Source of the DNA: Porticoccaceae bacterium | Lineage (GTDB): Bacteria; Pseudomonadota; Gammaproteobacteria; Pseudomonadales; Porticoccaceae | Length of the DNA: 64,000 nucleotides | Direction of reading: 5' to 3' | NCBI GenBank assembly: GCA_029242085.1 | Contig: JAQWUP010000031.1 | Span: 1 to 64,000, forward strand | Part shown: piece by piece, positions 1 through 64,000 of the stretch | Layout: each line of letters starts with the position of its first letter | Numbering within the stretch: position 1 is the first letter of the stretch | Notes under the pieces: generated by a model | What the model saw: the letters and a program-made list of their open reading frames with translations, nothing else | What the model was told of the DNA's origin: nothing | Database searches by the model: none | Program-made: the position numbers and the translations under genes

Positions 1-510
1 AGTGCTCACGGCAACAAAGTCTGGCGATCCAGCTTTGTGCTGATGGATTATCTTACCACCTATCCGCCGGAGCAAGGCTCGCGGGTTCTCGACATAGGCT
101 GTGGTTGGGGTTTAACCGGGCTTTTTTTAGCCAAACAATATGCAGCTGAGGTGACCGGGATTGATATAGATGAGTCAGTGGCCCCTTTTCTGGCACTGCA
201 GGCTGATATTAATAAATGTGAAATGGAATTTCAGGCCAGGGGTTTTGAGACTCTAACAGGCGGAGAACTGGCTAATTACCAGACTGTTATAGGCACAGAT
301 ATTTGCTTTTGGGACGAACTGACTCAGCCATTATTTGATTTGTTGAAGCTGGCGATAAGTGCAGGAGTAGAAAGAATAATTATCGCCGACCCGGGCCGAC
401 CACCGTTTTGGGATCTGGTCGATAGGTCTGTCGTGGCCTTAGATGCTGAGGTGGTCACCAGGCGTATCTATGACCCCTGGAAAACGGAAAAATATATTTT
501 AGTCATATAA
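1..510 (+). CDS. Class I SAM-dependent methyltransferase, 3' part (starts before the window)
   Basis: The reading frame is open from base 1, before the first ATG at 37, so this is the C-terminal part of a longer gene. The glycine-rich SAM-binding motif I (DIGCGWGLTG) is followed by an acidic strand end (TGIDID), which is the class I methyltransferase Rossmann pattern. The residues before it (NKVWRSSFVLMDYL) resemble the small protein-lysine or nicotinamide-type methyltransferases, but the substrate cannot be named. It ends just before a strong bidirectional hairpin terminator and converges on the lipoprotein gene. The family is clear; the function is not. Confidence 0.8.
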   Translation, partial: SAHGNKVWRSSFVLMDYLTTYPPEQGSRVLDIGCGWGLTGLFLAKQYAAEVTGIDIDESVAPFLALQADINKCEMEFQARGFETLTGGELANYQTVIGTDICFWDELTQPLFDLLKLAISAGVERIIIADPGRPPFWDLVDRSVVALDAEVVTRRIYDPWKTEKYILVI

Positions 511-558
511 ACCTATTTAGTGGTTTCGATTGCATTCAAAAAGTCATGGTATACAAAT

Positions 559-595
559 AAAAATGCCGAGCTAAGCTCGGCATTTTTATTTTTCA
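559..595. terminator. Bidirectional intrinsic terminator
   Basis: The arms ATGCCGAG (563-570) and CTCGGCAT (576-583) form a perfect stem with a 5-base loop. The stem is extended by A's on the left and T's on the right, so either strand gives a hairpin followed by a U-run. It lies between the convergent methyltransferase and lipoprotein genes and can end both transcripts. Confidence 0.9.
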
Positions 596-630
596 AGTGA
601 AGTACGGAAGTAGCACTCTTGCCTACCAAA

Positions 631-2937
631 TTAAGGGGTAGCTGTTGCTTTTACTTCCTTAATAATCAAGCCTTGGTCTCTTTCAACAATGTACATAAGC
701 AGACCCTTGTAGACCTCACCATCAGGACGAGCAGCGAACGTTACCTCATAGGCAGTCTCTGTTTCACCAGTTACAACGACCGGGTCTGTAAAGAAGCTAG
801 GGTCAACATTTGGGTGTGCATCCTTTTCAAACTTAAACTTCACGGTCGTATCCGCAACTCCCGCAGGGAGTGAGGCTTTAAAGGACACCTTGCCACCATT
901 TGGAAATCTAAATGGTGAAATTGCTGTATTGTTGTTAGCCCAACCAGCCCAAGCCTCAGCCCCCGTTGGGAAGGTGAAAGCCCCGGTATCAGCGTTGTAT
1001 GTTTGACCGCCAAACTCACCCCAAGTAGCGTAGGGAGTAGTAGCGGCAGTTACCGTTACATCTTTGATAATTACACCCTGATCACGCTCAACGATGTACA
1101 TCAGCAAGCCCTTATAGCTTTCACCATCAGGTCTAGGAGCAAACGTGACTTCATAGGTGGCTTCTGTTTCGCTATTTACAACAACTAAGTCCGTAAAGAA
1201 GCTCGGATCGACATTTGGGTGTGCATCCTTTTCAAATTTGAACTTCACGGTTGTGTTCGCTCCACCTGACGGAAGCGCAGCTTTGAAGGACACCTTACCA
1301 CCATGAGGGAAACTAAATGGCACAATCGCTGTATTGTTGTTAGCCCAACCAGCCCAGGCCTCAGCCCCTGTTGGGAAAGTGAAGGCTCCTGTCTCGGCAT
1401 CGTAGTCTTGACCACCAAACTGTCCCCATGAGGCTGTTGTTGGAGAAGTTGCAGTTACTTTCACATTTTTGATAATTACCGGCGAATCACGCTCAACAAT
1501 ATACATAAGAAGACCTTTGTAACTTTCGCCATCAGGTCGAGCGATAAATGATACCTCATACTCAGCTTCAGTCTCACCAGATACCACAACTACATCTGTG
1601 AAAAAGCTCGGATCAACATTTGGGTGTGCATCCTTTTCGAACTTAAACTTTACAGTGGTATCCAGTCCGCCAGCAGGCAGCGCTGCGGTAAAAGTTACCT
1701 TACCGCCCATCGGGAAACTAAACGGCGCAATTGCGGTATTAAGATTAGCCCAACCAGCCCAGGCCTCAGCGCCTGCTGGAAAAGTAAAGGCTCCGGTATC
1801 GGAGTTATAAGTCTGACCGCCAAACTGACCCCATTCGGCGAACTCGCTGGGCGGTTCAGGAGCAACATTGACACCATCTGGCATAGCGATGCCACCGTGT
1901 TTAATGTCGTCCCAGTACCATGTCGCCGCAGGTTTACCTGAAGTGATACCTCCCCAGATCATGAGGAATGCTCCATACTCAACCGCGGGGTCTATTCCAC
2001 CTTCAATTGGATCACTGAAATCAAAATAGATAGTTTCCCACTGATTAGCCACTGAAGTGTACGCTTGGGCTACAACATTCTTAGCATTATTGGTAGCGTC
2101 TTCTAGCTTGAGCTGCACCTTAGTACCAGCGGTTTCTGACTTAACACGGACCGCAACCACAGGGTCTGCTTCACTTAGATAGAAGCTGAAGTCAGGAGCA
2201 GTTGTTTCACCAACAACGAGGTAAGCACCGGCCCAAGGTTTACCGTCGGCCCCAACTGACGATTTAACTACGGTGTTAGTAGCATCATCGGCATCTGCTA
2301 ACAGCGCCGAGAGGGTGCCAGGCACTACGTCGTCATTGGCTGTACCAATGTCCTTCCAATTATAGATCAGAGTTGAATCTTCAAAATCCAGCTCACTCTC
2401 AACAATAGGGAAAACGACGCAAGATCCATCGGCACAGTATTGAACGCTGGACCACTCACCCGCCTTTCCTTCGTCATTCGAAGCCAAAGTCGAGGCAGAG
2501 ACCGCTTCTCCAGCAGTACCACTTATATCGGTGAAAGAAATATTGAAGCTGACCATGCCATCCTCATCATCGGCGCTCATGGTACGTGCACCTGACCAAC
2601 TGTTGTGTTGGCCTTCGACGTCCACTTCAACGCCGTTGATCGTTACTGTAGGCTTGCTGAGAGATTCGCTCGCTGTAAAAGAGACCTTAACAGTGGCGCC
2701 CAGGTCAGCATACTGCAAACCTGTCTCAACAGCAGCCAACGTGACTTTGGATAAAGTCGGTGCAACTCCGTCAGGGCCTGCTGGGTCTGCAGCAACGTTG
2801 TCCGTGACAGAGTTACCGCCATCACCACAGGCTGACAGAACGAGTGAAAAAGAAAGTGCACAGACTGCACCGAACTTACTACTTTGAAAAAGACTGGACA
2901 TCCAGCCAACGGTATTGCTGGTTACTTGCGAACGCAT
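631..2937 (-). CDS. Outer-membrane-type lipoprotein with Ig-like domain, CBM-like domain and three 135-residue repeats
   Basis: 768 aa. A hydrophobic signal segment (about residues 20-36) ends in the lipobox LSAC with Cys37, followed by a Gly/Asp-rich linker, as in exported lipoproteins. Residues about 58-165 look like a bacterial Ig-like domain. About 183-350 resembles a beta-sandwich carbohydrate-binding domain. From Trp369 to the end are three tandem copies of one unit (Trp369, Trp504, Trp639), each opening WG(Q/E)FGGQ and containing KFKFEKDAHPNVDPSFFTD and GLLMYIVERD. The start at 2937 has a GGGGGA ribosome site; Met13 is a weaker alternative. A surface glycan- or ligand-binding role is inferred from architecture only. 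No enzyme domain was seen. It is monocistronic, with the terminator at 559-595 just downstream. Confidence 0.75.
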   Translation of the reverse strand: MRSQVTSNTVGWMSSLFQSSKFGAVCALSFSLVLSACGDGGNSVTDNVAADPAGPDGVAPTLSKVTLAAVETGLQYADLGATVKVSFTASESLSKPTVTINGVEVDVEGQHNSWSGARTMSADDEDGMVSFNISFTDISGTAGEAVSASTLASNDEGKAGEWSSVQYCADGSCVVFPIVESELDFEDSTLIYNWKDIGTANDDVVPGTLSALLADADDATNTVVKSSVGADGKPWAGAYLVVGETTAPDFSFYLSEADPVVAVRVKSETAGTKVQLKLEDATNNAKNVVAQAYTSVANQWETIYFDFSDPIEGGIDPAVEYGAFLMIWGGITSGKPAATWYWDDIKHGGIAMPDGVNVAPEPPSEFAEWGQFGGQTYNSDTGAFTFPAGAEAWAGWANLNTAIAPFSFPMGGKVTFTAALPAGGLDTTVKFKFEKDAHPNVDPSFFTDVVVVSGETEAEYEVSFIARPDGESYKGLLMYIVERDSPVIIKNVKVTATSPTTASWGQFGGQDYDAETGAFTFPTGAEAWAGWANNNTAIVPFSFPHGGKVSFKAALPSGGANTTVKFKFEKDAHPNVDPSFFTDLVVVNSETEATYEVTFAPRPDGESYKGLLMYIVERDQGVIIKDVTVTAATTPYATWGEFGGQTYNADTGAFTFPTGAEAWAGWANNNTAISPFRFPNGGKVSFKASLPAGVADTTVKFKFEKDAHPNVDPSFFTDPVVVTGETETAYEVTFAARPDGEVYKGLLMYIVERDQGLIIKEVKATATP
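634..1833 (-). repeat. Three tandem 405-bp coding repeats
   Basis: Unit 1 is about 1429-1833, unit 2 about 1024-1428 and unit 3 about 634-1023 (slightly shorter at its end). The landmark TGGGTGTGCA on the plus strand recurs at 811, 1216 and 1621, an exact 405-base spacing with no indels. Nucleotide identity is visibly high in the block encoding KFEKDAHPNVDPSFFTD and lower elsewhere. This fits duplication of a whole domain followed by divergence, or ongoing conversion. Confidence 0.9.
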
Positions 2938-3148
2938 AACTCCCCCTAGATGAGTTTTTATAATAAGTGTCTCTACTTACAGAAAAGACTATCGACTCAA
3001 TAATTCTCTGCGTCTCTGGCTGCAAGCTCCATAGTAAAGCGGTGAATAGGGATATATATGCGGTGAATCGGCTAATGGGTAGGCGAACCGACTTATTTTG
3101 CCGAACAACAAATGAAAATGCTGGTTTAAACCAATTAGGAGGCTTTCT

Positions 3149-3469
3149 TCAACCCGCTTTACTGCCACCGAGACAGTTTGGTGAATCCGGCGCTCCGCCT
3201 TGGTTAACAGACCATTCTGAGTCCGTGTAGGTATGCAGCGCCAGGGCATGCACTGGCCCTTTTAATTCATCAGCCAACAGTGCATAAATCGCCCGATGGC
3301 GCTGCACTAGAGGTTTGCCAACAAACTGATCTGAAACGACAACAACCTTAAAGTGACTCTCTGAGCCCAACGGCACCGAATGCATGTAACTTTCATTGGT
3401 CACCTGTAAAACCGCAGGGCTGCATTGCTCTGTAAGCTTTTCGGTGATTGTTGTTTCTATCGGGCCCAT
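3149..3469 (-). CDS. bolA: BolA family protein
   Basis: 106 aa, the usual BolA size with a short extra C-terminal tail. The family signature is visible: HFKVVVVSDQF, then LVQRHRAIYALLADEL, then VHALALHTYT, matching the class II KH-like fold of BolA. BolA proteins pair with monothiol glutaredoxins in iron-sulphur handling and affect morphology and stress responses; here only the family is shown. The ATG overlaps the oadB stop codon by one base (TAATG), so translation is probably coupled to oadB. This operon setting is unusual for bolA as I know it. Confidence 0.9.
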   Translation of the reverse strand: MGPIETTITEKLTEQCSPAVLQVTNESYMHSVPLGSESHFKVVVVSDQFVGKPLVQRHRAIYALLADELKGPVHALALHTYTDSEWSVNQGGAPDSPNCLGGSKAG

Positions 3470-4641
3470 TACATACCGCCAACGAGATTAATCATCACAC
3501 CAGCGGCAACGGCAGAACCGATAACACCTGCAACATTGGGACCCATAGCATGCATCAATAAGAAGTTTTGCGGATTGGCCTCAAGCCCCACCTTATTGGC
3601 AACCCGCGCAGCCATAGGCACAGCCGACACGCCAGCAGCACCAATGAGAGGGTTAACCTTATGCTTGGCAAAGACATTCATCAGCTTGGCCATCAATACA
3701 CCAGAGGCAGTACCAATACAGAAGGCAACTGCGCCGAGCCCTAAAATACCCATGGTTTCAGGGTTGAGGAATTTTTCGGCACTCATTTTTGAGCCCACCC
3801 CCAAACCGAGGAAAATGGTGACTATATTGATCAGCGCATTTTGCGTGGTATCACTGAGACGATTGACCACGCCACATTCGCGCATTAAATTGCCAAAGCA
3901 GAACATACCTAGCAGCGGTGCGGCATCTGGCAACAACATAGCAACCAGCACTAATAACGTAAGTGGAAAGACAATACGCTCAGCCTTGGTCACATAGCGC
4001 AACTGTTCCATTTTGATTTGGCGCTCATCCGGTGTGGTAAGCGCGCGCATGATAGGCGGCTGGATAATCGGCACCAGTGCCATATAAGAATAGGCTGCTA
4101 CAGCGATAGCACCGAGCAAATCAGGGGCTAGTTTACTGGTTACAAAGATTGCAGTGGGACCATCGGCGCCACCAATAATACCGATGGATGCCGCTTCACG
4201 GATACTAAAGTCAAGAATTCCAAAGTGACTCAACCCGACCGCACCCAGCACAGTGGTAAAAATACCTACCTGAGCTGCTGCACCCAGCAGCAATGTTTTA
4301 GGGTTAGCCAGCAGAGGCCCGAAATCGGTCATTGCCCCAACACCCATAAAGATCACTAACGGAAACAGACCAGTTTCAATACCTGCATGGTAAATGTAAT
4401 ACAGCAGACCGCCCGGGCTCTCCATATGCCCCATCGCATCATAGATGGGTGCAGCATCGAAACCAGCGCCGGGTATATTAGCCAGAATAGTACCGAAACC
4501 AATAGGGACCAACAGCAACGGTTCAAAGCCTTTGCTAATGGCGAGAAATAACAGTGCCAGTCCAACTATCATCATCACAAGCTGGCCGAGCTGCAGTTGC
4601 GCCAGGCCAGAACTCGCCCATAAACTCAATAGATTATCCAT
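3469..4641 (-). CDS. oadB: Oxaloacetate decarboxylase Na+ pump, beta subunit
   Basis: 390 aa integral membrane protein with many hydrophobic segments. The conserved [10 protein letters not shown] motif carries Asp160, equivalent to the Na+/proton-binding Asp of the Klebsiella subunit. The C-terminal [12 protein letters not shown] motif carries Asn369, also conserved in the pump. The beta subunit decarboxylates carboxybiotin and couples this to Na+ export across the inner membrane. It lies 13 bases after oadA and overlaps bolA by one base. The beta subunits of methylmalonyl-CoA and glutaconyl-CoA decarboxylases are close relatives, but the OadA-type alpha subunit next door favours oxaloacetate. 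Confidence 0.93.
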
Positions 4642-4654
4642 TTTCAGCGCCTCC

Positions 4655-6439
4655 TTAAGCCAGGGTTACCAAAACATCACCCACTGCGCAGTTATCGCCT
4701 GCCTGAATGCGCACCTCGACAATATTGCCGCTGGCGGGTGCACTAATGGAGGTCTCCATCTTCATCGCTTCGAGAATAATAATGGTCTCGCCCTCAGTGA
4801 CCGCCTGACCAGGCTGGACCAGCAACTTGACCACAGTGCCGGCCAGTGGTGCATTAACCGGACTGCCGCCAGTCGCGGCAACAGCGCTGGCAGCAGGTGC
4901 AGCGACGGCACCGCCAACCGGTGCAATACCACTGATATCACCACCATTGGCAACGCTGACTGTATAGGACACACCCTCCACAGCAACGGTATAGATCTCT
5001 TCACCCGCATCGTTGGTCTGTGCCGCTGGCTTGCCAGTGGGCACCGGCTCAAAGGCCGCAGGATTATCTTTATTTTGCAAAAACTTAAGGCCCACCTGAG
5101 GGAACAATGCGTAAGTCAATACATCATCAATCTGGCCTTCTCCAGCACTTAGCGCAAAGCCGTGCTCTGCCGACAGACCTTCGAGCTGAGTAGTCAGGGC
5201 CTCGAGCTCAGGCTCGAGATTGTCAGCTGGACGGCAGGTAATAACCTCTTCGCCTTCATCTAATACGCGAGACTGTAACTCGGCATTCATTGGCGCTGGT
5301 GTCGCCCCATATTCACCGCGCAAGACGCCGGACGTCTCTTTGGAAATAGACTTGTAGCGCTCACCTGTCAGCACATTGAGTACTGCCTGAGTACCAACAA
5401 TTTGCGAGGTAGGCGTTACCAGTGGAATATAACCCAGGTCTTCGCGCACTCGCGGAATCTCCGCCAGCACATCATCGAGCCTGTCTTCTGCGCCCTGCTG
5501 ACGCAACTGGCCTTCCATATTGGTCAGCATGCCACCGGGCACCTGCGCCACGAGAATGCGCGAGTCAACACCGCGCATTGAGCCCTCAAACTCGGCGTAT
5601 TTTTTGCGCACCTCTCTGAAGTAAGCGGCAATTTCTTCAAGCTTTTCAATGTTCAGGCCGGTGTCATGCTCGGTACCCTGAAAGATCGACACAACAGATT
5701 CTGTAGCAGAGTGCCCGTAGGTCATCGACATAGACGAGATAGCGGTATCAACATTATCAATACCCGCCTCTACACATTTCATAATGGTGCTGGTAGAGAG
5801 ACCTGTGGTGGCATGAGCATGTAACTGAATCGGAATATTAACCGCCTTTTTAAGGCGCGTTACCAGATCAAAGCCGGCGTAGGGCGTAAGCAATCCCGCC
5901 ATATCTTTTATACAGATAGAGTCGGCACCAGCATCTTCAATCTGCCTTGCCTGATCAACCCAGAGTTCAGTGGTGTGCACCGGGCTAACCGTATAAGAAA
6001 TTGTACCCTGAGCATGTTTGCCAACCTGCTTAACCGCACGCAGCGCAGTTTCCAAGTTGCGCATATCATTCATCGCGTCAAAAACACGGAACACATCAAT
6101 GCCATTAATCGCCGCGCGCTCAACAAACTTTTCAACCACATCATCGGCATAGTGACGGTAGCCAAGAATATTCTGGCCCCGAAAGAGCATCTGCTGTGGC
6201 GTATTAGGCATAGCCTTTTTAATTTCACGAATACGGTCCCAGGGATCTTCTCCCAAAAAACGGATACAGGAATCAAACGTAGCACCACCCCAGGATTCCA
6301 TTGACCAATAGCCAATCTGATCGAGTTTTTCAGCGATCGGCAGCATATCGTCGATACGCATACGAGTGGCAAACAAAGATTGGTGGGCATCGCGAAGAAC
6401 AACTTCCGTTATACCGAGCGCAGAGGTTTTAGAGGGCAT
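4655..6439 (-). CDS. oadA: Oxaloacetate decarboxylase alpha subunit (carboxyltransferase plus biotin carrier)
   Basis: 594 aa. The N-terminal carboxyltransferase TIM barrel is marked by [13 protein letters not shown] (Asp17), CIKDMAGLL with the catalytic-region Lys, and the metal-binding LHAHATTG. A Pro/Ala/Gly-rich linker leads to a C-terminal biotinyl domain whose ILEAMKME motif places the biotinylated Lys at about 560. It moves CO2 from oxaloacetate to biotin, yielding pyruvate, before the beta subunit uses the carboxybiotin. A pyruvate carboxylase subunit B would be very similar, but the beta and gamma genes on either side settle the call. The ATG at 6439 has a weak GGA upstream. Confidence 0.95.
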
Positions 6440-6527
6440 GATTATGTCCGTGTAAGTAAATTCTAGTTAAATTAGCGTGCAGTGGTAATTATCGGCTATT
6501 TGGATATTAATTTGGCTATAAAGTTGG

Positions 6528-6764
6528 CTATTGAGAGCGATGCTGATCAAGGGCGGCCTGAATAGCTTTGACAATACGTGGCTCAACCGAACCCTGTACC
6601 GCTGCCGTCGATGCAGAGACAACCTCTGTCTCCTCTGGCGCCAAACGGTTGACCACCGATGACATCAGGCTGGTAATTCCAACCAATAAGGTTAAGAAGG
6701 TAAACACGGTACCCATGCCATACAGCATTAGATCCGTTCCCTGAGCAATAAGCGTTGCTTCCAT
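6528..6764 (-). CDS. oadG: Oxaloacetate decarboxylase gamma subunit
   Basis: 78 aa with one N-terminal transmembrane helix (LMLYGMGTVFTFLTLLVG), then a Glu/Ala-rich cytoplasmic linker and a short amphipathic end, the OadG layout. This subunit anchors and assembles the alpha-beta complex. The C-terminus has a single His, whereas the Klebsiella protein has a His-rich zinc-binding tail, so metal binding here may be reduced. It is the first gene of the oad operon, 88 bases upstream of oadA and divergent from argS. Confidence 0.88.
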   Translation of the reverse strand: MEATLIAQGTDLMLYGMGTVFTFLTLLVGITSLMSSVVNRLAPEETEVVSASTAAVQGSVEPRIVKAIQAALDQHRSQ

Positions 6765-6942
6765 TAATATTCCAAAGTTTTTCTATAATAAGAGCCATGA
6801 AACCATCTAAACATAGGTTCCGGCGGCGCCAAATGCAAAACTATAGCAATAAGCCGGATTTTTGCAAGTTAGGGTTTGCTTTCAGCGGTGGTAAACCTAC
6901 AATCCACGCTCTATTAAAGCCAAAACACGGGAAAACACCACA

Positions 6943-8664
6943 ATGCGCATTAAAGAGCTTCTCAATCAGCGATTTTCAGCCGCCATGCAGGCCGCCGGAA
7001 TTCCCAGTGAATGCTCCCCGACTCTAGCGTTAAGCGGTAAACCTCAATTTGGTGACTATCAGGCCAATGGTGCCATGGGCGCGGCCAAGCGCATGCAAAC
7101 CAATCCGCGTGAGTTAGCGCAGAACATCCTCGCCAATCTAGACCTCGATGGTATCGCCGCAAAGTTGGAAATTGCCGGTCCCGGATTTATAAATATCCAT
7201 CTTGATGCAGAATTTTTAGCTCACAGTTTGGCACAGCCGCACTCCAGCGCCGCCTCTAATCATCAAACTGTGGTGGTCGATCACTCGTCCCCCAATCTGG
7301 CTAAAGAAATGCATGTTGGCCATTTGCGCTCCACTATTATCGGTGACTCCCTATCTCGGGTTCTGGAATATCAGGGTCACAGAGTTATTCGCCAGAACCA
7401 TATGGGCGACTGGGGCACTCAGTTTGGCATGTTGATCGCCGAACTCGAGGAACATCTCGGTGAGGGTGAGCAAGCAGAACTGGCTCTCAATGATTTAGAG
7501 GTGTTTTACCAGCAGTCGAAAAAACATTTTGATGCAGATCCAGAATTTGCTGACCGCGCTCGCGCCTATGTAGTGAAGCTACAGTCTGGCGATCAATATT
7601 GCCGCAATCTTTGGCAGCAATTTATCTCTGTCTCGGTGGCCCATAATCTCGATATTTATGAGCGCCTCAATGTCGGCTTGCGCGAAGAGCATATTGCTGC
7701 CGAGAGCTCTTATAACGATGATCTTGAAAATGTCGTGCAGGAACTTGTCGATCAGGGTCTGGCGGTCGAATCGAATGGCGCCAAAGTCGTCTTCCTCAAT
7801 GAGTTGGCAGATAAGAATGGCGAGCCATCACCAATGATCGTGCAAAAATCTGGTGGTGGTTTTCTCTATGCCAGTAGCGACTTGGCAGCACTGCGTTACC
7901 GCATCAATATATTGGAAGCCGACAGGATTCTGTACTTTATCGATGCGCGCCAATCACTGCATATGAAGCAGGTCTTTATCACCGGTCGCAAAGCGCGCTT
8001 TGTGCCTCCTCAGGTAAGCCTTGAGCACCATGCCTTCGGCACCATGATGGGCAGCGATGGACGACCTTTTAAAACTCGCAGTGGCGGCACGGTTAAGCTG
8101 GCGGATCTGCTGGTCGAGGCAGTTGAACGCGCCGAGCGTTTAGTGCGCGAAAAAAATACCGATCTCAATGAGGATGAGATAAAAGTCGTGGCACGAAAAA
8201 TTGGTATTGGTGCGATTAAATATGCCGACCTGAGTATTACCCGCACCAATGACTATATTTTTAACTGGGATGCCATGATGTCTTTTGAAGGCAATACTGC
8301 GCCCTACCTGCAATACGCCTATACCAGAATTTGCAGTATCTTCCGCAAAGCCAATATTGATGCCGAGGCCTTTTCAGCGCCCATAGATCTCACTCAGGCG
8401 CAGGAAAAAAACCTCGCGTTTAAACTGCTCCAGTTTGATGAGGTGATCGACCAGGTCGCGGCGGACTGCTACCCACACACACTCTGCACCTACCTCTATG
8501 AATTGGCTAGTGCCTATATGACATTTTATGAGCATTGCCCAGTGCTAAAAGAGGATGTACCGGCAGCGACACAGCAAAGCCGCCTGCAGCTTTGCGCTCT
8601 GACCGCTGAAACTCTAGCTAGGGGTCTAGACCTTCTGGGTATTGAGGTTATGGAGAAAATGTAA
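6943..8664 (+). CDS. argS: Arginyl-tRNA synthetase
   Basis: 573 aa, close to the usual 577. Class I signature HVGH lies at residues 124-127 ([16 protein letters not shown]). The region [18 protein letters not shown] stands where KMSK occurs in other class I enzymes, as is typical of ArgRS. The N-terminal Arg-specific domain ([10 protein letters not shown]) and the C-terminal anticodon-binding DALR domain ([12 protein letters not shown]) are both present. It charges tRNA-Arg, a species of which is encoded at 32831-32907. The ATG at 6943 gives the standard N-terminus. It is divergent from oadG and ends 6 bases from the convergent macro-domain gene. Confidence 0.97.
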
Positions 8665-8670
8665 GCCCGC

Positions 8671-9177
8671 TTATTTGCCGATTTGGTTTCTGTATAACGC
8701 CGTTGTCACTGGGTCAAAACAGCAAAAAACCACCGACTCCATAAGGGGGTTTTGGCGCAGCGCGCTGTTCACCTCTGCAATCGCAACCTTGATGGCGCAC
8801 CTTGTGGGAAATCCCGACTCGCCGCAACTGATAGCCGGAAATGCGATACTTTTAACATTGTGTTTTTTGGCCTCGATCATGGCCTTGTGATAGCAAGAAG
8901 CCAATAACTGTTCTTCTCTGTGTTCACCGCCCCGCCATGCTGACCCTACTGTGTGAATAACCATATTTGCCGCCAATCTGAATCCTGGAGTCACTCTGAT
9001 TTCACCCACTGGGCAATGCCCTATTGCCTGGCAGGCATGTTCAAGTTCATCTCCAGCTGCGCGCCGAATAGCACTGCTGACGCCATTGCCACCGGCCAGG
9101 CCATAGTCAGCGGTATTTACGATAACGTCGACATTTAATTGGCTGATATCGCCCTGATGGATTTTAACTCGGTGCAC
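8671..9177 (-). CDS. YmdB-like macro-domain protein with altered catalytic residues
   Basis: 168 aa single macro domain aligning along its length with E. coli YmdB (VKIHQGDI, WRGGEHREEQL, FPAISCG). GTG start, with GAGG about 10 bases upstream. Macro domains bind ADP-ribose and its derivatives; YmdB removes O-acetyl or ADP-ribosyl groups. In my alignment the key YmdB positions differ: Asn25 is Asp24, Asp35 is Ser34 (GVSSAI instead of GVDGAI) and Tyr126 is Ser121 (CGESGFP). It may therefore bind without the usual chemistry. It follows putP by 109 bases on the same strand, and a 7-bp inverted repeat lies between them. Confidence 0.85.
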   Translation of the reverse strand: MHRVKIHQGDISQLNVDVIVNTADYGLAGGNGVSSAIRRAAGDELEHACQAIGHCPVGEIRVTPGFRLAANMVIHTVGSAWRGGEHREEQLLASCYHKAMIEAKKHNVKSIAFPAISCGESGFPTRCAIKVAIAEVNSALRQNPLMESVVFCCFDPVTTALYRNQIGK

Positions 9178-9240
9178 GCGCTTTTAACCTCGAAATGAAC
9201 ATTCCAAGTATAAGAAAACAAGCACTCTAAAATGTTGATG

Positions 9241-9270
9241 GCTGTCACAACAAAACCGTGAAATGACAGC
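9241..9270. repeat. Inverted repeat downstream of putP
   Basis: The arms GCTGTCA (9241-9247) and TGACAGC (9264-9270) are perfect complements with a 16-base loop. No good T-run follows on the minus strand, so it is a weak terminator or attenuator candidate between putP and the macro-domain gene, or a protein-binding site. Confidence 0.4.
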
Positions 9271-9286
9271 ATCAGGTAGGCAGGAC

Positions 9287-10783
9287 TTACAGCTGACTGC
9301 GCATCTTATCAAATTGCTCAAGCACCTTAGCACTCTGAGTTTGACCGCTCATGCCTGTCACCACAATAATCGCCAGTACAGAGCACAAAAAGCCCGGTAC
9401 CAATGAGAACAGATCGAAGATCCCTGAGCCATAGGCCGAGCTGCCCAGCGCCTCCCAGACAATAACCGTAGTGCCACCGACCAGAATGCCGGCCAGCGCC
9501 CCCGCGGCGTTCATAGAGCGCCAGTAAAGACTGAGCAAAATAGCAGGCCCCAGCGAAGCGCCCAATCCAGCCCATGCATAAGACACCACGTCCAGAACCT
9601 TACTGTCTGGTTTCATCGCTAACAGCGTGGCCAAAAGCGCCATAACAATCACGGCGATACGGCCTATCTGCAAACGCTTTTCCGGTGTTAAATCGCTTTT
9701 CACCAGCATCGGATAAAGATCCTCAGCCAGCGTAGCTGAGCAAACCAAAAGCTGAGAATCCACTGTGCTCATAATAGCCGCGAGAATTGCAGCCAGCAGC
9801 ACACCGGCAATCAGTGGATGGAAGATAAGGCTAGTCAGCTCGATAAATACACGCTCGGAGTCCGCCAGAGGATTGGCCAGATAAATCGTGCCACAGAGCC
9901 CCACCAGAATCGCCATCAAATACCCTATAAATGACCAGCTCACACCAATCACAGTTGCAATACCAACCTCATCCGCGGAGCGAATCGCTTTAAAGCGCGC
10001 CAGTACGTGCGGCAGACCAAAATATCCTAGACCCCAGCCAAGCAGACTAATAATCTCTAGACCGCTGAGAGGTACACCCTTGGCACTGGTAAAAATATTG
10101 AGTAGCTCAGGATTTACCTGAGCTACCTGATTAGCAAAACCACTCATACCCCCAGCATTGGAAATCACCAGCACTGGCACAGCGATCAGTGCAGCCAACA
10201 TCAATAACCCCTGAAACACATCGGTCCAGGACACAGCTAAAAAGCCACCAAACAGGGTGTAGAACAGAATTAATACCACACCAGCAAATACCGCCACATT
10301 GTAGTCAAGGCCAAATACTGCATTAAAAAGTTTGCCACCTGCAATTAAGCCGGAGCCAACATAGAACAAGAAAAACAACAGAATCGCCAACCCGGCAATT
10401 ATCTTTAGCCAGGGTTTGCTGTCGTCAAAGCGGCGCTGTAAATAGGTCGGTATGGTAACCGCATCATCAAGCAATACAGAATAGAGGCGCAAGCGCTTGG
10501 CCATCAGCATCCAGTTGGCAGCGACACCTAGAGTCAGGCCAAGAGTAATCCAAAATGCTTCCAAGCCCGCCAAATAGGCGTAACCCGGTAGACCCAGCAA
10601 TACCCAACCACTCATATCAGAGGCTCCGGCACTGATCGCCGAAACAGCGGGCGAAAGATTTCTGCCGCCAAGAAAATAATCTGCGGCATTAGCAGTGCGC
10701 ACATAGGCGTAAAAGCCAATCGCCAGCACAATGGTAACGTAGATCACAAATGCAATTATGGTGGGTAGCGATAGCTCAGACAT
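9287..10783 (-). CDS. putP: Sodium/proline symporter PutP
   Basis: 498 aa, the usual PutP length, with about 13 hydrophobic helices. The SSS-family signature regions are visible: DYFLGGRNLSP, SAISAGASDMSGW (Na+ and proline binding region of TM2) and GWGLGYFGLPHVLARF. It would import proline with Na+ across the inner membrane, for nutrition or osmoprotection. It starts 18 bases after the end of ttcA, so they may share a transcript, though they have no functional link. No putA is in the window. The proline call is by family resemblance; related solutes are possible. Confidence 0.9.
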   Translation of the reverse strand: MSELSLPTIIAFVIYVTIVLAIGFYAYVRTANAADYFLGGRNLSPAVSAISAGASDMSGWVLLGLPGYAYLAGLEAFWITLGLTLGVAANWMLMAKRLRLYSVLLDDAVTIPTYLQRRFDDSKPWLKIIAGLAILLFFLFYVGSGLIAGGKLFNAVFGLDYNVAVFAGVVLILFYTLFGGFLAVSWTDVFQGLLMLAALIAVPVLVISNAGGMSGFANQVAQVNPELLNIFTSAKGVPLSGLEIISLLGWGLGYFGLPHVLARFKAIRSADEVGIATVIGVSWSFIGYLMAILVGLCGTIYLANPLADSERVFIELTSLIFHPLIAGVLLAAILAAIMSTVDSQLLVCSATLAEDLYPMLVKSDLTPEKRLQIGRIAVIVMALLATLLAMKPDSKVLDVVSYAWAGLGASLGPAILLSLYWRSMNAAGALAGILVGGTTVIVWEALGSSAYGSGIFDLFSLVPGFLCSVLAIIVVTGMSGQTQSAKVLEQFDKMRSQL

Positions 10784-10801
10784 GGGCCAGCCTTATTTTT
10801 A

Positions 10802-11659
10802 TTATGAAATATTAATGGCTCGAATATGCGATTCGACCTCGAGGTTATCCGTTTCTGCGGCGGGTTCTCGATCCAACTGTAATCCAGTAAAGTTAAAAAG
10901 TGCAGTATCGGCTAACTGGGACGGCGAGACATTCTTGATCGCGCCAAAAATAGTGTCGATACGACCGGGAAACTGTCGCTCCCACGCCATTAGCATCTCT
11001 TTCACGACATTGCGCTGCAGGCCCTCCTGAGATCCGCAGAGATTGCAGGGAATAATTGGAAATTGCCTGAGCTCGGCCAGAGCAACCAGATCAGCCTCGC
11101 GACAGTATGCCAGGGGCCGAATCAGCATATTTTTCTTATCATCGGACAGCAGCTTGGGTGGCATCGCCTTGAGTTTGCCCTGATAGAACATATTTAAAAA
11201 TAATGTTTCAACAATATCGTCGCGATGATGGCCAAGGGCAACCTTGGTACAGCCAATCTGTTCGGCAAAACCATAGAGTGTGCCGCGGCGCAGCCTCGAG
11301 CAAAGACTGCAGTAGGTCTTGCCATCTGGAATTTTGCTGGTGACAATGCTGTAGGTGTCCTTCTCGAGAATATGGTACTCAATATCCAAGGCATCCAGAT
11401 AAGCTGGCAACACATGCTCGGGAAATCCCGGCTGCTTTTGATCCAGATTGACCGCCACCAACTCAAAATTTACCGGCGCATTCTTTTGCAGATTCATCAA
11501 AATATCGAGCATGGCATAGGAATCTTTGCCACCAGACAGACACACCATCACGCGGTCGCCCTCTTCGATCATATTGTAGTCAGCCACGGCCTTGCCAACA
11601 TTGCGCCGCAGACGCTTCTGTAGTTTGTTGGCTTCGAGCTGATTTTTACGCAGAGGCAT
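10802..11659 (-). CDS. ttcA: tRNA 2-thiocytidine biosynthesis protein TtcA
   Basis: The PP-loop motif SGGKDSY adenylates C32 of tRNA. The CSLCSRL and CNLCGSQ pairs bind the 4Fe-4S cluster used in thiolation. The [15 protein letters not shown] stretch is almost identical to the E. coli protein. I start at the ATG at 11659 ([20 protein letters not shown]), which matches the family N-terminus and gives 285 aa. A longer frame to a TTG at 11719 exists, but its extra residues look unrelated to the family. It precedes putP on the minus strand. Its targets would include tRNA-Arg(ICG), encoded at 32831, as known in E. coli. Confidence 0.94.
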
Positions 11660-11754
11660 CGATAGACCCAGTTGAGTTGAAAGCTCGCCATTGTAATTGC
11701 AGAGCAGGGGTTTCACCAAGTGGGTCTGTCGGGTTTAGCTAAATAATTGATCTG

Positions 11755-12600
11755 TTATTGGGGCCAGGCAACTTCCGGTGCGTTAATGCGGGCATCGTAG
11801 GCATAGTTGATATCACCTTTAAACCCAAGCAGGTAGAGCGCCTTATTGTCGTCTGCATAATGGGCAAACAGCTTTATCAGCTTCTTATTGTCGCCAAAGT
11901 CAGCGGAGTACCAGTCAAAAATCCTCGATGCCTCCATACTGCGCCTGTCAAATTCTAAACCCCGAGGATGATTGATAAACTCTCGAGCAGATTTTCTAAG
12001 CAGCTTACTCATGTTGCGCGCTGTATAGGCCTGACTCTGAATATTGGGGCAACCCAGAGTCGCGCAGCTCAAACCAAAAATCACCTTATGATCCTGCCAT
12101 ATGGGCCGTAGTATTCGATTCTCAATGTCGGCAAGGCTAAGTTTTATACCATCTACCTTGATTAGGTGTTTGCGTTTTATCGATGATTTGGCCAGAGACT
12201 TAATCGGATAGGATTGAAGAATTCTTTGAATCGTCAACGCATTGTAGAGGTTCAACCAATAGGCCTTTTGCTCATTACGAGAATAGTCTCGCGGATCTAG
12301 CTTGGCCATGTGTTTAATATAGTTATGAAGCTTTTTCTTATCTGAGCGCTCGACATCGGCGTAGCGAAAGCGGTTGATACCAGAGGGGTGATTTGACACC
12401 ACATAGGTTGTTAAAAATTGATCAAATGCCCGATGATTAATACTGCTGTAATTACTCTCATTACTCTTGTCCCAAACGGGCCAATAGCTGGTTTTAATAT
12501 TGGCCAAAGCTCTGTGGCAGAACGCCATAGATGAAATAACTGACACTAGCAAAATACTGATCTTTAATGAGCGACTGAACCACGTCTTATTAAACCCCAT
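11755..12600 (-). CDS. DUF547 protein, exported
   Basis: The N-terminal signal segment (SLKISILLVSVISSMAF) ends near an Ala-X-Ala site. It is followed by a DUF547 domain with the family marks NEQKAYWLNLYNALT, IFGLSCATLGCPNI and SAREFINHPRGLEF. The function of DUF547 is not established; these proteins are usually periplasmic. I start at the ATG at 12600 because GGAG lies 6 bases upstream, inside the earlier ATGGAG at 12612. The in-frame ATG at 12687 would add a tail without signal-peptide character. It is divergent from bioA and upstream of ttcA on the same strand. Confidence 0.8.
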   Translation of the reverse strand: MGFNKTWFSRSLKISILLVSVISSMAFCHRALANIKTSYWPVWDKSNESNYSSINHRAFDQFLTTYVVSNHPSGINRFRYADVERSDKKKLHNYIKHMAKLDPRDYSRNEQKAYWLNLYNALTIQRILQSYPIKSLAKSSIKRKHLIKVDGIKLSLADIENRILRPIWQDHKVIFGLSCATLGCPNIQSQAYTARNMSKLLRKSAREFINHPRGLEFDRRSMEASRIFDWYSADFGDNKKLIKLFAHYADDNKALYLLGFKGDINYAYDARINAPEVAWPQ

Positions 12601-12717
12601 AGTAAACTCCATTTTTACTCTCTGCGGTGTATTTCTCAGGCGTATTTGGTTACCCTTGCCGCCCAGCCATCTTGATACCACTAGCATTAGAAAGATTCCA
12701 TTGGAGGACCCAATAGT

Positions 12718-14022
12718 TTGAACTCAATCACCCCATCTAGCCCACATGAGTCACAGATCCGCAGTAAAGACCAACAATTTGTCTGGCACCCCTATTCGTC
12801 ATTGACCGCACCTATTCCGGCCTATGAAGTTGTATCCGCCGAGGGCGTAAATCTCCATTTAGCGGATGGCACCGAGTTGATTGACGGAATGGCGTCCTGG
12901 TGGTGTGCGATCCATGGCTACAATCACCCTGTACTCAATGAAGCCGCCAAAAGTCAGATTGATAAAATGAGTCATGTGATGTTTGGTGGCATCACTCATG
13001 CGCCTGCCGTCAACCTCTGCGAAAAGCTGGTGCAGATAACCCCGCCTGGGTTAGATAAGGTATTTCTGTCTGACTCGGGTTCAGTGGCGGTCGAAGTCGC
13101 CATTAAGATGGCATTCCAATACTGGATATCTCAGGGACAGCCGAACAAAAACAAATTACTCAGCCTGCGCAATGGCTACCATGGTGATACCTTTGCCGCG
13201 ATGTCTGCCTGCGATCCGGTCACTGGTATGCACCATATGTTTGAACAGGTAGTGGCCAAGCAATATTTCGCGCCAGCCCCACAGATTGGTGTCGATGAAC
13301 ATTGGGACGAGCAGGATATTGCCGAATTTACCCAGCTGATTTGTGCCAAAAAAGATCAGCTTGCGGCGGTTATTTTGGAGCCTATAGTTCAAGGCGCCGG
13401 TGGAATGCGTTTTTACTCGCCGCATTATCTCAAGTCCGTGCGTGAACTCTGCGATCAAAATAATGTATTGCTAATCGCCGATGAGATCGCCACGGGATTT
13501 GGCCGCAGCGGCAAATTATTTGCCTGTGAATGGGCCCAGATCTCTCCGGATATTATGTGTCTGGGTAAAGCGATTACCGGTGGCTATATGACATTGGCAG
13601 CGACCCTGTGCAGCGAGGAAGTCAGTCGCGGTATCTGTGAAGGTGAAGCGGGTTGTTTTATGCACGGCCCTACTTTTATGGGCAATCCATTGGCTTGCTC
13701 TGTGGCCAACGCCAGTATTGATCTGCTGCTAAATAGTGATTGGCAAGCGAATATTCAACGTATTGAAGCGACGCTTAAGCATGAATTAGCCGCATTTGAC
13801 ACCTTGGATACCGTTGCCGAGACGAGAGTTTTGGGTGCTATTGGCGTGATTCAAATGCATGAGCCAGTAGACCTGGCAGAGATCCAAAAATTATTTGTGG
13901 CAGAGGGGATCTGGGTGCGGCCCTTTGGCAAATTAGTCTATGTTATGCCGCCCTATATCAGCTCAGAGGCAGAGCTCTGCAAACTGATACAGGGAATTTA
14001 TCGCGTACTGTGTAAGCTTTAG
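12718..14022 (+). CDS. bioA: Adenosylmethionine-8-amino-7-oxononanoate aminotransferase BioA
   Basis: 434 aa class III aminotransferase. It converts KAPA to DAPA in biotin synthesis using SAM as amino donor. Visible marks are MASWWCAIHGYNHP (substrate-pocket Trps), LSDSGSVAVEVA, the PLP-ring Asp255 in LLIADEIATGFGR and PLP-Lys284 in CLGKAITGGY. The start is a TTG at 12718 supported by GGAGGA at 12703-12708, 9 bases upstream; no ATG fits. No other bio gene is adjacent. Biotin made with this enzyme is needed by OadA in the same window. No clear BirA operator was seen upstream. Confidence 0.93.
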   Translation: MNSITPSSPHESQIRSKDQQFVWHPYSSLTAPIPAYEVVSAEGVNLHLADGTELIDGMASWWCAIHGYNHPVLNEAAKSQIDKMSHVMFGGITHAPAVNLCEKLVQITPPGLDKVFLSDSGSVAVEVAIKMAFQYWISQGQPNKNKLLSLRNGYHGDTFAAMSACDPVTGMHHMFEQVVAKQYFAPAPQIGVDEHWDEQDIAEFTQLICAKKDQLAAVILEPIVQGAGGMRFYSPHYLKSVRELCDQNNVLLIADEIATGFGRSGKLFACEWAQISPDIMCLGKAITGGYMTLAATLCSEEVSRGICEGEAGCFMHGPTFMGNPLACSVANASIDLLLNSDWQANIQRIEATLKHELAAFDTLDTVAETRVLGAIGVIQMHEPVDLAEIQKLFVAEGIWVRPFGKLVYVMPPYISSEAELCKLIQGIYRVLCKL

Positions 14023-14540
14023 CGGGCGCTGTGCTCAGCTTTTTTTAACTGGGTTATATCGTAGCCAAGTTCGGCAACAAAGGTCTCCAACATCAAGTAT
14101 CTCTCTTCGCTGACCTGCGGCGCCCTCGCCATAATCCACACGTAGTCGCGACTAGTGCGCCCAATCACCGTGTATTGATATTCCTTATCTAAATAGACGA
14201 TGCGGTAATCTGCCTTGATCGGCCACACAAACTGCATACCCCAGATTGCATTGCTGCTATCGCGGATAAACCCGCGCGGCTGGTAAACCTTTTGCTCTCC
14301 GTCCAATGCGCCTGCATTAAAAGTAAAGGTAGTGGCGACGGTGCCATCGGTATCAAGGCGATAGGACTCGACCGGATTGTAGGCATCTTTCTCCAGAAAA
14401 GTTGGAATATTGGCAATCACATACCAATCACCCATAAAGCGCTCAATATCGACCTGCTCTACAGTGGCCATAGGCTTTTGATTACTGCATCCAAGCAGAA
14501 AAGCAACCGCCAACAACAATGTTATTTTTGATAATCTCAT
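14019..14540 (-). CDS. blc: Bacterial lipocalin lipoprotein (Blc type)
   Basis: 173 aa. Signal peptide with lipobox LLGC (Cys18), then the lipocalin opening ERFMGDWYVIANIPTFLEKD containing the GxW motif, and the later RIVYLDKEYQYTVIGRTSRDY and WIMAR strands of the Blc family. These are outer-membrane lipoproteins that bind lipids, induced in some species under envelope stress. It is last in a minus-strand operon after DUF1295 and DUF6134 (15-base gap to DUF6134), which suggests a shared lipid-related job. Its stop overlaps the convergent bioA end by a few bases. Confidence 0.92.
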   Translation of the reverse strand: MRLSKITLLLAVAFLLGCSNQKPMATVEQVDIERFMGDWYVIANIPTFLEKDAYNPVESYRLDTDGTVATTFTFNAGALDGEQKVYQPRGFIRDSSNAIWGMQFVWPIKADYRIVYLDKEYQYTVIGRTSRDYVWIMARAPQVSEERYLMLETFVAELGYDITQLKKAEHSAR

Positions 14541-14555
14541 GTCCGTCTACTCTCT

Positions 14556-15167
14556 TCAGATACGTTGGTATTTAAGCTCTGCACCAGTCTTTAATTTGGT
14601 TTGCAAAGACAGCCAATCGCCCGCTACGTCGTACTGCAAATGAATATCGCCTTTTGGGGCGGCGATAGTGATATGGGTATTACTGTCTCCTGCCGAAACA
14701 TAGCTGCTGATAACAACAGGCAAATATTCTCCAGTTTCTACATTTAATAGTTGGTCGCCCTGCAACAAATTAGGATCCCAATAAGCGAAGCTGCGCACAC
14801 AGCCCTCTATCAACTCGCTACCCTGTATACTTTCTACCGACAGACCTGCAGCCACCCCACTGGCCTGCAGCCTAGTCTTTTTACCCTGACGCTCGGTTTC
14901 GCTACTGGCACCACTCAGACAACCAGATTCCCAGGTCTCAGTCGCCTGATGTTGGTAGGTCACTCTCTTGATTAACAGAACCTTAAAATCTAATGCCATT
15001 GTTGAGGAAACCGACAGCGACTCGCCCCGCTCGACAACCACAAATTGATGACTGCCTACTTCGCGATCGTCGATCAGTACTTTAAAGCTCCAGCTCTTCT
15101 CTAGTCCAGCTTCAGCCCAGAGCAATTGGCTGCAACATACCAGCCCCAGAAAAAATATTCGCTTCAT
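14556..15167 (-). CDS. DUF6134-type exported protein
   Basis: 203 aa with a cleavable signal peptide (FFLGLVCCSQLLWAEA) and an all-beta-looking body (WSFKVLIDDREVGSHQF, then YQHQATETWESGCLSG). I recognise it as the DUF6134 family, whose role is unknown. It overlaps the DUF1295 gene by 4 bases (ATGA), which indicates translational coupling, and is followed by blc 15 bases later. A periplasmic partner of the membrane enzyme or lipocalin is an inference from context. Confidence 0.7.
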   Translation of the reverse strand: MKRIFFLGLVCCSQLLWAEAGLEKSWSFKVLIDDREVGSHQFVVVERGESLSVSSTMALDFKVLLIKRVTYQHQATETWESGCLSGASSETERQGKKTRLQASGVAAGLSVESIQGSELIEGCVRSFAYWDPNLLQGDQLLNVETGEYLPVVISSYVSAGDSNTHITIAAPKGDIHLQYDVAGDWLSLQTKLKTGAELKYQRI

Positions 15168-15967
15168 TGGTTATCACTAACTTTTTCGAGGGGCGGCCAG
15201 GGAAAGAAGCTGCTTGTGCAGTCGCGATAAGCTTGATAATCGGGACGTCGCTCAACAATACCCCGCTCCATCATACTCACACCAGATATCTTCAACAGCA
15301 TTACTGTCATTACCAGTGGTGCTAAAAATAGTATAGGACTGCTCGTTGCGAGAGCCGCGGGAATGGCAAACAGACACCATCCCCACCAGATGCAAAATTC
15401 ACCAAAATAATTCGGGTGACGGCTAAAGCGCCACAGGCCGGTATTCAAGGTTTTATGATCCTTGACCACCCGCTGGTTGAAGCGGTGAAGCTGATTGTCA
15501 GCGATGGTTTCGATAATCATGCCCAGTAACCAAATAGCCACACCTACAGAGTGCAAGACTGTCCAATGGAGACTGGTGTCGACTAAAAACCCGGGCACAA
15601 AACTGAGGCTGATCAGCCAGACTAGAAAAGCTTGAAACATGAAAACAAGATAAAAACTTTTAAGCGCAAAGTTGGGCGAGTACCTCTTGCGTATTGCATT
15701 GAAGCGGCGGTCTTCTGGCTGGTTGCGGCCACGTTTTATCAGAAAGCTCGCCAGCCGCAGAGCCCAGATAGAAACCATACAGATCAGCGCGATATTGACG
15801 GTACTCTGGACACCAGTGCGCGCCACATACACTAAGACTGCAATTAGCAACATTATTGACCAGCTGTAATCGACAATACTCACGTCGTCTTTGTATAGGC
15901 TGACCAGCCACATACTGACGGCCAACAAGAATAGTACTGGCAATGGCTCAAGTATTAGAGGCAACAT
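15164..15967 (-). CDS. DUF1295 membrane protein, steroid 5-alpha-reductase-like
   Basis: About 267 aa with six or more hydrophobic helices. The C-terminal part has the DUF1295/isoprenylcysteine-methyltransferase-like fold marks LWRFSRHPNYFGEFCIWWG and MERGIVERRPDYQAY, where the RHPNY motif contacts the cofactor in relatives. It is probably a membrane reductase or methyltransferase acting on a lipid. I start at the ATG at 15967; a TTG four codons earlier (15979) is the alternative and neither has a strong ribosome site. It is first in the operon with DUF6134 and blc. Confidence 0.8.
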   Translation of the reverse strand: MLPLILEPLPVLFLLAVSMWLVSLYKDDVSIVDYSWSIMLLIAVLVYVARTGVQSTVNIALICMVSIWALRLASFLIKRGRNQPEDRRFNAIRKRYSPNFALKSFYLVFMFQAFLVWLISLSFVPGFLVDTSLHWTVLHSVGVAIWLLGMIIETIADNQLHRFNQRVVKDHKTLNTGLWRFSRHPNYFGEFCIWWGWCLFAIPAALATSSPILFLAPLVMTVMLLKISGVSMMERGIVERRPDYQAYRDCTSSFFPWPPLEKVSDNQ

Positions 15968-16131
15968 CAGACCGACCAAACATTAGGGAATTTTGGAAAA
16001 ATGACTCTCAGGTTCATACCGACCCCACTCTTGTTTCTTATTATTATCTGCTATACGCCCACTGCCATCAAAACGATCATCGGGGAGGTCTATGCCTCTT
16101 GCGCTAGCTGGACCAGAGCACTTTAAAAGCC

Positions 16132-16737
16132 TTAGCGTTTTAAGCGTCTGGCCTGTTCCAAGCTATCACTGGTTTTTTGCCGTGCAACTTTATTTTTTTT
16201 AATCAGCACATAGGTTGACCCTGCCCCACCATGGGGTTTCTGTGCCGTGTGAAAGGCCAACACCTGATCAAACTGGCGCAACCAGTGGTTTACACAGCTC
16301 TTCAGTTTCGCCGGCTGCTCTAGCCCAAGACCCATCCCATGGGTTATCAACCCACAGCGCACACCATGTTTTTGGCAGTCATCGACAAAGCGAAACAAAG
16401 CATGACGCGCCTGCTCGACAGTATGACGATGCAGGTCGAGTCGCGACTGCACCTCGTACTTACCCATACGCAGGTTTTTGTATACGCCATGCTGCACACC
16501 GGGCCTTGCAAACTCCAAAAACTCGTGGGGATCAACCTGCGTAATAGAAGAGATTGGGTCGAGAAAATTGCCCTCACGCAGTTGTTCTTGCTGGGCCGAC
16601 TTGCGCCGTTGCAATACGCCGGGCGTCACCGCCGCAGGTTTGGCAATATGATTGGCACCTTTACCGCGCAGGGGCTCTACATCGTCACCGAATAGCTGGC
16701 CAAACTGTTTGTCTGGATCTTTATCTGTAGATGACAT
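16132..16737 (-). CDS. Smr-domain protein
   Basis: About 201 aa. A charged N-terminal region is followed by a C-terminal Smr domain with LDLHRHT (residues 100-106), THGMG in place of the common HGKG, and PHGGAGSTYVLIK. Smr domains are DNA or RNA endonucleases; the E. coli paralogues are SmrA and SmrB, the latter acting on mRNA at collided ribosomes. I cannot say which this is. The ATG at 16737 has AGGA 6 bases upstream and is preferred to the ATG at 16752. It is divergent from slyD. Confidence 0.88.
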   Translation of the reverse strand: MSSTDKDPDKQFGQLFGDDVEPLRGKGANHIAKPAAVTPGVLQRRKSAQQEQLREGNFLDPISSITQVDPHEFLEFARPGVQHGVYKNLRMGKYEVQSRLDLHRHTVEQARHALFRFVDDCQKHGVRCGLITHGMGLGLEQPAKLKSCVNHWLRQFDQVLAFHTAQKPHGGAGSTYVLIKKNKVARQKTSDSLEQARRLKR

Positions 16738-16827
16738 AACTATTCCTATCATTTCTACTGGGGCTCATTTAACTGCTCGTTGCCCTCTATTTACGCTAAA
16801 ATAGAGGCCCTGAATACGGAGCCCAAG

Positions 16828-17316
16828 ATGCACATATCTGCCAATCATGTTGTCAGCGTCCACTATAACCTTCGCGACGATAATAACGAACTTATTGATA
16901 CAACGTACGCTGATAATAAGCCTCTGGTTTACTTGCACGGTCGACGCCAGATGATCGATGGTTTTGAAGCTGCTGTCGCTAAAGCCGAAGTCGGTAGCAA
17001 GCTTTCATTTATGGTCATGCCCGCCGAAGGTTATGGCCTGCGCAATATGAATAATACCCAGCGCATACCCACCAAATATCTCCAACATGAAGGCAAGCTG
17101 CGGGTAGGGCAAAATATTCATGTCAATACAGATAGCGGCGTTAAACCTGGCTGTATTATTAAAGTCGGCAAATTTAATGTTGATGTCGATATGAATCACC
17201 GGCTGGCGGGTAAAAATCTACATTTCGAAGTAGAGATTGTGGACATCCGCAAAGCGCGAGATGAAGAGATTTCCCATGGCCACGTACATGGCGAAAATGG
17301 TTGTGGGAATGCCTGA
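16828..17316 (+). CDS. slyD: FKBP-type peptidyl-prolyl isomerase SlyD
   Basis: 162 aa. The FKBP core (VHYNLRDDNNELIDTTY, then LVYLHGRRQMIDGFEAA) with the inserted-flap chaperone domain is typical of SlyD. A short C-terminal His/Cys tail (SHGHVHGENGCGNA) could bind nickel, though it is much shorter than in E. coli. It assists proline isomerisation and metal delivery in the cytoplasm. The start is the ATG at 16828, with CGGAG 6 bases upstream; the in-frame ATG at 16780 has no such site. Its end overlaps the start of the TauE-like gene. Confidence 0.92.
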   Translation: MHISANHVVSVHYNLRDDNNELIDTTYADNKPLVYLHGRRQMIDGFEAAVAKAEVGSKLSFMVMPAEGYGLRNMNNTQRIPTKYLQHEGKLRVGQNIHVNTDSGVKPGCIIKVGKFNVDVDMNHRLAGKNLHFEVEIVDIRKARDEEISHGHVHGENGCGNA

Positions 17317-18079
17317 ATTAGCTGGGTATCAATATGCACTAATAGCGATAATCTTTATCTGGAGTGGCTTTGTGCGCTCCGGCCTCGGCTTTGGTGGCGC
17401 ACTGTTCACCCTGCCATTTTTGTTGCTAATTCATAATGATCCACTGATTTTTTTACCTATTATTTCTATCCATCTGCTGTTTTTTGCCGGCTTGACCATC
17501 ATTCAGGCAGAGCGTAAATCTAATGCGTCCAGTGATCATCAGGGAACCGTTAACTGGGCCTTTGTACGCTACTCCCTGCTGATTATGATTATCCCCAAAC
17601 TGGCAGGCGTCATAGGCTTACTGGTACTGCCCACCGAGTTGATGAATATTATTATCTTTTCATTAATTGCCGCTTACTCACTGACCTATATTCTCGGCAA
17701 ACCAATGCAGAGTAATAGCCGCATTTTAGATGTGCTATTTCTGATAGCAGCTGCCTATGTCAGTGGTACCTCTTTAATTGGCGGGCCACTGGTTATTGCC
17801 GTTGCCCTACGCCACGTAAAACCCCACGAATTTCGTAACACCTTATTTATGCTCTGGTGCGTTTTGGTTGCTATTAAACTAATTGCATTTGTTATCGCTG
17901 AGGTTGATATTCAATTGATCGGAGCCCTTTGGCTACTCCCATTTGCAGGCATTGGCCATATGATTGGCCATTATTTTCACCGACGCCTGCTGCAGCGAGG
18001 CAGCCGCAGCTTTTATCAGATATTGGGCTGGATTTTACTTGCAACCAGCTTTGTCGGTCTCGCTCAGGTGCTGGCCTAA
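17309..18079 (+). CDS. TauE/SafE family membrane transporter
   Basis: About 256 aa and strongly hydrophobic throughout. The repeated TauE/SafE element SGFVRSGLGFGGALF, and YVSGTSLIGGPLVIAVAL in the second half, are the family marks. These proteins move sulphite, sulphoacetate or other organic anions across the inner membrane; the substrate here is unknown. The start is uncertain: the ATG at 17309 overlaps slyD by 8 bases, and earlier in-frame ATGs at 17288 and 17297 lie deeper in slyD. Coupling to slyD is likely. Confidence 0.82.
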   Translation: MPELAGYQYALIAIIFIWSGFVRSGLGFGGALFTLPFLLLIHNDPLIFLPIISIHLLFFAGLTIIQAERKSNASSDHQGTVNWAFVRYSLLIMIIPKLAGVIGLLVLPTELMNIIIFSLIAAYSLTYILGKPMQSNSRILDVLFLIAAAYVSGTSLIGGPLVIAVALRHVKPHEFRNTLFMLWCVLVAIKLIAFVIAEVDIQLIGALWLLPFAGIGHMIGHYFHRRLLQRGSRSFYQILGWILLATSFVGLAQVLA

Positions 18080-18150
18080 ACTAATCTGGCAGTGGAACAA
18101 CTATTTGCTAAGATTAAAGCTGAAGCCACAGGGAAATGTGATCAGCGCCG

Positions 18151-19368
18151 ATGCCTCCAATAGCCAATCGACTTGTAACCCCAGCATGCTGCATGCTGTT
18201 TGCGCTGCTGCTGTGCTGGCAACAACAGGCTCTTGGCAGCGACCTAATCGCCCTGCTGCCTCAGCTTCCCTCCGTGCTGCTATTGATTGCAGCACTGCTG
18301 GCACTGCTCAGCAATCGCAGTCGCGAACGAGCCCTGAGCCTCTCTGTCCTCAGCACTTACTGGCTGATACGCCAACACCTTCAAGCCCCCCTTGAAAGCC
18401 AGCCAGCCTCGCAGATATTCTTGTTGATCGCCTTCGCTATCCCGATACTTACAATTTTACTGGTCTTTATTCCAGAGCAGGGACTGACTCATGCTCAGGG
18501 AGTTACCACCTATGTGGGCATGCCCCTAACAATGCTCGCCCTGAGTCAATTGGTGATTATTAATCCTGAACTTTTCGCTGAGTCCAGCCAGGCTTTAGTC
18601 AGTGATCCGCTGTGGTTTACCCGTCTCTCAGCCGGTACCGGACTAATCTATGCTATTGCCGTTGGCATTGCCCTGACAATGATCATTCGCCGGCAGCAGA
18701 GTATCGAAAGCTCGGTTCTTGGCTGCATCGCCATGCTGTTTATCACTCTGGGATGGATTCAACTAAGTAATATTTCGGCCGCCATGTTTACCGGATTGGG
18801 TTTGCTGTTAACCATTAATATAACCAGTGGTCTGCTGCATATTGGCTTCTATGATGAACTTACCCAGATTGGCAACAGACGCGCACTTATTGAAGCCGCT
18901 AAAACCGCGGGCAACCAATACACCCTGGCGATGGTCGATGCCGATCACTTTAAAAAAATCAATGATCGCTTTGGTCACGATTTGGGTGACCAGGCCTTGA
19001 AGGTAATTGCCAGCTGTATGCTTAAAACCGGATGTGGCGGCAAAGCTTACCGCTATGGTGGCGAAGAGTTTTGTCTGTTATTTAAAGGTAAGAGTCGCGA
19101 ACAGGTGGCCGACTGTCTCGAGCAGTTGCGACAGGCTATTGCCAATTACGATATGGTGATTCGCGATAAAAAACAGCGCCCCAGGGAGCGCACCATTGGT
19201 GAGAAGAAGCGCGGCGCCTCAAAGCGCCACAGCAATCTGCGTTTAACCATCAGTGTGGGTGTCGCCGACAGCTCCAGTGGTGGTAACTTTGAACATCTTA
19301 TGAAACTGGCAGACCGCGCGCTGTACAGAGCAAAAGCCGGCGGTAGAAACCGGCTTGAGTTTGCCTGA
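18151..19368 (+). CDS. Membrane-bound diguanylate cyclase (GGDEF)
   Basis: 405 aa. About seven hydrophobic helices (residues about 10-230) precede a GGDEF domain with HFKKINDRFGHDLGDQAL and the catalytic GGEEF at 303-307, so it should make cyclic di-GMP from GTP. The RxxD inhibitory site normally a few residues before GGEEF is absent, so this form of product feedback is probably missing. A basic insertion (about 25 residues rich in Lys and Arg) lies before LTISVGVA. The membrane region is of no recognised sensor type. No EAL domain or neighbouring phosphodiesterase is present. Confidence 0.9.
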   Translation: MPPIANRLVTPACCMLFALLLCWQQQALGSDLIALLPQLPSVLLLIAALLALLSNRSRERALSLSVLSTYWLIRQHLQAPLESQPASQIFLLIAFAIPILTILLVFIPEQGLTHAQGVTTYVGMPLTMLALSQLVIINPELFAESSQALVSDPLWFTRLSAGTGLIYAIAVGIALTMIIRRQQSIESSVLGCIAMLFITLGWIQLSNISAAMFTGLGLLLTINITSGLLHIGFYDELTQIGNRRALIEAAKTAGNQYTLAMVDADHFKKINDRFGHDLGDQALKVIASCMLKTGCGGKAYRYGGEEFCLLFKGKSREQVADCLEQLRQAIANYDMVIRDKKQRPRERTIGEKKRGASKRHSNLRLTISVGVADSSSGGNFEHLMKLADRALYRAKAGGRNRLEFA

Positions 19369-19377
19369 GTCAAACCC

Positions 19378-20049
19378 TTAGGCTGAATGAAATGTGGTGG
19401 TTTTTTCGAGAGGATCGCGCTCACTGCGGAAGTTATTGGCACCGTCAGCTTGATCGATATAGCCAAATGAAAGTCCCAACAGCAATTTGAAGTTATCTGC
19501 TACACCCAACTCCTCGCGCACCATTTCAGGGAAACAGCTTATAGATGTCTGCGGGCATGAGCCTATACCCCGATCTTCCAAAGCCAGCATGAGAGTCTGG
19601 GTAAACATGCCCACATCACCGGCTAGGCGCACCAGCTCTGGAAATTCATCGGTAATAAAAATAAAGGCGACATGGGGCGCATCAAAAAATTCAAAATTGC
19701 GCATCCATGACCAGGCGCGCTTTTCTCGGTCCTGGCGCGTCACTCCCTGGTACTCCCAGAGGCCAAGTGCCGAACAGATCTGACGCTGTTTGTAGTCGCC
19801 GCTAAACTTGCCCTTCCAGGGAAAGTCAGGATTTCCTTCACCACCTTCCAGTGCCGCCGCTTTCATTTTTTCACGCATTCGATCGCAGGCTTGGCCGGAT
19901 AACACATGCACATGCCAAGGCTGTACATTGCAGTTGGAGGGAGCCCAACTAGCCAATTCAAAGACTTCTTTTAAGATGCTCTCATCAACGGCTGCGGGTA
20001 AAAATCCGCGGTACGAATGTCGTGCTTTAACAACGTCGGTAAATTCCAT
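19378..20049 (-). CDS. Nitroreductase family protein
   Basis: 223 aa. The FMN-binding opening (VVKARHSYRGF, then LASWAPSNCNVQPWHV) and the later GDVGMFTQTLMLALEDRGIGSCPQ region are typical of the nitroreductase superfamily of NAD(P)H-dependent flavoenzymes. The natural substrate is unknown, as for most members. Its stop is 9 bases from the convergent cyclase gene. A GAGAAAAG stretch upstream of the ATG at 20049 may serve as ribosome site. It follows the terminator at 20171-20200, so it has its own promoter. Confidence 0.9.
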   Translation of the reverse strand: MEFTDVVKARHSYRGFLPAAVDESILKEVFELASWAPSNCNVQPWHVHVLSGQACDRMREKMKAAALEGGEGNPDFPWKGKFSGDYKQRQICSALGLWEYQGVTRQDREKRAWSWMRNFEFFDAPHVAFIFITDEFPELVRLAGDVGMFTQTLMLALEDRGIGSCPQTSISCFPEMVREELGVADNFKLLLGLSFGYIDQADGANNFRSERDPLEKTTTFHSA

Positions 20050-20168
20050 GAACTTTTCTCAATAAAGTTTTCTTGTGCGCGGGACTGTAACAATCAGGGC
20101 AAACCCTGTCTATTTTCACAAGATAGTTTTTTAATAGAAAATGGCAGAAAACAACAGTAGAAAGGATG

Positions 20169-20200
20169 ATAAAAAAGGCTAGCGCCTCCGGGCGCTAGCC
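20169..20200 (-). terminator. Intrinsic terminator of the acyl-CoA dehydrogenase operon
   Basis: The arms GGCTAGCGCC (20177-20186) and GGCGCTAGCC (20191-20200) make a perfect 10-bp GC-rich stem with a 4-base loop. On the minus strand a run of six T's follows (A's at 20171-20176). It lies just downstream of the stop at 20214. Confidence 0.93.
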
Positions 20201-20213
20201 TCAATTAACTCAG

Positions 20214-22031
20214 TTAGGATGCATCGAAGTAACTGGTAGGCATTGCCATAACGCTCTCAGTATTGGCACCTATTGTTTTGGCGTGCATTGCGGCCCGCGG
20301 CAAAATACGCTGGAAGAAAAACTCAGCGGTATGAAGCTTAGACTGCAAGAACTCTGCATCGCCCTCACCTAGCGCTAATTGCCGAGTAGCAGCCGCACTC
20401 ATCTGGGCCCACATAAAGGCCATAAAGGCGTAACCAGAAAACATCAGAAAATCCACTGATGCAGCGCCGACACTATCAGGGTTGCGTTTTGCACCCATCG
20501 CGAGGCGGTAGCCCATTACACGCCATTTAATCGCCAGTTTGGTCACTGCCCAAGCCTGTTTGCGCATCACTTTATTTCTACCCGCCGCTCGCCATGGTAA
20601 ATACTGTGCGGCAAACTTAAACATATCACCGGTAAAAATATTGAGTTGCTTAAATTTATCCAGCAGCACCTTGCGGCCCACCAGATCCAGGGCCTGAATA
20701 CCTGTGGTACCTTCGTATAAGGTGGCAATTCGGCTGTCGCGCAGTATCTGTTCCATGCCCCACTCTTGAATATAGCCATGGCCACCAAATACCTGCACAC
20801 CATGATTCGCCGCTTCCACCCCTAACTCGGTAATAAAGCCTTTCAGGATTGGCGTACAGAAACCCAGACGAGCATCTGCAGCTTCACGATCTTCAGGTGT
20901 TTTACCGGCACGGTAAACATCAGCAAACTGGCTCGCGTAGGTCACCATCGCCCGGCCTCCCTCAGCGACCACCCGCTGGGTAAGCAGCATGCGGCGTACA
21001 TCTGGATGTTCAACAATGGCATCGGCTGGACCATCTGGATTCTTTACCCCAGAGATCGAGCGCATTGCCAAACGCTCCCGAGCATATTCCGAAGCGCCTT
21101 GATATGAGCGCTCTGCAGCTGCAGCACCTTGACTGGCCGTTCCGATACGCGCCACATTCATATAGGTAAACATCGCATTGAGACCATTGTGCGGCTCACC
21201 GATCAAAAAGCCTGTCGCATTATCAAAGTTAAGTACCGCGGTGCCATTACCATGAATGCCCATTTTGTGCTCGATAGAGCCACAGCGCACACCATTGCGC
21301 TCCCCGACAGAACCATCAGCTGCAGGTAAAAACTTGGGGATAATAAATAATGATAGTCCCTTGGTACCTGCAGGGGCTTCGGGCAGTTTTGCCAATACGA
21401 TATGGACAATATTCTCAGTCAGGTCATGTTCGCCCGCGCTGATAAAAATCTTGGTGCCATCAACGGCATAGCTGCCATCTTTTTTGGGCACTGCCTTGGT
21501 TTTCATCTGCCCGAGATCGGTACCACAATGGGGTTCCGTCAGGCACATTGTGCCACTCCAAACACCGCTGATAAGCTTGCTCAGATAGGCCTGCTTCTGC
21601 TCCTCGGTACCGCTGGTTTCAAGAGTTGCCACCGCGCCTTCACTCAGTCCCGGATACATAGCCCAGGCCCAGTTAGCCGTGGTCAACATTTCATTGATAG
21701 CCACACCGATGGATGCGGGTAGGCCCTGACCACCTAAGTCAGCGCTACCGGTAAGGCCTGTCCAACCCGCCTCAATAAATTTGGCATAGGCCTCTTTAAA
21801 GCCTTTGGGGGTCGTTACAACACCATCGTTCCAGGTACAGCCCTCGTCACCAGATTGATATATCGGCACCAATTCATTCTCGCTAAATTTGGCCGCCTCA
21901 GTAAAAATCGCCTCGAGCATATCTGGCGTAGCTTCGCCACCGCCCTCGACATTTTTATATTTACTCTGCATGTCCATAACATCGTTAAACAGAAATAAAT
22001 AATCGTTTACTGGAACTTTGTAGTTGGGCAT
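20214..22031 (-). CDS. Acyl-CoA dehydrogenase, long (about 600 aa) FadE/DmdC-like class
   Basis: About 605 aa. Family signatures are MCLTEPHCGTDLG (flavin-binding region), TKIFISAGEHDLTENIVHIV, and the C-terminal GVQVFGGHGYIQEWGMEQILRD containing the usual active-site region. It oxidises an acyl-CoA to the 2-enoyl-CoA. Members of this long class include fatty-acid enzymes and the methylmercaptopropionyl-CoA dehydrogenase DmdC, and I cannot separate them by eye. The start is the ATG at 22031, with AGGAT about 8 bases upstream. The MaoC-like hydratase gene ends 10 bases before it, so the two steps of acyl-CoA breakdown are co-transcribed. Confidence 0.92.
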   Translation of the reverse strand: MPNYKVPVNDYLFLFNDVMDMQSKYKNVEGGGEATPDMLEAIFTEAAKFSENELVPIYQSGDEGCTWNDGVVTTPKGFKEAYAKFIEAGWTGLTGSADLGGQGLPASIGVAINEMLTTANWAWAMYPGLSEGAVATLETSGTEEQKQAYLSKLISGVWSGTMCLTEPHCGTDLGQMKTKAVPKKDGSYAVDGTKIFISAGEHDLTENIVHIVLAKLPEAPAGTKGLSLFIIPKFLPAADGSVGERNGVRCGSIEHKMGIHGNGTAVLNFDNATGFLIGEPHNGLNAMFTYMNVARIGTASQGAAAAERSYQGASEYARERLAMRSISGVKNPDGPADAIVEHPDVRRMLLTQRVVAEGGRAMVTYASQFADVYRAGKTPEDREAADARLGFCTPILKGFITELGVEAANHGVQVFGGHGYIQEWGMEQILRDSRIATLYEGTTGIQALDLVGRKVLLDKFKQLNIFTGDMFKFAAQYLPWRAAGRNKVMRKQAWAVTKLAIKWRVMGYRLAMGAKRNPDSVGAASVDFLMFSGYAFMAFMWAQMSAAATRQLALGEGDAEFLQSKLHTAEFFFQRILPRAAMHAKTIGANTESVMAMPTSYFDAS

Positions 22032-22041
22032 AAAATAGATC

Positions 22042-22935
22042 CTATGCAATTAAGCCATCGAGATGAGCCTGGTCACCTTGCTGGTTATAGAGTGAAAACC
22101 GTTTTTTGCCGACTAGCTGCTTGGTGAAAAACAAGACGTCGGAGGGCAGGAATAAAGGACGGTGAAAGTTAACGTCGACCGAGTAACCGGCTTCGGGCAG
22201 CTGCTCTTCGAGGGCGGCCAGACAACGAGCCTTGCTCCACATACCATGGGCAATAGCCTGTTTGAAGCCAAATAATTTAGCCGTAATATCGGACAGATGA
22301 ATGGGGTTGTAGTCCCCCGAGATACGTGCGTAACGACGCCCGATATCAGCTCCAACCGCCCAGTGCTGGGGTTGGCCCTCAGAGCTGATAACCGACCTAG
22401 GCTTTTGCTTAACCTCAGTTTTACAGCGATGTAAAAAGGTTGAGTTGCTCGCCCACATGATCTCACCGTCGACAGCTGCCGTCACATCGATATCCCATTC
22501 TAAGCCACGACTAGTCAACTCAGAGCCACCTACAGCTGCTGTCATACTCAGCGGCTGGCGGATATCAAATGACTTGAGTACCGAGATTTGGTTGCGCAGA
22601 TGCACCTGGCCCATGGCCTGTATAGGGAAATCTTGTTGAGTCAGAATCTGTAAAAACAGTGGAAAGGCCAACATATGTAAATAGGTGGCGGGAAGATGGC
22701 CCTCAGCGGCAAAGCCACAGAGTTTTTTGTAGGCTGCCAGATGCTGAGCATTAATCAATAAATCGTTAACCTGGGTGCTCAAGCGCGGCAATGCATCTCC
22801 AATCTGATAGGAACCAGACTTAAATGCCGCCTTGCCCAGCAGCGCAGGCATACTTGGCAGCTCGCGCATAACCATCGGTGCTTTGCTGTGCGTAGGTTGA
22901 ATCTGTGCTGTTGAAGATTTGTTCATAAAACTCAT
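22042..22935 (-). CDS. MaoC-like hotdog dehydratase/hydratase
   Basis: About 297 aa with a C-terminal MaoC hotdog domain: RRYARISGDYNPIHLSDI, then AIAHGMWSKARCLAAL, in which the Asp and His are the enoyl-CoA hydratase dyad. The N-terminal half may be a degenerate second hotdog. It would hydrate the enoyl-CoA made by the dehydrogenase encoded next. Start choice is uncertain: the ATG at 22935 has AAGGAG 12 bases upstream, while the ATG at 22962 has none. It is divergent from the AraC-type regulator. Confidence 0.87.
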   Translation of the reverse strand: MSFMNKSSTAQIQPTHSKAPMVMRELPSMPALLGKAAFKSGSYQIGDALPRLSTQVNDLLINAQHLAAYKKLCGFAAEGHLPATYLHMLAFPLFLQILTQQDFPIQAMGQVHLRNQISVLKSFDIRQPLSMTAAVGGSELTSRGLEWDIDVTAAVDGEIMWASNSTFLHRCKTEVKQKPRSVISSEGQPQHWAVGADIGRRYARISGDYNPIHLSDITAKLFGFKQAIAHGMWSKARCLAALEEQLPEAGYSVDVNFHRPLFLPSDVLFFTKQLVGKKRFSLYNQQGDQAHLDGLIA

Positions 22936-23036
22936 AGTGCTCACTTGCTCCTTGTTAGTCATTGGCAGTAAAAAAACAACGTTTTGTCATTTCGGCCAAT
23001 TGCGTATAATACATTCCCTTTTCACGAGTCTTCAGT

Positions 23037-24038
23037 ATGACAGGTCTAACCGATTCAGGCACTTTGGTGCGCTTGGCCTACAGTGGTCTGGTCAACCTCG
23101 GCGTTGATGCGGATGAGGTACTGCGCCGCTCCGGCCTCGATCCCTCGCAACTGTATAAGGCTAATTTACGCACCAAATTCTCGGGGCAGCCGCGCTTTTG
23201 GAAGGCCGCCGTAGAACTGTCTGGCGACCCCTGTATAGGTCTGCATCTGGGTGAGCAGATGCCCGTCTATAAAGGCCAAATACTGGAGTATCTATTTCTA
23301 AGTAGCCAAACCTTTGGCGATGGCCTCAACAGAGTTTTGAACTACCAGCGCCTCATCAGTGATGCTCTGCACGGTCAGATCAGCGAAACACCCAGTCCCT
23401 GCTTGACCAGCTATTTCTCAGAGCATCAGCACGCCACTTCACATCTTGCCGAAGCCATGGTGTTGGGCCTGATTAAAGCCTTTCAGGCGGTAACCGACGG
23501 TAACTTTAAAGCGGACCGAATTGTCTTCAATCATTCACCCAACACAGATATGGCTGAATATCAGCGTATCTTTCAATGTCCAGTAGAGTTTAATGCCAAG
23601 TCATTCCAACTGTTCTTTCCCGCCTCAATGCTTAGTTATAGATCACTTTATGCGGAACCAGAGCTACTTAATTTACACCTACAAGCGGCAGATCAACATT
23701 TGGCGATTCTTCAGCAGCAGGATTTAATCACCGAGGTACGCGGTCTGCTCGGGGCACTACTGGAAAGTGGTGAAACCACATTGGAGACTGTGGCTGCGCG
23801 CCTCGATGTGACTCCGAGACATCTGCGCCACCAGTTGGATTTGGCCGGCACCAGCTTTCAGCGTCTACTCAATGATTATCGCCATCGTCTGGCACGACGA
23901 CTGCTGTCACAGACCGATGAGGCGATCAGTGAAATTGTCTATCTCACCGGATTTTCTGAACCCAGTACTTTTTACCGCGCATTTAAACGTTGGGAGGGCA
24001 CGACACCCATCGAATATCGGCAACAGCATCGACATTAG
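23037..24038 (+). CDS. AraC family transcriptional regulator
   Basis: 333 aa. The N-terminal domain (about 1-210) is of the arabinose-binding-like type found in OruR/ArgR-like and lipid-related regulators. The C-terminal AraC double helix-turn-helix runs from about 235 to the end (LETVAARLDVTPRHLRHQL, then EIVYLTGFSEPSTFYRAF). It is divergent from the MaoC/acyl-CoA dehydrogenase pair across a 101-base gap, so control of that pair is a reasonable inference. The ligand is unknown, perhaps an acyl compound. Confidence 0.92.
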   Translation: MTGLTDSGTLVRLAYSGLVNLGVDADEVLRRSGLDPSQLYKANLRTKFSGQPRFWKAAVELSGDPCIGLHLGEQMPVYKGQILEYLFLSSQTFGDGLNRVLNYQRLISDALHGQISETPSPCLTSYFSEHQHATSHLAEAMVLGLIKAFQAVTDGNFKADRIVFNHSPNTDMAEYQRIFQCPVEFNAKSFQLFFPASMLSYRSLYAEPELLNLHLQAADQHLAILQQQDLITEVRGLLGALLESGETTLETVAARLDVTPRHLRHQLDLAGTSFQRLLNDYRHRLARRLLSQTDEAISEIVYLTGFSEPSTFYRAFKRWEGTTPIEYRQQHRH

Positions 24039-24133
24039 CGCAAGTTTGCTGGGCAATTAACGCCATTTCCACAGCAGGCCACATCAAGTAGAATGCCTGC
24101 TTCGTTTATATAGCACCCACAGAGCAGCCCCTT

Positions 24134-27046
24134 ATGAGCCATAGCACCAACCCCGCCTTTGAGCTTTTGCGTGAGCAAGATATTCCCTCATTAAAAGTAC
24201 GCTATCAGGAGTATCGTCATCGCGTGACAGGTGCGCAGCATATTCATTTGGCCGCCGACAATAAGGAGAATGTATTCTTGGTGGCACTGCGCACCGTACC
24301 TATGGATTCTACCGGAGTTGCACATATTCTCGAGCATACCGCGCTCTGCGGCAGTGAGAAATATCCAGTGCGCGACCCATTCTTTATGATGATTCGCCGC
24401 TCGCTCAACACCTTTATGAATGCCTTTACCAGCTCTGACTGGACCGCCTACCCCTTTGCCAGCCAGAATAAAAAAGACTTTAACAATCTGCTTGGCGTGT
24501 ATTTGGACTCGGTGTTTTTTGCCCGTTTGGACCCTCTGGATTTTGCTCAGGAAGGCCATCGCCTGGAATTTGCTGAGCCCGCCGACACCAGCTCAGAATT
24601 AACCTACAAAGGCGTGGTATTTAATGAAATGAAAGGTGCTATGAGTTCGATTAACTCGACGCTGTGGCAGACCATGAGCAAACACCTCTACCCCACGAGC
24701 ACCTATCATTACAATAGCGGTGGAGAGCCTGCAGATATTCCCGATCTAAGTTACGATCAGTTTAAAGCCTTCTACCAGACTCACTATCATCCCAGCAATG
24801 CTATTTTTGTCACCTTTGGTGATATTCCGGCCGCAGAACATCAAGCCAGCTTCGAACAAAATGCCCTGAGCCGCTTTGAAAAACTCGACTGTAACATTGC
24901 AGTTAATAATGAGCAGCGTTACAGCGAACCCCAGTATTTTGAAGAGACCTATGCTGCCAATGATCAGGAGCCAACAGAAAATAGCAGCCATATTATTCTA
25001 TCTTGGTTGCTGGGCGAATCCACTGACTTAGAGGCGACCATGCAGGCACGCCTGCTCTCCAGCGTGCTGCTTGATAACAGTGGCTCACCATTGCAAAAAG
25101 CGCTTGAGACTACAGATTTGGGGACTTCACCATCGCCCATGTGTGGCCTTGAAGACTCACAGAAGGAACTGGCCTTTGCCTGCGGTATTGAGGGATCTAA
25201 TCCGGACTGTGCAGACGCTGCAGAAGCCATGATCTTGGATGTACTGCGCGATATTGCTGAGAACGGCCTGCCATTGGAGCAGGTAGCTGCAAGCCTGCAT
25301 CAGCTCGAACTCTCCCAGCGCGAGGTTTCTGGCGGTGGTTACCCCTACGGACTCAATCTAATTTTGACCTCTTTAACCAGCGCCACTCACCGCGGTGACC
25401 CGGTCGCACTTTTAAACTTGGATCCAGTGTTAGAAAAGCTGCAACAGCAGATTCAGGACCCAGAATTTATCAAGTCGCTGGTCAAAGATTTACTGCTTAA
25501 TAACCAGCATCGTATTCGCCTGGTAATGAAGCCTGATTCCGAACTGGCACGACAAAAAGAGCAGGCCGAAAAAGACCGATTATCTGAGATCAATGCCAAT
25601 CTGAGTGATGACGAGAAACAGGCCATTGTCGACAGTGCCGCAGCACTCAAAGCGCGTCAGGAAATGGAAGAAAACCTCGAAATTCTGCCCAAGGTAGGAA
25701 TTGCAGATGTCCCTACCGAAATTGCCTATGCCGAAAAACAGGCTGCAGTCAAAGCACCCCTGCCACTCACCAGCTACAGTGCTGGCACCAATGGCTTAGC
25801 GTATCAGCAGATAATTATGCCAATGCCGGCACTTAGCGAAGCACAGATGGATCTGTTGCCCCTGTACAGCACCTGTGTCACTGAAATGGGTGTTGGCGCT
25901 CGCGACTACCAACAAACCCAACTATGGCACTCCAGTGTTGTGGGAGCCTATTCCGCATCTGCATCAGTGCGTTCGGACAAAGACAGCCTCGGACAACTGC
26001 ATGGCAATATTAGTTTCTCAAGCAAAGGGTTGGCGCGCAATCAACAGGCGATGACTGACTTAATGCAGGAGTCATTGCAATATGCGCGCTTTGACGAACT
26101 GTCACGACTGCGAGAGCTGGTGTCACAAATTAAAACCTACCGTGAGTCATCTATTACCGGCAATGGCCATGTATTGGCAATGACCGCAGCGGCCAGCGGC
26201 CTTTCAGCCAATGGCCATCTCAGCCAGCGCTGGGGTGGCATGACTGGCCTCGCCAGCCTTAAGGCCCTCGATCAAAGCCTTGAATCGAGCCAAGGTCTGC
26301 AAGCTCTCGCCGCGCAATTGGCCGCGATTCATCAGCTGGTTTTGCAACAGCCACGCCAATATTTACTGGTTGCTGAAGGCGAACGCCTGGAAGATTTTAG
26401 CCAGATTATGCAAAATCGCTTCTCAGCAACTGACGCAGCGCCACAGAGCAATCTGATCAATTACTCCCCAACACTCACAGCGGTAAGTCATTGCTGGACG
26501 GCCAATACGCAGGTGAGTTTCTGTGCCAAGGCCTACCCCACAGTGCCGACAGGCCATCGAGATGCTGGCGCGCTGACCGTGCTCGGCGGCGTATTGCGCA
26601 ATGGCTTTTTACACCGTGCGGTGCGTGAACAAGGTGGAGCCTATGGCGGCGGTGCCTCGCAAGATAACCAGTCTGGCGCATTTCGCTTCTTTTCCTACCG
26701 CGATCCAAGAATCTCCGGTACCCTCGAAGACTTTGATAACTCCATTAGCTGGGTACTCGAAAACACATTGGGTAATGACAGGATTGAAGAGGCAGTACTC
26801 GGTGTGGTTGGCAGTTTAGACAAGCCTGGCTCACCCGCGGGTGAAGCCATTCAGGCTTTTCACAGTGAGTTAAATGGTCGCGGTAAGGCCTGTTCTGTGC
26901 AATTTAGAAATCAGGTACTGACCGTTACCGAGTCTGACCTTAAGCGCGTTGCCAGCACCTATCTAACCGCCGATAAGGCGCAGACGGCTGTGATTACCAA
27001 TGCTGATTTAGCGGCCTCAACCGATCTGGATATTATCAGCGTCTGA
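24134..27046 (+). CDS. M16C zinc metallopeptidase, PreP/presequence protease-like
   Basis: 970 aa, the length of PreP-type enzymes. The inverted zinc motif HILEH lies at residues 64-68, followed by CGSEKYPVRDPFF and the downstream Glu region (GVVFNEMKGAM) that completes zinc binding. The second half has the M16C C-terminal domain (EQGGAYGGGASQDNQSG) that closes over the peptide. It degrades unstructured peptides; no signal peptide was seen, so it is probably cytoplasmic. cmoA starts one base after its stop, so they are co-transcribed. Confidence 0.93.
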   Translation: MSHSTNPAFELLREQDIPSLKVRYQEYRHRVTGAQHIHLAADNKENVFLVALRTVPMDSTGVAHILEHTALCGSEKYPVRDPFFMMIRRSLNTFMNAFTSSDWTAYPFASQNKKDFNNLLGVYLDSVFFARLDPLDFAQEGHRLEFAEPADTSSELTYKGVVFNEMKGAMSSINSTLWQTMSKHLYPTSTYHYNSGGEPADIPDLSYDQFKAFYQTHYHPSNAIFVTFGDIPAAEHQASFEQNALSRFEKLDCNIAVNNEQRYSEPQYFEETYAANDQEPTENSSHIILSWLLGESTDLEATMQARLLSSVLLDNSGSPLQKALETTDLGTSPSPMCGLEDSQKELAFACGIEGSNPDCADAAEAMILDVLRDIAENGLPLEQVAASLHQLELSQREVSGGGYPYGLNLILTSLTSATHRGDPVALLNLDPVLEKLQQQIQDPEFIKSLVKDLLLNNQHRIRLVMKPDSELARQKEQAEKDRLSEINANLSDDEKQAIVDSAAALKARQEMEENLEILPKVGIADVPTEIAYAEKQAAVKAPLPLTSYSAGTNGLAYQQIIMPMPALSEAQMDLLPLYSTCVTEMGVGARDYQQTQLWHSSVVGAYSASASVRSDKDSLGQLHGNISFSSKGLARNQQAMTDLMQESLQYARFDELSRLRELVSQIKTYRESSITGNGHVLAMTAAASGLSANGHLSQRWGGMTGLASLKALDQSLESSQGLQALAAQLAAIHQLVLQQPRQYLLVAEGERLEDFSQIMQNRFSATDAAPQSNLINYSPTLTAVSHCWTANTQVSFCAKAYPTVPTGHRDAGALTVLGGVLRNGFLHRAVREQGGAYGGGASQDNQSGAFRFFSYRDPRISGTLEDFDNSISWVLENTLGNDRIEEAVLGVVGSLDKPGSPAGEAIQAFHSELNGRGKACSVQFRNQVLTVTESDLKRVASTYLTADKAQTAVITNADLAASTDLDIISV

Positions 27047-27047
27047 T

Positions 27048-27788
27048 ATGGGTGATTCTGAATCAAAACGTGACAATCTGTTTGCCAATCCATTGGGAGC
27101 GGTATCGGGTTTTGTGTTTGATCAGGCCGTGGTCGATGTTTTTCCGGATATGATCAGTCGCTCTGTGCCTGGCTACGAAACTATTATTGCCCACACCGGT
27201 GAATTGGCCTCGCGCTTTGTACAGCCCGATACTAACTGCTATGACCTTGGCTGCTCTTTGGGCGCCTCGACAATGGCGATTGGTCACAGTATCGAAGGTC
27301 GCAATGCCAATGTGGTCGCTGTCGACAATTCCACAGCCATGCTCGAAAAGTGCAAAGTTATACTGGCCTCGGACAGCGCCACTAGCGCAGTTAAATTAGT
27401 CAATGGCGATATCTGTGATATTGATATTCACAATGCCTCACTGGTGGTGATGAACTTCACACTGCAGTTTGTACCTGTGGAAAAACGCCCCGGTCTGCTT
27501 AAAACAATCTATCAGGGGCTCAATCCGGGTGGCTGTCTCATTATTTCCGAAAAACTCAGTTTCGAACCCGAATCACTGAATAAATTACTCAGCGACTTGC
27601 ACCATGATTTTAAACGTGGGCAGGGTTACAGCGATTTGGAAATCAGTCAGAAGAGAGACTCGATTGAAAATGTGCTGGTGCCTGAAACCTTAGATACTCA
27701 TATCCAACGTTTAAGGGCCTGCGGATTTAAGTCCGCAAGCCCTTGGTTTCAATGCTTTAACTTTTGTTCGCTGGTCGCCATTAAATAA
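27048..27788 (+). CDS. cmoA: Carboxy-SAM synthase CmoA
   Basis: 246 aa, the usual length. It is nearly collinear with E. coli CmoA: DVFPDMISRSVPGYETII, CYDLGCSLGASTMAIG, VVMNFTLQFVP and LHHDFKRGQGYSDLEISQKR. It makes carboxy-S-adenosylmethionine from SAM and prephenate, the donor CmoB uses for the cmo5U34 tRNA wobble modification. It is transcribed with the M16C peptidase gene. The usual partner cmoB lies 1.8 kb away, beyond two inverted genes. A strong hairpin (27715-27742) is contained in its 3' coding part. Confidence 0.96.
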   Translation: MGDSESKRDNLFANPLGAVSGFVFDQAVVDVFPDMISRSVPGYETIIAHTGELASRFVQPDTNCYDLGCSLGASTMAIGHSIEGRNANVVAVDNSTAMLEKCKVILASDSATSAVKLVNGDICDIDIHNASLVVMNFTLQFVPVEKRPGLLKTIYQGLNPGGCLIISEKLSFEPESLNKLLSDLHHDFKRGQGYSDLEISQKRDSIENVLVPETLDTHIQRLRACGFKSASPWFQCFNFCSLVAIK

Positions 27789-27809
27789 CTATAGCGGCGA
27801 AGATCATGA

Positions 27810-29234
27810 TTAGGAGACGAGTCGCATTGTCTGCTTAATCATCTTCAATACCTTCGGCGTGTAAGGAGGGTGCAACATAGATGCTGCGCTAAACTTCTCT
27901 ACCAGCACACTGCGTTCATGAGTAAAGGCTCTGAAGCCCCAAACTCCACCAGACTTACCAATACCACTATTATTAACGCCACCAAATGGCAGATTCTGAT
28001 GCAGGAAATGCATCATTGTCTGGTTGACACAGGTGTCACCTGCACTGGTTTCTTGCAGCACCTTATCAATGGCATGCTGATCCTGAGCGTAGATATACAG
28101 CGCCAGGGGCTTGGGCTTGCTATTGACATAGGCAACCGCTTCATCGAGATCCGAGAATGTAATGATAGGCAGTACTGGACCAAAAATTTCTTCCTGCATA
28201 ATTGCCGAGTCTTCGCTCATGCCTTCAATCATGGTAGGTGCGATAAAGCGACCGGCCTTGACCATCTCTCCACCAATCAGCACCTTGCCACCATTGGCCT
28301 TCGCATCTTTTACCAACGCGGAAATACGTCCGTGGTGAGCGGCATTTACCACCTGACAGTAATCGCCATTGGCGCGCGCATCATTACCCAGCCCATACTG
28401 CTTCTCCACACAGGCGGTCATTTCAGCAACCACTTGGTCTTTTATAGACTCGTGAATATACAGGTAATCTGGTGCGATACAGGTTTGCCCATTATTAGTG
28501 AACTTGCCCCAGGCTATAGAGCCAACTGTCTTTTTAATATTGGCTGACTTATCAATAATAACTGGACTCTTACCGCCGAGTTCCAGTGTTACCGACGTGA
28601 GGTTTTTCGCCGCTGCAGCCATTACATGCTTGCCTACAGCTGGGCTACCGGTGAAGAAAATATGATCAAACGGTAGGCTCGTCAGGTAGCTGGCGACATC
28701 GGCTTTACCTTCAAACAGGGCCACCTCTTCAGGCCTGAAAGCTTCGCTGACAATCTCACTAATCACCTTAGCCATATTGGGCGTCATCTCTGAGGGTTTA
28801 ATAATTACTGTGTTCCCCGCAGCTATCGACCACATCATGGGCCCAAACGTCAGATTAAAAGGATAGTTCCAAGGTGACACCACCAGCGTAACGCCTTTGG
28901 GTTCTTTAACAATTTTTGATTTGGTACCAAAGGTGGTCAGGGTGGGCCTAACTGAGTCTGGCTTCATCCAGCTTTTCAGACTTTTTCGGATATGCTTTAA
29001 CTCGCCAACAACGGGCATAATTTCCGACATGGTCACCTCGGCTTCAGGCTTGCCGAAATCTGCAGCTGCCGCCGCATAAATCTTATCCAGAGCCCCATTA
29101 AAGGCTTTTTCGAATCGACTCAGCACAGCTAGACGCTGACGATAGTCTGTTTTTCTAAGCTCAAGCGCGTAGCATTTCTGCTCGGCAAATACCTTATCAA
29201 TGGCAGTCTTAGCTGCCTTTTTAATCACGGCCAT
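27810..29234 (-). CDS. Aldehyde dehydrogenase, coniferyl-aldehyde-dehydrogenase-like
   Basis: 474 aa. NAD(P)-dependent ALDH marks are VTLVVSPWNYPFNLTF, FTGSPAVGKHVM, VTLELGGKSPVI with the conserved Glu, and NNGQTCIAPDYLY with the catalytic Cys. The C-terminal hydrophobic tail and overall look match the coniferyl aldehyde dehydrogenase group; fatty aldehydes are also possible. The start is the ATG at 29234, with GGGGAG 7 bases upstream. The gene is on the minus strand between cmoA and cmoB, with slyX upstream of it. Confidence 0.9.
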   Translation of the reverse strand: MAVIKKAAKTAIDKVFAEQKCYALELRKTDYRQRLAVLSRFEKAFNGALDKIYAAAAADFGKPEAEVTMSEIMPVVGELKHIRKSLKSWMKPDSVRPTLTTFGTKSKIVKEPKGVTLVVSPWNYPFNLTFGPMMWSIAAGNTVIIKPSEMTPNMAKVISEIVSEAFRPEEVALFEGKADVASYLTSLPFDHIFFTGSPAVGKHVMAAAAKNLTSVTLELGGKSPVIIDKSANIKKTVGSIAWGKFTNNGQTCIAPDYLYIHESIKDQVVAEMTACVEKQYGLGNDARANGDYCQVVNAAHHGRISALVKDAKANGGKVLIGGEMVKAGRFIAPTMIEGMSEDSAIMQEEIFGPVLPIITFSDLDEAVAYVNSKPKPLALYIYAQDQHAIDKVLQETSAGDTCVNQTMMHFLHQNLPFGGVNNSGIGKSGGVWGFRAFTHERSVLVEKFSAASMLHPPYTPKVLKMIKQTMRLVS

Positions 29235-29293
29235 CTCTGTTCTCCCCAATATAGTCTTTGTTCAGCCCAAGTTTCACTTTAAGCTTTTTATTA

Positions 29294-29515
29294 TTAATAA
29301 TGTGGTGGCTTTTCACTCGGTCCTGCACCACCTTCCGTCCCAACTTCCGCGGCCGTATCCTGAAGTACTTCAATACGTTCCAGCATTGTGCGATGCGCCT
29401 TAGTCAGAGCATCTATTTCTTTTTGTTGACGAAAGATTTCTTCGCCAAGTTCAGCATTAGCCATTTCCATGTAGGCTAACTTTTCTTCAAGCTGTTCAAA
29501 TCTCTCGTCACTCAT
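29294..29515 (-). CDS. slyX: SlyX family protein
   Basis: About 73 aa from the ATG at 29515: a heptad-rich coiled coil (ERFEQLEEKLAYMEMANAEL, then FRQQKEIDALTKAHRTMLER) ending in the family C-terminus PPHY. SlyX has no established function. A longer frame to 29557 exists, but the family starts like MSDERFEQLEEK. It lies upstream of the aldehyde dehydrogenase (59-base gap) and is divergent from cmoB. Confidence 0.9.
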   Translation of the reverse strand: MSDERFEQLEEKLAYMEMANAELGEEIFRQQKEIDALTKAHRTMLERIEVLQDTAAEVGTEGGAGPSEKPPHY

Positions 29516-29605
29516 GCTGTTACAGGCCCTAACCAAACGCAATTCACTGGCAGTCACAATAACGGAAATACCCTATAATTGTCTCTCAAAATTTTAGGTG
29601 TAAGC

Positions 29606-30595
29606 ATGATTCCTACAACCCTCGATTATGGCCCATTGTTTTGCTGGCTCGAAGAGTTCCCCTTGGGCGACTGGGGCCAAACTCTGCCTGATCTTATTGC
29701 CCATCAACTGCGTCCCGGCCGCTGGGGTGACATGCCAGAATGGGAGGAAACATTAAAGCGCCTACCCGAAATTGACCCCCTGCATATCAACTTCACAGAC
29801 CGCGTAGAGATTGGCGATATCAGCCTGATGGACAAGGGCCGCAGGCTGGCACTGCAAGCGACTCTAATGGGCCTGCATCCTTGGCGCAAAGGTCCATTCA
29901 CCCTGTTTGGTATGCCTCTAAATACCGAGTGGCGATCAGACTGGAAATGGGATCGCGTACTGCCCCATCTGCAACCATTACAGAATCGCCTTATTCTCGA
30001 CGTCGGCTGTGGCAACGGTTACCACTGCTTGCGCATGCTTGGCGCCGGAGCCAAACGCGTTATTGGCATAGACCCATCACCCAAATTTGTTTTTCAGTTT
30101 CAAGCCATTAAAAACTTTGCCGGCAAACAGCTGCCGGTGGATGTACTGCCCATTGGCATTGAACATATGCCGTCAAACCTGACCGCCTTTGACACCGTCT
30201 TCTCTATGGGCATCTTATATCATCGGCGCTCACCGATGGATCATTTGCGAGAATTACGTGAATTACTGCGACCGGGCGGTCAGTTGGTTTTGGAAACATT
30301 AGTGGTAGAGGGCCCTGAGGGAACCGCATTAGTACCAGAGGGTCGCTATGCCAAAATGCCCAATGTCTGGTATCTGCCCTCAGTGGATACTCTGCTAAGC
30401 TGGATGCGTAAGAACGGTTTTAAAAATCCGCGAGTGGTGGATATTACTACCACAACTATTGAAGAACAGCGCTCAACAGAATGGATGACTTTTGAATCAT
30501 TGCAGGACTTTTTAGATCCGCTCGACTCCAGTAAAACCATTGAGGGACATCCCGCGCCAACTCGGGCCGTATTCCTCGCCGAGGCACCACAATAA
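29606..30595 (+). CDS. cmoB: tRNA U34 carboxymethyltransferase CmoB
   Basis: About 329 aa. Matches E. coli CmoB over its length: NTEWRSDWKWDRVLPHL, ILDVGCGNGYHCLRM (SAM-fold motif I), FSMGILYHRRSPMDHL, and EEQRSTEWMTFESLQDFLDP. It transfers the carboxymethyl group from carboxy-SAM to 5-hydroxyuridine-34 of tRNAs. The start is the ATG at 29606, with AGGTG about 8 bases upstream; the frame also opens at a TTG at 29579. It is followed directly by the decayed hotdog gene. Confidence 0.95.
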   Translation: MIPTTLDYGPLFCWLEEFPLGDWGQTLPDLIAHQLRPGRWGDMPEWEETLKRLPEIDPLHINFTDRVEIGDISLMDKGRRLALQATLMGLHPWRKGPFTLFGMPLNTEWRSDWKWDRVLPHLQPLQNRLILDVGCGNGYHCLRMLGAGAKRVIGIDPSPKFVFQFQAIKNFAGKQLPVDVLPIGIEHMPSNLTAFDTVFSMGILYHRRSPMDHLRELRELLRPGGQLVLETLVVEGPEGTALVPEGRYAKMPNVWYLPSVDTLLSWMRKNGFKNPRVVDITTTTIEEQRSTEWMTFESLQDFLDPLDSSKTIEGHPAPTRAVFLAEAPQ

Positions 30596-30611
30596 GTTAG
30601 CGGGAGAAAAA

Positions 30612-30993
30612 ATGTATACAGCAATCATCAATCAGCGTTTTTGTGGCCCGCCCAATTCAGGTAATGCTAGTTGCCTGTGACTGGCAGCCCACTGAGGACC
30701 TACTGGATAATCAGGGTAATATTAAATCAGAATTTGTTTGGTCGGCCCTTCATTGCCCCGGCTACTTTGCTCTAAATATTCCCCTCGACAGTGACAAGCT
30801 GTTCTTACTCGGACAGATGACCGCCTGTATAAATAAACCTATACCTGGCAATCAACCGCATGTTGTCTATGCCTGAAAGCAATTTATTGATGGCTGCAAG
30901 AATTATTCCGCAGCCGCCATCACGACCGCTGATACCGAGCTGCTGGCACGAGCCGAGCACCTGTGGATAGAACTCAAACAGCCAATGCTCTAG
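30612..30993 (+). pseudogene. Decayed hotdog/thioesterase-like gene
   Basis: An ATG at 30612 with GGAG upstream opens MYTAIINQRFCGPPNSGNAS, then stops at 30678. The rest of a protein continues in another frame from about 30665 (VACDWQP, EFVWSALHCPGYFAL, LLGQMTACI), meets an in-frame TGA at 30874-30876 where I expect a Trp, and runs on (KQFIDG, ELLARAEHLWIEL) to TAG at 30991. From memory, intact members are about 250 aa hotdog proteins with FCGPPNSGNG at the N-terminus and EFVWAALDCPGYFA late, so an internal deletion of roughly 100 residues plus a nonsense change is inferred. Its end overlaps the ald stop on the other strand. Confidence 0.8.
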
Positions 30994-32105
30994 GCTTTCA
31001 GTGCCTCGTCTGCGGCGACATAGGGATAGCCAAGCGCATCGGCAACCGCCTTATAGGTGACCTTGCCTTTGTGCACATTGAGGCCATTTTGTAGATTCCT
31101 ATCTCTAAACAGTGCACTAATCGGGTCATCAGCTAATGCCAGCGCATAGGGTAGCGTGGCATTATTGAGAGCTATGGTCGCCGTTCTGGCGACACCGCCC
31201 GGCATATTAGCCACACAGTAATGCACCACATCATCAACCACATAAGTGGGTTGCTCATGGGTAGTGGCAACAGAGGTTTCAAAACAACCACCCTGATCAA
31301 TCGCTACATCTACTAGTACAGCACCTTTTTGCATGCGGCCAATGAGTTCACGGCTCAATAATCGGGGCGCCGCGGCGCCGGGAATCAATACCGCACCGAC
31401 AATAAGGTCAGCTTCAAGGGCATAGTCTTCGACAGCAGCATTGGTGGAGTAGACACAGCGAGTTCTGCCTTCATACTTGGCATCAAGCTCGCGTAATCTC
31501 GAGATAGAGCGATCCAGAATAGTCACATCTGCGCCCATGCCCACAGCCATAGCCGCCGCGTTGTCACCAACCACACCACCGCCAATCACTAGCACCTTAG
31601 CTGGTGCAACGCCGGGCACACCACCTAGCAATACCCCGCGGCCACCCTGAGCTTTCTCTAGATGATGGGCACCAGCCTGAACTGACATGCGCCCCGCCAC
31701 TTCGGACATAGGGGCCAGCAGAGGCAAACCACCCTGGTTATCTGTCACCGTTTCATAGGCGACACAGATAGCACCAGATTTCACTAGCAGCTCTGTTTGC
31801 GTCGGATCGGGAGCAAGGTGCAAGTAGGTGTAGAGAATCTGTCCCTCACGAAGCATTTTGCACTCTTGCTCCTGGGGCTCCTTAACTTTAACAATCATCT
31901 CCGCGCGGCTAAAAATCTCTTTCGCCGACAGCACAATATCAGCACCTGCCGCTATATATTGCGCATCAGTAAAATCAATTGCCGCACCAGCATTGGTCTC
32001 GACAAGCACCTGATGCCCACGTTTAACCAGTTCATTGACCGATGAGGGCGTTAAACCGACACGATACTCATGATTCTTAATTTTCTTGGGAACAGCTAAC
32101 AACAT
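30990..32105 (-). CDS. ald: Alanine dehydrogenase
   Basis: 371 aa, full length. Substrate residues Lys75 (IVKVKEP) and His96 (YTYLHLA) are in place, with the Rossmann motif [19 protein letters not shown] and the C-terminal [11 protein letters not shown] stretch. It interconverts alanine with pyruvate, NADH and ammonium, feeding the same pyruvate pool as oxaloacetate decarboxylase. The ATG at 32105 has GAGG 8 bases upstream. A divergent Lrp-family gene begins 139 bases away, so alanine-responsive control is likely. Confidence 0.96.
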
Positions 32106-32160
32106 ATTTATTGCCTCTTGTTAAACAAACCCATCCATTGGATTTATTACTGCATTCTAC

Positions 32161-32241
32161 AAATATTACCCAATATTTCTTCGCTATTTTTGCTAAGATT
32201 CAGGATATTTTTACAGTAATCGCCCATATACAGGATATTTT
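32161..32241. promoter_or_regulatory. Probable Lrp-type operator region between ald and the Lrp-family gene
   Basis: Two kinds of repeat sit in this AT-rich divergent gap. One is a perfect inverted repeat AAATATT-accc-AATATTT at 32161-32178. The other is a direct repeat CAGGATATTTT at 32201-32211 and 32231-32241, exactly 30 bases apart, about three helical turns. Helically phased AT-rich sites are how Lrp octamers usually wrap DNA. The second copy also carries the AGGA ribosome site of the regulator, which would permit self-repression. Confidence 0.55.
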
Positions 32242-32244
32242 ATA

Positions 32245-32739
32245 ATGGCAGAGTCAAGATCAGATAGTGAAAATCTCGGCAAAATAGATCGCAATATAAT
32301 GCGTGTGCTACAAAAAGACGGACGTATTAGCTACACCGACCTGGCCAGAGAAGTCGGCCTCTCGGTCACGCCCTGTATCGAGCGAGTAAAACGCCTGGAG
32401 CGCAATGGCTATATCCTTGGCTACACCGCCACTGTCAGTCCCGAACGACTGGATGCCAGCCTGGTGGTATTTGTGCAGATTCGCCTCAACCACACCTCAC
32501 AGAAAAACTTTGAAGAGTTTCACCGCTCGGTAATGGATCTGGAGAATATCCAAAGCTGCTTTTTGGTCTCCGGCAATTATGACTATTTACTCAAAGCCAG
32601 AGTGAAAGATATGGCGGCCTACAGGGAACTCCTTGGCCATCGAATATTAAAGCTGCCAGCGGTTCAGGAATCCACCAGTTACGTGGTGATGGAAGAACTA
32701 AAGGAGACCATGGAAGTGCCGGTCCCCTACAGCAAATAA
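32245..32739 (+). CDS. Lrp/AsnC family transcriptional regulator
   Basis: 164 aa. An N-terminal winged helix-turn-helix (GRISYTDLAREVGLSVTPCI, then RVKRLERNGYILGY) is followed by the RAM ligand-binding domain (CFLVSGNYDYLLKARVKDM). It is close in type to the general Lrp and to alanine-catabolism regulators. It is divergent from ald, which it probably activates in response to alanine. Whether it is the global Lrp or a dedicated regulator cannot be decided from sequence alone. Confidence 0.93.
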   Translation: MAESRSDSENLGKIDRNIMRVLQKDGRISYTDLAREVGLSVTPCIERVKRLERNGYILGYTATVSPERLDASLVVFVQIRLNHTSQKNFEEFHRSVMDLENIQSCFLVSGNYDYLLKARVKDMAAYRELLGHRILKLPAVQESTSYVVMEELKETMEVPVPYSK

Positions 32740-32830
32740 ACCCTTTAAAAGGGTCAGTAAACAGGCGGGACTTGTTGACTCAAACCCAATGCTCCCCTAT
32801 AGTACCGGCCGTCTCGTTCAGAGACGTTTT

Positions 32831-32907
32831 GCACTCGTAGCTCAGCTGGATAGAGTACCCGGCTACGAACCGGGCGGTCGGAGGTTCGAATCCTCCCGAG
32901 TGCGCCA
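32831..32907 (+). tRNA. tRNA-Arg (anticodon ACG)
   Basis: 77 bases including an encoded CCA end. The acceptor arms GCACTCG and CGAGTGC pair, the anticodon stem CCCGG/CCGGG closes loop CTACGAA with anticodon ACG, and the T arm has GGTTCGAATCC. It is nearly the same as E. coli tRNA-Arg(ACG), whose A34 becomes inosine and whose C32 is thiolated by TtcA. A transcription terminator follows immediately, so it is a single-gene unit or the last of a short one. Confidence 0.98.
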
Positions 32908-32908
32908 A

Positions 32909-32947
32909 ATACAAAAAAAACTGCCTTTTTGGCGGTTTTTTTTGTAT
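32909..32947. terminator. Terminator after tRNA-Arg
   Basis: A 17-bp hairpin with arms at 32909-32925 and 32931-32947, one G-T wobble and a T5 loop. The GC core CTGCC/GGCGG is flanked by eight A's on the left and eight T's on the right, so it would work in either direction. Confidence 0.93.
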
Positions 32948-33078
32948 CTGAGCACCTCTTATAAAGCACCCCCGCCAAAGGTGTGGAGCCCCAACTCGAC
33001 GAACAATCAAAAACATGCCATCCTGATGCCGCAGCGTTAAGCTGTGCAATTGATAATAATAATATTGGGGGCATCAGA

Positions 33079-33381
33079 ATGAGCAACAGAAGTGACCATC
33101 ATCAAGAGATTTCAGAGCAAAATCTAACAGGCTACTGGCAGTCTAATCTTCGATTGCTCGCCAAACTTCTAACTGTTTGGTTTCTGGTCTCCTTTGGCTG
33201 CGGTGTTGTCTTGGCCGACTGGCTGGATCAATACTCTCTGTTTGGCTTTAAACTCGGCTTTTGGTTCGCTCAACAAGGTGCCATCTATGCTTTTGTGGCG
33301 CTTATCTTTATTTACGCCTGGCAGATGAAAATACTTGAGCGCAAGTTCGGCGTGGACGATGACAAGGAGCGTTCATCATGA
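33079..33381 (+). CDS. DUF4212 small subunit of a Na+/solute symporter
   Basis: 100 aa with two hydrophobic helices (LLTVWFLVSFGCGVVLADWL and AQQGAIYAFVALIFIYAW) and a charged C-terminus, which is the DUF4212 pattern. This family is almost always encoded with VC_2705-type sodium:solute symporters and is thought to be their small subunit. The ATG at 33079 has GGGGG about 7 bases upstream; the frame runs further 5' without support. It overlaps the symporter by 4 bases (ATGA). Confidence 0.9.
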   Translation: MSNRSDHHQEISEQNLTGYWQSNLRLLAKLLTVWFLVSFGCGVVLADWLDQYSLFGFKLGFWFAQQGAIYAFVALIFIYAWQMKILERKFGVDDDKERSS

Positions 33382-35069
33382 CAACTCAGGTACTCACTTA
33401 CCTCTTTGTCGGCGCCTCTTTTCTACTCTATATCGGAATCGCCATATGGTCTCGAGCTGGTTCCACCAAAGACTTTTATGTAGCTGGCGGCGGCGTTCAC
33501 CCAGTGATGAATGGCATGGCCACGGCGGCAGACTGGATGAGTGCAGCTTCCTTTATTTCCATGGCCGGTATCATTTCATTTATGGGTCGCGATGGCTCGG
33601 TTTACCTCATGGGTTGGACCGGTGGCTATGTGTTACTGGCCCTTTTACTGGCGCCCTATCTGCGGAAATTTGGCCGCTTTACGGTGCCCGACTTTATCGG
33701 TGAACGCTATTATTCAAAGACCGCGCGCATCGTTGCGGTTATCTGCTTAATTTTTATCTCTTTCACCTATGTTGCTGGGCAGATGCGTGGCGTGGGCATT
33801 GTGTTCTCGAGGTATCTTGAAGTCGATGTCTCTACCGGCGTGATTATTGGCATGGCCGTGGTGTTTATGTATGCCGTACTCGGCGGCATGAAAGGTATCA
33901 CCTACACCCAGGTTGCCCAGTACTGCGTTCTAATTTTTGCCTATATGGTACCCGCCATCTTTATCTCCATCATGATCACCGACAACCCTATACCGCAGCT
34001 GGGTTTTGGCTCAGAGGTCAACGATGGCTCAGGACTGTCAGTGCTGCAAAAACTGGACTCGGTGTTAATAGATCTCGGGTTTAATGCCTATACTGCAGGC
34101 ACTAAATCAACCATTGATGTATTTGCGATTACAGCGGCGTTAATGTTTGGCACCGCTGGGCTGCCCCATGTATTGGTGCGTTTTTTCACTGTTCCCAAGG
34201 TGTCAGATGCGCGCCTATCAGCTGGGTATGCACTGGTCTTTATTGCTATCCTGTATACCACAGCTCCAGCAGTTGCATCCTTTGCTCGGTTAAATCTCGT
34301 CGATACCATACATAACAGCAGCTATGAGCAGGCACCCCAATGGTTTAGCAATTGGGAGCAAACGGGATTGGTCAGCTGGGAAGATAAAAATGCTGACGGC
34401 ATTATGCATTACAGTGCTGGCAGCGAAAATGAAGTAAAGGTTGATCGCGATATTATGGTGTTGGCAAATCCAGAAATTGCCAATCTGCCTGGTTGGGTTA
34501 TTGCCCTAGTCGCCGCCGGTGGTGTCGCCGCAGCACTGTCTACCGCCGCCGGGTTGCTTCTGGTTATTTCCAGCGCCATATCCCATGATGTTTTAAAACA
34601 GACCCTAATGCCCAATATCAGTGAAAAACAGGAGCTACTCTTTGCTCGTTTAGCCGCAGCAGTGGCGGTCTGTGTGGCGGGTTTATTTGGTATCTATCCC
34701 CCCGCCTTCGTCGCTCAGGTGGTCGCTTTTGCCTTTGGATTAGCAGCAGCCTCTCTATTCCCAGCACTATTGCTAGGCATTTTTTATAAACCTATGAATA
34801 AGGAGGGTGCCATCACTGGTATGCTAGCGGGGCTGATATTTACGTTTAGCTACATCGTGTATTTTAAGTTTATCTCACCACAGCTGAACACCACCGAGCA
34901 CTGGTTATTTGGCATTTCACCGGAGGGCATTGGCTCTATCGGCATGCTGTTAAATATTATATGTGCCCTCGGCGTCAGTAAGATAACTAGACCGCCACCT
35001 CTGGAGGTACAAAACCTTGTAGATGATATCCGCATACCTGGGGGCGCTGGGGTTGCTCATCAACATTAA
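33378..35069 (+). CDS. VC_2705-type sodium:solute symporter (ActP-like)
   Basis: 563 aa SSS-family permease with about 13 helices. Marks are TKDFYVAGGGVHPVMNGMA, ATAADWMSAASFISMAG (Na+/substrate region) and FGTAGLPHVLVRFFTV. The C-terminal half has the AAALSTAAGLLLVISSAISHD segment of the acetate-permease branch. It has an unusually long loop (about residues 305-365) containing DKNADGIMHYSAGSENE. Monocarboxylates such as acetate or pyruvate are known substrates of relatives; here the substrate is open. Translation is coupled to the DUF4212 gene, and an amidohydrolase follows 15 bases later. Confidence 0.92.
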   Translation: MTTQVLTYLFVGASFLLYIGIAIWSRAGSTKDFYVAGGGVHPVMNGMATAADWMSAASFISMAGIISFMGRDGSVYLMGWTGGYVLLALLLAPYLRKFGRFTVPDFIGERYYSKTARIVAVICLIFISFTYVAGQMRGVGIVFSRYLEVDVSTGVIIGMAVVFMYAVLGGMKGITYTQVAQYCVLIFAYMVPAIFISIMITDNPIPQLGFGSEVNDGSGLSVLQKLDSVLIDLGFNAYTAGTKSTIDVFAITAALMFGTAGLPHVLVRFFTVPKVSDARLSAGYALVFIAILYTTAPAVASFARLNLVDTIHNSSYEQAPQWFSNWEQTGLVSWEDKNADGIMHYSAGSENEVKVDRDIMVLANPEIANLPGWVIALVAAGGVAAALSTAAGLLLVISSAISHDVLKQTLMPNISEKQELLFARLAAAVAVCVAGLFGIYPPAFVAQVVAFAFGLAAASLFPALLLGIFYKPMNKEGAITGMLAGLIFTFSYIVYFKFISPQLNTTEHWLFGISPEGIGSIGMLLNIICALGVSKITRPPPLEVQNLVDDIRIPGGAGVAHQH

Positions 35070-35084
35070 TTAAAAGAGACTGAT

Positions 35085-36803
35085 ATGAATCTATCACCCA
35101 AGAAATGGATGTCTCGTCTAGCTCTACTGGCTGCGGTAATTGTAATTATCGCGGCTTTTATAATGCTCTACCTCAGCCCGGAAAAACCTCCTGCCAGCCA
35201 GGCATTTATCAATGGCGAAGTTATTACCATGGATGCAAACAGCACAATTGCTCAGGCTGTTTTTGTACAGGAAAATCAAATCGTTGCAGTCGGTGATAAT
35301 CAGCAAATTGAATCATTGATCAGTGATAATACATTGGTTTATGACCTTCAGGGTAAAACCTTAGTGCCGGGACTGATCGATTCTCACAGCCATTTTCCAG
35401 GCTCTGGTATGTCATTATTTATGGCTGACTTGCGTAGCCCACCTGTAGGCCCTATCACCAATATCCCTGCCCTTTTACAGCGCTTGCAAGACAAGGCCAA
35501 AGATACACCCAAGGGCGAATGGGTCAATGGTTTTGGTTATGATAATCTGATGCTCGATGAAAATCGCCACCCCAGCCGCGATGAACTTGATCGGGCCCTG
35601 CCAGACCACCCGGTATTTATACTGCATGTCTCCGGGCATATGGGGGTGACCAATTCACTGGGACTGATCGAGACCAATATTTCAGAGGAGAGTCGCGACC
35701 CTGAGGGAGGCCATTATGCGCGGGATAAGAACGGGCGTCTCAATGGACTGCTCGAAGAACATGCGGCCACACCACTGCAGGCAAATATGCTCGATCTTGG
35801 CATTATCGAGTTTTTGCGCATGGTGACTTACTCGAACAACGATTATTTAAAAACCGGCGTTACCACAGCGCAGAATGGCGCTGTATCGCTCGAGATGGCC
35901 CAGGGTTTAAAAATAGCCAAAATGCTTAATCTGACGCCATTGCGCCTTGAGCTATGGCCGCAATTTGATAACTTTGGTCTGGGTTTTCTCGATGGCAGTA
36001 TCAGGGCCGAGGACTACAGTCGTGACAGGCTAAATATTGGCGCCATTAAAATTATTGCCGATGGCAGTATTCAGGGTTATACCGGCTATCTTAGCGAACC
36101 CTATCATGAGCCTTTCCATGGTGATGCTGAGTATCGAGGCTATCCCAGAGTAGCCTATCCAGAGTTGGCTGAATGGATCAAAAAGTACCACAGCGCAGGG
36201 TTTCAGTTAGCAGTGCATGGCAATGGAGATGCCTCTATTGATGATATTCTCGACGGGTTTGAACAGGCGCAAAAAGCATTCCCGACAGAGGATCCAAGAC
36301 TGATCCTAATTCATGCGCAAATGGCTCGAGAGGATCAATTGGCACGCATGAAAATTCTCGGGGTTACACCCAGTTTCTTCTCCGCACATACTTATTATTG
36401 GGGTGATATGCACCGCGACGTCACCATGGGTGAAGAGCGCGCCAACAGGATAAGTCCAGCACGCACAGCAGTTGAAAACGGATTGCGCTTTAGCTCTCAC
36501 CTAGATACCCCTATTGTGCCCATGAGCCCATTGTTATCAGTCTGGTCCGTTGTTAACCGACTCTCGGCAACTGGCAAATTGATTGGTGCCGATGAGCGTA
36601 TTGATGTGATGCAGGCACTTCGTACTGTCACTATTGATGCCGCCTGGCAGATTTACAGGGAACAGGATCTCGGTTCAATCGAAGCGGGAAAGCTGGCGGA
36701 TTTGGTGGTACTTGAGAGCAGCCCACTGGTCGACCCACTTACTATTAAAGATATTAAAGTTGAGCGCACAATTATTGGTGGTGTCACTGTGTATCAGCAT
36801 TAG
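35085..36803 (+). CDS. Membrane-anchored YtcJ-like metal-dependent amidohydrolase
   Basis: 572 aa. An N-terminal hydrophobic segment (ALLAAVIVIIAAFIMLYL) looks like an uncleaved anchor or signal, placing the enzyme outside the cytoplasm. The amidohydrolase_3 barrel starts FINGEVITMDANSTIAQA, has the metal-binding SHSHF after GLIDS, and IKIIADGSIQGYTGYL, LAVHGNGDASID and FSSHLDTPIVPMSPL later, then closes LGSIEAGKLADLVVLE. It hydrolyses an unknown amide or ester. The position just after a Na+ symporter suggests the permease imports the released product. Confidence 0.88.
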   Translation: MNLSPKKWMSRLALLAAVIVIIAAFIMLYLSPEKPPASQAFINGEVITMDANSTIAQAVFVQENQIVAVGDNQQIESLISDNTLVYDLQGKTLVPGLIDSHSHFPGSGMSLFMADLRSPPVGPITNIPALLQRLQDKAKDTPKGEWVNGFGYDNLMLDENRHPSRDELDRALPDHPVFILHVSGHMGVTNSLGLIETNISEESRDPEGGHYARDKNGRLNGLLEEHAATPLQANMLDLGIIEFLRMVTYSNNDYLKTGVTTAQNGAVSLEMAQGLKIAKMLNLTPLRLELWPQFDNFGLGFLDGSIRAEDYSRDRLNIGAIKIIADGSIQGYTGYLSEPYHEPFHGDAEYRGYPRVAYPELAEWIKKYHSAGFQLAVHGNGDASIDDILDGFEQAQKAFPTEDPRLILIHAQMAREDQLARMKILGVTPSFFSAHTYYWGDMHRDVTMGEERANRISPARTAVENGLRFSSHLDTPIVPMSPLLSVWSVVNRLSATGKLIGADERIDVMQALRTVTIDAAWQIYREQDLGSIEAGKLADLVVLESSPLVDPLTIKDIKVERTIIGGVTVYQH

Positions 36804-37122
36804 ACTCAAACCTCGGCTTTTAAAAGCTAAGTCAAAAACGGCAGGGCTAAAAAAAGGAGGCCTTAAAACCCTCCTAAGCTTTAGGGTTAGATACCGCTCA
36901 GGTGGAATGTATCAACGGGAATCAATACTCAAAGTTTCAGCAACCAGGCCACCCGAGCATCAGCTCAAATAAGATCGTGCAAGATCATCAAACTGATACC
37001 TAAAGGTTAGTTCATAGATTGGCTCGGGCGCTGATTCATAGCAAATAAAAGTCCCTGAAAACCGTGAAAATAATCTGTAGCCCCTTAGACAGAAGGGATA
37101 TTCAATATTAAATAGAATTGTG
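36804..37122. other. Gene-free stretch between amidohydrolase and pepN ends
   Basis: 319 bases between convergent stop codons. It holds a minus-strand terminator at 36849-36875, about 250 bases past the pepN stop, so pepN mRNA would carry a long 3' untranslated tail. A minus-strand frame across 36960-37122 reads plausibly in places but has no start of its own outside pepN and matches no family I know. No RNA gene was recognised. Confidence 0.5.
36849..36875 (-). terminator. Intrinsic terminator for the pepN operon
   Basis: The arms AGGAGG (36855-36860) and CCTCCT (36870-36875) enclose a 9-base loop. On the minus strand the hairpin is followed by seven T's (A's at 36849-36855). It has no T-run in the plus direction, so it serves the minus strand only. 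Confidence 0.8.
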
Positions 37123-39756
37123 CTAGAGAGACTTGGTCGCGATTTCAAGCACATCTTTGACCAACTCAGGCTCATCAGCAATCGCCTGCAGGGCACTGCG
37201 CATCAACCCCGCATTGGGCTCGGCAAATTGCTTCCAGCGCGTCAGAGGTGTTACCAGTCTCGCCGCTACCTGTGGATTTTGATTATTAAGCGCAATCACC
37301 TGGCGCTGCAAGAACTCGTAGCCCGAACCGTCAGGGTTGTGGAAGTTAACTAGGTTGGCGCCACAAAATGCGCCAATCAAACTTCTGAGTTTATTCGGAT
37401 TACTCATCGTAAAGGCTGAGTGCTCCATCAGCCCGCGAACCCGTGCCAGCCCATCGGGCTGAGTATTTGTTGCCTGTATCTGTAACCACAGATTCATCAC
37501 CAGAGCTTCATCGCGATATTCCAACTCAAACTCACCCAGGGCCTGCTCAGCATAACTGGCCGCAGCAGGACAATTAACCAGGGCACTGAGTGCCGCTGCC
37601 TTATCGGTCATGTTATCGGCAGACTTAAACTGCTGCCAGGCCAATTCTATCCCTGCATCACCGACCAACATAAGGTAGTTTAAAGCGGCATTTTTCAGAC
37701 TGCGGCTGCCAATTTGCCGTGCATCTGGCGCGTAGGCAGGCTGGGTATTATGGCGCTGATAGATCGCCATAAATTGATCGGCCAATGAGCCGGCCAAAGC
37801 TGTGCGCACAAAGCTGCGAGCATCATGTATGGCCGTCGCATAAATCGTCTCAGCCTCTTCATGCAGCAGAGCCTCAGTCGGCAGCTGCAGCATCAGAGCG
37901 ACCATAGCAGGATCCAGTGAATGATCGGATAACAGAGCGCCGTAAGCGTCTATTAACTGACCATCAAGCACCAATGGGTGGTCCCGCAGACTATCTTGTG
38001 TAAGCTGCTGTAAAACGCCAAGGCACAATGTCTGGCTGGCATCCCAACGGTTAAATCCATCAGTATCATTGGCCATTAAATGCGCCAACTGCTCGGTGCT
38101 GTAACTGTAGTCGAGCTTTACCGGTGCTGATAAACCTCTCAGTAGTGAGGGTACAGGGGCCTGATCTATATTATTAAATACCAGAGTCTGATTAGCCTCG
38201 GTCAGCTCATACACTATCTCTGTTTCGCCATCGGCACTGAGTACCAAATCGGTCCCCTCTGACCCAACCAAGCCCAGCTTGACCGGAATAACAAAGGGAT
38301 GCTTATCACTCTGCCCTGGTGTCGCCGGACAGCTCTGCTCAAAGTCCAGCGTAAATGTCTGAGCCACGGCATTATAGGTTGAGCTTACCTTTAAAACGGG
38401 CGTGCCCGACTGCTTGTACCAGCGTCGGAACTGGGTCAAATCGCGACCACTGGCATCCTCCATGGCACGCACAAATTCTTCGATAGTAACGGCCTGACCA
38501 TCGTGTCGGTCAAAGTAGAGATCACTGCCTTTTCTAAAGGCTGCCGGACCCATTAGCGTGCGAATCATACCAACCACTTCCGAGCCCTTTTCATACACCG
38601 TCAAGGTATAGAAATTATTGATCTCCATATAGGAATCGGGCTGTACCGAATGAGACATGGGCCCCCCATCTTCGGCAAATTGATGGGTGCGCAGATAGGA
38701 GGCATCTTCAATGCGCTTTACCGTCGCCGAATTCATATCCGCAGAAAATTGTGAATCTCGATAAACCGTAAACCCTTCTTTTAGGCTCAACTGAAACCAG
38801 TCGCGACAAGTGACGCGATTGCCAGACCAGTTATGGAAATACTCATGGGCAACAATGGCCTCAACACGCTGAAATGATGCATCAGTTGTTGTATTTGGAT
38901 TGGCCAGTACCGCTGAAGTATTAAAGATATTCAGCCCTTTGTTTTCCATGGCCCCCATATTGAAATCATCAACTGCCACAATCATAAAAATATCAAGGTC
39001 GTATTCACGCCCATAGACCTGTTCATCCCAGCGCATAGAGTTTTTTAACGACAGCATGGCATGAGCACATTTATCTAAATCTTTTTCCTCAACAAAAATT
39101 TGCAGCTTTATATCGCGCCCAGACATAGTGGTAAAGCTGTCCTCCACCACTGCCAGAGTCCCTGCCACCAATGCAAAGAGGTAGGCTGGTTTTTTAAATG
39201 GATCATGCCAGCTGACGAAGTGCTTTCCACCATCGAGATCACCGAGGTCGATAGGATTGCCATTAGAGAGTAGTACCGGGTAGGTCTCTCTATCGGCAAT
39301 CACCTTCGTAATAAACTCAGACATCACATCTGGGCGATCCAAATAATAGGTGATATCACGAAAACCCTCAGCTTCACACTGAGTGCAGTACATACTGCGC
39401 GAGCGATATAGGCCCATCATAGTAGTATTTAACTGGGGCTTTATAAGCACCTCAGTGCTGACAACACAGCTATGCGGCAGGCGTTTTATCGTCAGTGAGT
39501 CAGAATCGCGACTATAGTCGTCTGCGGATAGCAGCTGGCCATCAATATGCACTGACTGCAGATCTAAACCTTCACTGCCGTGCAAAACCAATGGCCCATC
39601 TTGCTCCTCGCTATCGGGGTTTCGCGCAACGACCAAGGACGCCGTAACCCGCGTCTGATCTTCACCTAAGTCAAATACCAAATCGGTTTTTTCAATAAGA
39701 AAAGGACTTACTTTGTAGTCATTTAAATAGATTGTTTGTGGTGCTGCATCTTTCAT
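37123..39756 (-). CDS. pepN: Aminopeptidase N
   Basis: 877 aa M1 metallopeptidase. The exopeptidase motif GAMEN is at 268-272, the zinc motif HEYFH at 304-308 with Glu327 as third ligand (SLKEGFTVYRDSQF), and the catalytic Tyr region follows (VYEKGSEVVGM). The C-terminal PepN-specific helical domain is complete. It removes N-terminal residues from peptides in the cytoplasm. AAAGG lies 7 bases before the ATG. It is last in the rhomboid-yeaC-DUF2797-pepN operon, an order I recall from Pseudomonas. Confidence 0.97.
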   Translation of the reverse strand: MKDAAPQTIYLNDYKVSPFLIEKTDLVFDLGEDQTRVTASLVVARNPDSEEQDGPLVLHGSEGLDLQSVHIDGQLLSADDYSRDSDSLTIKRLPHSCVVSTEVLIKPQLNTTMMGLYRSRSMYCTQCEAEGFRDITYYLDRPDVMSEFITKVIADRETYPVLLSNGNPIDLGDLDGGKHFVSWHDPFKKPAYLFALVAGTLAVVEDSFTTMSGRDIKLQIFVEEKDLDKCAHAMLSLKNSMRWDEQVYGREYDLDIFMIVAVDDFNMGAMENKGLNIFNTSAVLANPNTTTDASFQRVEAIVAHEYFHNWSGNRVTCRDWFQLSLKEGFTVYRDSQFSADMNSATVKRIEDASYLRTHQFAEDGGPMSHSVQPDSYMEINNFYTLTVYEKGSEVVGMIRTLMGPAAFRKGSDLYFDRHDGQAVTIEEFVRAMEDASGRDLTQFRRWYKQSGTPVLKVSSTYNAVAQTFTLDFEQSCPATPGQSDKHPFVIPVKLGLVGSEGTDLVLSADGETEIVYELTEANQTLVFNNIDQAPVPSLLRGLSAPVKLDYSYSTEQLAHLMANDTDGFNRWDASQTLCLGVLQQLTQDSLRDHPLVLDGQLIDAYGALLSDHSLDPAMVALMLQLPTEALLHEEAETIYATAIHDARSFVRTALAGSLADQFMAIYQRHNTQPAYAPDARQIGSRSLKNAALNYLMLVGDAGIELAWQQFKSADNMTDKAAALSALVNCPAAASYAEQALGEFELEYRDEALVMNLWLQIQATNTQPDGLARVRGLMEHSAFTMSNPNKLRSLIGAFCGANLVNFHNPDGSGYEFLQRQVIALNNQNPQVAARLVTPLTRWKQFAEPNAGLMRSALQAIADEPELVKDVLEIATKSL

Positions 39757-39774
39757 TTAAAAACCTTTTTTACC

Positions 39775-40608
39775 CTAGGTAGAAAACTTAATATTGTAAG
39801 CCGTGAATTTGCGTATATTGATAACACCGGTATCCATAATAAGGTACTGGCCTTTTATGCCCTGTAAGACACCCTCTACCAATGGTTGCTTATCGAGATT
39901 TAAACTTTTGACCTTCTCGGGAAACTGCTCAACGGGAAATTTAATCTCAGTAATATTTTCATTATATAAACGCTGCAATGCCTGCAGGCCATGTTCCTGT
40001 TCGAGAAATTCAAGCCCCTCTTCGGACTTAGTCATCAACTCATCACGCAGCGAATGCAGGTCAACGGAGACCGAATTACCTTTTAACATTTTCTGCCAAT
40101 GGGTTTTATCCGCAACATGCTCACGTATACAGTCTTCAATCAAGCCGGCCTGATAGCGGGTCTGCACTCTAAAAATAGGCAGACCCTGGGTAGCACCCTG
40201 ATCTATCCAGCGAGTGGGCAACTGTGTGCCTCGAGTAATGCCAACTTTTACCCCGGAGGTATTGGACAGATAGACAAAGTGATCGGTAAAACAATACTTC
40301 TCACCCCATTCTGGATCGCGACAGGTGCCATGATGAAAATGGCATTTCTCCGGACTCATAATGCAGGTATCGCACTGAGGTAGTTTGCTAAAACAGGGGT
40401 AGCAATAGCCCTGACTAAAACTTTTCTTGGTCCGGCGTCCGCAGTGAATACAGTGAATATCACCGATATGCTCGATGGAAATGGTCTTACCTATCAATGC
40501 ATTCATGCCGATACGCTGATCATCTACCGGCAGCTGATAATCAACCCTGCCATCAGAATCTAAGCTGGCTTCCATTTTCGACAGATGACCTGTGGCTTCG
40601 ACTGACAT
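39775..40608 (-). CDS. DUF2797 protein (zinc ribbon plus GIY-YIG-like region)
   Basis: About 277 aa. A Cys-rich region (CIHCGRR, CYPCFSKLPQCDTC, CHFHHGTC) probably binds zinc. It is followed by YLSNTSGVKVGITRGTQLPTRW, which resembles the start of a GIY-YIG nuclease core. The DUF2797 family has no assigned function. Start choice: the ATG at 40608 overlaps the yeaC stop as TAATG; an in-frame ATG at 40620 is the alternative. It sits 18 bases before pepN in the same operon. Confidence 0.85.
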   Translation of the reverse strand: MSVEATGHLSKMEASLDSDGRVDYQLPVDDQRIGMNALIGKTISIEHIGDIHCIHCGRRTKKSFSQGYCYPCFSKLPQCDTCIMSPEKCHFHHGTCRDPEWGEKYCFTDHFVYLSNTSGVKVGITRGTQLPTRWIDQGATQGLPIFRVQTRYQAGLIEDCIREHVADKTHWQKMLKGNSVSVDLHSLRDELMTKSEEGLEFLEQEHGLQALQRLYNENITEIKFPVEQFPEKVKSLNLDKQPLVEGVLQGIKGQYLIMDTGVINIRKFTAYNIKFST

Positions 40609-40856
40609 TAGTTTTTCCATTTAATTGGCGTTGACTCTGGTACCTCTGGTGCACAGGCCGAGACTTTGGGCGGAACATAACCGGTGCGTTGCTCTGGCGG
40701 TTTGCGCTCGTCGTAAGCAATCACAGCCTGCATACACAGCTCTTTCTGGCCCTCACCAAGCACTCGCCCATCGGGCCACCTACCAATTTCTATGGCGCGC
40801 TTTAGGCTGGCGTAAACCTCCGGGGTAATACTATCGAGAAGCTGTTTTAAATCCAT
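40608..40856 (-). CDS. yeaC: YeaC-like DUF1315 protein
   Basis: 82 aa, the normal DUF1315 size, with the family sequence ITPEVYASLKRAIEIGRWPD and LCMQAVIAYDERKPPEQRTG. Function unknown; it is a small soluble protein. It lies 5 bases after the rhomboid gene and overlaps or abuts the DUF2797 gene, so it is translated from the pepN operon. AGGG sits about 9 bases before the ATG. Confidence 0.9.
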   Translation of the reverse strand: MDLKQLLDSITPEVYASLKRAIEIGRWPDGRVLGEGQKELCMQAVIAYDERKPPEQRTGYVPPKVSACAPEVPESTPIKWKN

Positions 40857-40861
40857 ACTGA

Positions 40862-41458
40862 TTACCCTTTTTTTAATCGTCTACTGAGGCCAAATATACA
40901 ACCCAGTAACATGCCGATGACAAGCCCACCCAAATGTGCGGCATTGGCCACACCTACACCTAGCAACAGATCGAGAATGCCAGTCATACAGATCAGTAAC
41001 CAACCGAGCATAAAGCCAACTATGCCAGGCGGTAATTGCAGCAGAGGATGGGGCGCTAGTTTTTGCTTGATCCAAATATAGCCGATCAGCGCATAGACCA
41101 CCCCCGACATACCACCAAAATAAATACTGCCAGACCAGACAAACTGCGCCATATTGGAAATGGCCCCACTTAGAAGGACCAGTAATATTAAATGCAGCGA
41201 ACTGGTAAGTTGCTCAATTCGACTCCCGAGCATACTCAGCCACAGGCAATTAAACACCAAATGGACTAGACCAAAGTGCAGAAATATTGGCGTGATGAGA
41301 CGCCAGTATTCCCCTGAGGCCAGACTGCCAAAAAACAGCACGTGCTGTAGCTGCGGCAAAAATGAGACAACCAGTCCACCCATTACACTCGCGATAATTA
41401 ACAGAGATACGACGGGATTTTGTCTAGCGGCTAATCGCCAGTTAAGCGGTTGCGACAT
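40862..41458 (-). CDS. Rhomboid family intramembrane serine protease
   Basis: 198 aa with six hydrophobic helices. The catalytic pair is visible as Ser118 in FGGMSGVVYALIG and His175 in ANAAHLGGLVIG. The conserved HFGLVHLVFNCLWL carries the helix-2 His and Asn. It cleaves transmembrane segments in the inner membrane; substrates are unknown. First gene of the operon with yeaC, DUF2797 and pepN, 32 bases downstream of nadK, so nadK may be included. Confidence 0.92.
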   Translation of the reverse strand: MSQPLNWRLAARQNPVVSLLIIASVMGGLVVSFLPQLQHVLFFGSLASGEYWRLITPIFLHFGLVHLVFNCLWLSMLGSRIEQLTSSLHLILLVLLSGAISNMAQFVWSGSIYFGGMSGVVYALIGYIWIKQKLAPHPLLQLPPGIVGFMLGWLLICMTGILDLLLGVGVANAAHLGGLVIGMLLGCIFGLSRRLKKG

Positions 41459-41490
41459 GGTGTTAAATCGTCCCGATTTTCAATGGTTTC

Positions 41491-42375
41491 TTATTTTACG
41501 CCGAGTCGACTTCCCCAGCCCAATTTAGACCGACAAACACCATAGAAATTATTGTCCTTGGGGTGAATAAGCTGGATATCGTTGGCATGTTTTTGGATGG
41601 TAATAACATCACCGGGTTCGGTCGTAAAGTCGTTGTGGCCATCGCAGGTTATAAGAGGATGCAGTTCATTTCTGGAACTGACACGCAGTTCAATCTGTGC
41701 ATCACCTTGCAGTGCGATAGGTCTGCTGTTCAGCGTATGTGGGTTTAACGGCACCACCACAATCGCATCCAATTCAGGGAACAATAATGGCCCACCAGCA
41801 GACAGCGCATAGGCAGTCGATCCTGTGGGCGTAGCAACAATAAGACCATCGGAGCGCTGGCTGTAGACAAATTCACCATCGACATAGAGCTCGAAGGTCA
41901 TCATGCGCACCGACATACCCGGATGCAGCACAATATCGTTGAGCGCGGTGCCAGTGCCGATCTGCTGACCATTGCGCGTAACACTGGTCTCCAGCATAAA
42001 ACGTCTGGTCTGTTTGTATTCGCCATTGAGAACCGGCATCACCCGCGCTTCGATTTCATCTGGCGATATATCGGTAAGAAAGCCCAGGCGACCGCGGTTA
42101 ATACCCAGCAGCGGTATGCCACCAGCGGCCATCTTGCGGCAGGCACTGAGCATACTGCCATCACCGCCGACAACAATACCCAGATCAATTGCGCCGGCAA
42201 ACTCCTCGATAGGCAATGTCTTGTCGACATTCCAGTCCACCAGCTTAGCGGCCTGTTCTTCATAGACAACTTCACGACCCTGCGAGACCAAAAAGGATTC
42301 TAGTTTTTGTAGCGACTCTTTGACCTCTGAAACATCAAGGCTGCCGAGTAATCCTATGCGCTGAAAATGTGACAT
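41491..42375 (-). CDS. nadK: NAD kinase
   Basis: About 294 aa, the usual length. The GGDGSML motif at 70-76 carries the catalytic Asp, and later DGLIVATPTGSTAYALSAGGP and PLNPHTLNSRPIAL complete the ATP/NAD site. It phosphorylates NAD to NADP, the substrate pool that the transhydrogenase genes of this window balance. The start is the ATG at 42375, with GGAAG about 8 bases upstream; the frame extends to a TTG at 42390. It is divergent from the shikimate-kinase-like gene. Confidence 0.96.
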   Translation of the reverse strand: MSHFQRIGLLGSLDVSEVKESLQKLESFLVSQGREVVYEEQAAKLVDWNVDKTLPIEEFAGAIDLGIVVGGDGSMLSACRKMAAGGIPLLGINRGRLGFLTDISPDEIEARVMPVLNGEYKQTRRFMLETSVTRNGQQIGTGTALNDIVLHPGMSVRMMTFELYVDGEFVYSQRSDGLIVATPTGSTAYALSAGGPLLFPELDAIVVVPLNPHTLNSRPIALQGDAQIELRVSSRNELHPLITCDGHNDFTTEPGDVITIQKHANDIQLIHPKDNNFYGVCRSKLGWGSRLGVK

Positions 42376-42468
42376 ATCATGGACTTCCAAAAATGTGGCT
42401 GCAATTATACCTGCTGTGAGATGAATTCACTCACTTTCAGGCATAATAGCTGCAGATTGTGATATTGA

Positions 42469-42488
42469 ATACCAGCCTTCACTGGTAT
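42469..42488. repeat. Inverted repeat between nadK and the kinase gene
   Basis: ATACCAG (42469-42475) and CTGGTAT (42482-42488) are perfect complements separated by 6 bases. Located 29 bases before the kinase ATG, it could be an operator or a 5' leader hairpin. No T-run follows. Confidence 0.45.
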
Positions 42489-42517
42489 AACAGCCTTGAG
42501 TTTTAAAGGAGAGAGGT

Positions 42518-43018
42518 ATGCAGGCAGCTGCTGTGGTTTTAATCGGTATGCCCGGTGCTGGAAAAAGCACCATAGGCATTCTGCTGGCAAAAGAGCTTGG
42601 CCTCGGCTTTATCGATACCGATGTCAGCATTCAGGTGCGCGAGGGCCGGACATTGCAAGATATCACTGACCAACAGGGCTACCTGACACTGCGCAGTATT
42701 GAGGAGCAGGTGCTATTAGCTGAGGATATCAGTGGTAAAGTCGTCTCTACCGGCGGCAGTGCAGTGTACTCTGACGCGGGCATGGCCCATTTAAAACAGG
42801 GTTCAACGGTGGTATTTCTCGATGTGCCCCTAGCTGAGCTAGAGCGGAGAATTTCAAACTTTAGCACCAGAGGCATTGCCCGCCGGGCAGACCAAAGTTT
42901 TGAAGATCTATTTGAAGAGCGCTCTGTACTCTATAAACGCTATGCTGATATTCGCCTTGATTGCAGCAACCTCCAGATTGAGGAGGTGCTGCAAAAAATA
43001 CGTTCTGCCTTACTTTAA
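42518..43018 (+). CDS. Shikimate kinase-like P-loop kinase
   Basis: 166 aa. The P-loop GMPGAGKST is at residues 10-18, the metal/substrate Asp pair at 33 and 35 (FIDTDVS), and a late lid-like region contains ARRADQSFEDLFEER. The glycine-rich substrate motif reads TGGSAV where canonical AroK has GGG. It would phosphorylate shikimate, but this variant branch may act on another small alcohol. AAGGAG lies 6 bases before the ATG. It converges on the aromatic aminotransferase gene with a 9-base overlap; no aroB is adjacent. Confidence 0.8.
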   Translation: MQAAAVVLIGMPGAGKSTIGILLAKELGLGFIDTDVSIQVREGRTLQDITDQQGYLTLRSIEEQVLLAEDISGKVVSTGGSAVYSDAGMAHLKQGSTVVFLDVPLAELERRISNFSTRGIARRADQSFEDLFEERSVLYKRYADIRLDCSNLQIEEVLQKIRSALL

Positions 43019-44203
43019 TACGGTATTCATTGACTCACTGATGTAGCCAATATTGCTCGAATTTATACCCGCCAGATTAACCCGCGTCGACGACACAATA
43101 TAGATACCAAATTCCTCACGCAGTCGCTCCAGCTGGGCGCTACTAATACCCAAAAATGAGAACATTCCATTCTGCTGCTCAATATGGCTAAAGTCGACAC
43201 CGGCAGAATTGCCCTGAATGCTGCTGGTCAACAGGCTGCGCATAGACTTGATACGCAGACGTACCTCTTCCAATTCAGCCTGCCAGTTAGCTCGCAATTG
43301 ATCATCTCCCAGTATCAGCGACACCAAAAGTGCACCATGGGCTGGCGGCATGGAGTAAATTTGTCGGGCGATAGACATAGCCTGACTGGCTACAATATCG
43401 ACTTGCTGAGAATTCTCGGCAATAAAGGTAATGGAACCTGTGCGCTCACGATACAGACCAAAGTTCTTAGAACAGGATGAGGCAATAACCAACTCAGGCA
43501 GTCTGTCAGCCATCATGCGCATACCGTAAGCATCTTCATTGAGACCATTGCCCAAGCCCTGATAAGCTGTATCTATAAACGGGATAAAGCCGCGTTCCAG
43601 GGCCAAGTCAGCAATCTGATCCCACTGTTCATGACTGAGGTCGGCCCCAGTTGGATTGTGGCAGCAACCATGCAACAGCACCATATCGCCTGCAGGTACC
43701 TGTCGTAATGTTTCCATCATGGCATCGCTATTGATCTCATCGGTGGCCAGGTTGTAATAGGGGTATTCTTTAATCTCAAAGCCCGCACTGCCAAGCAGTG
43801 GGATATGGTTTGGCCAGGTTGGCACACCCACCCAAAGTTTGGCATTTGGCGTCGCGCGTTGAATAACTTCCGCACCAACGCGCAGAGCACCAGAACCACC
43901 GGGCGCCTGAATGGTTTTTACTCGGCCCGAACTGAGTATGCTGTGATCAGCACCAAACAACAGTTGCAGCATGCGCGCATTATAATCTGGATCACCGGCT
44001 ATCCCCTGATAAGACTTAGTCAGCTCAAGTTCCATAAGCTTGGCTTCAGCCTCTTTTACCGAGGTCATTACTGGCGTGCGGCCGCGATCATCCTGATAAA
44101 CACCCACACCTAGATCAACTTTTTGCTCACGGCTATCGGCGCGAAATGCAGCCATTAATCCCAAAATTGGATCCATACCAACTGGCTTTAACGTTTCAAA
44201 CAT
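43010..44203 (-). CDS. tyrB: Aromatic/aspartate aminotransferase (class I)
   Basis: 397 aa, typical of AspC/TyrB. The PLP-binding Lys246 is in ASSCSKNFGLYRERTGS. LLHGCCHNPTGADLS and FIDTAYQGLGNG hold the Asn and Asp/Tyr that contact the cofactor. The opening LKPVGMDPILGL is the usual family N-terminus. It transaminates aspartate or aromatic amino acids with 2-oxoglutarate; separating AspC from TyrB is not safe by eye. AGGA lies 7 bases before the ATG. Its neighbour on the other strand is a shikimate-kinase-like gene. Confidence 0.9.
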   Translation of the reverse strand: MFETLKPVGMDPILGLMAAFRADSREQKVDLGVGVYQDDRGRTPVMTSVKEAEAKLMELELTKSYQGIAGDPDYNARMLQLLFGADHSILSSGRVKTIQAPGGSGALRVGAEVIQRATPNAKLWVGVPTWPNHIPLLGSAGFEIKEYPYYNLATDEINSDAMMETLRQVPAGDMVLLHGCCHNPTGADLSHEQWDQIADLALERGFIPFIDTAYQGLGNGLNEDAYGMRMMADRLPELVIASSCSKNFGLYRERTGSITFIAENSQQVDIVASQAMSIARQIYSMPPAHGALLVSLILGDDQLRANWQAELEEVRLRIKSMRSLLTSSIQGNSAGVDFSHIEQQNGMFSFLGISSAQLERLREEFGIYIVSSTRVNLAGINSSNIGYISESMNTVLK

Positions 44204-44261
44204 TGTTTTTTCCTATGGATAAATTTTTTCAGCGCGATTCTACTATGCTTTGGACATTTGT

Positions 44262-45035
44262 TCAGTGGTTTGCGACAAGAAAGCTGCTCACCAAGTTATT
44301 AAACGTATCTGGCTTTTCAGCATGCAGCCAATGGCCGACACCTCCAATAACCTGCAACTGCGCATTGGGAAACAGCTCTGCGATAAGGGGTCGGTGCTTT
44401 TCCTGAATATAGGCTGAGGTTTCACCTTTCAAAAATAGCGTTGGCCCCGCAAATGGGATTCCTGTGGGTGCGGCAACCAGGCTAGTGCCGTAGTTTTTCC
44501 CAATTGAATCCATATTTAGCTTGAGACGAAATTGTCCATCTGCACTGCGGGCCAAGTTTTTAAGCAGAAACGCTCTAACCATCTGATCTGGAATATGCTG
44601 ACTCATAACTTCATCCGCGACACGGCGGCTGGCCAACTGTATTCCGGACAGTGCAGCGAGTGCATCTAGAGCCGGTGCATTATTGGTCTGTGGATAATCA
44701 ACTGGCGCAATATCGGCAACCACGAGCCGCTCAACCAACTGCGGATTATTTAATGCCACTTGCATAGCAATTTTGCCACCCAGAGAATGCCCGATAAATG
44801 TCGCGCTGGCCAGGTCGAGATCACTGATTAATTCGACAATATCTGCCGCCATCACCACCAGATCCATATCGTCTTCATGGGGTGAATCGCCATGATTGCG
44901 CAAGTCTACGCTGATAACGCGATAGCTCTGCGCCAACAGCTTGGCCAGATTGCCTAGATTACTGAGAGAGCCAAACATACCGTGCATCAGCACCACTGCT
45001 GCACCAAGTCCCTGTTCGGTATAGTTTAATTTCAT
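44262..45035 (-). CDS. Alpha/beta hydrolase, YbfF-type esterase
   Basis: 257 aa. The nucleophile elbow FIGHSLGGKIAMQ has Ser84. The oxyanion segment LMHGMFGSLSNLGNL and SVDLRNHGDSPH are typical of YbfF, and the catalytic His is in GGVGHWLHAEKP near the C-terminus. YbfF hydrolyses acyl esters including acyl-CoA thioesters in vitro; the true substrate is unknown. It lies 7 bases after the SDR gene, so the two are one operon. Confidence 0.9.
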   Translation of the reverse strand: MKLNYTEQGLGAAVVLMHGMFGSLSNLGNLAKLLAQSYRVISVDLRNHGDSPHEDDMDLVVMAADIVELISDLDLASATFIGHSLGGKIAMQVALNNPQLVERLVVADIAPVDYPQTNNAPALDALAALSGIQLASRRVADEVMSQHIPDQMVRAFLLKNLARSADGQFRLKLNMDSIGKNYGTSLVAAPTGIPFAGPTLFLKGETSAYIQEKHRPLIAELFPNAQLQVIGGVGHWLHAEKPDTFNNLVSSFLVANH

Positions 45036-45042
45036 CGGCTGT

Positions 45043-45879
45043 TTAAGACGCTTCTTCCAGACTCTGACGATTGCGGTATTTTTCTTTGTTTTTACGGCCC
45101 TGCTGATAGAGCTTGGGACGCAAACGACGACGCAAGTTGGGGAAAAGGTAGCTCAAAGTCGTCAGCTTACCACTGGCTGCCGGCAGCGAGATTTCGACTT
45201 CCTCGCCAGACGCAATACTGATCACTGCATCTGCGACCTGCGCAGCCGAACTCATCGGCTGAGAGAAAACAATATCTTCGACCTGATCGATCTCGTCCAT
45301 AATAAAGCCGGTGTCGACCGGGCCAGGAGAAACCACCCCTACGTTGATACCAGCGTCTTTTAGTTCGTCAGCCAGTGCATAACTAAAGGCACGCAGTCCC
45401 GCCTTGGTACCAGAATAGGTTGCAGCACCCTGCAATGGCGCGCGGCCAGCCAATGACCCAATATTCACAATGGCGCCAGAACCGGCGCGACGCAAAAAGG
45501 GAATAGCCGCACAGGACAGCACCATGGGAGCGCGCAAGTTAATATCGACCATAGCGGCAACATCGCCGGGATCAACTGTTTCCAGATCGCCCCTGGCATG
45601 CATTCCAGCATTGTTTACAACGACGTGAACAGCACCAAATTTGGTCTCAGCCTTTTTGAGTAATTTCAGGCACTGAGCTGTATCTGCAACATCCATCGCA
45701 CTGGTCATTACCTCGCAGATTGGACGCAACTCTTTAGCGATGGCATTGAGTCCTGCACGCCCACGGGCGCAAAGCACCAATTTGGCATTTTGCGCGGCAA
45801 AAGCTCGAGCACAGGCTGCCCCTACTCCAGCTGAAGCGCCTGTGATAATTACGGTCTTACCGGCAAAAGTGCTGCTCAT
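45043..45879 (-). CDS. Short-chain dehydrogenase/reductase
   Basis: About 278 aa. The NAD(P)-binding motif TGASAGVGAACARAF, the structural NNAGMHARGDL, the active-site Ser in IGSLAGRAP and the catalytic YSGTKAG (Tyr and Lys) are all present. A basic C-terminal tail (LYQQGRKNKEKYRNRQS) resembles membrane-associated SDRs. The substrate is unknown. The start is the ATG at 45879, with AGGA 9 bases upstream; a TTG two codons earlier opens the frame. It is co-transcribed with the esterase gene. Confidence 0.92.
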   Translation of the reverse strand: MSSTFAGKTVIITGASAGVGAACARAFAAQNAKLVLCARGRAGLNAIAKELRPICEVMTSAMDVADTAQCLKLLKKAETKFGAVHVVVNNAGMHARGDLETVDPGDVAAMVDINLRAPMVLSCAAIPFLRRAGSGAIVNIGSLAGRAPLQGAATYSGTKAGLRAFSYALADELKDAGINVGVVSPGPVDTGFIMDEIDQVEDIVFSQPMSSAAQVADAVISIASGEEVEISLPAASGKLTTLSYLFPNLRRRLRPKLYQQGRKNKEKYRNRQSLEEAS

Positions 45880-45964
45880 TTTCAAATTCCTGTTATTTGT
45901 TGGCGAATTTTAGGGGCACGATTATACGTAATTACGTAAATGTCCCAACTCTTTTTAGGCTAAA

Positions 45965-46861
45965 TCAGTGCAATAGTTGGCTTAGTGCGCTATTCAAATC
46001 AGCGTACTTAAACTCAAACTCACTGTCGTTAAGTTTTTTAGGCAAAACAGATTGACCCTGCAATAAAAGCTCCTCGCCCATTTCACCGAACATTAACTTA
46101 ACCACCGACGCTGGCATGGAAAAAATTGCCGGACGCCTCAAAACGGCACCCAGCGTTTTACTGAACTGCTGATTGGTCACTGGGTTTGGTGCTGTGGCAT
46201 TAACCGCACCGGCCAACTCCTCGCGGTTAATACAGTGCAGTATCAGATTGACCATATCCTCGATATGTATCCATGACATCCACTGTTTTCCCGAACCCAT
46301 TGGCCCACCCAAAGCGAGTTTAAAGGCGGGCAGCATCTTTGCCAGCGCACCCTCATCACCCAGCACTATGCCGGTGCGCAAATAACAAACTCTGCAATTT
46401 AGCGTTTCAAACTGTGCTGCGCTAGCCTCCCATTGACGGCACAGATCATGAGAAAAACCCTCGCTACCCGCCGCTGTCTCGTCGACCGGATCCTCACCGG
46501 GCCCGTAATAGCCAATGGCCGAGCCGCTTATAACCACCTTGGGTTTTGATTCTCGGACGCTAAAAAAATCAAAAAGCTGCTGGGTGCTGTCAACTCGACT
46601 CTCAATAAACTGGCGCTTGCGCGCCTCAGTCCACCGACCCTGCGCCAATGGCTGACCGGCCAAGTTGACAACGACCTCTATGCCAAGATTGCTTCCCAGC
46701 CCTGACAGACTCTCGATCAACTCAACCCCCGAGGGCAGTCTTTTAGTCGCGGCCTCTGCATGTCGCGTCAACACAATCACGCGCCATCCCTGATCGAGGG
46801 CACGTGAGCAAAAGTGCCGTCCAATAAAGCCACTGCCGCCAGTCACTAAAATAGTCGCCAT
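45965..46861 (-). CDS. TIGR01777-type NAD-dependent epimerase (YfcH-like)
   Basis: About 298 aa. The Rossmann opening ATILVTGGSGFIGRHFC, VVNLAGQPLAQGRWTEARK, ISGSAIGYYGPG and the C-terminal DUF1731 part (LPKKLNDSEFEFKYAD) define the YfcH/SulA-like family. Its reaction is not established. The ATG at 46861 has GGGA 6 bases upstream. It is divergent from purC and lies 85 bases upstream of the SDR gene. Confidence 0.92.
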   Translation of the reverse strand: MATILVTGGSGFIGRHFCSRALDQGWRVIVLTRHAEAATKRLPSGVELIESLSGLGSNLGIEVVVNLAGQPLAQGRWTEARKRQFIESRVDSTQQLFDFFSVRESKPKVVISGSAIGYYGPGEDPVDETAAGSEGFSHDLCRQWEASAAQFETLNCRVCYLRTGIVLGDEGALAKMLPAFKLALGGPMGSGKQWMSWIHIEDMVNLILHCINREELAGAVNATAPNPVTNQQFSKTLGAVLRRPAIFSMPASVVKLMFGEMGEELLLQGQSVLPKKLNDSEFEFKYADLNSALSQLLH

Positions 46862-47021
46862 TCTCAATCCCAGTTAGCTGTTTAATTCCATCATCTACTA
46901 CTCTGTACGGAAAATAAACTCGATAGGGCCATAACTTTTTCTTTGCTCCAAGGAATCCGAGTTGGTAACATTCCACCCTCAGGTACAACTCCATTAATTT
47001 AACCAATCAAGGCACCCAATT

Positions 47022-48125
47022 ATGAGTCTTGCTGATAAAGTATTGGCCGTAAACAACGATCTTCCCATTCGCACTGATGAGCCCGTGCACAGCGGCAAAG
47101 TCCGCTCGGTATACTGGCTGACAGAGGCTGACAGCCGTCGTCTGATCGCCGAAAATAACTATGATGTTGCGCCGGATTCGCCACTGGCGATTATGGTCAT
47201 CAGCGACCGCATCTCTGCCTTTGAGTGCATTTGGCACGGTGAGGGCGGCATTCAGGGTGTACCGGGTAAAGGAGCCGCGTTAAATGCGATATCCAATCAG
47301 TGGTTCAAGATGTTTCGTGAACAGGGTCTGGCGGACAGTCATATTTTGGATGTGCCCCACCCTCTGGTATGGATTGTACAGAAAGCCAAACCGGTGATGA
47401 TTGAAGCTATTTGTCGCCAGTATATTACCGGCTCTATGTGGCGCTCCTATGCCAAGGGTGAGCGCGATTTTTGCGGCATTAGCTTGCCCGATGGCCTGCA
47501 AAAGGATCAATCACTGCCCGAGCTTCTTATCACGCCCTCGACTAAAGGCATCCTCAAAGGTATTCCCGGTGTACCCGAAGTTGACGATGTCAACGTGTCA
47601 CGCACCGATATAGAAAACAACTATCAAAGCTTTCAGTTTAAATCTCTCGCCGATATTGATGTCTATGAGAAATTGCTCAGCGAGGGCTTCGACGTTATTA
47701 GCAGCGAACTGGCGAAACTCGATCAAATATTTATTGATACCAAGTTTGAGTTTGGCTATGTCACTGACAAGGCGGGCAATGAGAAGCTGATTTATATGGA
47801 TGAAGTCGGCACCCCGGATTCATCGCGTATCTGGGATGGGCCCTCTTACCGCGAAGGTAAGGTTGTAGAGAACTCAAAAGAGGGTTTCCGTCAGCTGTTG
47901 CTCAATCATTTTCCCGATCCGGATATTTTGCTGGATAAAAACCGCATGCAGGAGCGTCTGGCACTGGCCGAGAATAATGCCCTACCAGAGGCCGTTATTA
48001 TGGAGGTGTCAGATACTTACGTGAGCCTCGCTGAAAAGATTACCGGCGAACCACTGGTTATGTCTGATAATCCAAAAGCTGAAATTATTCAGATACTGGG
48101 CGAAAAATACGGCTTGATTGACTGA
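47022..48125 (+). CDS. purC: SAICAR synthase PurC (long form)
   Basis: 367 aa, the long form seen in some marine gammaproteobacteria, against 237 in E. coli. Marks are [44 protein letters not shown] and [16 protein letters not shown]. It joins aspartate to CAIR with ATP in purine synthesis. Divergent from the epimerase; no PurR-like box was seen in the 160-base gap. A GC-rich hairpin follows at 48149-48168. Confidence 0.95.
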
Positions 48126-48148
48126 GGACAGGTTGCTCTTGAAACCCG

Positions 48149-48168
48149 CCCCTGCTGTAACGCAGGGG
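48149..48168. terminator. Hairpin between purC and sdaA, probable terminator
   Basis: CCCCTGC (48149-48155) and GCAGGGG (48162-48168) form a perfect 7-bp stem with a 6-base loop. The downstream T's are broken (TGTTCAGTATTTTA), so termination may be partial. It lies between convergent purC and sdaA. Confidence 0.6.
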
Positions 48169-48226
48169 TGTTCAGTATTTTAGTTACGTTGCTCTATTCA
48201 GGTGATCTCGACCCTGGGTCCCGTGC

Positions 48227-49627
48227 CTAGCATTCAATAATATTAACCGGCACTTCTAGAACATGGGTGGCCAGACCACCGCGAGAAGTTTCTTTGTAAT
48301 GTCTATGCATATCCTCGCCTGTCTTGCGCATGGTTTGAATGACCTTATCCAGAGATACAAAGTGAGATCCATCGCCGCGCATAGCCATGCGCGCGGCATG
48401 GATTGCTTTCACGGCACCCATGGCATTGCGCTCGATACAGGGCACCTGCACCAGACCACCGACAGGATCACAGGTTAGGCCCAGATTGTGCTCCATACCA
48501 ATTTCCGCAGCATTCTCCACCTGCCCCGGAGTACCACCCAGAGCTTCTGCCAATGCCCCGGCCGCCATCGAGCAAGCTGAACCCACCTCGCCCTGACAAC
48601 CGACCTCAGCACCGCTGATCGAAGCATTCTTTTTATACAGAATGCCAATCGCCGATGCAGTTAATAAAAACCGAACCACAGCATCATCCGAGGCCTTGGG
48701 CACAAAGCGCATAAAATAATGCATTACAGCCGGGATAATACCGGCCGCCCCATTGGTAGGCGCTGTCACAATCCTGCCACCTGCGGCATTCTCTTCATTG
48801 ACCGCCAACGCATAGAGAGTCACCCAGTCTAATACGCTCAGTGGATCTGACAGCGATGCCTCAGGCCTGCTTAACAATTGCTGATGCAACTCTCGAGCGC
48901 GACGCGGCACATTGAGTCCACCGGGTAAGGTACCGCCATTGCTAATACCATTGCTCACGCAAGTCTGCATCACTTGCCAAAGATTTAACAAACCGTTGCG
49001 AGTCTCCTGCTCTGGACGCCAGGCTTTTTCATTTTCCAGCATCAGCTCAGAAATACTCAGACTATGTTGCTCACACAGAGCCAATAACTCAGCTGCAGAT
49101 TCAAAAGGATAGGCTGTAATGCGGCTGTCTTCGATAATGCAGTCTGCATCAGCGGCCGATTCATCGACAACAAAGCCACCACCCACTGAATAAAAAGTCC
49201 GCTGGTTAAGCTGGTTACCCTGACTGTCAAACGCTGTAAAAACCATACCATTGGAATGAAAAGGCAACACTTTGCGCCGGTGTAAAAAAAAGTCCGTCTC
49301 ATGGTTGTAATCGATGCTGTGGCTGCTACAGAGCGCTAAACGCTGGTTATCACGGATGGCCGCTACACGACTGCTTATTGATGGTACGTCGACCGATTCT
49401 GGCAACTCCCCCTCCAGCCCCAATAACACCGCCTTGGGCGTACCATGACCTTTGCCCGTGGCGCCCAGCGAACCATACATCTCAGCCTGAATGCGGCTCA
49501 CCTGAGGCAATAGGCCTGAGGACTGCATCTCGGTGGCGAATTGATTGGCAGCCAGCATTGGCCCGACAGTATGGGAACTGGATGGTCCGATGCCGACCTT
49601 AAATAAATCGAATGCACTTATAGCCAT
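48227..49627 (-). CDS. sdaA: L-serine dehydratase
   Basis: 466 aa single-chain enzyme. The N-terminal [19 protein letters not shown] and the 4Fe-4S Cys residues in [11 protein letters not shown] and [18 protein letters not shown] are in place. It converts serine to pyruvate and ammonium, another input to the pyruvate node with Ald and Oad. The ATG at 49627 gives the usual family start. The 289-base gap to the next gene (49628-49916) contains its promoter; no named operator was recognised. Confidence 0.95.
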
Positions 49628-49916
49628 AGCTACTATTGATACTCCAAATGCGGATTAGTTAACGACAGAGCCTAAACAAAAACTATAGACCTTAATCCCC
49701 ATCTCTGCGGATAAATAAGGTCCCCAATAAACAAGATTACGAGGCTATCAATCGACGCCTGCATAGTAGTGAACTCGCCCAGCTGACAACCCTGTTAAAA
49801 ACGACCCCGGCATGGCTATAACCGACCAATCCGATTAACAAAACGGCCTACAGCTATTACATTTGCTGGAGGTTTCGGGTAGAGTCAGGTTTTTATTCCG
49901 ATAGATGTGAAAAGCA

Positions 49917-50396
49917 ATGACTGAACAACAAACAATTAATATCGACTCCCGTAAACTATTTAATTTAGGCTCTAATCTTCTAGTCGCTGGCTTTATCCAG
50001 CGCAAACCAGAAGATGCCAAAAAGCTGTTTAAGGAACTCAAACAGGGTACGCGAGTTCGCGCTGGAGAGCTGAAAGCAGAAAAAAGCGGCGCCACTATTC
50101 CCATCAAATTGGAATTGGAACGCAGTGAATATCGCGGCCAGTTTAACTACCCAAACTTTGAGGTCTCACTGAGATCTCTGTTACAAAAATTTGAGACTGA
50201 GGTGCGCAAGGATAAAGAGCTTAAAGACCTGCACACATTAACCAATGAATCGAATGGCGGCCTGTTATTCAACCTGCCTAGCGGTGTCCAGATTGGCGAT
50301 AATATCAATGTACTGATGATGTCAGTTGAGCCATTTGATGATTGCTTGGTAGTGCGCCTGATGTTTATGAATCCAGAGCAATTCCAAACCTCGTAA
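49917..50396 (+). CDS. Unrecognised conserved-looking protein upstream of a LuxR regulator
   Basis: 159 aa, soluble, with no signal peptide or membrane helix. I do not recognise the family. The middle is rich in Lys and Glu (RKPEDAKKLFKELKQGTRVR, KFETEVRKDKELKDL). The end looks like beta strands (LPSGVQIGDNINVLMMSV, VVRLMFMNPEQF). Codon usage resembles the neighbours, so it is probably genuine. It ends 14 bases before the LuxR-type gene, in a likely two-gene operon, which hints at a role in that regulator's signal path. Confidence 0.7.
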   Translation: MTEQQTINIDSRKLFNLGSNLLVAGFIQRKPEDAKKLFKELKQGTRVRAGELKAEKSGATIPIKLELERSEYRGQFNYPNFEVSLRSLLQKFETEVRKDKELKDLHTLTNESNGGLLFNLPSGVQIGDNINVLMMSVEPFDDCLVVRLMFMNPEQFQTS

Positions 50397-50410
50397 TCAG
50401 GACATTCTAG

Positions 50411-51238
50411 ATGAGCAGTCATCTTTTAGACTTTAGCCAAAACCTTGCAGCGATCATGCCCGAAATCGGCAGCGATCGCTTGCCTCCGCTATTAATGAGC
50501 ATGCTTAAAAGTCTGGTGCCTTTTGACAATGCGGTGATTGTGCACTATCGCAGCAATGTAACTCCGGTGATTTACTACAACGATATTCCACCTCAGGAAC
50601 GGGCCACCCAAATTGACAGCTTTATCAACCGCGCCTTTGTATTGGACCCCTTCTACCGGGCTGCAATTGATCAAAATATCTCTGGGTTCCATCGCCTGTC
50701 CGATTTAGCACCAGAGGGTTTTGAAAAGACTGAATACTATCGCAGCTATTTTAAATACACCGAGATCAATGATGAAGTCGGCTATATTATTCATCTGTCG
50801 CCAAAAGAGTTTATCAATATCTCTCTGGGCCGAATGATATTGACCCAGCGCTTTAATCGCACCCAGCTCGGCATACTCCATGATATCAATGATGTCGTCG
50901 AGGCTATTTGCAAACAGCAGTGGAATGACCAGGTGCCCAACAGTGCCAGCCCAGAAAACCATCTACCAGAACAACTGGACAGCGCACTAAAGCATTTTGG
51001 TACCGCCTATCTAACCGATCGAGAGTCTCAGGTCGTTCAGCTTTTTTTGCATGGGCATTCAACCAAATCAATCGCCGAGCGCCTCGGTATTTCCCCAGAG
51101 ACGGTAAAGCTGCATCGCAAAAACAGCTATGCCAAACTTGATGTTTCTTCTCAGGCAGAACTGTTTTATCTGTTTATCGACTCTCTGGCCAGCCTGGCAA
51201 GCTATTCAGGCGGTGATCCGCTGGTTGGGTATCTGTAA
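50411..51238 (+). CDS. LuxR family transcriptional regulator
   Basis: 275 aa. The C-terminal LuxR helix-turn-helix is clear (LTDRESQVVQLFLHGHSTKS, IAERLGISPETVKLHRKNSY, AKLDVSSQAELFYLF). The N-terminal 200 residues are not an obvious acyl-homoserine-lactone domain or receiver domain, and carry no phospho-acceptor pattern that I can see. AGGA lies 8 bases before the ATG. Probably co-transcribed with the unknown gene before it. It converges on clpB with 34 bases between. Confidence 0.9.
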   Translation: MSSHLLDFSQNLAAIMPEIGSDRLPPLLMSMLKSLVPFDNAVIVHYRSNVTPVIYYNDIPPQERATQIDSFINRAFVLDPFYRAAIDQNISGFHRLSDLAPEGFEKTEYYRSYFKYTEINDEVGYIIHLSPKEFINISLGRMILTQRFNRTQLGILHDINDVVEAICKQQWNDQVPNSASPENHLPEQLDSALKHFGTAYLTDRESQVVQLFLHGHSTKSIAERLGISPETVKLHRKNSYAKLDVSSQAELFYLFIDSLASLASYSGGDPLVGYL

Positions 51239-51272
51239 TCTCAGTTTGGATAGACAAACACAGTCAAAAGTT

Positions 51273-53861
51273 TCAGGGGGTCGGGTTTTTCGACTGCGAA
51301 AATACCAATTCTCCTGCTTTAAGACTACCGAATATGTTGGCACCGGGGGCGAACTGCCCCGCCAAAATACTCTCGGCTAAGGGGTTTTCAATCTGCTGTT
51401 GAATTACGCGCTTTAAAGGTCTGGCACCAAAGACGGGGTCAAAGCCCGCTTCGAGAAGCTTATCCAACACTGCGTCATCTAACTGTAGTTTTAGATCATG
51501 CTCATTCAATCGTCTGTTTAACAAGTCAATCTGCACAGCCGCGATACCGCGGAGTTCATCCACAGCCAAGGGGTGAAATACCACCGCTTCATCAATCCGA
51601 TTAATAAACTCGGGGCGAAAATGTCCACTCACCACGTCCATAACGGCAGACTTCATAACATCGTAATTCTCTTCGCCTGCGAGCAGCTGAATAACATCAG
51701 AACCCAGATTAGAGGTCATCACAATTACCGTATTTTTAAAATCAACAGTGCGTCCCTGACCGTCGGTCAAGCGGCCATCATCCAGCACCTGGAGTAAAAT
51801 ATTAAATACATCGGCATGGGCTTTTTCGATCTCGTCTAATAGCAGCACTGAGTAGGGACGGCGGCGAACCGCTTCGGTGAGATAGCCACCCTCCTCGTAG
51901 CCGACATAGCCAGGAGGTGCTCCTATCAGCCTTGCCACAGAGTGTTTTTCCATAAACTCTGACATATCAATGCGCACCATTGCACCTTCGCTATCAAATA
52001 AAAATTCGGCCAGCGACTTACAGAGCTCAGTTTTACCCACGCCAGTTGGTCCCAAAAATAAAAACGAACCGTTGGGTCGATTAGGATCCGCCAAACCGGC
52101 CCTTGATCGACGTACCGCATTGGATACGGCAACGACTGCCTCAGTCTGACCCATGACGCGTCTATGCAATGAATCTTCCATACGCAGTAACTTGTCGCGC
52201 TCACCTTCGAGCATTTTTGACACTGGTATTCCAGTCCACTTGGCAACGACTTCAGCCACCTCTTCTTCGGTAACTTTATTTCTCAGCAGGCGTGTCTCAG
52301 CCTGCACTTCGCTGCTGGCACTGCTCAGTTGTTTTTCTAATTCGGGAATAATACTGTACTGAATCTGTGCCATCTTTTCCAAATCACCGGACCGATGAGC
52401 GGCTTCCAAATTTACTTTGGCCTGCTCCAGTTCAGATTTGATATGGGTAGAACCTTGCATAGAAGCTTTTTCGGCTTTCCAGATTTCCTCTAGATCGGCA
52501 AATTCTCTGCTTAGTTCTGCAATATCATCTTCAAGCTTTTGCTGACGTTTACGCGCGGCGGCGTCTTTGTCTTTTTTAACCGCCTGCCGCTCGATCTTGA
52601 GTTGAATAAGACGTCGCTCCAAGCGATCCATCTCTTCCGGCTTGGAGTCAATTTCCATTCGTATGCGACTGCCCGCCTCATCAATGAGATCAATAGCTTT
52701 ATCCGGTAGCTGGCGATCAGTGATATAGCGCTGAGAGAGTTTCGCTGCGGCAACAATGGCACTGTCTGTAATCTCAACGCCATGATGCACCTCATAGCGC
52801 TCTTTAAGACCGCGCAGTATGGCAACCGTATCCTCTTCATTGGGCTCTTCGACCAGAACTTTTTGAAAGCGTCGTTCTAACGCAGCATCTTTTTCAATAA
52901 ACTTGCGATATTCATTTAGGGTGGTGGCGCCCACACAGTGGAGTTCACCGCGGGCCAGCGCAGGTTTAAGCATATTGCCTGCATCCATGGCGCCCTCGGC
53001 TTTACCGGCACCAACCATGGTGTGAATTTCATCAATAAATAAAATAATCTGCCCTTCCTGTCTGGCCAAATCTTTGAGTACTGCTTTTAATCGCTCCTCA
53101 AAATCACCGCGAAATTTTGCACCGGCCAACAGTGCACCCAAGTCTAAGGTCAGAACTCGTTTGCTTTTTAACCCCTCTGGCACTTCGCCATTAATAATAC
53201 GCTGAGCTAGACCTTCGACTATGGCTGTTTTACCCACACCGGGTTCGCCAATCAGCACCGGATTGTTTTTAGTCCGGCGCTGCAGTACCTGGATGGTGCG
53301 ACGAATTTCATCATCGCGGCCAATCACTGGATCAAGCTTGCCAGCTTCGGCACGTTCAGTTAGATCTATAGTGTATTTATCGAGAGCCTCACGCTGACTC
53401 TCTGCATCTGGATCATTGACATTATCGCCACCACGAATCGATTCGATAGCAGTTTTTGCCTTAGCAGTGTCACCAAATTTGGCCAGAGTTTTCCCAGTTA
53501 TGCCCTTATCCTCTAGAGCTGCCATCAGCAGTATTTCACTGGAAATAAACGCGTCACCTTTTTGCTGTGCGGCCCGATCGGCCATATTCATTAAGCGGCC
53601 CAGATCCTGCGAGAGGTTCGCCTCGCCCGTCGGTGCACTTACCTTGGCGATCTGATCAAGCTGATTATTAAGCGCCTGCTGCAGACCAGTCACATCAAAA
53701 CCGGCGCGATTGAGGATCGGGCGAATACTGCCGCCCTGCTGGTTTAACAATGCCAACAACAGATGAACCGGCTCAATGGCCGAATGATCGTTACCCACTG
53801 CAATTGACTGTGAGTCCGCCAGTGCGGTTTGCAGCTGATTGGTTAGCTTATCTATGCGCAT
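51273..53861 (-). CDS. clpB: Disaggregase ClpB
   Basis: 862 aa, full length. It has the N-domain, then AAA+ module 1 with Walker A GEPGVGKT at 205-212 and [15 protein letters not shown]-type Walker B. A middle coiled coil ([20 protein letters not shown]) follows, then AAA+ module 2 with GPTGVGKTE and [18 protein letters not shown]. It rescues aggregated proteins with the DnaK system. A sigma-32-type promoter lies about 40-70 bases upstream (53900-53928), so heat-shock induction is expected. Confidence 0.98.
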
Positions 53862-53899
53862 AGTTGCTCTCTAATCTATTTGTCCTTGCCTGTAATAAT

Positions 53900-53928
53900 A
53901 TCTGGGGACTGCTGAGAGTATTTTCAAT
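53900..53928 (-). promoter_or_regulatory. Sigma-32 (heat-shock) promoter for clpB
   Basis: On the minus strand TTGAAA (53922-53927) is followed after 14 bases by CCCCAGAT (53900-53907). The consensus is CTTGAAA, 11-16 bases, CCCCATNT, so only the first base and one -10 base deviate. It ends 38 bases from the clpB start codon, a normal leader length. Confidence 0.88.
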
Positions 53929-53972
53929 GGTTGCGATAAAACGGTTGATGCAGATCAATGCTGCAGACAAAC

Positions 53973-54000
53973 AAAAGCCCCACCAAATGGCGGGGCTTTA
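53973..54000 (-). terminator. Terminator after pntB
   Basis: The arms AAAGCCCC (53974-53981) and GGGGCTTT (53992-53999) extend inward to 11 pairs on the minus strand with one G-U wobble and an ATTT loop. The minus strand then reads TTTTGTTTG. It ends the pnt operon and separates it from the clpB promoter. Confidence 0.85.
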
Positions 54001-54019
54001 AAGTAATCAAAGCTTGTTT

Positions 54020-55468
54020 TTAGTCCGCTTGATTGAGTGCTGTGGTCATTTCAACAACGGCTTTCTTACCATCTCCGTAAACCATCAGGGTGTGATCCAT
54101 GGCAAATAGTGGATTGGGTAGTCCGGCAAAGCCTGGACTTAATGATCGCTTGATCACCACCACATTTTTAGCCTTATCGACATTTAGAATTGGCATACCG
54201 TAGATGGGACTACCCTCTGACTCGCGGGCCATAGGATTGGTCACATCATTAGCACCGATAATAATCACCACATCTGTATCTTCAAATGTCGGGTTAATTC
54301 TGTCCATTTCTACTAGTTTGTCGTAGGGAACCTCGGCTTCGGCAAGCAGCACATTCATATGTCCCGGCATACGGCCAGCTACTGGGTGAATGCCGTATTC
54401 AACCTCTACTCCTCTGACTTCCATTGCGTCAGCTAATTCTCGCACTGCGTGCTGAGCCTGAGCCATGGCCATACCATAGCCGGGCACAATCACCACGCGC
54501 TGGGCAACCTCTAGCATAAGCGCCACTTCATCAGGCTGTGCACTCTTTACCTTACCCGCATAGACTTCGTCAGCATCAATGGTTTCACCACCGGCCGCCA
54601 TCTTGCCAAACAGGACGTTGGCCAGAGAACGGTTCATGGCTACGCACATAATCTGCGTCAGAATAAGACCTGAGGTGCCTACCAGCGAACCGGCAATGAT
54701 CAGTACTGTGTTGCCCAAAATAAAGCCGGCCAATGCGGCGGCAATACCTGAATAGGAATTCAACAGGGCAATCACCACTGGCATATCGGCGCCACCAATC
54801 GGCATTACCAGAAATAGTCCAAGTAAGAGTGCCAGTCCAACAATCGTTAGCATTGCCGCCATATTGCCCGGATTGAGGACCAGGAAGACCACCGCGGCCA
54901 GTGCACCCAAAACCAAGATAGCATTGCCAATCGGGCCGCCCGGTAAACCGTAGCTTTTCTTCATCAGCTCTTGCAGCTTGGCAAAGGCAATAAAGCTACC
55001 AGTCAATGTGAGTGCACCAATCATGACCGTCAGACCAATTGCAATCAGTGCAAAAGTGCCCTCTGCACCAACACCGAAAGCGCTGCTGTCAACTGCCACT
55101 GGCACCAACATATCCGCCATTGAAGTGGGTGCTGCACCCAGCGTACTGAAGTATTCGGCCAGAGCAATAGTCAGTGAAGCGCCGCCACCAAAGCCATTGA
55201 GCAGAGCAACCATCTGAGGCATCGAGGTCATCTGGATTCGCAGCGCCATGATACTGCCCACCAATGAGCCTACGACAACACCGGCAACAATATACCGATA
55301 GTCGACGTCGTTGATGGTCAGCAGGGTAACCGCGACGGCCATCAGCATACCCAGCGCCGACAACATATTGCCGCGCACTGCTGTTTTTGGTTTGGTCAGG
55401 CCTTTGATACCGAGAATAAACAGTACGCCAGCAACGAGATAAATAAAATTAATAAGATTAGGGCTCAT
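54020..55468 (-). CDS. pntB: NAD(P) transhydrogenase beta subunit
   Basis: 482 aa. About nine hydrophobic helices form domain II, with the proton-channel part, and a C-terminal NADP-binding domain III carries VVIVPGYGMAMAQAQHAV, HPVAGRMPGHMNVLLAEA and VVIIGANDVTNPMA. It uses the proton gradient to make NADPH from NADH. GAGGA about 8 bases before the ATG. It follows pntAB by 3 bases. It is last in the three-gene pnt operon and is followed by the terminator at 53973. Confidence 0.96.
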   Translation of the reverse strand: MSPNLINFIYLVAGVLFILGIKGLTKPKTAVRGNMLSALGMLMAVAVTLLTINDVDYRYIVAGVVVGSLVGSIMALRIQMTSMPQMVALLNGFGGGASLTIALAEYFSTLGAAPTSMADMLVPVAVDSSAFGVGAEGTFALIAIGLTVMIGALTLTGSFIAFAKLQELMKKSYGLPGGPIGNAILVLGALAAVVFLVLNPGNMAAMLTIVGLALLLGLFLVMPIGGADMPVVIALLNSYSGIAAALAGFILGNTVLIIAGSLVGTSGLILTQIMCVAMNRSLANVLFGKMAAGGETIDADEVYAGKVKSAQPDEVALMLEVAQRVVIVPGYGMAMAQAQHAVRELADAMEVRGVEVEYGIHPVAGRMPGHMNVLLAEAEVPYDKLVEMDRINPTFEDTDVVIIIGANDVTNPMARESEGSPIYGMPILNVDKAKNVVVIKRSLSPGFAGLPNPLFAMDHTLMVYGDGKKAVVEMTTALNQAD

Positions 55469-55471
55469 CGC

Positions 55472-55753
55472 TTACTTCCTCTTAAACATGGCAAGCATGC
55501 GATTAGTTACAAGATAGCCACCCACTACGTTGATAGTGGCTAGTGTCACGGCAATAAAGCCCAGCACATTGACTAGCATTGGCGAAGCGTCGCCGCCTGC
55601 CGCTAGCAGTGCGCCAACCAGCGTGATACCAGAAACCGCGTTGGTCCCTGACATCAATGGTGTATGCAGAGTCGGTGGGACCTTAGTAATAAGTTCGACA
55701 CCGAGAAACAACGACAGCACAAACAGTGCCAATAAAAGAATAAGGATTTCCAT
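55472..55753 (-). CDS. pntAB: NAD(P) transhydrogenase alpha subunit, membrane part
   Basis: 93 aa with three hydrophobic helices (LILLLALFVLSLFLGVELI, SGITLVGALLAAG, VNVLGFIAVTLATINVVGGY), corresponding to the C-terminal membrane segment of E. coli PntA. The separate gene shows that this organism has the three-subunit type of enzyme. It sits 3 bases from each neighbour, so it is translated as part of the pnt operon. Confidence 0.92.
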   Translation of the reverse strand: MEILILLLALFVLSLFLGVELITKVPPTLHTPLMSGTNAVSGITLVGALLAAGGDASPMLVNVLGFIAVTLATINVVGGYLVTNRMLAMFKRK

Positions 55754-55756
55754 GGT

Positions 55757-56935
55757 TTATGCCCCTTCCGTCTGTAGTTCTGGCAGATTGAGTAGTTTAC
55801 GCATATGTGCGTGTGGAACCTCGCCCTGATGGGCAACAACGGTACCGGCGACAATCTCATCATTAAAGTCGAGGCTGAGGTTGCCCTCTTCATCAAGAAT
55901 TAATTCAAGTAATGTCTGCATATTTTTGCCGTACATCTGACTGGCGTGAAAGGCTAGATCTGAGGGTATATTTTCAGGCCCCAGAATAGTCACGTCGTGG
56001 GCAACCACTGTCTGACCCTGTTCGGTCAAATCACAGTTACCCCCGCGCTCCGCCGCTAGATCCACAATCACCGCGCCGGGCTTCATGGCTTTGACCATAT
56101 CTTCGGTCACCAGAATCGGCGATTTGGCGCCGGGGATTGCGGCTGTAGTGATAATAATGTCTTGCTGCGCGACAACCTCGGTCATCAACTCGCGCTGACG
56201 ACGCAAGAAATCTTCACCCTGTTCCTTGGCATAGCCACCCGCACCCTCAGATTCGCCGGTGTCCAGATCGAGCTCAACTGGCTTGGCACCAACAGAGAGT
56301 ATCTGCTCGCGGGCTGCGGGTCGCACATCGTAGGCCTCAACCAATGCGCCGAGGCGCTTGGCCGTGGCACAGGCCTGTAAGCCTGCGACACCGACCCCCA
56401 TAATAAGTACTCGCGCTGGCTGTAAGGTGCCAGCCGCAGTCATCAGCATGGGGAAGATACGTGGCGCTGCAGAGGCACCCATCAATACTGCTTTATAGCC
56501 AGCCAGCGTAGCCATGGAAGAGAGTACATCCATGCTCTGGGCACGGCTGATACGCGGTACCAGCTCTAGTGCAATAGCACTGGCGCCCTTGTCTGCAACA
56601 GCTTGGGCAGCCTGAGGTGAGGCCAACGGATCCATCATGCCGATTACCAGCTGGCCTTTTCTCAGGCTAGCCAAATCAGCATCAGAGTTTTCATTGTTGG
56701 AGCCAAACGTCTGCACCTGCAAAATAATGTCGGCACTGGCAAATATTTCTGCTCGGTTTGCGGTAATGGTGGCGCCAGCAGCTTTGTATTCAGCATCTGG
56801 ATACCCCGCAGCACTTCCGGCATTGGCTTGAAAAAGTACCTTGACGCTTTTGACAGTCAGGGACTGTACATTAGCAGGGGACATGGCGACTCGTTGTTCA
56901 CCGGTTTTAATTTCCGAAGGAATCCCGATTATCAC
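55757..56935 (-). CDS. pntAA: NAD(P) transhydrogenase alpha subunit, NAD-binding part
   Basis: 392 aa, domain I alone. The opening IGIPSEIKTGEQRVAMSPAN is the family start, VLIMGVGVAGLQACATAKRL the NAD-binding Rossmann motif, and ILVTEDMVKAMKPGAVIVDL the following conserved block. The start is a GTG at 56935 with AAGGAG 6 bases upstream. It is first in the operon; a near-perfect 18-bp palindrome lies about 180 bases upstream (57116). Related to alanine dehydrogenase by fold, but length and partners fix the identity. Confidence 0.96.
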   Translation of the reverse strand: MIIGIPSEIKTGEQRVAMSPANVQSLTVKSVKVLFQANAGSAAGYPDAEYKAAGATITANRAEIFASADIILQVQTFGSNNENSDADLASLRKGQLVIGMMDPLASPQAAQAVADKGASAIALELVPRISRAQSMDVLSSMATLAGYKAVLMGASAAPRIFPMLMTAAGTLQPARVLIMGVGVAGLQACATAKRLGALVEAYDVRPAAREQILSVGAKPVELDLDTGESEGAGGYAKEQGEDFLRRQRELMTEVVAQQDIIITTAAIPGAKSPILVTEDMVKAMKPGAVIVDLAAERGGNCDLTEQGQTVVAHDVTILGPENIPSDLAFHASQMYGKNMQTLLELILDEEGNLSLDFNDEIVAGTVVAHQGEVPHAHMRKLLNLPELQTEGA

Positions 56936-57115
56936 TCAATTCTCCTTAAATTTTTAAAAAAATAGGCATTTTAGGTTTCGATTTCATACTAACAAACTAC
57001 TCCCCGCTTTTTAAACAGACTAAACTAATAGCGACTATTTTCAAACCGCTGATTAGTCGAATTATTACTCGACCCTAGCAGTAGCAGCCTGATTTCAACT
57101 ATACATTATATTAAC

Positions 57116-57133
57116 AAACAGTCTAGATTGTTT
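57116..57133. promoter_or_regulatory. 18-bp near-palindrome upstream of pntAA
   Basis: AAACAGTCTAGATTGTTT matches its own reverse complement at 16 of 18 positions, with core TCTAGA. It lies in the 275-base gap between ispB and pntAA (both minus), about 180 bases before the pntAA start. A dimeric regulator site is possible; no known consensus was matched. Confidence 0.4.
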
Positions 57134-57210
57134 TATGGGATAATCTCCAGGCTTGGGTAGTATAAGCCGACTGGCTAGCAGAGAGATCAAGGGCCGGCGA
57201 AGTTTAGTCT

Positions 57211-58164
57211 TTAAATCAATCGCGCGATGGAAAAATCGGCCAATTCGCTCATCACAGATTTAAACTGACTGTCCGGCAGATCCTTTAGGGCCTGCTTGGC
57301 AAGATCCGCCTCTAACTGCGCACGCTCCATACTGTAAGCGATGCCACCGCTGCTCTGCACTGCCTCGAGAATCGCAGGGAATTCCTCAGCAGTCTTATTC
57401 TCCACGGCACTGCGTATCAAGGCGCGTTGATCCGCCGAGGCTCTATCTCTGGCAAAGATCAATGGCAGTGTCATTTTTCCCTCAGCCAAGTCATCGCCAA
57501 TATTTTTGCCAATGCTCTCGACATCACCCTGATAATCCAGTACATCATCCACAATTTGAAATGCCATCCCCAGGTGTCGACCGTAATCTGCCATCGCGGT
57601 CTGAGCTGTGTCAGCCAGAATCGCGCCCGCCTGTGCCGCAGCCTCAAATAATTTCGCCGTTTTGCGGTAGATAACCTGAAAATAAACCTCTTCACTCATA
57701 TCCGCATTGCCGGCATTGGCCATTTGCTGCACCTCACCCTCAGAGATAACATTGGTCGCATCTGCCATAAGGCCCATAATGGGCATATCAGCAATGCTCA
57801 CAAGCATCTGAAAAGCACGGGAATAGAGAAAATCACCGACCAGTACACTAGGTGCGTTGCCCCACTGAGCATTGGCTGTCTCGCGACCGCGCCGCAGAGC
57901 GGAAACATCGACCACATCGTCATGCAAAAGCGTAGCTGTATGGATAAATTCGATAACCGCTGCCATTTGAATATGCGCAGCGCCCCTGTAGCCATTGGCC
58001 AGCGCGCTGAGCAACACGACCACAGGACGCAGCCGCTTACCGCCAGAATCAACAATATAATGGCCGATATGCTCTACCAGCCCGACATCGGACTGGAGCT
58101 GGCTGACAATCATTTTGTTGACTGCAGAGAATTCTTCTTCAACGGCGCTATGAAAAGGCAGCAT
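57211..58164 (-). CDS. ispB: Octaprenyl diphosphate synthase
   Basis: 317 aa trans-polyprenyl synthase. The first Asp-rich motif DDVVD is at 82-86 (LLHDDVVDVSALRRG) and the second DDVLD at 206-210 (FQIVDDVLDYQGD). GGKRLRPVVVLL is the usual N-terminal block. It makes the side chain of ubiquinone (the exact length is not readable from sequence alone). CAGGA sits a few bases before the ATG. It is divergent from fabA across 197 bases. Confidence 0.95.
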   Translation of the reverse strand: MLPFHSAVEEEFSAVNKMIVSQLQSDVGLVEHIGHYIVDSGGKRLRPVVVLLSALANGYRGAAHIQMAAVIEFIHTATLLHDDVVDVSALRRGRETANAQWGNAPSVLVGDFLYSRAFQMLVSIADMPIMGLMADATNVISEGEVQQMANAGNADMSEEVYFQVIYRKTAKLFEAAAQAGAILADTAQTAMADYGRHLGMAFQIVDDVLDYQGDVESIGKNIGDDLAEGKMTLPLIFARDRASADQRALIRSAVENKTAEEFPAILEAVQSSGGIAYSMERAQLEADLAKQALKDLPDSQFKSVMSELADFSIARLI

Positions 58165-58361
58165 CTATTCCTGATGGACGATTAATATGAGAGCAGAATG
58201 CTAGGGAGACACCGGCTTACTGTCAACTGAAAATGTCTGTTCAACCCCATAATAACCTTTGTTTAAGGGGCTTTTGGCCTACTTTACTCGGGTTAAATAG
58301 TTGATGACCAAGCGATTACTGGGTACGATGCGACCCCTCAGACCAAACCTCAAAGGAACTC

Positions 58362-58883
58362 ATGACTTTTAAGCCCAAATCCTCCTACAACAGAGAAGAA
58401 ATTTTAGGCTGCAGTCGCGGCGAACTATTTGGCGAAGGCAACGCCAAACTCCCCGCTCCAAACATGTTAATGATCGACCGTATTGTTGAAATCAACAATA
58501 ACGGCGGCAAACACGGCCTCGGTCAGATTATTGCTGAAATCGATATCACCCCAGATCTGTGGTTCTTTGATTGTCACTTTGAAGGCGATCCTGTGATGCC
58601 CGGTTGTCTTGGATTAGACGCCCTGTGGCAGCTCGTTGGCTTCTTCCTCGTGTGGAACGGCAATAAGGGACGTGGTCGCGCACTGGGTGCCGGCAATGTG
58701 AAGTTCTTTGGCCAAATTCTACCCACCGCCAAAAAAGTCACCTATAAAATCGACCTTAACCGTCTTATTCAACGCAAGCTTGTTATGGGCATTGCCGATG
58801 GCACAGTAGAGGTGGATGGACGCGAAATCTATTCGGCGACAGACTTAAAAGTAGGCCTGTTCGAAAGCACAGACAATTTTTAA
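58362..58883 (+). CDS. fabA: 3-hydroxydecanoyl-ACP dehydratase/isomerase FabA
   Basis: 173 aa. The active-site His72 in [18 protein letters not shown] and Asp86 in the same stretch match E. coli His70 and Asp84. It dehydrates 3-hydroxydecanoyl-ACP and isomerises the product, the branch point for unsaturated fatty acids. AAAGGA lies 4 bases before the ATG. fabB follows 42 bases later, the standard fabAB pair. No FabR or FadR consensus was clear in the upstream gap. Confidence 0.97.
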
Positions 58884-58925
58884 GTCTCAATAAATAATAT
58901 TCCATCGAATTCAAGAGGATTACCG

Positions 58926-60140
58926 ATGAAACGTGCAGTAATTACGGGCCTTGGTGTTGTTTCCTGTCTCGGCAATGACAGACAGTCTGTTACCCATTCT
59001 TTGAGAGAGGGCATTTCAGGTATTCGCCGTCGCGAAGACTTTGCTGAAATGGGACTTCGCTGTAATGTCGGCGGTGTCCTCGATATAGATCCCAAAGATC
59101 ATATCGATCGTAAGGTTTTGCGTTTTATGGGCCCCTCCGCCTCCTACGCCTACATAGCGACCGATCGCGCTATTGCCGACGCAGGGCTGTCTCCAGAGAT
59201 GGTTTCTAATCCGCGCACCGGACTGGTAATGGGTTCCGGTGGTGTCTCTGGAGAAATGTTTACTGAGTCTATCGATGTGATGCGCGAGCGCGGTATCAAA
59301 CGCGCTGGCCCCTATCGTGTCACCCAAATTATGGCCAGCACAGTATCCGCCTGTGTTGCCACGCCGTTTAAGATTAAGGGCGTGAACTATTCTATCGCCT
59401 CTGCCTGTGCCACTAGTGCTCACTGCATCGGTCACGCGGTTGAATTGATCCAGCTCGGTAAACAGGATGTTCTGCTTGCCGGTGGTTCTGAGGATATGCA
59501 CTGGTCTATGGCCGGTATGTTTGACGCCATGGGTGCATTGACTAGCAAGTATAACGATACTCCAGAAATTGCATCACGCGCCTATGACGCGGAACGCGAT
59601 GGCTTTGCTCCCGGCTTGGGTGCCGGGACAGTGGTCGTCGAAGAGCTTGAGCATGCGTTAGCCCGCGGCGCCAATATTATCTGCGAAGTAACTGGCTATG
59701 GCGCAACCTCAGATGGTGCCGATATGGTATCTCCCTCTGGTGAAGGCGCTGAGCGCTGCATGCAGATGGCCATGGCAACTGCCTCGGGCCCAATTGACTA
59801 CATCAACACCCATGGCACCAGTACGCCAGTGGGCGATATTGCTGAACTTGGCGCTATCCGCAATACCTTTGCCAATAACTGCCCGGATATTAGCTCGACC
59901 AAGTCTCTATCCGGCCATAGCCTGGGGGCAGCAGGTGTCCATGAAGCGATTTACTGCATGCTAATGATGGAGAATAACTTTGTTACTGCATCCGCTAATA
60001 TCGATGCATTGGACGAGCATGCGCTGGGTCTGCCGATTCTATTGCAAACCAAAGAGAAACAGCTCAATCGCATTATGTCTAACAGCTTTGGCTTTGGCGG
60101 CACTAACGCCACATTGGTTATGGAACGCTATACTGGCTAA
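58926..60140 (+). CDS. fabB: 3-oxoacyl-ACP synthase I FabB
   Basis: 404 aa. The Cys-His-His triad is visible: Cys161 in [12 protein letters not shown], His in [12 protein letters not shown] and His in [11 protein letters not shown]. The C-terminus has [14 protein letters not shown]. It elongates the cis-3-decenoyl-ACP made by FabA, so the pair makes unsaturated fatty acids. GAGGA lies 6 bases before the ATG. A strong terminator follows at 60156. Confidence 0.97.
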
Positions 60141-60155
60141 CATTTGCCAGGCAAT

Positions 60156-60186
60156 AAAAAGGCGGCCAATGGCCGCCTTTTTTGCT
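60156..60186. terminator. Bidirectional terminator between fabB and peroxiredoxin
   Basis: GGCGGCC (60161-60167) and GGCCGCC (60171-60177) form a GC-rich stem with a 3-base loop, flanked by A5 on the left and T6 on the right. It can end both convergent transcripts. Confidence 0.95.
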
Positions 60187-60199
60187 TTAGCCGCTGCCT

Positions 60200-60676
60200 T
60201 TATAGCGCCGCTAAAATTGCCTCTGCACTCGAACCATCAAGAGTAGCCGCATCGACGTTGAGCAAAGTCACCACGCCATCTTCAACAATCATGGCAAACC
60301 GCAGACTGCGTGTACCCATACCAAAACCTGAGCCATCAAGCACCAAACCCAGAGCTTCGGTGAAGGTCGCATTGCCATCAGCCAGCATCATAAGATGTTC
60401 AGCATTGGCAGATTTGCCCCAGGCGTCCATCACAAATACATCGTTGACTGACATACAGGCAACTGTATCTACACCCTTGGCCTTAATCTCATCAACATGC
60501 ACCACAAAGCCCGGCAGATGCGCCATAGAGCAAGTCGGTGTAAACGCACCTGGAACCGCAAACAATACGACTTTCTTGCCATCAAATAGCTCTGTTGTAC
60601 TGATGCCCGCAGGACCCTCAGCGCCCATCACTGTCAATATTCCCTGAGGAATTTTATCGCCAACTTGAATTGTCAT
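60200..60676 (-). CDS. Prx5-type peroxiredoxin
   Basis: 158 aa. The peroxidatic Cys49 is in PGAFTPTCSMAHLPGF, and the Arg of the active site lies in RSLRFAMIVEDG. Prx5-group enzymes reduce peroxides, with glutaredoxin or thioredoxin as reductant; no glutaredoxin domain is fused here. AAAGGTG is upstream of the ATG. It lies 48 bases after ssb on the same strand and may share its transcript. Confidence 0.93.
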   Translation of the reverse strand: MTIQVGDKIPQGILTVMGAEGPAGISTTELFDGKKVVLFAVPGAFTPTCSMAHLPGFVVHVDEIKAKGVDTVACMSVNDVFVMDAWGKSANAEHLMMLADGNATFTEALGLVLDGSGFGMGTRSLRFAMIVEDGVVTLLNVDAATLDGSSAEAILAAL

Positions 60677-60724
60677 AAAAATATCACCTTTTAATTATTG
60701 GTTAGGTTACCGGCAATCAGAGTT

Positions 60725-61237
60725 CTAGAACGGGATATCATCATCAAAGGTGTCCATGCCCTGAGGTGCCTGTTGCGATGTACCCTGACCCTGCTGTGGA
60801 GCACTTGATGCCTGCTGCTGGGGAGCACTCTGCTGCGGCGCGCTCTGCTGACTGTACTGCTGGTTGGATGATTGCTGATAATCACCGCCCTGCTGACCAC
60901 CTCGGCTGTCCAGCATTTGCATTTCACTGGCAACGATTTCAGTGGTGTAACGATCCTGTCCGTCCTGACCCTGCCACTTGCGGGTGCGCAATGACCCCTC
61001 GACATAGAGTTTAGAGCCTTTCTTAACGTATTCACCGGCAATCTCTGCCAATCGGTTAAAAAATACCACACGGTGCCATTCAGTACGTTCCTGCTGATCA
61101 CCGGTATTCTTATCTTTCCATGATTCAGACGTGGCAATACTCAGATTAGTTACAGCGCCGCCTGAAGGCATAAAGCGAGTTTCTGGATCCTGACCACAGT
61201 TACCCACGATGATAACTTTGTTGACTCCGCGTGCCAT
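60725..61237 (-). CDS. ssb: Single-stranded DNA-binding protein
   Basis: 170 aa. The OB fold is marked by [18 protein letters not shown] and [21 protein letters not shown] Gln/Ser/Pro-rich disordered linker follows, and the acidic tip DTFDDDIPF that recruits repair and replication partners ends the protein. GGGGA sits 5 bases before the ATG. It is downstream of the MFS gene and near divergent uvrA, the classical ssb/uvrA neighbourhood with an MFS gene between, as I recall in Pseudomonas. Confidence 0.97.
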
Positions 61238-61261
61238 TTTGTTCCCCTGTTCTGTGCTGAT

Positions 61262-62623
61262 TTAATTACGATTTAGATACGGTTTAATACTCGTCATATC
61301 CACTATCTTTTTATCGACCTTGGCATAGGCGAGCGACTCACCTTCGACCACGAGTATATCTTCTACGCCGACAATATTTGAAATTATTTTTACAAAATCT
61401 CTGTGCTCCATCTCACCAACTTGAAGTACCAGTGTCTGTAATGGTCGCGGTGACTTTAAACTCAGGGATAAAAACCACCAAATGACCAAAACCAATGCCA
61501 CCAGCAAGAACACAGCAGAACCGCCAAACTGGTGCAGGCTCCAACCCCCCATTGTGCCGCCAACAAAGGCGCCCATAAACTGGCTGGTAGAGTAAATACC
61601 CATGGCGGTGCCACGACTCCCTGCAGGGCAGGCTCTACTCAGCCATGAGGGCAAGGTGGCCTCGAGAAAATTAAAGGCCGCAAAAAACAGTAACAGCATC
61701 AGCATTGTTAACATTGCCCCCTGCTCTCGCCCAAGCATTAACATAGCCAATGTCATACAGGCAATGGCCGACACAAAGGCGGGCTTTTGGCGCTGATATT
61801 TTTCGCCGAGAATCATAACCGGCAACATTGCCACAAAGCCACCACCTAACAGCGTCAGATACACCCACCACAGATCGTCGCCACTGATACCCAGCTGACT
61901 TGAAAGCATCGTAGGAATCACCACAAAGGCAGCCATCAAGGCCAGATGCAAGGCAAAGACACCCAGATTTAAACGCAGCAACGTTGGCTGCTTTAGCAGC
62001 ACACCAATCTGGTTGAGGTCGGCCAATGTCTCGCGATTTTTTTGCGTCGAGAAAACGCGCGGAACCATCAGCACAAATACAAGAATACCAATACAACCCA
62101 GCACAGCCGTGACCCAGAACACGCCCGACAGACCCATCGCAGAGGCGATTACTGGTCCGGCAATCATTGCCAAAATAAACGACAGGCCGATACTGGCGCC
62201 GATACTGGCCATGGCTTTGGTACGGTTTTCTTCAGAGGTGAGATCCGTCACCATCGCCATCAATGTGCTGGCAATGGCCCCCATACCCTGAAGAGCGCGA
62301 CCCAAAATAAGTCCCTGTATCGTATCAGCCATGGCGGCCACGACACTGCCCAGCACAAACACCAGCAGGCCACCAATAATAACTGGCGCGCGGCCAATTC
62401 TATCGGACAGGAGCCCCAATGGAATCTGCAGTATGGCCTGAGTCAGTCCGTAGACTCCAAGCGTTAAACCCAGTAGAAACGGTGTCATATCGGCATAGTT
62501 ATCCTGATATAACGCCAGCACCGGCAACACCATAAACAGCCCTAGCATGCGAAACCCGTAGAGGCTGGCAAGCGAAACAGTTGCGCGTTTTTCAAGTTTG
62601 GAAAAGCCAGTGGATTCAGTCAA
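61262..62623 (-). CDS. YajR-like MFS transporter with C-terminal YAM domain
   Basis: 453 aa with 12 helices. MFS motif A is GLLSDRIGRAPVI between helices 2 and 3. After the last helix, about 70 residues (REDFVK-like MEHRDFVKIISNIVGVEDIL, VVEGESLAYAKVDKK) form a ferredoxin-like domain as in E. coli YajR. The transported compound is unknown. The start appears to be a TTG at 62623: a stop lies a little upstream and the next Met would delete helix 1. Divergent from uvrA. Confidence 0.88.
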   Translation of the reverse strand: MTESTGFSKLEKRATVSLASLYGFRMLGLFMVLPVLALYQDNYADMTPFLLGLTLGVYGLTQAILQIPLGLLSDRIGRAPVIIGGLLVFVLGSVVAAMADTIQGLILGRALQGMGAIASTLMAMVTDLTSEENRTKAMASIGASIGLSFILAMIAGPVIASAMGLSGVFWVTAVLGCIGILVFVLMVPRVFSTQKNRETLADLNQIGVLLKQPTLLRLNLGVFALHLALMAAFVVIPTMLSSQLGISGDDLWWVYLTLLGGGFVAMLPVMILGEKYQRQKPAFVSAIACMTLAMLMLGREQGAMLTMLMLLLFFAAFNFLEATLPSWLSRACPAGSRGTAMGIYSTSQFMGAFVGGTMGGWSLHQFGGSAVFLLVALVLVIWWFLSLSLKSPRPLQTLVLQVGEMEHRDFVKIISNIVGVEDILVVEGESLAYAKVDKKIVDMTSIKPYLNRN

Positions 62624-62780
62624 GGTGGTGTCGATGTCTAGTTGATTTCTGGGATCGGTATCTTATCAGCGCAGTAGATTGCCGACTACTCTGGCAACAG
62701 TATTTTTTACTCTGTTAAAGCCGTGCATTGCGGTCTGACCTCAAGCCGCGGTCGTATTATCAAATATACTAAAATTCATT

Positions 62781-62810
62781 TTGCCCATTGGGCAGTCGGC
62801 GCCCTATAAT
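62781..62810 (+). promoter_or_regulatory. Sigma-70 promoter for uvrA with internal palindrome
   Basis: TTGCCC (62781-62786) and TATAAT (62805-62810) are 18 bases apart, with the ATG 31 bases after the -10. The palindrome TGCCCA-T-TGGGCA (62782-62794) overlaps the -35 and spacer, a position suited to repression. It does not match the CTGT-N8-ACAG LexA pattern. Confidence 0.65.
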
Positions 62811-62841
62811 CGGCCGTTTAACCAAAGTAGAAATATAATTC

Positions 62842-64000
62842 ATGGATACCATCCAGGTACGCGGCGCTAGAACCCACAACCTCAAAAATATTGATCTCGA
62901 TATTCCTCGCGACAAGTTAATTGTGATTACCGGCCTGTCCGGATCGGGTAAGTCTTCGCTGGCATTCGATACCTTGTATGCTGAGGGCCAGCGACGCTAC
63001 GTCGAGTCATTGTCGACCTATGCTCGCCAGTTTCTATCGATGATGGAAAAGCCCGATGTAGATCATGTCGAAGGCCTGTCCCCCGCTATTTCTATTGAAC
63101 AAAAGTCGACCTCGCACAACCCGCGCTCAACCGTGGGAACCATTACCGAAATCTATGATTACCTGCGCCTGCTGTTCGCCCGCGCTGGAGATCCGCGTTG
63201 TCCCGAACATGGTGAGCCCCTCAATGCCCAGACCGTAAGCCAAATGGTTGATCAGGTAATGGCACTGCCTGAAGGCACCAAGTTAATGCTGCTGGCGCCA
63301 GTAGTCAAAGACCGCAAAGGCGAACATCTGCACTTGTTTGAAAGTATGCGCCGCCAAGGCTTTATTCGCGCCAGAATCGATGGCTTGGTCTGTGATCTCG
63401 ATGAGGCTCCAGCGCTGGATAAAAAGAAAAAGCACAGCATTGATATCGTCGTTGATCGCTTTAAAGTTAAACAGGACATCGGCCTGCGTCTTGCCGAGTC
63501 GTTTGAAACCGCGCTGGGTCTCGCCGACGGGCTCGTGGCAATTAGCTATATGGATGAGAACAAACCGGATCAAATCTTCTCGGCAAAATTTGCCTGCCCA
63601 ATCTGTAATTACAGTCTCAATGAATTGGAGCCGCGACTTTTTTCGTTTAACAATCCGGCTGGCGCCTGCCCCACCTGTGACGGCCTCGGCGTGCATCAGT
63701 TTTTCGATATTGATCGGGTAATTCAACATCCGGAAATTTCAATTTCTGAGGGTGCTATTCGCGGCTGGGATCGACGCACTCTGTTCTACTACAATATGCT
63801 CACCAGCCTCGCTGAGCACTATGATTTTGATATTGATCAGCCCTGGGAAAAGCTCTCTGCCATCCACCAACAAAAAATACTCTTTGGCAGCGACGACGAA
63901 GAGATCACCTTTAATTACGTCAATGACCGCGGCTCGGTATTCCGCCGCCAACATAAGTTCGAGGGTGTTATCCATAATATGGAGCGCCGCTATCGCGAAA
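62842..64000 (+). CDS. uvrA: Excinuclease ABC subunit A, 5' part (runs off the window)
   Basis: 386 codons are present and open at the right edge, out of about 940 expected. The first Walker [10 protein letters not shown] follows [30 protein letters not shown] and [21 protein letters not shown] are UvrA signatures, and the zinc-finger Cys pairs are in [10 protein letters not shown] and ACPTCDGLG. It recognises DNA damage in nucleotide excision repair. It has a good sigma-70 promoter at 62781-62810. No visible LexA box, although uvrA is LexA-controlled in E. coli. Confidence 0.97.

Follow-up and report, generated by a model that had tools for sequence, protein, structure and literature searches.

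A Porticoccaceae surface lipoprotein with three carbohydrate-binding-module-type repeats, probably for beta-1,3-glucan capture, in a conserved slot of changing domain content

SGBP-B of the Bacteroidota is described as a surface lipoprotein for beta-1,3-glucan that is syntenic with GH3 and sensor/regulator genes and shows low similarity between species (PMC7157763). PUL-like structures of gammaproteobacteria are described as having no SusCD tandem, and the same source counts SAR92 as one of the gammaproteobacteria that probably dominate the degradation of algal matter during North Sea blooms (PMC8371827); in the NCBI taxonomy the SAR92 family is Porticoccaceae. The C-terminal domain of a GH17 protein of Vibrio vulnificus is also reported to bind beta-1,3-glucan; it is left unnamed in that report and is predicted to be a beta-sandwich, and proteins of several bacteria, Porticoccaceae among them, are 30-70% identical to it (PMC9026390). 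By this description, i.e. an unnamed gammaproteobacterial beta-sandwich, it can be likened to the repeated unit analysed here. Among the literature matches listed (titles and the beginnings of abstracts), none described the protein that is the subject of this work, P0001, or the slot in which its gene lies.

We analysed a 64,000-nt stretch of Porticoccaceae DNA (the window) in which P0001 would be a surface lipoprotein of the outer membrane that serves to capture beta-1,3-glucan, laminarin being the most likely ligand; we put the probability of this reading at roughly two in three. The SAR92 slot that holds the gene looks like an analogue of SGBP-B, homology between the two being unsupported. 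P0001 resembles SGBP-B in its synteny with GH3 and a sensor-regulator pair and in the presence of an SGBP-B structure (7kwb) among the fold matches of the unit model; judging from LSAC/Cys37 in its sequence, it may also be lipidated. It differs in that the SusC-like TonB receptor and the SusD-like SGBP-A do not adjoin it in the window or in SAR92 H231, and in that the unit has no credible sequence match in the PDB. The phylum is also different, the SAR92 slot has histidine kinase/LytTR genes and not a hybrid two-component system, a TonB receptor occurs there in some genomes only, and none of the neighbours scanned had a SusD Pfam match. The features of the locus are listed in Table 1.

Table 1. 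Features of the P0001 locus (positions in the window).
Feature	Position	Strand	Basis or remark
Surface lipoprotein gene P0001, 768 aa	631..2937	-	open frame, ATG start, stop 631-633
Signal peptide and lipobox, aa 1-37 (LSAC, Cys37 at 2827-2829)	2827..2937	-	read from sequence
N-terminal module, aa ~60-175, probably Ig-like	2413..2760	-	common to slot proteins of the genus
Middle domain, aa 179-349, homologue of laminarin-binding CBM X584	1891..2403	-	profile match to 8qx6
Unit 1, aa 367-501	1435..1839	-	
Unit 2, aa 502-636, modelled as CBM-type beta-sandwich	1030..1434	-	
Unit 3, aa 637-768, runs to stop codon	634..1029	-	
oadB, oxaloacetate decarboxylase beta subunit, upstream slot marker	3469..4641	-	Pfam OAD_beta E 1.6e-161
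Methyltransferase gene, 3' part, downstream neighbour; contig start inside gene	1..510	+	86% identity to H231 copy

The initial annotation described a surface lipoprotein in which an Ig-like and a CBM-like domain precede the repeat. The signal sequence supports the predicted lipoprotein, and the CBM-like domain was recovered as the middle domain; at aa ~60-175, the probably Ig-like part, the matches were weak and below cut-off, namely tail_200_repeat (E 4e-5; 23 bits, where the cut-off is 350) and BPA_C (E 0.07). The AlphaFold model of the N-terminal part had a pLDDT of 42.9, with ~90 residues usable. The first 366 aa of P0001 are 78% identical to the counterpart in SAR92 H231 (G019, L031), which also has three units. 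When used as a query, these 366 aa found matches in the genomes of 28 of 56 relatives and in none outside the genus; among the 40 matches listed, 29 lay on the first ~180 aa and 11 on the middle domain only. The whole protein gave no match in a search against plasmids.

The C-terminal half of P0001 consists of three tandem in-frame units of 135, 135 and 132 aa (minus strand, 634-1839), with start-to-start spacings of exactly 405 and 405 nt. They follow one another without indels, as had been noted from the sequence, and Tandem Repeats Finder reported a period of 405, 2.8 copies and a score of 1287. The array had been called an exact 405-bp triplication; this is right for its length and wrong for its sequence, as over 131 aligned codons identity between the units is 80-82% for protein, 73-77% for DNA and 44-52% for third codon positions. 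It had also been put down to recent duplication or gene conversion, against which the divergence argues: pairwise dS among the window units is 1.68-3.28, i.e. silent sites are near-saturated (dN 0.107-0.141), as opposed to 0.70, 0.82 and 0.50 (dN 0.045-0.10) between orthologous units 1, 2 and 3 of the window and H231. Each window unit is closest to the same-numbered unit of H231, and informative sites favoured orthology over concerted change by 38:3 (units 1-2), 53:2 (units 1-3) and 25:11 (units 2-3). The same-numbered pairing and the dS values of orthologues and paralogues therefore indicate that the triplication is older than the split between the window and H231 species. An exact or recent duplication in the window was rejected on the third-position identity together with the orthology counts. 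dN/dS is 0.04-0.08 among the window units and 0.065-0.12 between orthologues, and by these estimates the units are maintained by purifying selection. Units 2 and 3 of H231 are closer together (dS 0.60), and this value and the 11 concerted sites hint at a degree of homogenisation that concerns H231 and not the window. In G023, which is another species, three of five units differ at 1-2 of 366 nt (up to 99.7% DNA identity), and these units are, to judge from their sequences, recently copied. A triplication is in itself nothing unusual in surface proteins.

The unit had not been recognised as a named domain, and our searches agree. Among 23 single units scanned, the best Pfam match had an E value of 0.03 and no CBM was among the best matches; no named beta-sandwich CBM family in Pfam came above its cut-off, and sequence searches of Pfam, NCBIfam and the PDB with the unit returned nothing usable. 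The best 60 of 129 rows of the PDB search were mostly antibody light chains, all with E values of at least 0.035. Multi-unit whole proteins gave odd Pfam sums, e.g. ADC (E 1.2e-6 in L034) and GspA_SrpA_N (8.8e-6 in L035), which are below the curated cut-off and in which no single stretch passes. Structure prediction and fold search of one unit had been proposed as a check. The AlphaFold model, built from ten rows (window, L031 and L032), is an all-beta sandwich with a pLDDT of 77.9 and a pTM of 0.75. Its best match in VIA-align was CBM29 (Z 10.5, rmsd 2.8, 119 aligned), followed by CBM36 (10.2), the CBM6 of the laminarinase LamC (5fui, 9.9), B. thetaiotaomicron SGBP-B (7kwb, 9.6) and X584 (9.5), where Z differences under about 1 are ties; Foldseek likewise put the model with carbohydrate-binding modules. 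The predicted fold is that of a carbohydrate-binding-module-type beta-sandwich. The model is similar to CBM6, CBM22, CBM4, CBM29, CBM36 and other beta-sandwich CBMs in fold, but the unit differs from these families in having no sequence match above Pfam cut-offs. Ephrin receptors and IFT25, which are non-sugar binders, appear in the same fold-match lists as the CBMs.

For the middle domain a more specific relative was found. A profile of six rows (A5) had one significant relative in the PDB, 8qx6_A (hmmsearch E 6.3e-8), and hhalign gave a probability of 95 for the middle domain against the aligned 143 residues of 8qx6. The PDB title of this entry is 'Novel laminarin-binding CBM X584'; we take it to come from Zuhlke et al. 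2024, on novel laminarin CBMs of marine Bacteroidota. By profile, the middle domain of P0001 is homologous to CBM X584, and a CBM4_9 match on P0001 (E 0.42) falls in the same domain. The model of the repeated unit is like X584 in general fold (rmsd 3.1 over 119 aligned residues at the Z score of 9.5), but the unit differs in having no detectable sequence relation to it: its profile gave a probability of 0.2 over 10 columns in hhalign against 8qx6 and no match to the middle domain of P0001. Laminarin binding therefore cannot be transferred to the unit. The initial annotation had regarded membership of a described family with a known ligand as decisive against its view of the repeat; no such family was found for the unit, and for the middle domain one was nearly found.

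Units were detected in 11 of 56 relatives (the window's own genome counted), all of one genus. The order sample had them in 7 of 390 genomes, four of the same genus including the window's and three outside it (G382, G398 and G404), while the class sample (1/369) and the phylum sample (1/398) each returned the window's own genome; a contig scan with two short patterns taken from the three window units found two loci. In the genomes sampled, recognisable relatives of the unit are thus nearly confined to that genus. Across the 11 genomes, 40 open frames with units were counted, some of these frames being fragments of a single broken gene. GH81 is present in 3 of these frames, GH16 in 8 (matched by contig and frame length) and GH5 together with CBM6 in one; 28 frames have no assigned GH81, GH16 or GH5, with a subset of the frames scanned for domains. 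Single units are joined to a catalytic domain in GH16 frames of 578-579 aa, and in G382, from another family, GH81 and a unit share one frame. Some unit frames carry Exop_C, CBM4_9 or CBM48/X25-like matches. The unit occurs as a contiguous domain within carbohydrate-active enzymes, which is one of two traits expected of a CAZy CBM family, demonstrated carbohydrate binding being the other; it represents an unnamed domain family present in glucanases and would be a candidate new CBM family.

At the level of whole genomes, GH81 was found in 10 of 11 unit-bearing genomes and in 8 of the 24 remaining genomes of the genus (one-sided Fisher test, p 0.002, kinship ignored), and among 22 genomes at least 90% complete in 8 of 8 and 8 of 14, respectively (p 0.04, kinship ignored). 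It was not found in the window's genome, which is 82.65% complete. GH16 as a companion of the unit is uninformative, since 30 of 35 genomes have it and it does not separate unit carriers from the rest. A rival reading is that the units bind a different glycan, e.g. alpha-glucan, mixed-linkage glucan or another algal polysaccharide, and that the middle domain alone is laminarin-specific. A CBM-type fold without a specific relative would allow for this, as would the CBM48/X25/AMPK1_CBM-like matches in some unit-bearing proteins and the existence of slot proteins that have no units. However, the catalytic partners recognised in frame are GH81, GH16 or GH5, and a GH13-type domain was present in 0 of 13 unit-bearing proteins scanned. 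We consider a different ligand unlikely.

Residue conservation was assessed on 61 of 66 units, leaving out four of L052 and one frame-broken fragment; the 66 are a subset of all units and were taken from the window and from proteins of L031, L032, L034-L048 and L050-L052. For the unit alignment the 66 were reduced to 36 by dropping L052 (on the same contig as L032), fragments below 110 aa and near-duplicates, and 23 of the 36 were aligned. The invariant positions of the family are G24, P34, F45 and F60. The block KFEKDAHPNVDPSFFTD, which had been described as strictly conserved, is identical in all three window units, but across the family just three of its residues are kept above 80%, F (84%), E (89%) and the second P (86%), and at its H, N and D positions no residue exceeds 60%. 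The suggestion that this block is a metal or glycan site is weak, because its charged residues other than E vary across the family. The family aromatic positions 22, 25 and 89 are retained in the window units; at position 33 the family has Y/F and the three window units have A, V and S, so that, should this position be part of the ligand site, its aromatic has been lost in the window units.

The missing aromatic at position 33 and the tandem arrangement without linkers are what would be expected of non-binding structural spacers that keep the N-terminal CBM at a distance from the membrane. Inert beta-sandwich stalks are used by many surface proteins, and a spacer role overlaps with glucan capture as far as the middle domain is concerned. 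It is nevertheless improbable for the units, which also occur singly beside a catalytic domain in the GH16 frames mentioned above and which keep aromatics 22, 25 and 89 in the window as in the whole family, although these residues could belong to the core.

The gene for P0001 lies in a slot with the order oadB, lipoprotein, methyltransferase, histidine kinase/LytTR, GH3. Upstream, the window has genes for the beta, alpha and gamma subunits of oxaloacetate decarboxylase and for arginyl-tRNA synthetase (Pfam), and the alpha subunit and argS are also present in six other slot loci (BLAST). A search of 40 genomes recovered oadB in 33, with 85-99% identity in the other slot loci; it was unmatched in five genomes of the genus and in G382 and G398, and in G031 and G005 the locus is cut at a contig edge. 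The histidine kinase is within the fetched stretch in 12 and GH3 in 10 of the 31 loci that make up the survey, and H231 has both GH3 and the histidine kinase/LytTR pair beyond the slot. For the window itself, the last 119 nt of contig C12 are identical to positions 1-119, and C12 carries a histidine kinase, a LytTR regulator and GH3.

A protein with a related N-module occupies the slot in 29 of the 31 loci (BLAST); the exceptions are G026, which has a TonB receptor directly, and G024, which has a fragment only. The comparison of repeat number among related genomes, another of the proposed checks, showed slot proteins with 0 to 5 units. G000, G019 and G010 have three units each, G018 and G034 four and G011 one; G017 and G033 also have four, there in frames that are broken or split. 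Several complete slot proteins, e.g. versions of 845-859 aa, have none. In G023 the copy that follows oadB lacks units, and another copy, which lies further on, has five. CBM4_9 is present in two unit-free versions, in one of them in a second, overlapping frame. A unit of G014 in a different frame adjoining the slot protein was excluded from these counts, and the 11 slot proteins that run off their contig are uninformative as to the absence of units. For a 3-kb gene about 3.4 contigs ending inside the slot gene would be expected, as estimated from contig numbers, against the 11 of 31 observed (simulated P ~1e-4, a rough estimate), which fits a slot gene that is hard to assemble because it is variable or repetitive. 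A slot protein that varies in size and domains between conserved flanking genes, the excess of contig breaks inside it and the near-identical units of G023 could also come from a diversifying adhesin or stalk with variable C-terminal domains driven by phage or predator pressure, but the three window units are old and under purifying selection, the unit is found inside glucanases and the middle domain shares homology with a laminarin binder, which together make this explanation very doubtful.

In G018, G017, G033, G011 and G023 the gene next after that of the unit-bearing lipoprotein encodes a TonB-dependent receptor; in the window and in H231 no such receptor separates the lipoprotein gene from the methyltransferase. 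G018 and G017 have a row consisting of a TonB receptor with CarboxypepD_reg, a 941-aa lipoprotein, a lipoprotein bearing four or three units, and a region that combines GH81 with two units. In G018 the TonB receptor is in two frames, and in G017 the GH81 part is in another frame than the units. In this arrangement units, a transporter and a beta-1,3-glucanase belong to a single locus. For the 941-aa neighbour (L034/L037), Pfam and PDB searches gave no usable match.

The reading of P0001 as a surface protein for beta-1,3-glucan capture brings together the lipobox, the homologue of a laminarin CBM, the CBM-type repeats, the glucanase fusions and the synteny with GH3 and sensor genes. Against it stand the lack of a match between the unit profile and 8qx6, the non-aromatic residues at position 33 of the window units, the failure to find GH81 in the window's incomplete genome or a TonB receptor beside the gene, the CBM48/X25-like matches of alpha-glucan type in relatives, and fold matches that cover the whole CBM beta-sandwich type including non-sugar binders. 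In this capture mechanism, the lipid anchor and N-module would fix P0001 on the cell surface, and the middle CBM and the three units would attach at several places along a single soluble glucan chain, whose retention would then depend on avidity and not on one tight site. Surface glucanases (in relatives, GH16 and GH81 enzymes with the unit) would then cut the glucan, and the fragments would enter via a TonB-dependent receptor, which is next door in some relatives and would be elsewhere here. GH3, an enzyme of exo-glucosidase type, would complete the breakdown of the oligosaccharides and the sensor pair (histidine kinase/LytTR) would adjust expression. The differing domain sets at the slot in sister species may tune the glucan captured, as with SGBP-B in the beta-1,3-glucan loci of Bacteroides.

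A wider and more tentative proposal, to which we give somewhat less than even odds, is that the oadGAB-linked slot encodes a clade-wide modular glycan receptor of SAR92, i.e. a lipid-anchored N-module combined with interchangeable binding domains that include a new beta-1,3-glucan CBM family in 1-5 copies. If so, it would be a functional stand-in for the SusD/SGBP lipoproteins absent from gammaproteobacterial loci, and domain make-up would set the glucan niche of each species. The interest of the locus lies in the domain family and in the conserved slot with its changing domain content. A conserved slot of modular glucan-binding lipoproteins would be a candidate for the missing surface-capture part in gammaproteobacteria, and it makes it possible to test in close species whether domain content and laminarin niche are linked.

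As regards transcription signals, a promoter scan found 4 sites against 3.4 expected, and there were 8 terminator-like sites against 3.4 expected.

One slot protein of the relative G023 (the slot being the gene position downstream of oadB; in G023 this copy lies further on than a unit-free one) carries five copies of the unnamed CBM-like unit, and three of these five units differ from one another at 1-2 of 366 nt. This five-unit protein is a recent amplification of the unit domain found in the window. Assembly breaks fell within the slot gene in 11 of the 31 loci surveyed (L096, L099, L100, L101, L105, L106, L110, L113, L114, L115 and L117), which is above the number predicted from contig numbers.

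The contig of the window itself begins within a methyltransferase gene, and its start overlaps exactly, over 119 nt, with the end (L124) of contig C12 of the same genome, i.e. the contig that encodes a histidine kinase, a LytTR regulator and a GH3 protein. Because of this exact end overlap, the two contigs are probably neighbours in the genome. Elsewhere in the window there is a tandem repeat (15-nt period, 2.4 copies).

The 941-aa lipoprotein of G018 and G017 consists of two halves with 82% identity across 437 aa, gave no usable match in Pfam or PDB, and shows 99% identity from one genome to the other. Beside the slot protein, several sister genomes carry a cassette; its domains were scanned in L098 only, and L102, L103, L104 and L107 were assigned to the same type from their similar gene lengths. 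Genes of a further kind immediately precede the unit+GH16 proteins in G014 and G008.

Coordinates of the features described in the window and in related genomes
Feature	Position	Remarks
Overlap with C12	window 1-119	
Tandem repeat	window 60815-60850	
Five-unit slot protein	L051:7630-13245 (G023)	1872 aa
941-aa lipoprotein	L034:13311-16133; L037:5397-8219	between TonB receptor and unit-bearing lipoprotein
Cassette	L098:3085-11335	TonB receptor, two tryptophan-halogenase-like genes, SapC, Cupin_8
Genes preceding unit+GH16 proteins	L081:289-3606; L084:3460-7341	di-haem oxidoreductase domain, Lipoprotein_15 repeats
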